A DNA stretch of 43,475 nt. Origin: Spirochaetota bacterium (lineage in GTDB: Bacteria > Spirochaetota > GWE2-31-10). The first letter of the stretch is position 1. Every line of letters starts with the position of its first letter. The translations under genes were made by a program, and so were the position numbers. Positions 1 through 43,475 of the stretch are shown in pieces. Under the pieces are notes generated by a model, which searched no databases, had not been told where the DNA came from, and was given only the letters and a program-made list of their open reading frames with translations. Location: assembly GCA_022361115.1 (NCBI GenBank), contig JAKSBL010000286.1, positions 1 to 43,475 on the forward strand. The letters are read 5' to 3'.

Positions 1-79
1 AACCTGGACTTGTGTATATGCTCATACTTCCAATGCCTCCTGGTATCCTGGTGCACCAGGCTTATGGTTTTGGGAATAA
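1..79 (+). CDS. 3' end of an upstream gene (partial), ending in a CBM5/12-like carbohydrate-binding module
   Basis: Frame reads TWTCVYAHTSNASWYPGAPGLWFWE* with stop TAA at 77-79; identical to the chitinase C-terminus at 1919-1997. Confidence 0.85.
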   Translation, partial: TWTCVYAHTSNASWYPGAPGLWFWE

Positions 80-119
80 TAAAATATAATATCAATTCAA
101 AGAAAAGGAGTAATCAATC

Positions 120-1997
120 ATGAAGTTAAAATATAGTTTTATCAGCACGATATTCATCTTATTAATGCTGTTTTCCTGTTCTTTTAACTCAACCAATGGA
201 AATAAAACAAACCAATCTGATAATCATACTAAAGGATTAGAGAATTTAAAGCAGTCTTCCAGAATGCCTGGTGGTTTTAAAGTTGTTGGTTATATGCCTT
301 CCTGGAGTGGAGATGTCAATCAAATTCAATATGATAAATTAACTCATATCAATTATGCTTTTATACTACCTACTGCTTCCGGGGGAATCCAAGCTGTGGA
401 AAATCCTGCAAAATTAGAATCCTTAGTTTCTCTGGCTCATGCCAGTGGAGTTAAAGTGCTCATTGCTGTTGGGGGATGGAATAATGGTAATGATAGTGCA
501 TTTGAAACTTTGGCAGCCAATGCACAAACACGAACAACTTTTGTTAATAATTTAATGAATTTTGTCCATACTTATAATTTAGATGGTGTTGATATGGATT
601 GGGAATATCCAGATCCAGGTAATTCTGCTACAAATTATGCTCTTTTGATGGATGAACTAGGCCAAAGTCTGCATAGCGAAGGAAAACTCTTAACCGCAGC
701 TGTTGTTGCTTTAGGCTATACAGGAGGCGGGGTTTTAACAGAAGTATTTGACGATGTGGATTTTTTAAACTTAATGGCTTATGATGGAGGAAATGGTGCA
801 GATCATTCTCCTTATAGTTATGCAGTTGAGTCTTTGAACTATTGGAAAGGAAGAGGATTACCTGCAAGTAAAGCTGTAATTGGTGTCCCTTTTTATGGAA
901 GACCAAGCTGGGAATCCTATCGAGCAATCGTTGCTAGAGATCCGGATGCACCAAATAAAGATATTTCTAATGGTGTTTATTACAATGGTATTGCAACAGT
1001 CAAAGCAAAAACCAATCTTGCTTTAGAGCAGGCTGGTGGAATAATGATGTGGGAGTTAAGCCAGGATACTACAGATCATACTTCACTGTTAACTGCCATG
1101 AGTGAAGCAATCCATGGCGGTAATATTTCTCCGGCAGTGAGTGTCACCAGCCCAGCTGATGGAGCACATTTTGCTGAGAATTCCAATATTACTATTACTG
1201 CTGATGCTAATGATAGTGACGGATCGATATCTCAAGTTGAGTTTTTTCAGGGCTCTGTTTTTCTAGGAGTGGATTATTCTGCACCTTATAGTGTAATCTG
1301 GAATAATGTGAGTGAAGGAACTTATACCATTTCAGCTGTTGCTACTGATAATGAAGGGGCTACTGGAACTTCCGGGATCATAACGATATATGTAGGGGAA
1401 TCCAACCCGGGGATACCTGCCTGGGATAGCTCAGAAACCTACTTAAAGGATGATGTAGTAACTCACAATGGCCGCAAATGGCGAGCCAGATGGTGGACCC
1501 AGGGTGAAGAACCTGGTACAACCGGTGAATGGGGTGTTTGGGAAGATCTGGGACCGATTGGTACCCCATCCAATAATCCTCCCAGTATCAGTATTGTCAG
1601 CCCTGCAAATGACAGCAGCTTTGCTGAAAATTCCAATATTACTATCGAAGCTAATGCCGGTGACAGTGATGGTACAATCAGTAGTGTTGAGTTTTTTCAA
1701 AATGGTAATTCTTTAGGCAGTACAACTTCCGCTCCCTATAGTATGACCTGGACTAATGTCGGAGCCGGATCATATACTCTTACTGCAGTAGCGACAGATG
1801 ATGATGGTGCTTCCACAACATCTGGTTCTATTTCTATAACAGTTGGTTCTAGCGGAACTGATACCTGGGCTCCTGGAGTCTATTATGAACTGGGTGATCA
1901 GGTGGTTTACGGCGGGAGAACCTGGACTTGTGTATATGCTCATACTTCCAATGCCTCCTGGTATCCTGGTGCACCAGGCTTATGGTTTTGGGAATAA
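120..1997 (+). CDS. GH18 chitinase lipoprotein with two Ig-like domains and two CBM5/12-type modules
   Basis: Lipobox-like LLMLFSC; GH18 catalytic motif DGVDMDWEYP; repeated SPADGAHFAENSNITI / SPANDSSFAENSNITI Ig-like modules; W-rich CBM5/12 modules (AWDSSETYLKDDVVTHNGRKWRARWWTQGEEPG and the C-terminus). SD AAAGGAG upstream. Confidence 0.93.
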   Translation: MKLKYSFISTIFILLMLFSCSFNSTNGNKTNQSDNHTKGLENLKQSSRMPGGFKVVGYMPSWSGDVNQIQYDKLTHINYAFILPTASGGIQAVENPAKLESLVSLAHASGVKVLIAVGGWNNGNDSAFETLAANAQTRTTFVNNLMNFVHTYNLDGVDMDWEYPDPGNSATNYALLMDELGQSLHSEGKLLTAAVVALGYTGGGVLTEVFDDVDFLNLMAYDGGNGADHSPYSYAVESLNYWKGRGLPASKAVIGVPFYGRPSWESYRAIVARDPDAPNKDISNGVYYNGIATVKAKTNLALEQAGGIMMWELSQDTTDHTSLLTAMSEAIHGGNISPAVSVTSPADGAHFAENSNITITADANDSDGSISQVEFFQGSVFLGVDYSAPYSVIWNNVSEGTYTISAVATDNEGATGTSGIITIYVGESNPGIPAWDSSETYLKDDVVTHNGRKWRARWWTQGEEPGTTGEWGVWEDLGPIGTPSNNPPSISIVSPANDSSFAENSNITIEANAGDSDGTISSVEFFQNGNSLGSTTSAPYSMTWTNVGAGSYTLTAVATDDDGASTTSGSISITVGSSGTDTWAPGVYYELGDQVVYGGRTWTCVYAHTSNASWYPGAPGLWFWE

Positions 1998-2022
1998 ATG
2001 AATAAAAAAGTAACTTAAAAAC

Positions 2023-2068
2023 AAAAGGAGGTTGCTTCATTGTTTTGAAAACACCTCCTTTTTTATTT
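2023..2068 (+). terminator. Rho-independent terminator after chitinase
   Basis: Perfect 10-bp arms AAAAGGAGGT (2023-2032) / ACCTCCTTTT (2053-2062) followed by a T-run. Confidence 0.8.
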
Positions 2069-2358
2069 TTATGAAATCATTAAAAATAATATAAAAGACT
2101 GTGATTAGATTCTAATATTAAAAACTTTAGTCGTAACCAATAGCATAATTATCGCTCCAACTAGTAATAATAAATTAAATACAATATACAATTCATCACT
2201 AACCATGAAAAATATACCAGATAATGTGTACTCTGAAATTTAAAATCCTTTTGTAATATCAAAATTTAAATAAATTTTGCAAATAAATATCAAACTTTTA
2301 CTCCTCCTGTCATTTTTATAGCACTTTTTTTCATTAATATTTATAGAAGGGAGTATTA

Positions 2359-3954
2359 ATGAAAAAAATCACATTATTCATTAGTAAAAAGAGCCGGCAA
2401 ATCACCTTTCCAGTTTTATGTCTTCTCTTTTTAATGTTAATCAGTTTTGGGCATACAAAAAAAATTTTCATTTTTATTCCATTAATCCTCCTGATCTTGA
2501 TTTATGGGATTTGTATGACATGGATTACAAAAAAAACTAAGTTTCTCCTATTAGTTTTGCTATTGATTTTGATTCTTACAGCCTATTGGTTTCGCTTAGT
2601 CAGAATGGAAAAGCATTACCAATTCAGTAAGAAACAGGTTTTTAACAGCTCTATGGTATTTGGTCAAGTAATATCTTTTCCCCAAAGAAAAAAAATGAAT
2701 ACGCATTTTATGATGAAAGTGCTCGCTGTAAAAAAAGATACCAATACAGATTATCAAAGAATTGAACCTTTTCATATTTTAGTTAAAGGAAAAGAAATCC
2801 AGGTTGAAAAAGGGGATTATCTTTGTATTGAGAAAAACCTTTATCTCCCTGTGAAAAAAATTGGGAATTTTGGGTACCGGCAATATTTAAGAAACAAAAA
2901 TATTTATGCAATGGTTCAATTAAAAAATAATCAATATAGAAAGATTTTTAATAATAGTTATCAAAACATTGAATTAAAAACAGGAAATCAATTTAGAACC
3001 CAGATTATCAGCAAACTGCGAAGTCATTTAAGAGTTGAAGCCTACAGTTTTTTGCTTTCTATTTTTTTTGGAGAAAAGGGAGAGCTGGATAAAGATTTAT
3101 TTCTTGCCTATAAAAATACAGGCATGATTCATTTATTGGCGATTAGTGGCTTACATATTAGTTTTATTGGATTACTTTTTTTTAAGTTTTTTCATTTATT
3201 GTTGTCCAGAAGTAAATCCTTTATGCTTAGTTTACTGGTTTTATTTGGGTATCTCACCTGGATTCAGCCAGCAGCTTCGAACCAGCGAGCTTTTTTAATG
3301 TATGCAATTCAAGGGCTTTATTTACTTTTAAACAGAAAAACCACTGGTCTGACCGTTTTATCTTTTGCTGGTATTTGTCTTTTATTTTTTCGGCCCTTGT
3401 ACCTATTTGATCTGGGATTTCAGTTTTCTTTTTTAGCTACAGCAGGTATTTTGATATTTGCTCAACCCCTTCAGTATTATCTTGAGAAAAAAATGTGTCG
3501 GCTGAATTGGGGCATATTATATCCTTTAGTATTAAAAGCAATCAAAGGATTTAGTGTTAGCGGATCGGCTTTTGCTGCAATTGTTAGTTTACAATGGATT
3601 TACTTTCAGCAAATTCCCTTTTTCTCATTACTGAGTTCCCTAATAATGGTTCCGCTTTTTAGTATACTATTTACCTTCTTATTTTATCTTTTGCTATTGG
3701 TAATTTTTATACCCCATTGGTTTTTGTTTCAACTGATGGATTGGTCTGTCTTCATTTTTAATCAATGCATTTTACTTTTAGATCATATACCAGCTTGCCG
3801 GATGCCTTTACTTCCGCCTACAGTCAGTCTTTTAATATATATTTTTTTCCTAGTGAGTATCAGGTTTTGTTTAAAGTTAATTGATAAAATGGGTTCTAAT
3901 TTAAAGAAAAGAAAACTTGAGAGTCAATTAAATAATATTCGATTAAGATCATAA
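2359..3954 (+). CDS. comEC: ComEC/Rec2-family competence membrane protein
   Basis: Polytopic membrane protein with the ComEC core MIHLLAISGLHISFIGLL and DLGFQFSFLATAGI; ends after the TM region with no metallo-beta-lactamase domain. Confidence 0.85.
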   Translation: MKKITLFISKKSRQITFPVLCLLFLMLISFGHTKKIFIFIPLILLILIYGICMTWITKKTKFLLLVLLLILILTAYWFRLVRMEKHYQFSKKQVFNSSMVFGQVISFPQRKKMNTHFMMKVLAVKKDTNTDYQRIEPFHILVKGKEIQVEKGDYLCIEKNLYLPVKKIGNFGYRQYLRNKNIYAMVQLKNNQYRKIFNNSYQNIELKTGNQFRTQIISKLRSHLRVEAYSFLLSIFFGEKGELDKDLFLAYKNTGMIHLLAISGLHISFIGLLFFKFFHLLLSRSKSFMLSLLVLFGYLTWIQPAASNQRAFLMYAIQGLYLLLNRKTTGLTVLSFAGICLLFFRPLYLFDLGFQFSFLATAGILIFAQPLQYYLEKKMCRLNWGILYPLVLKAIKGFSVSGSAFAAIVSLQWIYFQQIPFFSLLSSLIMVPLFSILFTFLFYLLLLVIFIPHWFLFQLMDWSVFIFNQCILLLDHIPACRMPLLPPTVSLLIYIFFLVSIRFCLKLIDKMGSNLKKRKLESQLNNIRLRS

Positions 3955-4047
3955 ATACTAAGGATTTTTCATTTAATATGTTTTAAGAAGATTTAAAATA
4001 ACAGCATCATTTATGTATTTACTGATAACTGTGTTAATAGGATTTTT

Positions 4048-6129
4048 TTAATGGATAGACAAAGTATAAATATTAGAATTTAAATCTATAAAATAAAGTA
4101 CATTTCCTAATTTTAGTGGCGTACATATTAAAGGGTTATTTGATTGGTTTCCTGGTATTTTTAAAAATCTTGTCTCAGTTGTTTTTAAATCATATGAAAA
4201 TAACTTGCCTTTATCCGAGCAGTAATAAATGCTATTTTCAAATAAAACTGGTTTTTTAACAAGGTAATTGTTGGAGTCAGGATTTTTATCTACTTGGATA
4301 ATAAATTGGGGGAGATCAAATGAGTTGCTGTTTAATTTATAGAATACACCATCATTTCCAATGAAATAGCAAAATGGTTTATGATAAATGATTTCTGAGA
4401 CAACTCCTGCAGGTAATTTTAAAGTTATTGAATTCTGATCATTAAAAGTGGTATCAAAACGATAAATGTTTTCAATACTATCTGCAATGAAAATATAGTT
4501 ATTTGCAAATACAGGTTTCATAAATGCCCTATGCTTTAATGGTGTAGATTGATGGGTAACAATGTTTTTATTTAAATTGTACATTGCTAATTTTTTTGAA
4601 TTAATATTATAGAAGTATAAAATATTGGGTTTTGCTTTTGTAATATATAACTGTCCACTCGTATTAAATATATTATTTGTTTTTTCCAGGCTATTTCCCT
4701 TTAGTATGTATAGAATATCATTTGCTGGAATCAGCAAGCTATCATTGTGAATTTCTGGTTTAGCCCAGTATACAGGACCATCATTGATATTTAAAAGTTT
4801 TAATAATTTTCCTTGCTTAGAAATAATAAAAACATGATTTGAAGTGCTGATTATTAAATTTTTTTGATAGATAAGGGCCGGGGAAGTTAATTTAGAGATT
4901 AAGTGGTGAGTAAATTTCCAAAGTAATTTACCGCTCTTTATGTCAACAGCAGTTAGAGATTTATTAGAATCACTAGTGATATAAATATTATTATTATCAA
5001 TTGCTAAAGATGTTTCTTTTTCATCAAGTTGTAATTGAGGATTAAATGGCAATTTACGAATTATTACCTCTTTTTTTCCTTCCTCTTCATTGTTATGAGT
5101 ACTTTCTATTCTCTGATCAATTGTTTTTTCAGTATTACTATTTGAGACTTGTTTATTATTTTCATCTTTATCATGAGATAGTGGAATGATCAGAGCCTGA
5201 TAACTTTTTTTTAATTGAAAAAGCTTTTTATCCAATTCAGCCATAATCTTTTTTTGTGTATCGGGATCATTTTGATTAGAAAAGTCAATGTTTTTGATAA
5301 ATAGTATTGTTTCCTTTAGCATAATATCAAATTTTTTCACATCACTGCTATTAATAATGATGCTTTGATCCTTAGTTAAAACGACTTTCTCATTGATAAT
5401 TTTGTTAATCTGACTATAGAGATTTTTTTTTAATAGTTCTTTTTGTATAGATTGATCAAGATTAGGCTTTATCCAGATTTTTCCTTCTATTACAGTAATA
5501 GTTGTTTCATCTATTGATTTATTAACTTCAAATTCTGTTCCAATAACATTGATGATCAATTCAGTTGTTGTTATTTTAAATAATGAACCTTTGATAAGTT
5601 TAGCTAGTCTGACCTTAATCATTCCCTTTTTTAGATAAAATGAATTATTAATTATTTTTTTATTTTTTTTCAAACGATTAATTTTTATCTCTGACAGCTG
5701 ATTTAATTCCAACCTTGATTTTTTATCAATTTCTAATTGAATTTGTGAATCATTTTCAGTATAAACTGAAGTTTTTTCTTTGATAATATCGTCTTGATGT
5801 AGTAAATATTTTTTACCCTTTACTATTTTGTAAGCTTTACCATCGATTTTTATTACCTTACACATTGAATAAAATCGATGGTAAAGAAAGGTATTTCTGC
5901 CAATTAATAAACCAATAAGTAAAATAATAATAATTGTAAAACTGAAAACAAACTGGAAAACTAGTGTTTTTCGTTGTGCTTTCTCAGACTCATGATCAAA
6001 ACGTTTTGTCATATACTTCAGTTTTATTTTTAAATTTTCAGGCATTTCATCTAAAGCTGTCTGGTTATTTAAAAGAAAATCAAGAGTTTTATCATCTAAT
6101 TTATCAATCCAGTCTTTTTTTGAAATCAT
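4048..6129 (-). CDS. Anti-sigma-like single-TM protein with FecR domain and C-terminal PQQ-type beta-propeller
   Basis: Cytoplasmic N-terminus, one TM (FVFSFTIIIILLIGLLIG), FecR-like LKKGMIKVRLAK..FKITTTELIINVIGTEFEV..TITVIEGKIWIKP, then PQQ-like repeats (LTAVDIKSGKLLWKFTHHLISKLTSPALIYQKNLIIS). Starts 4 nt inside the ECF sigma gene. Confidence 0.8.
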   Translation of the reverse strand: MISKKDWIDKLDDKTLDFLLNNQTALDEMPENLKIKLKYMTKRFDHESEKAQRKTLVFQFVFSFTIIIILLIGLLIGRNTFLYHRFYSMCKVIKIDGKAYKIVKGKKYLLHQDDIIKEKTSVYTENDSQIQLEIDKKSRLELNQLSEIKINRLKKNKKIINNSFYLKKGMIKVRLAKLIKGSLFKITTTELIINVIGTEFEVNKSIDETTITVIEGKIWIKPNLDQSIQKELLKKNLYSQINKIINEKVVLTKDQSIIINSSDVKKFDIMLKETILFIKNIDFSNQNDPDTQKKIMAELDKKLFQLKKSYQALIIPLSHDKDENNKQVSNSNTEKTIDQRIESTHNNEEEGKKEVIIRKLPFNPQLQLDEKETSLAIDNNNIYITSDSNKSLTAVDIKSGKLLWKFTHHLISKLTSPALIYQKNLIISTSNHVFIISKQGKLLKLLNINDGPVYWAKPEIHNDSLLIPANDILYILKGNSLEKTNNIFNTSGQLYITKAKPNILYFYNINSKKLAMYNLNKNIVTHQSTPLKHRAFMKPVFANNYIFIADSIENIYRFDTTFNDQNSITLKLPAGVVSEIIYHKPFCYFIGNDGVFYKLNSNSFDLPQFIIQVDKNPDSNNYLVKKPVLFENSIYYCSDKGKLFSYDLKTTETRFLKIPGNQSNNPLICTPLKLGNVLYFIDLNSNIYTLSIH

Positions 6130-6692
6130 GAGAAAAAATCCCTATTATTTTTTTTTAGTTCAGTTTTAAGTTTTTTTCTGGCCTTAAATAATAAGCTTTC
6201 AACAGCAACAACTGATTTATTGATGATTTGAGCGATTTCTTTTTGTGATTTATGTTCTATATATTTTAATTTAATAACTTTTTTATACTGGTCATTAAGA
6301 TTTTCCAATGCCATATTGAGCATTAGTATTTTTTCCTTTAACATTAAATCATCCAAATGATCATTAGATAAGGTTTGCTGGCCATTGGATTTCTCAATGA
6401 TTATTTTTTCCTTATACTTTTTTCGAAGGTGATCATTAAACCGCCGGGAAGCAATTTGAAATATCCAGGCTTGTAGTCCTTTGATTTTTTTTAATTTTGG
6501 AGCTGATTTTAAAACAGAATAAAATGTCTCTGCTGATAATTCTTCTGCTGCATCCTGATCTCCATTTGTTTTAATTAAAAGATAATTATAAATTTTTTTT
6601 CCATATTCTTCATATATTTTCTGAAATATTATCGGATCACGTTTTTTGATTTTTTTTAGATCGTCATCTGCAAAAAAAATAATTATTATCAT
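6126..6692 (-). CDS. ECF-type RNA polymerase sigma factor
   Basis: Region 2 (DAAEELSAETFYSVLKS..GLQAWIFQIASRRFNDHLRKK) and region 4 HTH (YKKVIKLKYIEHKSQKEIAQIINKSVVAVESLLFKARKKL). Confidence 0.92.
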   Translation of the reverse strand: MIIIIFFADDDLKKIKKRDPIIFQKIYEEYGKKIYNYLLIKTNGDQDAAEELSAETFYSVLKSAPKLKKIKGLQAWIFQIASRRFNDHLRKKYKEKIIIEKSNGQQTLSNDHLDDLMLKEKILMLNMALENLNDQYKKVIKLKYIEHKSQKEIAQIINKSVVAVESLLFKARKKLKTELKKNNRDFFS

Positions 6693-7750
6693 TTTTTTGT
6701 ACTATTTCTTTTTATTTTTCTTTTGAAATGAATTATATACCCTAAATCAATGGTGATGCAATGAAAAAAAGTCTGTTTTGAAAAATCGAAATTACTCCAG
6801 TTAACTAATGCATAGCCAATTTTACAGGAAAAGCCTTTTATAAAAAAACCAGTTTTAAACCCAAATAACAATAAACCACCAATATCAAATAAAAATGCAA
6901 TCCTTTTATGTTTTAAATCGCCAAACATAAATTGCATAAGTAGTAAAGTACTACCATTTGAACCTATATCATTGTTATCACCCATGTTGCTAGAATGAAA
7001 TAAAATGAGAAATCCTGAAAAACCGGAACCAAAAGCAAAATAAGGAGTAAATCCATATAAATAACCGAAACTTCCTCCAAAGGCTCCACCATTTCCTTGA
7101 ATACCAGAATACTCATTTGTATAAGTATTATTTAGTTGATAAATTCTAGTATAACATCCCAGCAAAGAAATATTTAAAAAATGACGTTTCCAGTAAACCG
7201 GATGATCATTTTCTGACATTTTTAACCGCATCATTTCATCAAAATAGCTTTTATCTACCATCTTGATATTTTGATTCATTTTTTGAGCAATGTCTTTTGA
7301 GGATTCATCAACAACCCTGAAGACATCAATTCCTAGTTCACCTGTAACGGTACTTCCAGCAACAATCTGATTTTTGAAAATATCAATTGCAGAAATCGTA
7401 ATTAAAATATGATCCTCAATTATTGTATATTTACCAATCACTATAACATCAGATTTAAGTTCCATAGCAAGTTTTTGGGCTTTTTCTTCATTAATGAAAA
7501 TCTTCAATCCTAGTGTTTCTATTTTTTTATCTATAAGAGAAAAATCAGTATACAGATACTGGCCTGTATTGACTAATTGACTGCGAAGAGCATCCCTGAG
7601 TATTCCTGAGAGGTACTCATATTCTTTATTATCATTAACATTATAAAATGGTAAAATTAAAACGGTTCTTTTAACTAGATCATCTGAGTAAAGCTGAACT
7701 GAACCTAAAATAAAGATCAGAAAAATGATTATTATTAAATATGTTTTCAT
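6689..7750 (-). CDS. Secreted protein: TolB-N/CsgG-like N-terminal domain plus predicted outer-membrane beta-barrel-like C-terminus
   Basis: Signal peptide; RTVLILPFYNVNDNKEYEYLSGILRDALRSQL..DVIVIGKYTI resembles TolB-N/CsgG-type domains; C-terminal Gly/aromatic alternating strands. Confidence 0.6.
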   Translation of the reverse strand: MKTYLIIIIFLIFILGSVQLYSDDLVKRTVLILPFYNVNDNKEYEYLSGILRDALRSQLVNTGQYLYTDFSLIDKKIETLGLKIFINEEKAQKLAMELKSDVIVIGKYTIIEDHILITISAIDIFKNQIVAGSTVTGELGIDVFRVVDESSKDIAQKMNQNIKMVDKSYFDEMMRLKMSENDHPVYWKRHFLNISLLGCYTRIYQLNNTYTNEYSGIQGNGGAFGGSFGYLYGFTPYFAFGSGFSGFLILFHSSNMGDNNDIGSNGSTLLLMQFMFGDLKHKRIAFLFDIGGLLLFGFKTGFFIKGFSCKIGYALVNWSNFDFSKQTFFHCITIDLGYIIHFKRKIKRNSTKK

Positions 7751-8048
7751 GTAATCTTCCCCAAAAATACTTCTTACTTGATTAGTCGACTCGATTTATG
7801 AAATCTTGCCTGTTTGCGTATAGTATTTATTTGATTTAGAATTTTAAAAAAGTACCAGTTCAATGTTAATCAGGAAAGCCATTAATAAGATTATAAAATA
7901 AATTTATTAAGTAGCAAGAGTATTAATTTTTTTAAACAATTCTCACTATTTATTTTTAAAATATCTAAAAATAAATAAAGGAATTCTATCTTTTAAAATA
8001 CCTCTTAATGCTATTGTTACGAACACATTCTAATTTTGGATAGTTAAT

Positions 8049-8618
8049 TTAATGTGGAAGAACAGGTAAAATAACTTCAGGCTCATATAATTTAATATTA
8101 AAATCGATTTCAAATGTAATTTTTTCAATTTCTGGTAAAGCACTTGTATTCGTAAGAACACCAATATATAAACCCCAAACATAACCTGGTATACGAGAAT
8201 AATTAAGAAGAAGAGTTCCATCACCTTCTAATGATAAATAGCACTGATTAGTTGTATAACTAATAGAAACTAATGGATCATGACCAACTGGAAAATTACC
8301 ATCTGTAATTGAATCAACAATAATCCAAATATCAAAAGATAAGGTTCGATGCTTAATTTGTATTTGTGTGTTTTCCTTATCAAGAATAGCAAATAAATTG
8401 GGCGTACAAAGATCATCTGGTTCATTATAATATACTTGTTCTGGTAAACCATTAAAAGAAATATGCATTTCACTATTGTTTTCAATACTACAAAGTGAGG
8501 ATTTCTCAGAATTTGGTATATCTTCAAGCTTATTACCAATAAAATCACAGTTTATCAATAACAAAGAAATAAAGAATAATAGCATCCAGGTCATTTTTTT
8601 GTAAATAATATTTATCAT
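8049..8618 (-). CDS. Hypothetical lipoprotein, beta-rich
   Basis: Signal peptide with lipobox LLLINC; no family recognised. Confidence 0.65.
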   Translation of the reverse strand: MINIIYKKMTWMLLFFISLLLINCDFIGNKLEDIPNSEKSSLCSIENNSEMHISFNGLPEQVYYNEPDDLCTPNLFAILDKENTQIQIKHRTLSFDIWIIVDSITDGNFPVGHDPLVSISYTTNQCYLSLEGDGTLLLNYSRIPGYVWGLYIGVLTNTSALPEIEKITFEIDFNIKLYEPEVILPVLPH

Positions 8619-8656
8619 TTTATAACTTCTCCTTGTTATAAGATTTTTTTAAAAAT

Positions 8657-8688
8657 TTGACAGGAGTAAATAAAAAAATCTTTATAAT
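8657..8688 (+). promoter_or_regulatory. Candidate sigma-70-type promoter of the propeller lipoprotein
   Basis: TTGACA (8657-8662) and TATAAT (8683-8688), 20-nt spacer (or TTTATA at 8681 with 18 nt). Confidence 0.5.
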
Positions 8689-8724
8689 TGGTTATTTGGC
8701 TGTTATTCACTAAGTCTGTTTAGT

Positions 8725-8773
8725 AAAAAAAATCTTGCTAATTTTTTTAAAAAATTTTAGCAAGATTTTTTTT
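8725..8773 (+). terminator. Intrinsic terminator hairpin in the 5' leader of the propeller lipoprotein (possible attenuator)
   Basis: Perfect 17-bp inverted repeat AAAAAAAATCTTGCTAA (8725-8741) / TTAGCAAGATTTTTTTT (8757-8773). Confidence 0.75.
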
Positions 8774-8817
8774 GTTTCTGCGACTTTCTTTTTATTAAAC
8801 TTCAAGGAGGTGTCTTT

Positions 8818-10005
8818 ATGAGACATAATTTTAATCTTTTATTTTTATTCACTTTGTTTTGTTTATTGGTAAGCGGTTGTTCAGTTGCTGAAAATAGTGA
8901 AGAGAATAGTTATCAGACTATTGATGCTAATATTCGCAATAAGGTTAGTGATTTTGATGAAACTAGCATAATTACCGCAATTGATTCTGATGATTTCGTA
9001 GGAGAATACACGTCTATTGCAGTGAATGGTGACAATATTTATATTTCCTATTTTGATCATACAAATGGGGATTTAAAGGTGGCTAGATCAAATAATAGAG
9101 GAATTTCTTGGGATACAAAAACAATTGATTCTTATGGTACTGTAGGCTGGGATACCTCAATAACAGTTGTAGATGAAAATATTTATGTAGCTTATTATGA
9201 TTTAACCAATCATGATTTAAAGTTTGCTAAATCAACTAATGGAGGTAACTTATGGGACCCTCTTGATATTAGAACAGTTGATGAAACTGGTTATGTTGGG
9301 AAACATACATCAATAACTGCTGATCATAATTATATTTATATTTCTTATTCTGATCATACAAACAGGGATTTAAAATTTGCCAGATCAGATGACAATGGAG
9401 ATACCTGGGAATTACAAACAGTAGATTCAATAGGTGTTATAGGTACTTATACTTCTATAAAAAATGAAGGCTCAAATGTATATATATCTTATTATGATAT
9501 AACAAATAGAGATTTGAAGCTGGCTGCTTCTGCTGATGAAGGACTCACATGGGAAAGAATTATAGTAGATGGTATAGGGAATGTAGGTGCAGATACATCA
9601 ATTGCAGTAGATGAATCAGATTTATACTTTTCATACCGGGATACAGTGGGTAGAGATTTAAAGTTTGCAAAATTAACCAAAAAAGAAGGCATTTGGCACC
9701 ATATCTATGTTAAAACCATTGATTCTATAGATGATGTTGGTTATGCCACATCCATATCCTTAGAAAATAATTATGTTTATATTTCCTATTATGATCGAAC
9801 AAATGGGGATTTAAAGTTTGCAAAATCAAGAGATTGGGGTAAAACCTGGCTTCTTGGTGATATTATAGTAGTGGATTCAACAGATAATGTTGGCGAGCAT
9901 TCGTCCATAGCTTGCTACTTTTCTAATGTATATATTTCATATTGGGATCACACAAATAGAGATTTGAAGTTTGCAAAATCAGTGGATAGAGGAAGTACCT
10001 GGTAA
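8818..10005 (+). CDS. Lipoprotein with seven Asp-box/BNR-like repeats (predicted seven-bladed beta-propeller)
   Basis: Lipobox LLVSGC; seven ~48-aa repeats VGxxTSI..YISYxDxTNxDLKFAKSxDxGxTW. SD AAGGAGG. Confidence 0.85.
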   Translation: MRHNFNLLFLFTLFCLLVSGCSVAENSEENSYQTIDANIRNKVSDFDETSIITAIDSDDFVGEYTSIAVNGDNIYISYFDHTNGDLKVARSNNRGISWDTKTIDSYGTVGWDTSITVVDENIYVAYYDLTNHDLKFAKSTNGGNLWDPLDIRTVDETGYVGKHTSITADHNYIYISYSDHTNRDLKFARSDDNGDTWELQTVDSIGVIGTYTSIKNEGSNVYISYYDITNRDLKLAASADEGLTWERIIVDGIGNVGADTSIAVDESDLYFSYRDTVGRDLKFAKLTKKEGIWHHIYVKTIDSIDDVGYATSISLENNYVYISYYDRTNGDLKFAKSRDWGKTWLLGDIIVVDSTDNVGEHSSIACYFSNVYISYWDHTNRDLKFAKSVDRGSTW

Positions 10006-10111
10006 TGAAATTACAAGCTCTCGGTATAATTTTCAATACTTTATCTTATTCTCACTTCTTTTATTAAGTCTGTAGCTGTACTTGTATCCATCATTATAAT
10101 TCTAATAAAAT

Positions 10112-10158
10112 GGGCGTTTTCCATAAATAATCTTATTGGAAATCGCCCTTGATTTTTT
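10112..10158 (+). terminator. Rho-independent terminator
   Basis: GGGCGTTTTCCA (10112-) pairs with TGGAAATCGCCC (-10148) with one mismatch, followed by TTGATTTTTT. Confidence 0.7.
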
Positions 10159-10228
10159 ACTACAATTATATTTTTCAAAGAAAAATAAAAATATTATAAT
10201 AACTAAAACTTTGGAAGAAAGATAGTTT

Positions 10229-12832
10229 ATGACAATCAGAGAACATGCAGATCAAACAGAAAAGAAATTTGGTATCCGGGCAGTTGATATTCATAAATGG
10301 ATAGATGGATTTTTTGATGCAGAAAGTTTTGAGTTATTTATCAAAGGAAAAACAGGAGTTGATTTTAATCCCTATGAACATCGCAGATATCGTCATTGCC
10401 GGGAAGCATTAAAAGAGGCTTATCAGGAATTCCAGTCGAAATATAGTAAGGATCAGATTAAAGCAGTATTTGAATCTCACTTAAAGGATGATTATAACGG
10501 ATATATCCCTTGCCGCAATGATTTCGAAAATGGCCTGTTTCGGGAAAAATATCATGAAAGAGGGGATTTTCAGGATAAAGTCCTGACTTCAGTTGAATTA
10601 TCTGAATATTTCAAGGGTAAAAATTATCAAATTTCAAATAAAAATAAACAGAAAACAGATTTTAAATTTTTACTGCGGATTATTCTTCCTGTTTTAATCG
10701 CTTTGGTATTATTTTTAGGAACAGGTTTAATTTTCATCATTCCGGTTTATTATGATATTATGATGAATAATAAAAAAATCCTGATTAAAGAACTGGTCAA
10801 TACAGCTGCCAGTTCTATAAGTTATTATATACAAGAAGAAAAAAATCATAATTTGACCAGGCAGGAAGCCCAAAAAATGGCTCACTTAGAAGTAGAAAAA
10901 ATGCGTTATGGAGTTGATGGAAAAGATTACTTTTTTATAACGGACATGCACCCTTTTATGATTATGCATCCCTATCGAAATGATTTGGTAGGTGAGGATT
11001 TAAATCATTACAAAGACAGTGAAGATAAAAGCGGGAAAAAAATCTTTGTAGAGTTTGTTAAAATTGTGAAAAATTATCAGGAAGGCTATCTTGAGTATTG
11101 CTGGCAATGGATGGATGATACAGATCAAAAAGCATTAAAACTATCTTATGTGAAGGGTATTCCTGAATGGAACTGGATAATAGGAACCGGTATTTATATT
11201 AACGATATAGAAGAAGAAATTAATGCATTTACTGATAAATTACTTCTTGTTTTTAGTATTATCTCTTTAATGATTTGCTTGGCTCTCTTTTATGTCATCA
11301 TGCAGAGTAAAAAAATTGAAACAAATCGGCAATACTTTGAACTCGGTTTAATTGAAGCAAAAAATCGGTACCGGGCATTAGTTGAATCTGCCAATGAAGG
11401 TTATATTCTGGAAATCGGCGGAGAGCATGTTTATTCCAACCATACTTTACAACGTTTGTTAGACTATAATGAAGAAGAATTGACTGAGCTAAAACTTTTT
11501 GATTTATTAGATAAAGTCTATCCTGCTAATTTAGATCCCAAAGAATATTTAACAAAATTATATCAGTCCTTTGTAGAGCCAAAAAAGTTTGAAGCCAGAT
11601 TAATAACGAAAGGGGGTTATCCAATTGATTTAATTATCAGTGTTTCTAATTTGTTTTTTTCTCAAAAAAATGGACATGTTATTTCGTTTAGAGAAAAGCA
11701 ACAAAATAAAGAACATATATTTTCCCGGTTAGCCCATTTCCCTTTATTAAAAAGCAGTTTTAATTCTAAGCAAGACCATTCTGTTTTAAATATCCAATCA
11801 ATAGTGAAAAATATAATAGAAAGCAATGAATCAACTCAGATAATCAAGTTATTAAACCAGCTGCCTCAACAGGTTTCTCATATGCTGAATACAGGGTTAG
11901 ATCCCCAAATCATTAGAAGTTATGTGAATGAGAGCTATCAAGCAGCAAGTCAAAAATTTATAGAAATAGCAGTCAAAGCATTGGGACAACCACCAGTAAA
12001 ATTTTGTTTTTTTGCCTTAGGCAGTAGTGCAAGAGGAGAAATGACTCTGTTTTCTGATCAGGATAATGCTCTGGTCTATCAGGATGTTTCTGTAGCAAAT
12101 AAAAATGAAGTTGAAAAGTATTTTTTAAAGTTGTCATCTAATGTTAATCAAAATTTAGATCAAGCAGGGTTTCATATTTGTCCAGGTGGATTAGTTGCTT
12201 CAAACAGCAAGTGGTGTTTAACCCTCTCTCATTGGCAAGCCTTGTTTCAAGACTGGTTTGAAGCAATGAATCCTGAGGCTTTTTTAAAAATTAATGTTTT
12301 TGCAGATACAAAATATGTTTATGGTAACCAGGAACTATTAATCAATCTGCAGGAAAATTTTAGAAATTATTCTCAAAATAATACCCCTTTTTTTAATCTT
12401 TATGTGAATAATTCCTTACTTTATAAAGTCCCTATGAATTTATTAGGGGGAATCAAAACAGATAAAAAAAAAAAAAAAAAAAATATCAATATTAAAGCCT
12501 GTTTAAAACCATTGGAAATTGGTTCCAGGATTTATGCATTAAAAAATGAAATCACCGCAACCAGCACAAGCGACCGTTTATATGCATTGCTGAACAAGAA
12601 AAAAATCTCATCTAATCTTTATCAAAATAGCATCTATGCTTTTTATTATCTCTGGAATTTGCGATTTTATAATCAAATTATTTTGAATGCTGATCTGGAG
12701 AAATTAAATGATGAACTGGATTTAAGTCGGCTTTCTGAAATTGAAGTTGAGAATTTAAAAACAGTTCTAAATCAAATTCAGAATTTTCAAAACAGGTTAA
12801 ATAGTGATTTTATTGGCAGAGTAAGAATATAA
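10229..12832 (+). CDS. Membrane sensor protein: sCache-like domain, PAS domain, DUF294-type (GlnD-like) nucleotidyltransferase and C-terminal substrate-binding region
   Basis: TM segments flank a Cache-like region (MRYGVDGKDYFFITDMHPFMIMHPYRNDLVG..GIPEWNWIIGTGIYI); PAS-like ALVESANEGYILEIGGEHVYSNHTLQRLLDYNEEEL; NTase motif ALGSSARGEMTLFSDQDNALVY; DUF294_C-like tail. Confidence 0.8.
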   Translation: MTIREHADQTEKKFGIRAVDIHKWIDGFFDAESFELFIKGKTGVDFNPYEHRRYRHCREALKEAYQEFQSKYSKDQIKAVFESHLKDDYNGYIPCRNDFENGLFREKYHERGDFQDKVLTSVELSEYFKGKNYQISNKNKQKTDFKFLLRIILPVLIALVLFLGTGLIFIIPVYYDIMMNNKKILIKELVNTAASSISYYIQEEKNHNLTRQEAQKMAHLEVEKMRYGVDGKDYFFITDMHPFMIMHPYRNDLVGEDLNHYKDSEDKSGKKIFVEFVKIVKNYQEGYLEYCWQWMDDTDQKALKLSYVKGIPEWNWIIGTGIYINDIEEEINAFTDKLLLVFSIISLMICLALFYVIMQSKKIETNRQYFELGLIEAKNRYRALVESANEGYILEIGGEHVYSNHTLQRLLDYNEEELTELKLFDLLDKVYPANLDPKEYLTKLYQSFVEPKKFEARLITKGGYPIDLIISVSNLFFSQKNGHVISFREKQQNKEHIFSRLAHFPLLKSSFNSKQDHSVLNIQSIVKNIIESNESTQIIKLLNQLPQQVSHMLNTGLDPQIIRSYVNESYQAASQKFIEIAVKALGQPPVKFCFFALGSSARGEMTLFSDQDNALVYQDVSVANKNEVEKYFLKLSSNVNQNLDQAGFHICPGGLVASNSKWCLTLSHWQALFQDWFEAMNPEAFLKINVFADTKYVYGNQELLINLQENFRNYSQNNTPFFNLYVNNSLLYKVPMNLLGGIKTDKKKKKKNINIKACLKPLEIGSRIYALKNEITATSTSDRLYALLNKKKISSNLYQNSIYAFYYLWNLRFYNQIILNADLEKLNDELDLSRLSEIEVENLKTVLNQIQNFQNRLNSDFIGRVRI
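12464..12483 (+). repeat. A20 homopolymer inside a CDS
   Basis: Twenty consecutive A, encoding TDKKKKKKN. Confidence 0.95.
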
Positions 12833-12851
12833 CAGCTTTTTTTAATTTCTG

Positions 12852-12879
12852 TTGACAATTTCCAAAAAATTGTTATTAT
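12852..12879 (+). promoter_or_regulatory. Promoter of the pullulanase gene
   Basis: TTGACA (12852-12857), 16 nt, TATTAT (12874-12879). Confidence 0.65.
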
Positions 12880-12919
12880 GTATTGTAAACCGGTTTAGTA
12901 AACCGGTTTACAATACATA
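12877..12919 (+). promoter_or_regulatory. Double LacI/GalR-type operator within a 20-bp-arm perfect inverted repeat
   Basis: TATGTATTGTAAACCGGTTT (12877-12896) AGT AAACCGGTTTACAATACATA (12900-12919); two copies of palindrome TAAACCGGTTTA (12886-12897, 12899-12910). Confidence 0.75.
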
Positions 12920-12931
12920 AAAGGAGAAAAA

Positions 12932-15436
12932 ATGAACAAAAAAGTAATATTAATCATTCTTGTCTTTTTTTTAAAATTATCTATTTTTGCAGCCAATGGA
13001 CCAGGGCAATTAGGGGCAAAATATACTCCTGAGGAAACCACTTTTTCTATTTGGTCTCCTGATACCAGCAATGTAGTCCTGCTGTTGGACGGAGTGGAGT
13101 ATCCTTGTTCCAGGATTTCTGACTTTGATGGTTACACTGATATCTATTCTGTTACTGTTTCCGGGGATCGGAAAGACCAGGTTTATCAATTTAAAATAAA
13201 TGGGCAATCTGTTCGAGATCCTTATGGAGTCATGTTATCAGAAGCTGAATCTAATTTTAATGTAGTAATGGATTTAGAGGAAACAAATCCTGATAATGGC
13301 TGGTATGATCGCCCTGATTTAGTAGAAAGGGAAGACGCTGTTATTTATGAAATACATATTCGGGATTTTACTATTGATGAAAATTCCGGGATTCCAACTG
13401 ATAAAAAAGGGAAGTTTCTGGGCATGGTTCATTCCGGCAGTACTTATAATGGGTTAACTACAGGAATCGATCACTTAATTGAATTAGGAGTTACTCATGT
13501 TCAAATTCTCCCTTTTTATGATTTTGCTACCCGTCATTATAACTGGGGATATGATCCAGCAAATTATAATATTCCTGAAGATCAATATGTTTCTGATCCC
13601 GATGATTCGGTAAAAAGGATAAAAGAACTAAAAACCATGATCAATGAGTTTCATAATGCTGGTATCAGAGTCATTATGGATGTAGTTTACAATCACACTT
13701 ATATGCCATTGGAAAAAGATGGGCCGATTCCAGAATATTTACAGGACTATATTGATGTTTTTGAACCAATTACCAGAGATTATTATTTAACTGACAGTAA
13801 TGGAGATCTCATTGATTTGTCTGGCTGTGCCAATACTCTGGATACTCAAAATGCCATGGTGAACCGCTTTATCAGGGATTCTTTAGAGTACTGGGTTGAG
13901 GAATTTCATATTGACGGCTTTCGTTTTGATCTCTTTGGTACAATGATGTACCAGGCTGTGGATGAGTGGGCCGATTATTTAAATAGCCAATTTGCCGATG
14001 CAAATTTGCTGATCTATGGAGAACCCTGGCAGGGTACTGGTGACAACACATTAGGTAGTAATAAAGTCCGGCTAGGTAAAATGCCTTTATTGGCTGATTC
14101 ACATGTAGGCGCCTTTAATGATCAGTTTAGACAAGCCATTAAAGGGAGTTCCGACAATGGAGATTGGAATGGTTATATGTGTAACGAGAGTGACGCCTAT
14201 GGTGTTGAGCAAGGAATTCGAGGCTCTTTATTGGAAGTGAAGAGTAAAACTGCTGTTGATGATTGGAGTGACCGCTTTGCATATGATCCGGAACAGACCA
14301 TAAATTACGCTGCAGCTCATGATAATCTTTGTCTTTGGGATAAACTAATTGCTGCAGGCCATGAAGATAATTATGGAAAAAGAATCGTGAAATTTGTCAA
14401 TGGGATATTAATGACTTCCCAGGGAATACCTTTTATCCATGCTGGAGATGAAATGCTGCGAACTAAATTAGGGGATGATGCGAATTGGGAATATGCAGAA
14501 AACAGTTATAAGGCCCCGGATGAGTATAATAAAATTCGCTGGCAATGGAAAGAAAGCAATCTGGAGGTTTTTGAGTATATAAAAGCATTAATTAGTTTAA
14601 GAAAATCTCATCCGGGATTAAGATTTAACACCTGGGATGAGATCAATAATAATATGACTACAGAAGTTGTGAATAATGGAAAGGTCATTATTTCCCAAAT
14701 CAATGCAGCAGCCAATAATGATCAATGGAGTAAAATTCTGGTGATTTATAATAGTGATAATAATTATTGGTACCAGCTGCCGTCTGGTAACTGGTATATT
14801 GCTGTAGAAAAGGAAAATGGTAATGCCAATGATATTTTGGCTGGTGAATGGGTGGAAGTGGAAGGGACTTCGATTACTGTATTATATCAGCTTCAGGAAG
14901 AATGGGAGCAAGCTTATCTAAGAAGTACTGAAAATAATTGGGGGACAACAAATATGGAAAAAGTTGGTCCCAATACCTGGGAAGCAACCGTTACTTTTAC
15001 AGATACTGGGGATAATCCCCCCCGTTTTAAAATCGATCATTATGGAGATTGGACAGAGAGTTATCCCAGTGTTGATTATGTTGTAGAAGCCAATCAAACC
15101 TATAAAATTACTTTTCATGACATTACAAAAGAGGTAAATGCTGAACTGGTTGATCCTGTAACTTCAGTGACCATTTATTATTCAGAATTTGAATATGCTT
15201 CATCCTATATTTTACATTGCTGGAATGGATTAAGTGAAGACTATACCATGACTTATGATGGACCATTTAATAATATCCATTGGTGGAAGATAACTTTAGC
15301 TAATGTACCAGCTAATTTTAATTTTTGTTTTACGAATAGCAATGGGAACTGGGATGGTGTAAACCGTTTATATTCTGAACAGGGTGAGCATTTATATATC
15401 TATTATGGGGATAGCACAGTCTACACATCCAGGTAG
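12932..15436 (+). CDS. pulA: Secreted type I pullulanase (GH13) with CBM48-like N-terminus and C-terminal starch-binding-like modules
   Basis: YNWGYDPANYNIPEDQY signature; GFRFDLFG and YGEPW catalytic regions; signal peptide; C-terminal CBM25/26-like VTIYYSEFEYASSYILHCWNG. Confidence 0.92.
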   Translation: MNKKVILIILVFFLKLSIFAANGPGQLGAKYTPEETTFSIWSPDTSNVVLLLDGVEYPCSRISDFDGYTDIYSVTVSGDRKDQVYQFKINGQSVRDPYGVMLSEAESNFNVVMDLEETNPDNGWYDRPDLVEREDAVIYEIHIRDFTIDENSGIPTDKKGKFLGMVHSGSTYNGLTTGIDHLIELGVTHVQILPFYDFATRHYNWGYDPANYNIPEDQYVSDPDDSVKRIKELKTMINEFHNAGIRVIMDVVYNHTYMPLEKDGPIPEYLQDYIDVFEPITRDYYLTDSNGDLIDLSGCANTLDTQNAMVNRFIRDSLEYWVEEFHIDGFRFDLFGTMMYQAVDEWADYLNSQFADANLLIYGEPWQGTGDNTLGSNKVRLGKMPLLADSHVGAFNDQFRQAIKGSSDNGDWNGYMCNESDAYGVEQGIRGSLLEVKSKTAVDDWSDRFAYDPEQTINYAAAHDNLCLWDKLIAAGHEDNYGKRIVKFVNGILMTSQGIPFIHAGDEMLRTKLGDDANWEYAENSYKAPDEYNKIRWQWKESNLEVFEYIKALISLRKSHPGLRFNTWDEINNNMTTEVVNNGKVIISQINAAANNDQWSKILVIYNSDNNYWYQLPSGNWYIAVEKENGNANDILAGEWVEVEGTSITVLYQLQEEWEQAYLRSTENNWGTTNMEKVGPNTWEATVTFTDTGDNPPRFKIDHYGDWTESYPSVDYVVEANQTYKITFHDITKEVNAELVDPVTSVTIYYSEFEYASSYILHCWNGLSEDYTMTYDGPFNNIHWWKITLANVPANFNFCFTNSNGNWDGVNRLYSEQGEHLYIYYGDSTVYTSR

Positions 15437-15455
15437 GATGAAAAAAATATTGATG

Positions 15456-15490
15456 GGCTGGATAATGTTTTTTGATCCAGCCTTTATTTA
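15456..15490 (+). terminator. Rho-independent terminator after pullulanase
   Basis: GGCTGGAT / ATCCAGCC arms (15456-15463, 15475-15482) followed by TTTATTTATT. Confidence 0.7.
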
Positions 15491-15513
15491 TTAAAAAATC
15501 ACTAAAGTGAAAT

Positions 15514-15789
15514 TTAAAACTGGTAGTCTCCGCTGATGGTTCCTGAATATTTTTGTTTATCAATATGATTAATCTTTCCATAAAACATGTAATTTTGCGG
15601 ATTGGTTTGTAAAGCCAGACAATACTGATTAATTCTTTGTGAATCATCACAATCCAGCAATACTTCAACAGTACCATCAAAAAGATTAGATGCTGCACCA
15701 TGGATTTGAAAATATTGTGCATAAAGGCTGCAATAATAACGACAACAAACCCCTTGCACCATACCATGCAGATTTAAGCGAACCGGCAT
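15514..15789 (-). CDS. acyP: Acylphosphatase
   Basis: GMVQGVCCRYYC matches the GxVQGVxxR loop; AASNLFDGTVEVLLDCD matches the (V/S)xNxxDGxVEV region. Confidence 0.85.
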   Translation of the reverse strand: MPVRLNLHGMVQGVCCRYYCSLYAQYFQIHGAASNLFDGTVEVLLDCDDSQRINQYCLALQTNPQNYMFYGKINHIDKQKYSGTISGDYQF

Positions 15790-15876
15790 ACTCTATCCTC
15801 CATTTTAAAAAATGAATGATGATAACCAATATTTTATCAATTTGAATAATAAATTTCAACTTTATTTCTTCTTTGG

Positions 15877-16038
15877 TTAATCAGGTTTGGCTTTTCTCTG
15901 GATAAATTTATTGTCCTTAATACCCATTATTGACAGAAATAAATGATTAACACGATAATCAAATTCAGCTTCTGGAAAAAGGATTATCCACCATTCATTA
16001 TAAACAATGAAAATCGGTTCTTTTATAGCGTGAATCAC
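15877..16038 (-). CDS. Candidate small protein (53 aa, GTG start), unannotated in the ORF track
   Basis: Open frame VIHAIKEPIFIVYNEWWIILFPEAEFDYRVNHLFLSIMGIKDNKFIQRKAKPD*; protein-like composition, no clear SD. Confidence 0.35.
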   Translation of the reverse strand: MIHAIKEPIFIVYNEWWIILFPEAEFDYRVNHLFLSIMGIKDNKFIQRKAKPD

Positions 16039-16100
16039 TTATTTATAAGATAATAAAAAATCACATTTTTTACAATTCAATCGATAAACCAGCTCTTTGC

Positions 16101-16129
16101 TTGACATTGAATAGGGAATTTACTATATT
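16101..16129 (+). promoter_or_regulatory. Candidate sigma-70-type promoter upstream of def-fmt
   Basis: TTGACA (16101-16106), 17 nt, TATATT (16124-16129). Confidence 0.65.
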
Positions 16130-16270
16130 TAGTGCACAGTCAGCATATGTAAAATAAAATTCGTATTTATATATAAAAATTAGTAATAAATTGTGATCTT
16201 TTTGATCATCATAAGTGGTTTAGATGAAATTATGTAAGCGATGTAACAGTTTTAAACATAAGGAGGTTTT

Positions 16271-16759
16271 ATGTTGAAATTACAGACTTATGATAATAAA
16301 GTTTTAGAAAATAAATCTGAAGAAGTAAAAAACATAGATAAAGACTTGGAAAACTTAGTCAATGAAATGTTTAAAATCATGTATGAAAATAATGGAATTG
16401 GCTTGGCTGCGGTTCAAGTTGGTGTTTTAAAAAGGCTATTTGTAATGGATGTTCCCAAACAGGGACGTTATGTTATGATAAATCCTGTAATAAAAGACTT
16501 TTCTAAAGATAAATCAATCTACGAAGAAGGATGTTTATCAGTTCCTGGAATTTTAGCTGAAGTAGAACGTCCTGCCGAAGTTACAGTTGAATATACAGAC
16601 TTAAAAGGTAAAAGAAAAACCTTAAAAGCCTCAGGAGTGTTAGCTACCTGCATTCAACATGAAAATGACCATTTAGATGGTGTATTGTTTATTGATCGTA
16701 TTGATCCTGTTGAAAAATTAACAAAAATGCGAGAATACCGGAGTATGCTGCAAGTATGA
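16271..16759 (+). CDS. def: Peptide deformylase
   Basis: GIGLAAVQVG, EEGCLSVP and HENDHLDG motifs; SD AAGGAGG. Confidence 0.97.
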   Translation: MLKLQTYDNKVLENKSEEVKNIDKDLENLVNEMFKIMYENNGIGLAAVQVGVLKRLFVMDVPKQGRYVMINPVIKDFSKDKSIYEEGCLSVPGILAEVERPAEVTVEYTDLKGKRKTLKASGVLATCIQHENDHLDGVLFIDRIDPVEKLTKMREYRSMLQV

Positions 16760-17703
16760 AAATCATCTTTCTGGGAACACCGGAAATAGGGGTGCCTGTC
16801 TTAAAAAAAGTTGCCTCTCAACATGATGTTGTAGCTGTTATCACCCAACCGGACAAACCTGCTGGCCGTTCAAAAAAACGAATACCATCCCCCATTGCTG
16901 TAACAGCAAAGGAATTGCAAATCCCGGTGTTTAAACCACTAAAAATAGATCCAGCCGTTCTCGATGAGTTAACCGCATATCAAGCAGATATTTTTCTGAC
17001 TTTTGCCTTTGGTATGATTTTGAGAAAAGATTTCTTTGCCGTTACCAAACAGGGGGGGATGAATATCCATCCTTCCTTACTTCCTCTGTATCGCGGCCCA
17101 TCTCCTCTCCAAACCGCCTTGTTTAATGGAGAGAAAAAATCTGGCATTACTATTCAGCAAGTTGCTTTAAAAGTTGATTCTGGAGATATTCTCTGGCAAG
17201 AAGCCTTTGATATTTCAGATAATATCAATGTAGTTGAATTAAAACAACAGGTTAGTCAGCGTTCAGCAGAAATCATTCTCCCTTTTTTAGCAGATTGGGA
17301 AGCAGGAAAGATCACACCGCAGCCGCAATTACAGGAACAGGCAACTTATTGCCATATGATTTCTAAAGACCAGGGCTTGATTGATTGGAATCAGTCTGCT
17401 GTACAAATACATAACCAGGTTCGAGCATTTATGCATTGGCCAATTGCTCATACTTTTTTAGATGGGATTAAGTTAAATATTTATCAATCCCATCTTGTTG
17501 ATCCTGAGGATTATGAATGGAATCAAGATGTCGAAAACGGGACTATCGTCAATGCTTGTCACAAAAAAGGGGTTATTATTAAGACAGGTGCAGGTTTTAT
17601 CGCAATAATCTCTTTACAATTAGCTGGAAAAAAAGTATTAAAATGTAATGACTTCTTAAATGGATGTAAAGATTTAAATTTAAAAAAACTAGGTATGGAG
17701 TAA
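16756..17703 (+). CDS. fmt: Methionyl-tRNA formyltransferase
   Basis: MKIIFLGTPEIGVPVLKKV, INIHPSLLPLYRGPSPLQ-like core (MNIHPSLLPLYRGPSPLQTAL); ATGA overlap with def. Confidence 0.96.
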   Translation: MKIIFLGTPEIGVPVLKKVASQHDVVAVITQPDKPAGRSKKRIPSPIAVTAKELQIPVFKPLKIDPAVLDELTAYQADIFLTFAFGMILRKDFFAVTKQGGMNIHPSLLPLYRGPSPLQTALFNGEKKSGITIQQVALKVDSGDILWQEAFDISDNINVVELKQQVSQRSAEIILPFLADWEAGKITPQPQLQEQATYCHMISKDQGLIDWNQSAVQIHNQVRAFMHWPIAHTFLDGIKLNIYQSHLVDPEDYEWNQDVENGTIVNACHKKGVIIKTGAGFIAIISLQLAGKKVLKCNDFLNGCKDLNLKKLGME

Positions 17704-17711
17704 CATTTAAA

Positions 17712-18788
17712 ATGAGTTTTTTTCTTGAATTCTTAACCAATATCAAAGAGCGGATTTTTATTTCATCAAAAGATACAGAAGTAATAAAAGCTAAAAAAAT
17801 CATCTGGTATGCTTTTTTTGGAGCAATCATTATGATTTTTATTGTATCTTATTTTTTGTTTGTTACTCTTACTTTTCAAGCCAATCACGTAAAAGTCCCT
17901 CATATCAATGGGGATAATGTTTATGTCGCTCTCAATAAACTTGCAGATAAAAATCTGGTTGCTAATGTTACTCCCCGCTACTCAGAAGAATTTGAAGAAG
18001 GAATGGTTTTTGAGCAGAAAGAAGGGCAGGGTTCTATTGTAAAAAAAGGGAGAACCATTTCGTTCTTTGTATCTTTAGGTCAGCCTCAAACCTCTTTACC
18101 CGATTACAGCGGTTACTCTCTTTTTCAATTAGTGGAAGCTTTAGATAAAAAATATGTTAATGCTGAACTACCCTTTATCATTAATGCACCAATTTATGAA
18201 TTTAATGAAAGACTGGAAAAAGGCAAAATTATTCGTCAATCACCAGAAGAAGGAACTCCCATTAGTAAGGTAAAAGAAATTTCTCTCTGGGTTTCCAATG
18301 GCCCAAAAGAGGAAGGTAAAAAAATACTCAGTTCTTTTGTAAAACAGCATCTGAATGAAATCATGGCTGAGTTATCCGATTATGAGATATTTTATACACT
18401 CAATTTTACCCCTGTTAGCAGAGAAAGAAATGACTTGATTATTACCGAACAATCTATTGGTGAAGGTGCTCTGGTAGATGATATAATCAAAGAAAACAAA
18501 ACCCTGACCTTAGCAGTTAATAAATATGTAAAGAAGCCGGAGGAAAATGAGGTTTCCAATGTTTTTATATATGATTTACCTGAAAAACCAATTCCCTATG
18601 ATTTTGTGGTAAAAGTTACAGATGCAGAGGCATTGGAAGAAACTTTACTAGCCATTCAAACAAAAGGAAATATCTCTCTTTCTATTCCTTATACAGCTCC
18701 AAAGTTTTCAAAAATTATGGTTCATATTGATGATGAGAAAGTGAAGGAAGAAGAAGTTGTTGCCAGAGAAGTTGAAGCAACAAATTAA
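17712..18788 (+). CDS. Single-TM PASTA-domain protein (about three PASTA-like repeats, no kinase or transpeptidase domain)
   Basis: TM near N-terminus followed by VKVPHINGDNVYVALNKLADKNL..GSIVKKGRTISFFVSLG-type repeats. Confidence 0.82.
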   Translation: MSFFLEFLTNIKERIFISSKDTEVIKAKKIIWYAFFGAIIMIFIVSYFLFVTLTFQANHVKVPHINGDNVYVALNKLADKNLVANVTPRYSEEFEEGMVFEQKEGQGSIVKKGRTISFFVSLGQPQTSLPDYSGYSLFQLVEALDKKYVNAELPFIINAPIYEFNERLEKGKIIRQSPEEGTPISKVKEISLWVSNGPKEEGKKILSSFVKQHLNEIMAELSDYEIFYTLNFTPVSRERNDLIITEQSIGEGALVDDIIKENKTLTLAVNKYVKKPEENEVSNVFIYDLPEKPIPYDFVVKVTDAEALEETLLAIQTKGNISLSIPYTAPKFSKIMVHIDDEKVKEEEVVAREVEATN

Positions 18789-18863
18789 TTTTTCATCTGC
18801 TATTTTTTTGATAAGTATAGATTTTTTTAGTTTATTCCGATAAAGTAGTAAACAAACTATTAT

Positions 18864-20555
18864 TTGGGAAAACTAATTTTGCTTAGTATTCGTTTTAAAC
18901 TACTATTAGTGGTAATCCCTCTATTAACCGTAAGCTTGATTCTCCTCACTATCTTATCGATTGGATTTGCCCGTACTGGTATTACTAAAGTTGCTACAGA
19001 GTTTTTAGGCTATAAAATGAATGAAATTGTTCAAAAAGCTACCAATGAGATGGAAAACCTGGATAGCATTAATTTTGAAATTGAAGGTGCTGGGTCCAGA
19101 GTAACCTTTGTTGAAGAAATTAAAAACTCTATTAGCCTTTATGCTGCCAGTATTACCAAACAAAACATCGAATCTTTTATGGCAATAGACTCTAATGGTG
19201 TGGTTAAACTTTCCACAGACTCTCTAATCAAAGTAGATACTCAAGTCGATTTTTTTGATGTTATCAAGTCTAGTGAAAGCAATTGGATTAAATTTAAGAG
19301 TAATGGCATCGAAAGGGTAGGATTTAAAAAATATTTTGAAGAATGGGATTACTTTTTTTTATTGTCTGTTTTTGCTCCCATGTTTTATAAAGATGCTAAT
19401 ATCATTGTAAATTCCTCTTTGTTTATGCTGATTGTCAGTATTGTAGTTATGGGGTTGATTTTGTTTTTTACCATTAATTATATTCTTAAACCCTTAAAAA
19501 ATATTGTATCAGCCATGAACGAGATTATTAGAATGAATGATTTTTCCAACCGGGTGGAAGTTCAATTTAATGATGAAATTGGTGAAATGGCCTTTACTTT
19601 TAACAATATGTTGACTGAGCTGGAAGGTGCATATAACACGATTAAAGAGTATGCTTATCAATCGGTTTTAGCTCAAAAAAAAGAGGAACGGATAAAACTG
19701 ATGTTTCAAAAATATGTTCCTCAGGATGTTGTAAATGAAATTGTCCATAATCCTGATTCTGCTTTAGTGGGAAAAAATGCTAATGTAACAGTTCTTTTTT
19801 CAGATATTAGAAGTTTTACAACAATATCTGAGTCAATGGAACCAGAAACATTAGTAGAATCGTTAAATCGCTATTTTACAGTTATGGTAGATATTATTTA
19901 TAAGCGAAAAGGGGTGATCGATAAGTATATTGGCGATGCTATTATGGCAATTTTTGGTGCACCCAAAGAATATGGTGATGATGTTCAGCAAGCTGTTTTA
20001 GCAGGCTTGGAAATGGTCGATAACCTGGAACGATTTAATGAACAACAGCGGAAATTAGGCCTAAAAGAGTTTAAAATTGGTATTGGAGTAAATTATGGCC
20101 CAGTAACAGTAGGAAATATCGGCACCTCTCAGAAAATGGATTATACGGTAATTGGTGATGCCGTTAACCTGGCTTCCCGTTTAGAAGGATTAACAAAAGA
20201 ATATCGGACTACTTTGATTATTTCTGAAGGAACATATATGGCAGTTAAGGACTTCTTTTATGTTCGAGAAATTGATCGTGTCAGGGTAAAAGGCAAGTTA
20301 AAGCCGGTAAAAATATTTCAACCTGCTCGAAAACTCACTCCTCAACAAAAAAAAGGGTGGAAATCCTATAATGATGGAATGAAATTCTTTTTAGAACGCC
20401 AATGGGATAATAGTGAAAAATGCTTTAAAAAAGCTATTAAATTTTTGGAAAACAATGATTACTTATCAGAATTATATTTAGAAACCATTGAAGATTATCG
20501 TCAAAATCCGCCTGATGAAGATTGGGATGGAACACGAACTATGACCCACAAATAA
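18864..20555 (+). CDS. Membrane class III adenylate/guanylate cyclase with HAMP (TTG start as given by the ORF track)
   Basis: HAMP-like region after TM2; VTVLFSDIRSFTTISESMEPE..GDAIMAIFGAP..KIGIGVNYGPVTVGNIGTSQKMDYTVIGDAVNLASRLE. Confidence 0.93.
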   Translation: MGKLILLSIRFKLLLVVIPLLTVSLILLTILSIGFARTGITKVATEFLGYKMNEIVQKATNEMENLDSINFEIEGAGSRVTFVEEIKNSISLYAASITKQNIESFMAIDSNGVVKLSTDSLIKVDTQVDFFDVIKSSESNWIKFKSNGIERVGFKKYFEEWDYFFLLSVFAPMFYKDANIIVNSSLFMLIVSIVVMGLILFFTINYILKPLKNIVSAMNEIIRMNDFSNRVEVQFNDEIGEMAFTFNNMLTELEGAYNTIKEYAYQSVLAQKKEERIKLMFQKYVPQDVVNEIVHNPDSALVGKNANVTVLFSDIRSFTTISESMEPETLVESLNRYFTVMVDIIYKRKGVIDKYIGDAIMAIFGAPKEYGDDVQQAVLAGLEMVDNLERFNEQQRKLGLKEFKIGIGVNYGPVTVGNIGTSQKMDYTVIGDAVNLASRLEGLTKEYRTTLIISEGTYMAVKDFFYVREIDRVRVKGKLKPVKIFQPARKLTPQQKKGWKSYNDGMKFFLERQWDNSEKCFKKAIKFLENNDYLSELYLETIEDYRQNPPDEDWDGTRTMTHK

Positions 20556-20685
20556 TGAAAAATCTGGCCTGAAAAATTTAAAAACTTCCAAAAAGTGTTA
20601 AAACTTAGTGAATAAATTTATATAAATTTAATTTCAAATTTATAAGGCGTTTTTTGTAAATATATTAAAAAAAATAACAAAATAC

Positions 20686-20802
20686 TTGACTTTTTCTAAA
20701 AAATGATTAAACTATATTGTAAAGAGATCTGTTATTTCAAACAGTCAAAGCGGATGGATTAGATTATTCCCCTCCCCAAATCAAAATCCGTCCGTTTTTT
20801 AT
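20686..20802 (+). ncRNA. Candidate sRNA: intergenic promoter plus C-rich-loop intrinsic terminator
   Basis: TTGACT (20686-20691)-N16-TAAACT (20708-20713); CTGTT/AACAG mini-stem; terminator CGGATGGATT (20751-20760) / AATCCGTCCG (20785-20794) + T6, with CCCCTCCCC (20769-20777) in the loop. Confidence 0.4.
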
Positions 20803-20855
20803 TTTACTGCACTATATATAATACTTTTGCTTTTATACCAGTCACTTTCTTATTT

Positions 20856-21860
20856 CTAATAAATTTTAATTTCAATTTTATCCTTTAAATCTTTTACTAG
20901 ATCTGTACGAATTTGCCTTTTTCTTTGAATTTCCTGCAATTTGAGCATAAAATCTTCTGCTTTCATTCTTGCCTCTTCTACAGAGAGTTGCTGAGGTTCT
21001 ATTTTACTGAGAACTTGAAAAATATATAATCCATATACAGTTTCAAAGACCTTTTTAATCAACCCTTTAGAATTTTTTAAAGCCGTTACTATTTCTTCAG
21101 AAAATTTTTCAGTTACTCTGGGATCATCTAATGTTAATATTCCCACAAATCCGGGAGGATTGCTATTTAAAGAAATCAAATCATCTGAATATCTGGGAAC
21201 TAATTCATCAAAAGGAACCCCTTTTTTTAAATCTTCCAAACAGACAGAGGCTTGAAGTCTTTTCTTTTCTTCTTCATATTCCCCGATTCTATTGCCATTA
21301 GCATTATAAAAAGAGAAATATATCATGGAAAGTTCAACCCCTTCTTTCTCATAACCTAATTCAGGGAATTTTTCAAGAGTTCGGGTAATATCTTCATCAC
21401 TGATAAACAAAGAAGCATTAGGACCCCGATCATAGTGATCGTTTAAAAAACGTTCTATCCAGAGGCTTTTTTTTATGTTTGCTTTATAGGTGGTCATGGA
21501 AAGGTTATTATTCAAAATAATGGAAATAAATTCTTCATCTGATAAATCTTGGTTTTTTCCTTTATATTTCAAACTAAGTATTTTTTTTTCTTTAGTAACT
21601 TGATTCTCAATATCTTCAATAGTAGGTTCATCAATATAAATAGTTGCACCAACATAGAGTAATTCCTCTTCCAGGAGGTGCTCGAATGCCTGGTCATAAC
21701 TGATCTGATAAAGTTCTGCATGCTTTTTCACAGTACTTTTAAGGATGACCTGATCAGCGACTCTAGCAGCTCTTTTGTTAAATAATAAAGTTTGGCTATA
21801 CAAAAAAAATGTATTGGCTATTATAATTAAAAATAATATTTTTTTGATCATTTCATTCAT
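20856..21860 (-). CDS. Secreted SurA/PpiC-like parvulin-type peptidyl-prolyl isomerase/chaperone
   Basis: Signal peptide; SurA-N-like VADQVILKSTVKKHAELYQISYDQAFEHLLEEELL; parvulin-like FDELVPRYSDDLISLNSNPPGFVG..FETVYGLYIFQVLS. Confidence 0.8.
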   Translation of the reverse strand: MNEMIKKILFLIIIANTFFLYSQTLLFNKRAARVADQVILKSTVKKHAELYQISYDQAFEHLLEEELLYVGATIYIDEPTIEDIENQVTKEKKILSLKYKGKNQDLSDEEFISIILNNNLSMTTYKANIKKSLWIERFLNDHYDRGPNASLFISDEDITRTLEKFPELGYEKEGVELSMIYFSFYNANGNRIGEYEEEKKRLQASVCLEDLKKGVPFDELVPRYSDDLISLNSNPPGFVGILTLDDPRVTEKFSEEIVTALKNSKGLIKKVFETVYGLYIFQVLSKIEPQQLSVEEARMKAEDFMLKLQEIQRKRQIRTDLVKDLKDKIEIKIY

Positions 21861-22066
21861 TCCATTTCTTGTAAAAATTTCTCATGTGAGATAGTAGATA
21901 TTTTATTAATGAAGTCAGTGAATAGACTCTCTGTTTAACTATTCTTATGATTAGAGCTTCTTTTACCATACCCTATCTTATTTTTCAATAAATTGCTGAT
22001 TTTTTTAATATTTTTACATTTTTAGGGTGTGATTTTAATTTCTGGTAGATATACAGGGACAAAGTT

Positions 22067-22086
22067 ATTCTCGCGAAGGCGGGAAT
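22067..22086. repeat. REP-like small palindrome (GC-rich hairpin in AT-rich intergenic DNA)
   Basis: ATTCTCGC GAAG GCGGGAAT, 8-bp stem with one G-U pair; resembles the ATTCCCGCCTTCGCGGGAAT repeat type seen in many genomes. Confidence 0.45.
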
Positions 22087-22553
22087 CTATGCTGACTGAT
22101 CAAAGTATCAAATTTTAATGCTCTATTGCGTGAAATTTAAATGGACTGATTAATCATTTTTTACTTCTTTTTTTAAATCTTTGACTGTTTAATATTAAAA
22201 TCTTTTGGAATGACATTTATTTTGCAGTATTTATCCGATATTAAAAGTCGGTGGAAAAATAAAATTGACTTTTTATAAAAAAATTGTTACTTTTGGATTA
22301 TAATTTTGTGAATATTTAGCTTTTATACTTATTTCCTATCTATGGCTTCTCATGATAAATATGGGTATTCTGATTATATAGATAAAGGTTATTAAAAAAG
22401 GTTAAAAGGATCAATAAAATACTTTTCTTTGCTACACTTTTTAGTTAATCTATAATTATGGTATGAAAAAATCTTTTGGTAAATTAAATTGAGTAAAATA
22501 CTCATTTTCAATATTGGGAAAACCCAAAACTTATTTAAAAAACAGGATCGAAT

Positions 22554-23906
22554 ATGCAATTAAATTTTGAGACAGAAAACAAAGAGAATTCACAGGTATT
22601 ACTAAAAATTACTGTTGACAAGGGTGAAATCAAAACTCATTATCAGGACTTTTTACAAAAAGCACAAAATGACGTGATGATCAAGGGTTTTAGAAAGGGA
22701 AAAGCTCCACTTTCAATCCTGGAAGCGAAATTTAAAAAGAACATTTTAGCAGAAGTGTCGAATAAAGTGATTGATGAAGCTTTCAAAGATATTTATGATA
22801 AGTTGGAAAGAAAGCCATTAAGTTATACAACTCCCAGAATGGAAAAATTTGAATTACCTGAATTGGAAAATGATTATACTTTTGAATTAATTTATGAAAC
22901 AGAACCAGAAGTTAAAATTGGACAATACAAAGGACTTGCTATTCCTGAAAGAAAAATCGTTAAAATCAAACCAAAAGATTTAACAGAAAATTTAACTCGT
23001 TATCAAAAACAATTTGCTACCATTGAAAAAAAAGATGGCCCGATTGGAGAAACCGACATTGTTCAGGTAGAATATAAAGCTTTTGATGGTGAAGAAGAAA
23101 TAGATACCAAAGATAACGAATATATTTATATGGACAAAGATTATGACACTTATAAATTAGCGAAAGATTTAATTGGCTTAAAAGAAGGTGAGGAAAAAGA
23201 ATTTGAGAAAAAGTTTGATAAAAAAGCTATTGAACGAATTGCCGGAAAAACCATTAAATTTAAAGTAAAAATTAAAGATGTAAAATCTGAGTTATTGCCA
23301 GAGTTAAATGATGAATTAGCACAAAAAGTTGATAAAGAGGTCAAAACTCTGGATGAACTGAAAGAAAAAGTAAAAGGCCAGTTAGAATCAGTTGCTGAAG
23401 ATATTACCAGACAAAAAATATCTGATGAAATATTAGAAAAAATCATTGAAACACTGGAAGCGGATATTCCTCAATCTATGATTGATTACCAACTAGACAG
23501 CTATGTAAAACAAGCGGCTCAGCAAATGGGTGGTGATGAAAAAAGACTGGAAATGTATTTAAAATATCAGAATAAAACCATTGATTCTTACAAAGAAGAG
23601 ATGAAAGATCAGGCAGTTAAAAATATCAAAAGCAGCTTAATTCTGAAAAAAGTAATTGATGAAGAAAAAATCGATGCTACTGAAGATGAAGTAAAAGATT
23701 ATTTAGGGAAAATTGCCGAAAAATATAAAATGAACAAAGATGAAATATATGAAAGCTATAAAAAGATGGGAACTTTAGAAATGGTAAAAAATGAAGTAAA
23801 TACCAATAAAGCCCTGGATTTTTTAATAGATAGTGCTAATGTTAAAAAAACAACGGAACTTTCTTTATCAGAATATGAAGAAAAGGAAGCAAAGGAGCAA
23901 GCATGA
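22554..23906 (+). CDS. tig: Trigger factor
   Basis: [46 protein letters not shown]; position upstream of clpP. Confidence 0.96.
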
Positions 23907-24541
23907 TTATCTCCACATATTCTTCAGTCTTACAGCCACAGATGAGCCATGGATATTATCTGCCCAAGATTATTGAAAAAACCAGCCGCGGAGAAGAGGT
24001 CTGGGATATTTTTTCCCGTTTACAAAAAGATCATATTATTTTTCTGGGCGGTCAGATTGATGATTGGCAGGCTGATGTTGTGATGGCGACCCTTTTATTT
24101 ATGGATAGTCAGGATCCGGATAAAGATATTTATCTTTATATTAATTCTCCTGGCGGATCTGTAACTGCAGGATTAGCAATTTATGATACCATGAAGTTTT
24201 TGTCTGCAGATGTTTGTACTATTTGTATAGGTCAGGCGGCCAGTGCAGCAGCACTTATTTTGTCCAGTGGAACCAAAGGGAAGCGATTTGCCCTTCCTCA
24301 CTCACGGATGATGATTCATCAACCCTGGGGTGGTGCTGGTGGCCAGGCTACAGATATCCAGATTCAAGCAACAGAAATCAATAGAATAAAAAAACAAATT
24401 AATAAAATCTTAGCCGAAAATACGGGAAAACCAGAATCTCAGATTGAAAAAGATATTCAAAGGGATTTCTTTTTGCCTCCTCAAGAAGCAATTGAGTATG
24501 GTTTAATTGACCGCATTATGGTAAAGGAAAACGATAAATGA
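23903..24541 (+). CDS. clpP: ATP-dependent Clp protease proteolytic subunit
   Basis: [51 protein letters not shown]. Confidence 0.98.
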
Positions 24542-25809
24542 GTTGGTACCGAGACATGGAAGTAGAAGACTTATGTTCTTTCTGTGGCCGCAATTCTGAA
24601 GAATTTGAGTTGCGGCTGGTTCGTGGTTTTAATTCAAATATCTGTAGTGATTGTATTGAAAAAGCCTATGAAGCAATCAAACAGAATAATATCAAAAAAA
24701 AGCAAAAACATACCCAGGAAGATTTACCAAAGCCTGTTGAAATTAAAGAATTTTTAGATAATTACATTATTGGTCAGGAAGATGCGAAAAAAGTCCTGTC
24801 TGTAGCAGTTTATAACCATTATAAGAGAATATCTTTTGGTGAAATCTTAAACAGTGAAGATAAATTTAAAGACCTGGAACTAGAAAAATCTAATATTTTA
24901 ATAATTGGACCTACCGGTTCTGGTAAAACTCTCTTTGCCCGGACATTAGCTAAGAAGCTAAATGTCCCCTTTGCAATTGCTGATGCTACAACATTAACTG
25001 AAGCTGGTTATGTAGGTGATGATGTGGAAAACATCTTATTAAAACTCATACAAGCTGCTGATTATGACATTGCACAGGCTGAACGGGGTATTATCTATAT
25101 TGATGAAATTGATAAAATAGCTAAAAAGAGTGAAAATGTTTCTATTACCCGGGATGTTTCCGGGGAAGGTGTACAGCAGGCTCTCTTAAAAATTATTGAA
25201 GGAACAGAAGCGACTGTACCTCCGCAAGGGGGGAGAAAACATCCTAATCAAGAACTCCTCCATATCAATACTAAAAATATACTTTTTATTTGTGGTGGTG
25301 CTTTTGTCGGACTTGATAATATTGTGGAGACCAGAGCAAATCGTAAAACTGTCGGCTTTGGGTCCGGCAATAAAAAGGGAGAGAAAAAAGATCTGGTTGA
25401 TTTATACAAAGATCTCCATCCCGAAGACCTGATTAAATATGGTCTTATTCCTGAATTTGTGGGACGATTACCAATTACCAGCTCTCTCAATTATCTAACA
25501 GAGCCAGATTTAATCCGTATTCTAAAAGAGCCTAAAAATTCCATATTAAAGCAATTTGAGTGGGCCTTGTCCATTGAGAAGGTAGAATTGGAATTTCAGG
25601 AGGAGGCTATTGTTAAAGTAGCAGAAGAGTCTCTTAAAAGGAATACAGGGGCTCGAGGTTTGCGTTCCATAATTGAACGGATTATGTTAGATGTTATGTA
25701 TGAAATTCCTTCACAAAAAGATATTAAAAAAGTGATCATTGATAAAGATGTAATTGAAAACAATAAACCTGTACATATAATAAAAAAGGGTTCTGAAAAG
25801 AGTGCATGA
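24538..25809 (+). CDS. clpX: ATP-dependent Clp protease ATP-binding subunit ClpX
   Basis: CSFCG..CSDC zinc finger; [16 protein letters not shown] Walker [21 protein letters not shown]. Confidence 0.98.
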
Positions 25810-28241
25810 AAATACTAAGAGAAGTCTCATTTGATAAAAAAAACATTTTGCCATTAATTCCTTTAAGGGAAATGGTAATTTTCCCTGGTACCTATCGAAA
25901 TTTTTATGTCGGCCGGGAAGAATCAATTATTGCGGTTAATACAGCAAATAGTGATTACAATAAACTTATCTTTCTGTCTACTCAAAAAAAATCAAATATA
26001 GAAAATCCGACAAAAGATGACATTTATCCAACTGGTGTGGTTGCTAAAATTATCGAGGTAAAACCTACCAATGATAAAAGAGTGATCAAACTGTTGATTG
26101 AAGGATTGTTTCGGGCTAATATTGAAGATTTTAAGGAAGATGAAAAATTTAAAAAAGCCACTTTTTCTGAAATTACTGTTGAGGAAACCGAAGATCTGGC
26201 AGCTAAAGATGCTTTAATCAATTTGATTATTAAAGAATTTAAACGGTTTTCTGTCCTTTCTAAAGTACCTAATGATGCCATTAAAGTGATTAGTGAAGCG
26301 AAGGATGAAGAAAATCTGGTCAATTATATCATGCAGTATTTAAAAGCTAGCATTGATAAACAGATAGAAATACTGAAAGAAGAATCTTTAGAACGTCGTT
26401 TAAAGCTCATTGCAGAATTAATCTATTCTAATCTGGAAAATATTCAACTGGAAAAAAAGATTACCCAGCAAGTGAGAAAAAAAATGGAAAAATCTCAGAA
26501 AGAGTTTTTTCTTAATGAACAAATGAAAGAGATCCAGAAAGAACTGGGTACATTAAATGATGAATCTGATTTTTCTGACATAAAAGATTTTGAAAAAAAG
26601 CTGGATGACAAAGGAATTCCCGAATCGACAAAAGAAAAGTTGATAAAAGAACAAAAAAGACTGATCAAAATGTCACCCATGTCGCCTGAGGCAAGTATTA
26701 TCCGGAATTATATTGATTGGTTTATGGAACTCCCCTGGGCAGAAAAATCTCGTGATGCCGATGATTTAGCTCATGCTAAACAGATTTTAGATGAAGAACA
26801 TTATGCTTTAAGAAAAGTTAAAAATCGTATTTTAGAATTTCTGGCTGTACGGCAGTTAAATCCCCAGACAAAAGGGCCAATTTTATGCTTTGTCGGACCA
26901 CCAGGTATTGGTAAGACTTCTTTAGCCAGGTCGGTTGCTCATGCCATTGGAAGAGAATTTGTTCGTATTTCTTTAGGTGGTGTAAGAGACGAAGCTGAAA
27001 TTCGAGGCCACCGGCGAACTTATCTGGGAGCATTGCCTGGTAAAATTATTCAATCTATGCGCAAAGTAAAGTCTTGTAATCCTGTGTTTTTACTGGATGA
27101 AATTGATAAAATGAGTTCTGATTTTAGAGGAGATCCTTCTTCTGCTTTGTTAGAAGTATTAGATCCTGAACAAAATTGTCAATTTACGGATCACTATTTA
27201 GAAGTTCCTTATAATCTCAGTGAAGTTATGTTTATTGCTACTGCAAATAGTTATCAGGGTATTCCCTATCCTTTGTTAGACAGGATGGAAACTATTTATC
27301 TCAGCAGTTATACTGAACAGGAGAAATTGAACATAGCCAGAAACTTTCTGATTCCTAAAGAAAAAAAGGAAAATGGAATAGAGGATATTGAGTTACAGAT
27401 AGATAATGCTATCATTATTGAAGTCATCCGTTCTTATACCATGGAATCTGGAGTAAGGGGTTTACAAAGACAAATAGCTTCGATTTGTAGAAAAGCTGCT
27501 CGACAAATTGTTTTAAAAAAAGAGAAAAAAGATAAAATAATCGTTACCCAGAAAAATTTAACCAAATTTTTGGGGAGAAAAAAATATATCAAACCTTCCT
27601 TACATAAGTTGTTAGATGTTGGGGTTTCTCATGGTTTAGCCTGGTCAGAATTAGGCGGTTCTTTGCTGCCTATTGAAATTGTCCTTTATCCAGGTAGTGG
27701 TAAAATTAGCTTGACTGGAAAATTGGGTGAGGTGATGAAAGAATCAGCCCAGGCAGCCTTTTCTTATATCCGGGCAAATGCTTTTAAATTTGATATAAAG
27801 TGGGAAAATTTTTATAAAGAATTTGATGTTCATATCCATTTTCCGGAAGGGGCTATTCCAAAAGATGGACCTTCTGGCGGAATTGCTATTACTTGTGGCA
27901 TATTGTCTGCATTAACTCAAATTCCAATTAAATCATCCATAGCTATGACAGGTGAGATTACATTGACCGGAAGGATACTGCCGATTGGCGGATTAAAAGA
28001 AAAAACTTTAGCTGCAATCCGTCATAACAAAAAAGAAATCATTCTTCCTTTTGAAAATAAGAAAGATATTGAGGATCTCCCCCAAACTGTGAAAAAGAAG
28101 CTAATTTTTCATTTTATTCAAAAAGCAGAAGAAGCGTTTTCTTTGGTATTTGAAAAAAGTATTTACAAGGATATGGATGAAAATCAACTTGCAAATTTGA
28201 AAAACCGGGATAGCGATATTTCTCCCAATGTTGTTTTTTAA
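25806..28241 (+). CDS. lon: Lon protease (endopeptidase La)
   Basis: [49 protein letters not shown]; catalytic [11 protein letters not shown]. Confidence 0.98.
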
Positions 28242-28247
28242 ATATTT

Positions 28248-29216
28248 ATGACTGCTGATTTTGTTAAAATTCTTATCACCGCTCCTTTTCATGAACAAAC
28301 CCTGGATAAAATGAAAAATAATTATCAGGTTGATTATTTTCCGGAATTAGCAAAATCTGAAATTGAAAAAATTATTCATGATTATCATATTTTTGTCATC
28401 AGTACCATCCCGGAAATTGATCAAAATCTATTAAAAAAAGCACGGAATCTTCAATTAATTATCCGAATGGGCATTGGGGTCGATCATATTGATCTGGACT
28501 ATTGTTTAAAGAAACATATTAAAGTTCATATTACACCTCGTGCTAATATTTTGCCTGTAGTCGAATTAGTCATGTCTCAGCTGATTCATATCATGCGCAG
28601 ATTACAACCAGCTGAAGAGCATTTAAGAGCCGGCCAGTTTCGCAAAGCATTAACACCAGGATCGGTTTTATCTGGTAAAACCATTGGTGTGATCGGAGCA
28701 GGAAGAATTGGTAGCCGGATCTGTCAGGTTGCCCGTTTTTTTGAAATGAATGTATTAGCCTGTGATCCATATTTATCCCAAACAAAAAAAAACCATATAC
28801 CAGCCCATCAATGGGTAGATGTAAATACTATAATCCAGCAAGCTGATATTGTTACTTTCCATGTTCCGTTAACTTCAGAAACTCATCACATGGTAGATGA
28901 AGTTTTATTAGGTAACCTCAAAAAAGGGGGTGTTTTGATTAATACTGCCAGAGGAAAAATCATTGATTTAAAGGCAGTCGAGGCATTTATGCAGAAACGG
29001 CAGGATATTCATTTTATTTTTGATGTCTATGAAAATGAACCTGAAATTCCGGAATTTATGTTAAATCAGCAGGAAAACTTCACACTGACTCCACATATTG
29101 GAGCTTACTCAATCGAATCCAAACAGAAACGGAGTGAAGAGTGTTTGGAACAAATTCATGCCTATTTCTCTGGAAAAAAGGTACATGGCAGGATTGATCT
29201 AAAACGGGGATACTGA
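28248..29216 (+). CDS. D-2-hydroxyacid dehydrogenase (phosphoglycerate-dehydrogenase-like)
   Basis: GKTIGVIGAGRIGSRICQVARFF NAD-binding motif; LKKGGVLINTARGKIIDLKAV; DVYENEP; LTPHIGAYS. Confidence 0.92.
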   Translation: MTADFVKILITAPFHEQTLDKMKNNYQVDYFPELAKSEIEKIIHDYHIFVISTIPEIDQNLLKKARNLQLIIRMGIGVDHIDLDYCLKKHIKVHITPRANILPVVELVMSQLIHIMRRLQPAEEHLRAGQFRKALTPGSVLSGKTIGVIGAGRIGSRICQVARFFEMNVLACDPYLSQTKKNHIPAHQWVDVNTIIQQADIVTFHVPLTSETHHMVDEVLLGNLKKGGVLINTARGKIIDLKAVEAFMQKRQDIHFIFDVYENEPEIPEFMLNQQENFTLTPHIGAYSIESKQKRSEECLEQIHAYFSGKKVHGRIDLKRGY

Positions 29217-30905
29217 ATCTTTGTCTCCTGTTTTTGCAAGAACTGTAGTGATTTTGAAACAATAATCTCCAATATGTTCTAAGTGTTTTAAAATATCCAG
29301 GAAAATCATTTCACCCTTAATATCTGCACCCTGAGAGATGTTTTTTCGGCTGGTTTTCTTTAGTGTTTTTTTCTTTTCATCAATTTCATTTTCCATTTCT
29401 GCGGCAATACTCACATCAGGATATACAGATCTTCTCTGTAAATGATCTGAAATAAAGTTAATAAAGTCTAGTATTTCATAAGTATAATTTTCTATTTCTG
29501 TATTCGCATTTTTGTGAAATTTTAACTTCTTTCTTAACTTTTTATCTAATTGCTCATAAAGGGCTCGAATCGTTTTAGTCATTAGATCTAATTCAAAAAG
29601 TATCATTAAATTGGAAGAAATTAACAGGGCTTCTGGTTCACTCAATGATTCTGTTGTAACATCAACAATTGATTTGGTGATATCATCCCGCCTGGTTTTT
29701 AGTTTTCTATACATTCCTAACATTGTTTCATTTAAATCTTCCAATTCATTTTCATCAAAAGTTAATGCATTGATAAAATTCAGCAATAATCCATGATTTG
29801 ATAATGAAATTTCAGATATTTCATGATTGATATTAATGATTTTTACATCTGAAGAATGAGGAATGATGTTTAAAGTGTAGGGAGTGGATAAAATAGTCTT
29901 TTTATCTGGATATTTTTCCGGCCAAATCTTTACTAAAAGATCTTTAAAGTGGTTTACAAACCATACAAGGAGTAATACATTTACTACATTGAAAAAGGTA
30001 TGAAATGCTGATAAATGAAAAGGCAAATTAGCAGGATTATGAATACTTCCAGGGACGATCAGATCAATCATCCGGGTAAAGGGATAAAACAGGAGAACCA
30101 TCCAGAGAGTCCCAAAAATATTAATTAGCAAATGGGCAAAAGCTGATCGTTTTGCATTAGTTACCATCTGAATGGAGGCAATAATTGCAGTAATGGTTGT
30201 TCCTAAATTGGCTCCCAGGACAATGGCACAGGCAATATTGTAATCAATCCATCCTTTATAAGCTAAGGTAATGGTAATGGCTGATGTAGCACTTGATGAT
30301 TGTATAATAATGGTTAATAAAGCTCCAATGAGAATAAAAATAATGATGGATAAGTATCCTTGAGAAGTAAATAAGGTGAGAAATTCTAAAGCATGAGCAT
30401 ATTTATGGATATCTGGTAATTGATCTTTTAAAATGGACAAGCCAAGAAATAATAATCCAAAACCAAAGAAAAATTCTCCGATATTTCGCTGTGTACTTTT
30501 GGCACTAAATGACAAAGGGAGGCTGATTGCAATAAAAGGAAGAGTAAAATACATAATATCCATTTTAAAACCAAAAAAGGAAATGACCCAAGCGGTAAAT
30601 GTTGTTCCTATATTAGCGCCCAGTATCACATTGATAGCCTGTATTAAAGAAATCAATCCTGCATTTACCAAACTAACCAGAATAACAGTGGTGGCAGAAG
30701 AGGATTGGATAACAGATGTAAAAATAACTCCGGTTAAAATCCCGCTCAAGCGGTTTTTACTGATGAAATAGAGTGCTCTTTTTAAACGGTTCCCACTAGA
30801 TAATTGTAAACCAGTACTCATGATTCGCATGCCGAACAAAAAAAGGCCTAAACCACCAATGATGTAAATGATTTGCAGGAGTATTAAAAGTATATTAATG
30901 ATCAT
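29199..30905 (-). CDS. Na+/phosphate cotransporter family protein with PhoU-like C-terminus
   Basis: GLGLFLFGMRIMSTGLQ; duplicated QSSSATT/QSSSATSA motifs; NVILGANIGTTFTA / ALVLGANLGTT-type repeats. Confidence 0.93.
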   Translation of the reverse strand: MIINILLILLQIIYIIGGLGLFLFGMRIMSTGLQLSSGNRLKRALYFISKNRLSGILTGVIFTSVIQSSSATTVILVSLVNAGLISLIQAINVILGANIGTTFTAWVISFFGFKMDIMYFTLPFIAISLPLSFSAKSTQRNIGEFFFGFGLLFLGLSILKDQLPDIHKYAHALEFLTLFTSQGYLSIIIFILIGALLTIIIQSSSATSAITITLAYKGWIDYNIACAIVLGANLGTTITAIIASIQMVTNAKRSAFAHLLINIFGTLWMVLLFYPFTRMIDLIVPGSIHNPANLPFHLSAFHTFFNVVNVLLLVWFVNHFKDLLVKIWPEKYPDKKTILSTPYTLNIIPHSSDVKIININHEISEISLSNHGLLLNFINALTFDENELEDLNETMLGMYRKLKTRRDDITKSIVDVTTESLSEPEALLISSNLMILFELDLMTKTIRALYEQLDKKLRKKLKFHKNANTEIENYTYEILDFINFISDHLQRRSVYPDVSIAAEMENEIDEKKKTLKKTSRKNISQGADIKGEMIFLDILKHLEHIGDYCFKITTVLAKTGDKDSVSPF

Positions 30906-31563
30906 GGTGTCCTTCTGATTGAAAAATGTATTTATCAGAACTATTGTTTTTAAGAAATTTACTCAGTTCTTTCCCTAAACCCGGCAATTTAAAATACTTA
31001 TCCAGCATATTGAGTTTATCACTAAATTTAATGGCTCCTGATAACTCAAAATAATTATGAGCTGTATGTTGATCAATAATAAAGGGCAATTTATTCTGGC
31101 TTAATAAGATATAGTTCATTAGCAAATTACCTGTACGGTGATTTCCTTCGATAAAAAGCTGGGGTTGACTGAGCTGACGAAAATAAAATCCACTAGCCAA
31201 TTTATATCCTTTTAAACTGTTTTCTTCATTCTGATACCATTTAAACAAATGGACAATATTTTTTTGATACTTTGTTCGGGTTGCCATAATATGGCTGTGA
31301 TATTCATACTTTTTCTTAAAATTAGCACCACAGAGGACAATATGATTAAACTCTAATAATGAATAGAGACCAGCTTTTGAAAATATTTTAATATTACTGC
31401 GCAATAGTTGATTCAGAAAACGATAGGCTTCCACAATATTGGTAACCATACACTCAGTCATATCTTCTCTTTTAATTGATAATTTTGAATTAATTTGGTC
31501 AAAATTTTTATAAACTGAAAATAATGATTTTTCTATTTCTTCTAAATTAAATAAATACTTCAT
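30895..31563 (-). CDS. Fic-domain-like protein with atypical active-site motif
   Basis: FRQLSQPQLFIEGNHRTGNLLMNYILLSQNKLPFII aligns with the Fic HPFx(D/E)GNGR region; His replaced by Gln. Confidence 0.7.
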   Translation of the reverse strand: MKYLFNLEEIEKSLFSVYKNFDQINSKLSIKREDMTECMVTNIVEAYRFLNQLLRSNIKIFSKAGLYSLLEFNHIVLCGANFKKKYEYHSHIMATRTKYQKNIVHLFKWYQNEENSLKGYKLASGFYFRQLSQPQLFIEGNHRTGNLLMNYILLSQNKLPFIIDQHTAHNYFELSGAIKFSDKLNMLDKYFKLPGLGKELSKFLKNNSSDKYIFQSEGHHDH

Positions 31564-31745
31564 GATCCTACCAAATATAAAATCTCATTAATATATCATT
31601 TTCAAAGAACATTTAAAACAAGAATATGTCATATAATGCATTTTTACAATATTTTCAGCTGTTTTTTTTATTTTTAATACACTTAATAGGTAAGTAAAAC
31701 AGATAATTGTGAAGAATATGTTAATTTTTTTTAAGTGAATCAAAT

Positions 31746-32597
31746 TTATGAAATTTCCTGACGCATTTGATTATCTAATTCTATATATTTAGGGTGTAAA
31801 CGGTAATAGCTTTTTTCATTTTTTCTTCTTTGATCTCTGATGTCTAATAAAGCGGTAATCATTTTGTTACGGACATATTGAGATAACTCAGAGAGTTTCA
31901 TGTCCTGGTACTCTTCATAGGGGATCGGATCAAGTGTTTTTAGATGGACATGAGTATCCCGAATCCAGAATGAAAGGGGGCGAATGACATTCCAGCCATC
32001 AAAGATAACCGGTACAATATCCGCTTTAGTTTCTTTGGCAATCTTAAAAGATCCATTTTGAAATTTGCCAATCTTACTATCCTTGCTTTTTGTTCCTTCC
32101 GGATAAATTGCTAAGGAAGAACCATTTTCCAATTTATGAACCGTTTCATAATAAGCTTTTATCCGATCCTGGGGACTGGTTTTCATAATAATATTACCTG
32201 CCAGTAATGAAACCAATCCAACTAATGGAATTTTTAAATAGCTCTCTTTCATGACCGATTTGATGGCTCCAGGCAGAGCATACATAGCAATCACATCAAA
32301 AATGGAACAATGGTTGAGTACATATATTCGCCGCTCACCTTTAGCTGGAGCTTTTAAGTCACCAAAATCAAAATGATTTCTTTGTACAAAATTGAGAAAA
32401 TAGAAAATCTCACAAAAAAATTTTATCATATAAGCAATAACTTTGCGGTTTTTGTCAAAGGGTAAAGTAATCAAAAAGACAAAAGGGGCAATAATGATTT
32501 GCATGATATTAACCAATACAAACATGAGATATCCCCAGAATGTATAAAACCAGTGGAAAAAAGTTATTTTGTCAGGTACATCTTTTGGCATAATCAT
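31746..32597 (-). CDS. plsC: 1-acyl-sn-glycerol-3-phosphate acyltransferase (PlsC family)
   Basis: NHCSIFDVIAMY (NHx4D) and AIYPEGTKSKD motifs. Confidence 0.9.
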   Translation of the reverse strand: MIMPKDVPDKITFFHWFYTFWGYLMFVLVNIMQIIIAPFVFLITLPFDKNRKVIAYMIKFFCEIFYFLNFVQRNHFDFGDLKAPAKGERRIYVLNHCSIFDVIAMYALPGAIKSVMKESYLKIPLVGLVSLLAGNIIMKTSPQDRIKAYYETVHKLENGSSLAIYPEGTKSKDSKIGKFQNGSFKIAKETKADIVPVIFDGWNVIRPLSFWIRDTHVHLKTLDPIPYEEYQDMKLSELSQYVRNKMITALLDIRDQRRKNEKSYYRLHPKYIELDNQMRQEIS

Positions 32598-32749
32598 TCC
32601 TTATGGTAAAGCGTAAAAAAAATTTATTTTAAAAGATAGTGCATAAGAGTGTATAAGTATATTTTTTTGTAAAATATTAGTTGATTGGCTTAATGATTGC
32701 ACTTCATTAAAATTCTGCCTATTATAGCATATTTTATTCAGGAAATATA

Positions 32750-32774
32750 TAAAAAAACCTCCCCAAAGGGAGAT
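32750..32774 (-). terminator. Terminator of the REC-SBP gene
   Basis: On the minus strand CTCCC TTTG GGGAG then GGTTTTTTT. Confidence 0.6.
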
Positions 32775-32816
32775 TTATCACATTTGAAAGATATAAAGAG
32801 TTAAAATAACAAATGA

Positions 32817-34199
32817 TTAGTCTTTTTTTGCTTCATTAGCAAATCGAAAATCGATAAATTTTTCCAGATCGATGATCTTGCCGATTTCCATTTTTTCATG
32901 CATATAGCGCTGCATTCGATCCAGGTCGTCAATAACCGGATAGAGATCATTTAAAGTAATACCCATGGGTTCTTCCAGTACATTTTTTAAAACCTCAACC
33001 GTTAAGCCCAGTTTTTTTTGGGGATCTAAAAAGTCAACTGCGATTTCAGCTGCAACAGATTTGTTTGAATCGGCAAATTTACCGCATTCTGTTAAGTATT
33101 GCGTAAACTCAAACATGGCATCCGGGAATTGATCAATAATTTCCTGCCGCATAGCTACAATACAACATGGGTGATCTTTCCAGCGGGTTTTTGATAAAAA
33201 CTGGAGTTCTGCAATTCCTTTATTGATGGCATTTGACCCAATTGGTTCAGCAACAATAAAACCGGCAATTTCTTTATTCAACATCATACTTCGCGGCATT
33301 TGAATTGGCGGCACGACTTCAAAAGTAACATTGATTTCTGGATGTTCAGGGCCGGGAACACCAGGTTTTAAGCCTAATTCAGATAGAAATTCATGAGCCA
33401 GCATATTATGAATAGACATCTTATGAGGAATATTAACGATTTTATTCATATACGCCTCTCTCAATGATTCACTTTCTCTGATTTCTTTGTGTGTTGAGCG
33501 TACAAAAACACTGCCATTTTTATGTGCAAAGCTGATTAATTTAATAGGAACTTCATAGGCAAATAAATCCATGGCTATAGGAGCTAATACAAATGCACCA
33601 TCTATTGATTGGTTTTCAACTGCTTCAATAATAGGATTCCAGCCTGGCATACTTTGTGTGACTAAATCAAAATATTTTGGTTTTATTTCACCTTTAGCAA
33701 TGCGGTCTTTTAAAACGCCTAAAGCTAGGTGGTCTGTTATTTGAATGTGGCCAATTCTTAATTGCAATTTTCCATCAACAACAGAAGGAGCTTTAGCTGC
33801 TGGTTTTTCTTCTACTTCTTCTCCCAAAGCCTTTAATATAGCTGTTTTTAACTGATCTGCATTAAAGGGTTTTGCAATATGAGAATTCGCACCAGCATTG
33901 CGAGCTTCTTCAATTTTTGCTTTATCTCCCTGAGCTGTTGCCATAACAAAAGGGGTTTCTTTATACTGATCATTAGCCCGAGCCCATAGTAAGAGCTCTA
34001 ACCCATTTTTTTCCGGCATATTCCAGTCGCTAATTATCAGATCATATTTGGCTTCTTGCAATTTATCTATTCCATCTGCTCCGTCATTAGCAATGGTAAC
34101 CTCTTCTAATCCGATTTGTTTTAAATTGGAGAGAAATAGTTTTTTCATAAAACTGGAGTCTTCTGCAACCAGGACTTTTAACTTAGCATTTAAATCCAT
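32817..34199 (-). CDS. Response-regulator receiver domain fused to an NrtA/SsuA/ThiY-type substrate-binding domain
   Basis: CheY-like VLVAEDSSFMKKL..LIISDWNMPEKNGLELL..MATAQGD..AKPF; after an Ala/Pro-rich linker, LRIGHIQITDHLALGVLKDRIAKGEI..WNPIIEAVENQSIDGAFVLAPIAM typical of NMT1/NrtA-like SBPs; no signal peptide. Confidence 0.88.
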   Translation of the reverse strand: MDLNAKLKVLVAEDSSFMKKLFLSNLKQIGLEEVTIANDGADGIDKLQEAKYDLIISDWNMPEKNGLELLLWARANDQYKETPFVMATAQGDKAKIEEARNAGANSHIAKPFNADQLKTAILKALGEEVEEKPAAKAPSVVDGKLQLRIGHIQITDHLALGVLKDRIAKGEIKPKYFDLVTQSMPGWNPIIEAVENQSIDGAFVLAPIAMDLFAYEVPIKLISFAHKNGSVFVRSTHKEIRESESLREAYMNKIVNIPHKMSIHNMLAHEFLSELGLKPGVPGPEHPEINVTFEVVPPIQMPRSMMLNKEIAGFIVAEPIGSNAINKGIAELQFLSKTRWKDHPCCIVAMRQEIIDQFPDAMFEFTQYLTECGKFADSNKSVAAEIAVDFLDPQKKLGLTVEVLKNVLEEPMGITLNDLYPVIDDLDRMQRYMHEKMEIGKIIDLEKFIDFRFANEAKKD

Positions 34200-34363
34200 T
34201 ATCTGCTCCTTATCATTACATTACAAGTGTACTTTTTTAAAGTATTGATTATATCTATATAAAAGTGTAGTTCAAAAAAAAAAAACAGTCAATACGGGAT
34301 TAGTAATTTATACTAATTCATAAAATAATTTGTGCTTTCCTTAAAATTTGGATTTAAACCTTA

Positions 34364-35635
34364 TCATACCTCTTTTTGTTCTTTCACCTGACTTAACAGG
34401 ATCGCACCAAATATAAAGAGGATAAAAATGCTCAATACACCATATTTTGAATCTCCTGTTTTTAAGCCCACATATCCCATTATAAAAGGGCCTAAAATAG
34501 CAGCAAATTTTCCAAAAATATTAAAGAAACCAAAATATTCTGCTGATTTTTCAGGAGGGATGAGTTTTCCAAATAATGAACGGCTTAAAGCTTGTATTCC
34601 ACCTTGAGAAGAAGCAACAAGAATAGATAGTACCCAAAAAAGAACTTTTTTTATTTCATTCGATGGAATGGCAGGTATGATAAACGCAACAAAAGTAATA
34701 ATTGAATAAACAATAATTCCAATATATATCATTGTTTTTGCAGAAAACAACTTTGCCAACTTCCCATATAGTAAAGCAAAAGGAAAGGCAACAATTTGTA
34801 TCACTAAGATAGCCAGGATTAGAAAGGTTGTACTTAAGCCTATATCTCTCCCATATGCAGTCGCCATGGTTATGATGGTTCCAACACCATCGATATAAAA
34901 AAAGTAGGCTAATAGAAAAAAGAAGAGATTTCTTTGAGTGAAGATAGATAATGCTGTTTGAATTAAATTACGAAAGCTGTCAATTATGAGATTTCCTCTT
35001 CTTTTTATATAATGTTTTTGCTTTACATTAAAAAAAAGGGGTAGAGAAAATAAAAACCACCACAGAGCAACTATGATAAAACTTAGTTTAGCTGCAGTTA
35101 ATGAAATAGCTCCAATTTGACCTGGTTCTTTGATCAATTGAACCAGGGCAAGCACACCGATAAAAGGGATACAGCTTCCAATATAACCCCATCCAAAACC
35201 ACTAGCAGAAATCCAGTCCATCCGGTCTTTGCTGGTAACATCAATTAGGAAGGAATCATAAAAGATATTTGCACCAGCCCAGCCAACTCTGGCTATAACA
35301 AAAAGAATCAGGCAGAATTGCCATTGTCCAGGTTTTATAAATAATAACAATAATGTAAATAAAAGACCTAGTAAAATAAAGGAGGTAATAAATTTCTTTT
35401 TTGACCCCTTGTGATCGGCAAAAGCACCTAAAACAGGAGCAATAAAGGCTAACAAAAGTGAAGCAATAGAATTGGCTCTTCCCCAGTTCCAGGTTGAAAC
35501 ATGCCCTTCAACTCCGGTAGAAGCAATATCCTTAAAAAAAATTGGCATAATAGCTGTTACCATGACCAGAACAAAAGCAGAGTTCGCTACATCATAAAGA
35601 ATCCAGCTGATTTCCTGTTTATCCATTTTACTCAT
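34364..35635 (-). CDS. MFS transporter of the UMF1/Atg22-like family
   Basis: EISWILYDVANSAFVLVMVTAIMPIFFKDIA; GSKKKFITSF; SRSLFGKLIPPEKSAEYFGFFNIFGKFAAILGPFIMG. Confidence 0.92.
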   Translation of the reverse strand: MSKMDKQEISWILYDVANSAFVLVMVTAIMPIFFKDIASTGVEGHVSTWNWGRANSIASLLLAFIAPVLGAFADHKGSKKKFITSFILLGLLFTLLLLFIKPGQWQFCLILFVIARVGWAGANIFYDSFLIDVTSKDRMDWISASGFGWGYIGSCIPFIGVLALVQLIKEPGQIGAISLTAAKLSFIIVALWWFLFSLPLFFNVKQKHYIKRRGNLIIDSFRNLIQTALSIFTQRNLFFFLLAYFFYIDGVGTIITMATAYGRDIGLSTTFLILAILVIQIVAFPFALLYGKLAKLFSAKTMIYIGIIVYSIITFVAFIIPAIPSNEIKKVLFWVLSILVASSQGGIQALSRSLFGKLIPPEKSAEYFGFFNIFGKFAAILGPFIMGYVGLKTGDSKYGVLSIFILFIFGAILLSQVKEQKEV

Positions 35636-35696
35636 GAAAAAATCCTGACTTTTTTATATAACTATACAATAATTGTTAAAAAAAAGTGAATTTTTG

Positions 35697-36293
35697 TTAC
35701 CAATTACTGATTATTGGTAATTGAGCAATAATTATTAAAAATAGATCATTACAGTAAATCCAGATAAATTTAGCAAATAAACCAGATAACAGTCCAATGC
35801 ATCCACCGGCTAGACAATCAGAAAAATAGTGATATCCACAAACCATGCGGGCAAAGGCTGATAAAAAACTGAGTACTATAAATAAGGAAAAAATTATGGG
35901 AAAAAACCAAAAAGGAATGACAAAAGCCATTAATCTGCTGATATGACCAGAAGGGAAAGAATAGGGATCAAAATGGAGTAAAAAAGGATTATCATGATAA
36001 TTCATTCTTTTTCTTCTAATCGTATACTTTAATATAAATACCAGTATGGTTGTCAGGGTGAGAGCTAGTAATAGGGTAAAAAATACTTCTTTTTTTGACT
36101 GGAAAGATATAAAGAAGAGAAAAATCAAAAAAAGGGCGATACTGATTACCCCTCCGATTTTTGATACGTATTGAAATACTGGGTATTGAAATTTTTTTAA
36201 TTGCTGAATAAAAAAAAGATCTATCTTGTTGATTTTGTTTATCACTGTAAATGACCAGATACTCAATAAAAGATCACAGGCCGCTATTTCCAA
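35697..36293 (-). CDS. PAP2-family membrane phosphatase
   Basis: KYTIRRKR, SFPSGHISR and ARMVCGYHYFSDCLAG motifs. Confidence 0.9.
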   Translation of the reverse strand: MEIAACDLLLSIWSFTVINKINKIDLFFIQQLKKFQYPVFQYVSKIGGVISIALFLIFLFFISFQSKKEVFFTLLLALTLTTILVFILKYTIRRKRMNYHDNPFLLHFDPYSFPSGHISRLMAFVIPFWFFPIIFSLFIVLSFLSAFARMVCGYHYFSDCLAGGCIGLLSGLFAKFIWIYCNDLFLIIIAQLPIISNW

Positions 36294-36311
36294 AAGGGCC
36301 TGTGATTATTG

Positions 36312-36590
36312 CTAATTTTTTTGTATTTTTTTAATAAAGCAATATGCAATAGCACTTTTTAAAATATAAAGTTCATCATGAAACTGAGTTTTTAAGAGGA
36401 TTCCATCAGGATAAATAGCCATTAAAGTACCAGATATTTTTAAATCAATTGTCGAAAGGGCGACGGAAATATCTTTGCCAACATGTTTTTCTAAAAATTG
36501 ATCCAGTCCAGTATTTTGATGACTCTCCCCAAAACAGATTGGAGGAACAAGGATTAAAAATACTAAAATTAAAAGTTGTGTTTTTCTCAT
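36312..36590 (-). CDS. Small exported protein with an Hfq/Sm-like sequence pattern
   Basis: Signal peptide MRKTQLLILVFLILVPPICFGES; FLEKHVGKDISVALSTIDLKISGTLMAIYPDGILLKTQFHDELYILKSAIAYCFI resembles Hfq Sm1/Sm2. Confidence 0.6.
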   Translation of the reverse strand: MRKTQLLILVFLILVPPICFGESHQNTGLDQFLEKHVGKDISVALSTIDLKISGTLMAIYPDGILLKTQFHDELYILKSAIAYCFIKKIQKN

Positions 36591-39052
36591 TTTTTTGTGT
36601 CTTTCATATTAATTTCTAAAGGTTTAACCCTCCAAATATCTTTGGCATATTCGCTAATCGTTCTGTCGGTAGAGAATTTTCCCATATTTGCTACATTAAA
36701 TATAGCTTTTTTGGTCCATTTTTCCTGATCCCGGTATTCTTCAGATATTCTTTTTTGGCACTCTAAGTAGGATTGAAAATCTGCCATATGCATATATGTA
36801 TCATTTTTTATTAAAATATCAACCAAAGGTTGAAAAAGGGCTGGATTTTCTGGAGAAAAAAAGCCGCAGGAGATGAGATCAACCACCTTCTTTAATAAAG
36901 GATTATTTTGATAGTAATCATAAGGATTGTAACCTTCTGCCCGGAGTTTTTCTACTTCTTCCACTTTTAAACCAAAGATAAAAATATTATCATCACCAAC
37001 TTCTTCAGCAATTTCAATATTTGCACCATCCAGAGTCCCGACAGTTAATGCTCCATTTAAAGCAAACTTCATATTTCCAGTCCCGCTGGCTTCTTTTCCT
37101 GCAGTTGAAATCTGTTCTGATAAATCAGAAGCTGGAAAAATTTTTTCAGCTAAAGAAACCCGGTAATTCGGTAGAAAAACAACTTTGATTTTGTTTTGAA
37201 TTGCTGGATCATGATTTACAATTGCTGCAATACTATTAATTAATTTAATAATAAGTTTGGCAATGTAATAACCTGGAGCTGCTTTGGCACCAAAAATAAA
37301 GGTTCTAGGAACAAAATTCGGATCAGGATTACTCTTTAAATCAATATACATAGCAACGATGTGAATAGCATTTAAAAGTTGTCTTTTATATTCATGAAGT
37401 CTTTTGACTTGAACATCAAAAATGGAATTGGTATCAACTTCAATCCCGGTTTCTTTCTTAATGATATCAGCTAAAATTTCTTTATTTTCTTTTTTGATTT
37501 TTTGCCATTCTTTCACAAAAGCCTTATCTTCAACTAATTTTTCTAAATTTTTTAGTTCATAGAGGTCTGTAATCCATTTATTGCCGATTTTATCAGTGAT
37601 TAGTTCAGAAAGCTTGGGATTGGATTTTAAAAGCCAGCGGCGTTGAGTAATACCGTTTGTCTTGTTATTAAATCGCTGTGGAAAAATTTCATAAAAATCT
37701 TTTAAAACTTTACTTTTTAAGAGTTCTGAATGGAGTTCTGCAACACCATTGGTCGAATGGCTGCCAATCATGGCTAAAAAGGCCATTCTAACATAACGTT
37801 CTCCGCTTTCATCAATAATGGAAACCCTTCTTAATCGATCCACATCTCCTGGAAACTGCATAGAAACATGGGTTAAAAAATCATAATTTATTTTATAAAT
37901 AATTTGCATAATCCTTGGGAGAAGCTGTTCCATCATACCAACGGGCCATTTTTCCAAAGCTTCTGGTAATAAAGTATGATTTGTATAAGCAAAAGTTTTT
38001 ATAGTAATATCCCAGGCTTCATCCCAGCCTAAGCGGTGTTCATCCACTAAAAGACGCATCAATTCTGGTACAGCAATTGCAGGGTGGGTATCATTTAACT
38101 GAATGGCAACTTTGTCCGGGAATTTTTTAAATTCATCATTATATTTTAAAAATCTTCGAATAATATCCTGAAGACTGGCACTAACAAAAAAGTACTGCTG
38201 CTGTAATCTTAAAACTTTTCCCATTACCGTTAAATCATTTGGATAAAGTACTTTGGAAATGTTTTCCCATTTATTTTTTTCTTCAACAGCTTCAATATAA
38301 TTTCCCATATTAAACTCATGAAGGTTAAATTGGTTCGTGGCCTTTGCTGTCCAGAGGCGGAGTGTATTAACTGTATCATTACCATAACCAGGGATAGGGA
38401 TGTCATAGGGGATGGCAAAAACATCTTCTGTATCTTCCCAGCGGTAGCGGGTAACACCAAAAGGGTCCTGAAACTCTTTTACCCAACCATAAAATCGAAT
38501 GCGCATTTCAAATTCTGGCCGTTCAATTTCCCAGGGGTTACCGAGTTTCAACCAATTATCTGGTTCTTCGACTTGATAACCATTGGTTATAGATTGATTA
38601 AAAATACCATAATCATAACGAATTCCATACCCATTACAAGGCAATTTTAACGTTGCCATGGAATCAAGAAAACAGGCTGCTAATCTTCCTAAACCCCCAT
38701 TACCTAAACCGGCATCTTTTTCTTCCTCCCGGATGATAGACAAATCCAATCCCAATTCTTTCATGGCTTCTTCACATTCCTCAAAAATGTCTAAATTGAT
38801 TAAGCTGTTTCCCAATGTTCGGCCCATTAAAAATTCCAGTGAAAGGTAATAGGCTCTTTTTTTGTTGGATTTATAATAGGTTTGCTGTGTTTTAATCCAG
38901 CGTTCGATCATCATGTCCCGAATCACTAAAGATAAGGCAAAAAAATTATCATGGTCTGTAGCAGTGTATTCGTCTTTTGCTAATGAATATTTACGGTGTT
39001 CCAAAAATTGACTTTTAATTTTCTCCACTATATCCTTTTTTAATGTTTTCAT
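36587..39052 (-). CDS. glgP: Glycogen/starch/alpha-glucan phosphorylase
   Basis: EASGTGNMKFALNGALTVGTLDGANIEI PLP site; QLNDTHPAIAVPELMR. Start moved from 39097 to the internal ATG at 39052, which has SD GGAGAG. Confidence 0.96.
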   Translation of the reverse strand: MKTLKKDIVEKIKSQFLEHRKYSLAKDEYTATDHDNFFALSLVIRDMMIERWIKTQQTYYKSNKKRAYYLSLEFLMGRTLGNSLINLDIFEECEEAMKELGLDLSIIREEEKDAGLGNGGLGRLAACFLDSMATLKLPCNGYGIRYDYGIFNQSITNGYQVEEPDNWLKLGNPWEIERPEFEMRIRFYGWVKEFQDPFGVTRYRWEDTEDVFAIPYDIPIPGYGNDTVNTLRLWTAKATNQFNLHEFNMGNYIEAVEEKNKWENISKVLYPNDLTVMGKVLRLQQQYFFVSASLQDIIRRFLKYNDEFKKFPDKVAIQLNDTHPAIAVPELMRLLVDEHRLGWDEAWDITIKTFAYTNHTLLPEALEKWPVGMMEQLLPRIMQIIYKINYDFLTHVSMQFPGDVDRLRRVSIIDESGERYVRMAFLAMIGSHSTNGVAELHSELLKSKVLKDFYEIFPQRFNNKTNGITQRRWLLKSNPKLSELITDKIGNKWITDLYELKNLEKLVEDKAFVKEWQKIKKENKEILADIIKKETGIEVDTNSIFDVQVKRLHEYKRQLLNAIHIVAMYIDLKSNPDPNFVPRTFIFGAKAAPGYYIAKLIIKLINSIAAIVNHDPAIQNKIKVVFLPNYRVSLAEKIFPASDLSEQISTAGKEASGTGNMKFALNGALTVGTLDGANIEIAEEVGDDNIFIFGLKVEEVEKLRAEGYNPYDYYQNNPLLKKVVDLISCGFFSPENPALFQPLVDILIKNDTYMHMADFQSYLECQKRISEEYRDQEKWTKKAIFNVANMGKFSTDRTISEYAKDIWRVKPLEINMKDTKK

Positions 39053-39184
39053 TACAAGCTCTCCTGCTTTAATAGTTTGTTTTGTTAATAAATCCAAATT
39101 TATTTTAAAAGAATGTCATAAAAAGTGCAACTTTTTTATTGTTTTTCTTGTGCACAAAAAAGCCATGCAATTTTTTTCCTAATT

Positions 39185-39754
39185 TCAGATTAATAAATTT
39201 GCTGGGATTACATCCTCAATTTTTTTAGTTTGATCATAATAATGATCGATTATTTTTTTTATAATGACTGAAAGCTCAGGATCTGTACCATAAGAGGAGT
39301 CTCTTAAATTCTCAATAATCTCCAAGGCAATATTTTGGATATTTTTATCAGTGTGAATCAGATATTTACCAATATGATAAAGATCAGAAACACTTAACTG
39401 ATATAATTGAAAACCAGAACGATCTGAATGATATTGTGAATCCAGTACACCTAAACAAGCTAAAATAGTATTGGGTAATAATGTGTGAGGCTGATGATGA
39501 ATTAAAAGACTTAAGGTCTGTTGGATTAAGTCTCCAGTAGCTTTAAATTTGCAAAAAAAGGAGAGAGCTTGTCGATTACTGAATAATTTTTCAGTAGCCT
39601 CAGGGATATTGCGATTTAATATTTTGATAAAAAGAGAATAATTAGTCTGGTTTATTGTCACTGTGGTAAGGTATCCGGCAAAAGCAATAATTCCAGACTG
39701 CGCTTCTTGACTATTGTCCCGAAGCATACTATCCAGCATTTCAGCAGAAAACAT
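39185..39754 (-). CDS. Hypothetical alpha-helical (HEAT-like?) protein
   Basis: Continuous ORF with helical composition; family not recognised. Confidence 0.6.
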   Translation of the reverse strand: MFSAEMLDSMLRDNSQEAQSGIIAFAGYLTTVTINQTNYSLFIKILNRNIPEATEKLFSNRQALSFFCKFKATGDLIQQTLSLLIHHQPHTLLPNTILACLGVLDSQYHSDRSGFQLYQLSVSDLYHIGKYLIHTDKNIQNIALEIIENLRDSSYGTDPELSVIIKKIIDHYYDQTKKIEDVIPANLLI

Positions 39755-39814
39755 GGCAATCCTCTTCTGGTTGTAAAAAACTAGTTATTCTGATAATTCT
39801 TGAACATATTTTGC

Positions 39815-39842
39815 TTGACACTATACATTAATATTATATGAT
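39815..39842 (+). promoter_or_regulatory. Candidate sigma-70-type promoter upstream of lnt
   Basis: TTGACA (39815-39820), 16 nt, TATGAT (39837-39842). Confidence 0.55.
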
Positions 39843-39880
39843 GAGCTGTATTAGAATGGTAAAAAATTTAGTATTTTTTT

Positions 39881-41992
39881 TTGGAAAAAGTTAGGATTAT
39901 GGAAGAAATCGTAAAAAAATATATTTATGAAATAAAACCGGTTTATAAAATACTTGCCTTTTTTTTCTTTGGTTTTTTATGGGCCCTAGCCAATGTAGGG
40001 TATTCGGTTGCCTTGTTAACCTGGTTTGCATTTGTCCCTTTTTTGTTTTTGATTAAATATGAAAACATGAAAAGAGGAGTATTGCTTTCTTTTATCTTTG
40101 GCTTTACAGTCTATATTTTTAATCTTTGGTGGATGATGAATCCGTTTCTTGCTTATTTTGATTTAAATAATCAATTTTTAACTGGTTTAGCCTTAGGTTT
40201 ACTCGTTGTGTGTGGATTATCAGCTTATTTTGGTTTTTCCTACTCATTAATTTTTTTGATCTCTCGCTTTATCACCTACCGAAAAAATAAAAAACTCTTT
40301 TATTTGGTGGTCCCTGTTGTATATACAGTAGTTGATTATTTTTATCCTAAACTTTGGGCAGACCAATTAGGGTATTCTCAATATGTTTTTTTTCACTTTT
40401 CTCAGGTGGCAGATATTTTTGGGGTTTCCTTTATCTCATTATTAATTGTTTTTAGCAACTGTGCAATCATTGATTTGATAGAGGCAATCTGGTATAAAAA
40501 GAATGTTTTCAAACATGGAGCCATGTTTGTGGTGGTCATTGCTCTGGTTATTTCCAGTAGTATATATGGAATTTTTCGTTATCGTAATATTTTAGAAAAA
40601 ATTGAACAGAGTGAAAAGGTAAAAGTTGGCTTGGTTCAGGGAAATCTGACTGGATTTGACAAGATGACCATTCCTAATTCATTTACTATTGATAAATATA
40701 ACCGATTAGCTGAAGAACTATTAGAGGAAGACCTGGATATTATGGTTTGGCCGGAAACAGTTATTCCCGCAACTTATTCGTCAGCAAAAATGGATTTTAG
40801 TAATGTGAAAAAGTTTAAAAAATTTCCTCTTTTATTCGGTACGCATATTGTAGAAGAACATGAAGATGGGGACGATGAATATTATAATTCATTGGTTTTA
40901 TTATCTGAAAATCAACAAAAATTAGATTCCTATTATAAAATGCAATTACTGCCCTTTATTGAAGATATGCCTCTTGATTTTATCTTAGGTCCTGTTTTAC
41001 AACTTTATTCTGCCGGAGAGTTTTCACGAGGTAAAGATTATAAATTACTCCATTTAGATAAAATGAAAATTGCAGCAAATATTTGTTATGAAGCCCTCTT
41101 TGCCAATCATATTAGAAAATCACTCTCTGTCGGAGAAGAACGGGCAAATATTCTTATCAATGCAACCAATGACTCCTGGTATGGCCGGTCTATTGAACCG
41201 ATGATGCATTTGCACATTGCCGGTATGCGCGCTATTGAGAATCGAATTTTTTTAGTTCGTTCAACTTGTACTGGTCATTCAGCAGTTTTTAATGCTGCAG
41301 GAGAATTAATAAATCCAACTAATCAAAAATCAAAAGAATGGTTTGAAAAGCAAGGTGAAAATCTGATAAAAAAAGCGGAAAAATTGATTTCTTTAAGTTC
41401 TCAAACAGCTCAAACCCTTTTATTAAAGGAAAAAGAACTTATTATTAGTTTGAAACAAAAAGAAAAATTTAACAAAGAGGAACTGGTAAAGACTTTTCAG
41501 TTTCTTGATGAATTTTCCAGGCAAATCTTAATAAATTATCCGGAGTATAAAACAGAAGCTAAGCGGATTAGCAAGTATAAAGAAAGGCTTATCAATTTTT
41601 TAATAAAAATAGATTCTAAATCTGAAGTAAATCTTGAAAATCTGGTGTTAGATCGAGTTTTAAATATTAACAAATACATAAGCAGGATAGAGAAGAAATC
41701 AAAAGGCCTGAGAAAAACCGGAAAAAATCTTACGAACTTACGCGAATCCGATCTGGACCAATATATTTCACCCTTATTCTTTGAAGATACTACTGTTTAC
41801 CAGGCTGCTTTGATGGAAGATGAGACCATTTTTAACCTGGGCGGGTGGATTTTTATTTATATACTGGCCATTGGATTATTGATAAATTTAATCATTATTT
41901 TTGTGGTTCGCTTTTATAAAATTCAAGCAAAGCGTAGAGCTATTAAAGAAATTCAGGAGAGGAGAAAAATAATTCAACTCTGGCTGGATTAA
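39881..41992 (+). CDS. lnt: Apolipoprotein N-acyltransferase with large insertion near the nitrilase-domain C-terminus
   Basis: N-terminal TM bundle; MVWPETVIP (Glu), YYKMQLLPFIEDMP (Lys), AANICYEALF (Cys). ATG at 39899 is a likely alternative start. Confidence 0.9.
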   Translation: MEKVRIMEEIVKKYIYEIKPVYKILAFFFFGFLWALANVGYSVALLTWFAFVPFLFLIKYENMKRGVLLSFIFGFTVYIFNLWWMMNPFLAYFDLNNQFLTGLALGLLVVCGLSAYFGFSYSLIFLISRFITYRKNKKLFYLVVPVVYTVVDYFYPKLWADQLGYSQYVFFHFSQVADIFGVSFISLLIVFSNCAIIDLIEAIWYKKNVFKHGAMFVVVIALVISSSIYGIFRYRNILEKIEQSEKVKVGLVQGNLTGFDKMTIPNSFTIDKYNRLAEELLEEDLDIMVWPETVIPATYSSAKMDFSNVKKFKKFPLLFGTHIVEEHEDGDDEYYNSLVLLSENQQKLDSYYKMQLLPFIEDMPLDFILGPVLQLYSAGEFSRGKDYKLLHLDKMKIAANICYEALFANHIRKSLSVGEERANILINATNDSWYGRSIEPMMHLHIAGMRAIENRIFLVRSTCTGHSAVFNAAGELINPTNQKSKEWFEKQGENLIKKAEKLISLSSQTAQTLLLKEKELIISLKQKEKFNKEELVKTFQFLDEFSRQILINYPEYKTEAKRISKYKERLINFLIKIDSKSEVNLENLVLDRVLNINKYISRIEKKSKGLRKTGKNLTNLRESDLDQYISPLFFEDTTVYQAALMEDETIFNLGGWIFIYILAIGLLINLIIIFVVRFYKIQAKRRAIKEIQERRKIIQLWLD

Positions 41993-42041
41993 AGGTTGTT
42001 TAAAATGATAAATCTTTAATAATTAATGATAGAGAAAGCAA

Positions 42042-43475
42042 ATGAAAAATAAAATCACTATTCTTATCTTTTTATTGATTATTCTTTTTCAAAATTATTC
42101 TGACCAGTGGCGGATTAATAAGAGTTCTAACTATCTAAGAATTACAGATTGTATTATCAGAGATATTGATGGGGATCAAATTGATGAAATTATCATAGCT
42201 TCCTATTCATTTAAAGGGAAGTTTATAGATATTTACCGTTTAAAAAATGGTCAGCTGTTATTATTAGATAAAAAAAAGGTTCCAAAGCAAACTATTTTTT
42301 TTGATGTAGGTGATATTGATAATGACAAAAAAACAGATATCGTTTTTTTAGCTAGTGATGGCCTCTATTTTTCACCGATTTCAGAAAATCTTCGTTTACC
42401 CAATGTGCCTGATTTTTATACAGAAACTCCAAAAGATCAGGTCAGTCAGTACCGTTATATTCCCCACATACACTCTGAACTGGTAGTTTCTCAACCAGAG
42501 TTGTTAGCTGATGTTCCTTTAGTTGTTGATTTAGATGGAAATGGAACGAATGAGCTGATAATAGAAAACATCCGGGCTATTGAGATTTATGATACTAAGA
42601 ACTTTAAGAAAACAGCTACTATAGATTTAGAGTCTATCCTGGAATTTTCTCTCGTTCCTGGTCAAATTTACCCCCATTATATCTTTTATACATTACCCAT
42701 TATTCAGATAACGGATATTGATAATGATAATAAAAAAGAAATTATTACAAAGTTTCCGCGTTCAATGAATATTTACAGCCATCAGGGTATTAACAATTGG
42801 CAATTAAAAAAAAGAGTGATAGTAAATGAGGATAATGTCTATTTTTTATCTGATTCATTTGTGAAATTTTCTTTCCCTGTGATTGAAGATTTGAATGGCG
42901 ATCACATAAAAGAATTGATTATCTCTTCTGCAAATTTGGATATGCCGCGCTTGAGATTTGAGGCAGTCGGAGATGTCTATTATTTTAATAAAGAAGATAT
43001 TTCTCGTCATACCAATAGCCGGATTGTGGTAAAGGGAATTCCTCTCAACCTTCCCCGTTTTTTTCATATCAGCAGTATGAAAAATAAAGATTTACTGGTG
43101 CCGGCTATTCCATTTAACCTGTTTTCCATATTTGGTATCCTTTCGGGACAGGGTAATATAGATGTGCCTTTTCTTTATTATCAACAATCTGATAATGGTT
43201 CTTATGAAGATTTTAAACCAAAAAAAGCCTTTGAAATTCCTTTTCGTATCGAAAATATTATGTCATTTGTAGAAGAAGTGCCTTTTGATCAATACCAAAA
43301 AGGGAAATTTCCTGATTTTTACTATTTTGATCATAAATTAAAAGATAAAAAAGTAAATATTTTACATTATTATTATGGTAAAAAATCATATGCTGATGAA
43401 GTGATTGCTACACTTGATATTCCTGCTTATACTCCTGAACTTCCGGCAAATTTGAAGTTAGGAAATTTTACGAAT
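42042..43475 (+). CDS. Partial CDS: secreted FG-GAP/VCBS-like repeat protein, truncated by the window end
   Basis: Open frame for 478 codons from ATG 42042; signal peptide MKNKITILIFLLIILFQNYS; repeated Ca-loop motifs DIDGDQIDEIII, DIDNDKKTDIVF, DLDGNGTNELII, DIDNDNKKEIIT, DLNGDHIKELII. Missing from the ORF track because no stop is in the window. Confidence 0.85.
   Translation, partial: MKNKITILIFLLIILFQNYSDQWRINKSSNYLRITDCIIRDIDGDQIDEIIIASYSFKGKFIDIYRLKNGQLLLLDKKKVPKQTIFFDVGDIDNDKKTDIVFLASDGLYFSPISENLRLPNVPDFYTETPKDQVSQYRYIPHIHSELVVSQPELLADVPLVVDLDGNGTNELIIENIRAIEIYDTKNFKKTATIDLESILEFSLVPGQIYPHYIFYTLPIIQITDIDNDNKKEIITKFPRSMNIYSHQGINNWQLKKRVIVNEDNVYFLSDSFVKFSFPVIEDLNGDHIKELIISSANLDMPRLRFEAVGDVYYFNKEDISRHTNSRIVVKGIPLNLPRFFHISSMKNKDLLVPAIPFNLFSIFGILSGQGNIDVPFLYYQQSDNGSYEDFKPKKAFEIPFRIENIMSFVEEVPFDQYQKGKFPDFYYFDHKLKDKKVNILHYYYGKKSYADEVIATLDIPAYTPELPANLKLGNFTN

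Follow-up and report, generated by a model that had tools for sequence, protein, structure and literature searches.

An ECF sigma factor operon with a FecR-propeller regulator and a TolB-N/FlgO-domain protein in a Spirochaetota bacterium

Operon layout and genomic setting

We analysed a stretch of 43,475 nucleotides, hereafter the window. It carries three same-strand genes:

7751-8048 (-), gap upstream of the first gene, presumed operon promoter region
6689-7750 (-), first gene, P0003, 353-aa TolB-N/FlgO-domain envelope protein (ORF; Pfam FlgO, 1.9e-6; AlphaFold; Foldseek)
6126-6692 (-), P0002, 188-aa ECF sigma factor, whose gene overlaps both flanking genes (Sigma70_r2, 1.1e-9; r4_2, 4.2e-14; TIGR02937, 1.3e-24)
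4048-6129 (-), P0001, 693-aa FecR-propeller sigma regulator (Pfam; AlphaFold)

As a preliminary description of this DNA had proposed, the ORFs are joined by two 4-nt overlaps (6692-6689 and 6129-6126), both reading ATGA. The sigma gene begins within the stop codon of the first gene and, at its other end, runs into the FecR start codon. Direct reading of the sequence revealed no clear ribosome-binding site before the sigma start, which together with the ATGA overlap fits translational coupling. A search of upstream regions, including 7751-8048, gave no shared ECF promoter motif with a signal above shuffles. Since genes resembling tig, clpP, clpX and lon, recognised from their translations, lie on the same contig, the operon is chromosomal.

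P0002 is a small protein with only sigma-70 regions 2 and 4 (Pfam, TIGR02937), which places it among the ECF sigma factors. Sigma factors of the window's clade begin with a few hydrophobic residues ahead of region 2 (6692-6660 in the window; also L042, L044, L045 and L120), with sequences such as MIIIIFFADDDL, MIFIFIIIW and MFFILIL. This hydrophobic start could be an artefact of coupling via the overlap.

P0001 joins a FecR domain to a BamB-like propeller

The third gene encodes a protein with the following parts:

5974-6129 (-), residues ~1-52, cytoplasmic N-terminus, presumed sigma-binding segment (from the anchor pattern across relatives)
5902-5958 (-), residues ~58-76, single TM helix (hydropathy; AlphaFold helix 51-83)
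5464-5865 (-), residues 89-222, periplasmic FecR domain (PF04773 at 122-218; beta-rich in AlphaFold)
5536-5541 (-), Gly197-Thr198, aligned with the E. coli FecR self-cleavage site G181-T182
4054-5013 (-), residues 373-692, eight-bladed BamB/PQQ-type propeller (PQQ_2, ACSF4 propeller; AlphaFold; Foldseek)

With Pfam matches counted only above each family's cut-off (FecR, PQQ_2, sigma-70 r2, r4_2, FlgO), P0001 scored for FecR (6.9e-13) and PQQ_2 (8.4e-7). In its AlphaFold model (mean pLDDT 75) the FecR domain is followed by a helical linker (226-312) and a low-confidence stretch, and the strands of residues 373-692 were counted as eight four-stranded blades. Foldseek returned BamB as the best solved structure match of the propeller (E 1.4e-17), and a sequence profile also brought up BamB together with designed propellers. 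The earlier suggestion that a FecR-like protein carries a propeller was thus borne out for both folds, by Pfam profiles and by AlphaFold. The propeller shares the eight-bladed PQQ-type fold of BamB; the likeness is at the fold level only (10-14% identity), and whereas BamB is a free lipoprotein, the P0001 propeller is fused behind a TM helix and a FecR domain, and none of our results marks it as a Bam component.

A FecR system without a recognised transducer

FecR regulators are known mainly via iron receptors. The window operon has in common with FecI-FecR-FecA of E. coli an ECF gene adjoining a FecR-domain regulator with one TM helix, an aligned GT site and operon linkage. It differs in that no FecA-type transducer was found and DUF4880 and FecR_C are absent, a propeller being present instead and a TolB-N protein co-encoded. 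In the same scan, E. coli FecR as a control scored for DUF4880, FecR and FecR_C, and P0001 for FecR only. The FecR_C domain (PF16344) that it lacks is the equivalent of the transducer-docking subdomain; in PupR, both periplasmic subdomains are required to bind the signalling domain of the transducer (PMC9249621).

The neighbouring genes listed include no classical plug or transducer gene, in agreement with the preliminary description. The genome to which the window belongs (86% complete) yielded no gene that combines Plug with STN, and thus no TonB-dependent receptor with an N-terminal STN domain. It does encode proteins resembling TonB-dependent receptors, and two Plug-domain proteins were found, so a classical TonB-dependent transducer encoded elsewhere might signal to P0001. 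We regard this as quite improbable, since the sole STN match is in a 143-aa ORF on another contig and P0001 has no FecR_C. The missing FecR_C and the failure to find an STN receptor point to the propeller as the candidate receiver.

E. coli FecR cleaves itself at G181-T182 and is then processed further, RseP cutting in the membrane (PMC8144685). In an alignment of 19 TM-type FecR-propeller proteins, Gly-Thr was among 7 invariant columns, and P0001 has the site at the sequence level. The motif also occurs in lipoprotein forms of the FecR-propeller protein and may therefore be conserved for structural reasons; in FoxR, self-cleavage is dispensable (PMC9249621). Members of the site-2 protease family were found in all eight genomes tested, the matches in the window's own MAG being partial.

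The first gene encodes a TolB-N/FlgO protein with a distinct C-terminus

P0003 has a signal-peptide-like N-terminus without a lipobox, followed by two regions:

7211-7669 (-), residues 28-180, TolB-N/FlgO/CsgG-like alpha-beta domain (AlphaFold block means ~64-91; Foldseek)
6692-7207 (-), residues 182-353, C-terminal region, possible beta-barrel (low AlphaFold confidence)

The AlphaFold model of residues 28-180 matched the TolB N-domain, PelC, LpoB, FlgT and CsgG in Foldseek (E 1e-6 to 1e-4). The preliminary description had read the gene as a TolB-N/CsgG-like domain coupled to a barrel. Pfam, AlphaFold and Foldseek uphold the domain; the barrel found no such support, residues 182-353 being left unmodelled by AlphaFold. 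Aromatic residues and glycine make up 34% of this region, which is related to L051, a protein that stands alone (E 4e-18), and to the C-terminal part of a longer protein, L052 (E 7e-18). A PDB search with its alignment gave no meaningful match, and a strand-alternation barrel test was negative but uninformative, as it also was for OMP comparators. In relatives of P0003 from G004 (MAG JAFGQB01, Spirochaetes bacterium Zod_Metabat.719, of the same taxonomic order as the window) this region instead resembles a pair of hydrophobic helices, which means that a barrel cannot be required. P0003 therefore resembles the TolB N-domain/FlgO/CsgG/PelC/LpoB superfamily in its N-terminal domain, but differs in its C-terminal region and in having neither a TolB propeller nor a lipobox.

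The sigma-FecR-propeller pair recurs across Spirochaetota

A single-sequence scan of genome contigs recovered no relatives, and an alignment query recovered the G004 relative only. By a profile search of 393 Spirochaetota genomes, FecR-propeller matches at E <= 1e-60, lipoprotein forms included, were found in 36. Among the sampled Spirochaetota, a TM-type FecR-propeller gene with an ECF gene directly upstream occurs at 24 loci in ten families, and this recurrence shows that the linkage of the pair exceeds chance. Sigma and FecR distances are correlated (Mantel r 0.82, 0/5000 permutations), a figure that also reflects species relatedness.

Could the linkage merely record the common descent of a single gene block? 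Several lineages do have this block at a conserved location near rplT, separated from it by an OMP-like gene that precedes sigma; some of the FecR proteins there carry PEGA. However, the pair also occurs elsewhere, on the tig-clpPX-lon contig in the window and on three separate contigs in G004, and the anchor type of the FecR protein follows the presence of a sigma gene (see below). We find ancestry without function barely credible. As a side observation, the OMP-like and ECF/FecR-propeller genes lie near a gene reading as rplT in L058, L060, L121, L124, L096 and L105, some with a ZapA-like gene between.

The third gene is less constant. G004 carries three clusters in the order sigma, FecR-propeller, FlgO, and two FecR-propeller lipoproteins without sigma. 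The order sigma, FecR-propeller, partner is found in G001, from the window's family, and in G006, from its taxonomic order, the G006 partner being divergent and scoring for PEGA only. G019 has the same gene order as the window (FlgO-like, sigma, FecR-propeller). A linked FlgO/TolB-N gene was thus seen only in the window's taxonomic order (the window's own genome G000, G004 three times, G001 and, with a divergent partner, G006) and in one further family, with G019. Elsewhere, in several lineages, the gene preceding sigma is OMP-like; the FlgO profile finds nothing in these genes, and those scanned against Pfam gave no match. The expected three-gene linkage in homologues was therefore retained in ten families for sigma and FecR, and was not seen for the third gene beyond the window's order and G019.

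Since the FlgO/TolB-N partner is not conserved further, its role may be that of an output and not of the sensor: it would be a product of the regulon made when sigma is active, and the propeller alone would sense misfolded proteins or some soluble ligand in the periplasm. Lineage-specific FlgO/TolB-N neighbours beside a sigma-FecR-propeller pair kept in ten families fit this scheme, as do several FlgO-like genes of G004 that lie apart from any sigma, beside predicted lipoproteins (L047, L048). Yet the close ATGA overlaps in the window hint that the three proteins are made in matched quantities, as would rather suit a complex, and the sigma-less FecR-propeller lipoprotein L043 also has a FlgO-like neighbour, that is, co-occurrence without regulation. 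We judge this scheme less likely than not.

Anchor type tracks the adjacent sigma gene

An ECF ORF lies immediately upstream in 24/24 FecR-propeller proteins to which the scoring assigned a cytoplasmic tail and one TM helix (a helix beginning no earlier than residue 35), whereas none of the lipoprotein forms has an ECF gene directly upstream. Comparison of 24/24 with 0/20 gave a Fisher p of ~6e-13, a value that ignores relatedness and the exceptions of family f29. The loci were picked for their resemblance to the query, some starts and signal calls (L100, L101, L103 and L134) are uncertain, and the six-frame search for upstream sigma genes covered selected loci (finding those of L122, L125 and L127) rather than every lipoprotein locus.

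The cytoplasmic tail is present in TM forms beside an ECF gene, and a lipoprotein signal stands in its place in forms without one. The swap is seen within a single genome, G004, where L043 and L046 have a lipobox and no sigma gene. At six loci (L096, L098, L119, L124, L125 and L127) a second FecR-propeller gene, mostly of the lipoprotein form, follows the TM form in tandem behind the ECF gene. The case for the tail as the part that binds sigma draws most of its strength from this match between anchor type and ECF adjacency. The exceptions are four FecR proteins of family f29, from small genomes (L106, L114, L115 and L118), which are TM-anchored without an adjacent ECF gene; unlinked ECFs are present elsewhere in these genomes. 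Pfam gave a weak propeller in L114 and L115, and the scoring script detected none in L106, L115 and L118. L114, whose TM helix begins at residue 33, was for that reason classed by the script as an N-terminal-signal form.

The lipoprotein copies raise another explanation, that FecR-propeller proteins are mainly BamB-like structural or assembly factors and that the sigma-linked forms act as an RseA-like envelope-stress switch, not as a surface-signal system. Sigma-less lipoprotein forms in many genomes, those in tandem behind the TM form (L096, L098, L119, L124, L127) and the ranking of BamB as best fold match are all in keeping with it; against it, the likeness to BamB is at the fold level, with 10-14% identity. 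We consider this explanation doubtful.

A possible route of signal transfer

Building on the domain content, topology and linkage established by computation, we think it probable, with some reserve, that the operon encodes an ECF/FecR trans-envelope signalling unit independent of a TonB transducer, in which the propeller serves in the periplasm as a sensor or for docking. The families of these proteins strongly suggest that the FecR-propeller protein is an anti-sigma factor, whose ~52-residue cytoplasmic tail would hold the ECF sigma factor at the inner membrane; to judge from them, its periplasmic FecR domain also probably cleaves itself at Gly197-Thr198. The propeller would replace FecR_C, which in classical systems helps to dock the TonB-dependent transducer, and would act as periplasmic receiver. 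The sensing step, for which the preliminary description had proposed the propeller or the barrel as sensor, is conjecture, as are the partner, the signal and the regulon: the propeller would most likely engage a partner in the envelope. In the window this would be the co-encoded TolB-N/FlgO protein; other lineages would use a lipoprotein FecR-propeller or an OMP-like protein encoded alongside. Were the partner to change, the anchor would become exposed to site-2-type proteolysis, a step again suggested by family membership, and the freed sigma would direct transcription of the operon and of envelope genes.

An ECF-FecR pair without a recognised transducer has been tested in Leptospira, LIC_12757/LIC_12756 (PMC12155086, PMC13118517, PMC12655853). 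The short cytoplasmic N-terminal domain of LIC_12756 binds its ECF and acts as an anti-sigma factor (PMC13118517), and none of the predicted TonB receptors of Leptospira has a signalling extension (PMC12155086). The pair of Leptospira interrogans shares with the window operon a spirochaete ECF and a single-pass FecR-like regulator, but LIC_12756 has 350 aa, no propeller has been described in it and no FlgO/TolB-N gene is reported alongside (PMC12155086, PMC13118517). An ECF governed by FecR but lacking a known transducer is thus already on record, and the propeller version varies this theme; it is moderately surprising. The open-access literature searched gave no description of a FecR-propeller fusion, which may already be listed in the main ECF re-classification, nor of a propeller in the place of FecR_C, matched lipoprotein copies or a co-encoded TolB-N protein.

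More tentatively, these proteins might form a spirochaete-wide, TonB-independent FecR class in which a BamB-like propeller reads an outer-envelope partner (TolB-N/FlgO, OMP or sister lipoprotein propeller) and releases the ECF; this broader reading is possible rather than probable. As to how spirochaete FecR-regulated ECFs receive their signal, the propeller fusion and its matched lipoprotein copies offer a concrete candidate receiver with testable partners.

Other genes in the window

Upstream of the operon, 8049-8618 (-) and 8818-10005 (+) encode two predicted lipoproteins, the latter with repeated YISYxDxTNxDLKFA units and weak BNR-propeller matches. Predicted lipoproteins adjoin FlgO-like genes in relatives too (L044, L047, L053, L054). 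The gene at 10229-12832 (+) encodes a membrane protein that reads as an unusual mix of a Cache-like sensor, a PAS-like region and a nucleotidyltransferase motif (GSSARGEMTLFSDQD). A gene at 120-1997 (+), for a chitinase-like secreted protein that contains Ig-like and carbohydrate-binding-like repeats, lies in a GC-richer region (0.41 against ~0.3).

Follow-up and report, generated by a model that had tools for sequence, protein, structure and literature searches.

To our knowledge, chemotactic sensing through substrate-binding proteins (SBPs) occurs in the periplasm, via chemoreceptors. CheV is a coupling protein composed of CheW and a receiver, whose phosphorylation controls binding to some receptors; what CheV does, and what its phosphorylation contributes, is described as uncertain (PMC12691637). 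The regulatory domain of CmpC has been reported to sense cytosolic nitrate and so to release inhibition of the transporter (PMC13249358), and a putative nitrate site together with a role in ammonium inhibition have been described for NrtC (PMC6603209). As the CmpC domain is also a top fold match of the protein analyzed here, it offers a precedent for sensing by an SBP on the cytoplasmic side. That protein joins a receiver (REC) to an SBP, and it has homologues that additionally carry CheW. The component parts are all known, and in the open-access literature searched we found neither a receiver-SBP nor a receiver-SBP-CheW protein described. The initial, sequence-only reading of this DNA had considered that the fusion might be a widely described architecture; no such description turned up in that literature, although the fusion is conserved in many genomes. 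The features of the locus within the window (the whole stretch of 43,475 nucleotides that was analyzed) are as follows.

34206..34210, (-) strand: Shine-Dalgarno-like AGGAG, six bases upstream of the REC-SBP start, read from the sequence
32817..34199, (-) strand: REC-SBP fusion gene, a single intact ORF of 460 aa with full-length homologues and an AF2 model at pLDDT 92.4
33837..34175, (-) strand: CheY-type receiver domain, residues 9-121 (PF00072, 8e-23, near full length)
34026..34028, (-) strand: predicted phospho-acceptor Asp58 (ISDWNMP), invariant in 31/31 receiver-bearing homologues
33768..33836, (-) strand: inter-domain linker, residues 122-144, between both Pfam matches and holding the lowest-pLDDT block of the model (71)
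33039..33767, (-) strand: SBP domain (NMT1_2), residues 145-387 (PF13379, 1e-25, near full length), with fold matches to 3un6, the CmpC regulatory domain and NrtA
33162..33173, (-) strand: HPCC motif of the SBP, residues 343-346, identical in 37/37 aligned family members
32820..33038, (-) strand: C-terminal helical part of the SBP, residues 388-460, from the alignment and the AF2 model
32755..32776, (-) strand: intrinsic terminator, a 9-pair stem with a T-rich tail, directly after the REC-SBP gene

The gene starts with ATG, its ORF contains neither a frameshift nor a chimeric junction, and the terminator lies 40 bp past its stop codon. A frameshift or assembly error joining two genes, as contemplated in the sequence-only reading, is ruled out by the full-length homologues, the structural model and the Lon comparison for the contig. 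The fusion is kept at full length in a genome of the same order (G006; 59% identity) and in about 30 genomes of Desulfobacterota (about 50-58% identity end to end), and AF2, supplied with 32 homologues, modeled the window protein with a pLDDT of 92.4 and a pTM of 0.88. The Lon protein encoded on the window contig shares 57-67% identity with Lon from the same order and at most 49% with that from the rest of the phylum, and the contig can therefore be regarded as native to its genome. A contaminant contig was excluded by the same Lon identities; the genome also contains matches to FlaA, a spirochaete flagellar sheath family (1.6e-60), which were found in none of 14 control genomes, and on this ground we regard the organism as a spirochaete.

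The residues expected of a phosphorylatable receiver, claimed from the outset to include the acidic residues, the aspartate of ISDWNMP, a threonine and a lysine, are all present as E13/D14, D58, T88, and K110. Among 31 aligned receiver-bearing homologues, D14, D58, T88, and K110 are invariant in every one, and position 13 is either E or D. The best NCBIfam match of the receiver is CheY, and CheY structures are likewise its best matches in the PDB by both sequence and fold, at 38-39% identity. One position departs from this likeness: Tyr106 of CheY has a role in motor output, and the position equivalent to Tyr106 of E. coli CheY is occupied by His107 in the window protein and by H, V, or L across all 31 family receivers. 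Pfam detects no DNA-binding or enzymatic output domain in the window protein.

The second half of the protein is a complete SBP domain, as had been proposed, and NCBIfam and PDB searches place it among SsuA-type binding proteins. The best PDB match by both sequence and fold is 3un6, and the resemblance to the C-terminal domain of NrtC noted earlier is borne out by the fold, with 9uai, 9uak, and 8wm7_C within the top six matches. Ten residues are invariant in all 37 aligned SBPs, fused and standalone alike (D156, H157, W187, H226, S262, H264, E318, H343, C345, and C346); several of them are common to 3un6 and exported transport SBPs, the CC pair of the HPCC motif recurs in 3un6 and the exported relatives, and W187, H264, and E318 correspond in the alignment to W, H, and E of NrtC/CmpC. 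Judging from motif position, these residues probably line the pocket, and their conservation, shared in part with 3un6 and transport SBPs, suggests a working site. The fold gives several hints as to a ligand (zinc in 3un6, nitrate in the CmpC regulatory domain, as well as NrtA, TauA/SsuA, and thiamine-pyrimidine proteins), and the gene neighbors of exported relatives give others; the hints disagree. Exported relatives are encoded in ABC operons (L193, L194, and L035); by eye, the L193 operon adjoins an apparent carbon-monoxide dehydrogenase gene, and the L035 operon adjoins ThiG/ThiH-like genes.

The window protein has no export signal, since the receiver begins at residue 9, and no membrane helix, the highest 19-residue hydropathy being 1.47. 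The absence of a signal peptide thus stands as first described, and with a complete SBP and no export signal in the sequence, the accompanying idea that a ligand is sensed in the cytoplasm is plausible.

When homologues are compared, the family takes four forms: exported SBPs, standalone cytoplasmic SBPs, REC-SBP, and REC-SBP-CheW. The maximum-likelihood tree contains 7, 20, 16, and 30 rows of these, respectively, with the window protein among the 16 REC-SBP rows that have no CheW. The exported SBPs bear Tat or lipoprotein-like signals, and those read adjoin permease and ATPase genes. The standalone cytoplasmic SBPs are of about 304-316 aa and begin directly at the domain, a few gene-finder starts being longer. 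The REC-SBP-CheW proteins are of about 640-730 aa, with a linker and the CheW domain following the point that matches residues 388-460 of the window protein. The CheW domain of a homologue matches PF01584 at 2e-34 over 137 of 138 positions, and the AF2 model of one such protein (L072) shows three folded parts including CheW, with a disordered linker at 461-494 ahead of it.

In the tree, exported forms split from the rest (100/99) and all fused forms make up one group (100/100). The window protein pairs with that of G006 (100/95), beside 14 REC-SBP proteins of Desulfobacterota. A branch with the CheW forms to one side of it recurs in 78% of the bootstrap trees, which does not decide between loss of CheW in the window lineage and its gain elsewhere. 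Among 393 genomes from the window's phylum, the fusion is present in only 2 and the SBP subfamily in any form in 6; in a sample centered on Desulfobacterota, the corresponding figure is 24 of 395 genomes, a few with exported forms only. We infer, provisionally, a transfer of REC-SBP from Desulfobacterota into the window's order. A standalone cytoplasmic SBP is also present in 12 of 13 REC-SBP genomes and in none of the 11 REC-SBP-CheW genomes first searched (Fisher's p of about 1e-5, uncorrected for relatedness); two later CheW-form genomes have one. Directly upstream of REC-SBP, Desulfoluna-type loci carry an extra gene (L067 at 5053-5883, also L068, L070, L071, and L073), encoding a protein of 258-286 aa, or of 420 aa by the gene call in L070. 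Its similarity to NMT1_2 is weak (E 5e-4 in L067), and it is possibly a second cytoplasmic SBP-like partner.

At the window locus itself, the gene is flanked by acyltransferase and MFS/Atg22-like ORFs, with no permease or ATPase adjoining it and no che gene recognized in the window, and it shares no neighborhood with its orthologue in G006 beyond the gene itself. The genome has 15 CheW-domain and 30 MCP-domain matches, so that chemosensory partners exist in the host; long CheW-domain frames, taken to be its CheA proteins, lie on C167, C252, and C716. Elsewhere in the same genome (L101, contig C635), positions 504-3297 hold genes for a Tat-signal SsuA/SaoX-like binding protein, an ATPase, and a permease; this binding protein has 28% identity to the SBP domain of the fusion, and a CheD-like gene (4547-5032) lies two genes after the ABC genes. 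Two other proteins of the window may be mentioned: an 867-aa membrane protein (10229-12832), which by eye resembles a periplasmic sensor joined to a PAS and nucleotidyltransferase-like region, and one (30895-31563) with sub-threshold similarity to Fic/DOC (E 0.0026).

It is the family that provides the link to chemotaxis, a connection overlooked in the sequence-only reading. Its description of the gene as an orphan holds for the window locus, with no che gene, and fails for the family, in which CheW-bearing homologues and che operons were found. In G609 (L217/L219/L220), one run reads MCP-MCP-[REC-SBP-CheW]-MCP-CheR-CheB-CheA; it is preceded by a CheW gene and followed by genes for CheY-like, CheD, and HDOD proteins. 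At L065, a REC-SBP gene closes the series CheA-CheD-HDOD-CheX-CheB-CheD-[REC-SBP], and the opposite strand carries CheA-CheY-CheR-SBP. Shorter arrangements are CheX-CheY-SBP (L163), SBP-CheY (L170), CheY-like-SBP (L033/L098), CheY-[REC-SBP-CheW] (L203), MCP-[REC-SBP-CheW] (L207), and [REC-SBP-CheW]-CheX (L212). The family loci number some 67 and are related; about 9 have a che or MCP gene as an immediate neighbor, and the great majority are unlinked. This share exceeds a background of 2-3%, which is an assumed guess. HDOD genes recur beside REC-SBP-CheW (L072, L074, L075, L076, L077, L079, and L080) and also lie inside both che runs that hold a family member (L065 and L220).

We favor, with fair rather than firm confidence, the view that the window protein is a soluble signaling protein of the chemotaxis type, made up of a phosphorylatable CheY-family receiver and a cytoplasmic SBP sensor, and that it probably conveys a chemical signal from inside the cell to bacterial navigation. 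The chemotactic input role is proposed because its relatives either end in CheW, a docking domain, or are encoded in chemotaxis operons. In this scheme, CheA would phosphorylate Asp58 and the SBP would close on a small cytoplasmic molecule, and the protein would therefore report the nutrient state inside the cell. Its action on the chemosensory system might be set jointly by the bound ligand and the phosphorylation, with ligand-dependent closure of the SBP modulating the lifetime of the phosphate or the binding of partners. In homologues that end in CheW, this domain would tether the protein directly to CheA and the receptors, in the manner of CheV. The window form has no CheW and would act via its receiver, conceivably as a ligand-tuned phosphate sink or a CheV-like adaptation factor, either role being likelier than binding to the flagellar motor.

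A more specific version can be put forward tentatively, at somewhat less than even chance: the level of an imported metabolite might act directly on the CheA-receptor array via the cytoplasmic SBP of a CheV/CheY-type protein, in series with phosphorylation, and so constitute a receptor-independent input to chemotaxis. Were this the case, navigation would be adjusted to the internal supply of the sensed nutrient.

The alternative that survives best, though we consider it unlikely, places the protein outside chemotaxis as an orphan two-component regulator, in which a histidine kinase other than a Che kinase phosphorylates the receiver and the SBP serves as a protein-interaction output, for example to tune an ABC transporter as in NrtC/CmpC. 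The lack of che genes at the window locus and the nearness of the fold to the NrtC/CmpC regulatory domains fit such a regulator, as do two loci of relatives: in G022 (contig C268, L097, 1896-3660), a signal-less standalone family SBP precedes the gene of an ABC ATPase, an arrangement recalling an NrtC regulatory domain in unfused form, and L064 has a receiver-HD gene and a hybrid kinase gene nearby. However, the CheW fusions and che operons of the family, and a receiver most like CheY, argue for chemotaxis instead. It seems highly doubtful that the SBP has lost ligand binding and persists as a structural spacer or dimerization module with signaling by the receiver alone, a view consistent with the missing signal peptide and the lack of a known ligand, but at odds with ten pocket-type residues that are invariant in 37/37 members and in several cases recur in 3un6 and in the exported SBPs of transporters. 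Similarly improbable is a motor effector of the CheY type, in which the receiver would bind the flagellar switch and the SBP would tune its affinity: CheY is the best receiver match and the family adjoins true CheY-like genes in L163, L170, and L203, but the CheY encoded beside the L163 member keeps Tyr at the Tyr106 position, whereas each of the 31 family receivers has His, Val, or Leu there; this disfavors a motor effector and favors a CheV-like or sink role.

The chemotaxis-type reading can finally be set against the known systems. The family resembles CheV in the phosphorylatable receiver of the window protein, the CheW-like domain of the REC-SBP-CheW homologues, and, for some homologues but not at the window locus, placement in che operons. 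It differs in that Pfam finds no CheW domain in the window protein, whereas 30 homologues have one, and in domain order, since CheV places CheW before the receiver and REC-SBP-CheW has the receiver first, a full SBP between, and CheW last. With an SBP in this position, a CheV-like protein would have a ligand of its own, and REC-SBP-CheW makes the entry of an internal nutrient state into the array directly testable. With CheY the window protein shares the receiver type and the conserved phosphorylation residues, but it is not a single-domain protein, having a C-terminal SBP, and it has His at the Tyr106 position. The regulatory domains of NrtC/CmpC likewise present an SBP fold to the cytoplasm (ranked 2, 4, 5, and 6 by Foldseek) and share the alignable W, H, and E pocket positions; they are fused to an ABC ATPase rather than to a receiver, and the HPCC motif is absent from them. 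SBPs of the NitT/TauT type (SsuA, TauA, NrtA, and S. aureus 3un6) have the same fold and Pfam family, and exported relatives in Desulfobacterota retain the motifs PITDHL, AEPFG, and W..H.CC, as in the window family, but NitT/TauT-type proteins leave the cytoplasm by means of a Tat or lipoprotein signal and have their genes together with those of a permease and ATPase, whereas the window protein is cytoplasmic. The family offers a comparative series that runs from exported SBP through cytoplasmic SBP and SBP beside CheY to REC-SBP and REC-SBP-CheW.
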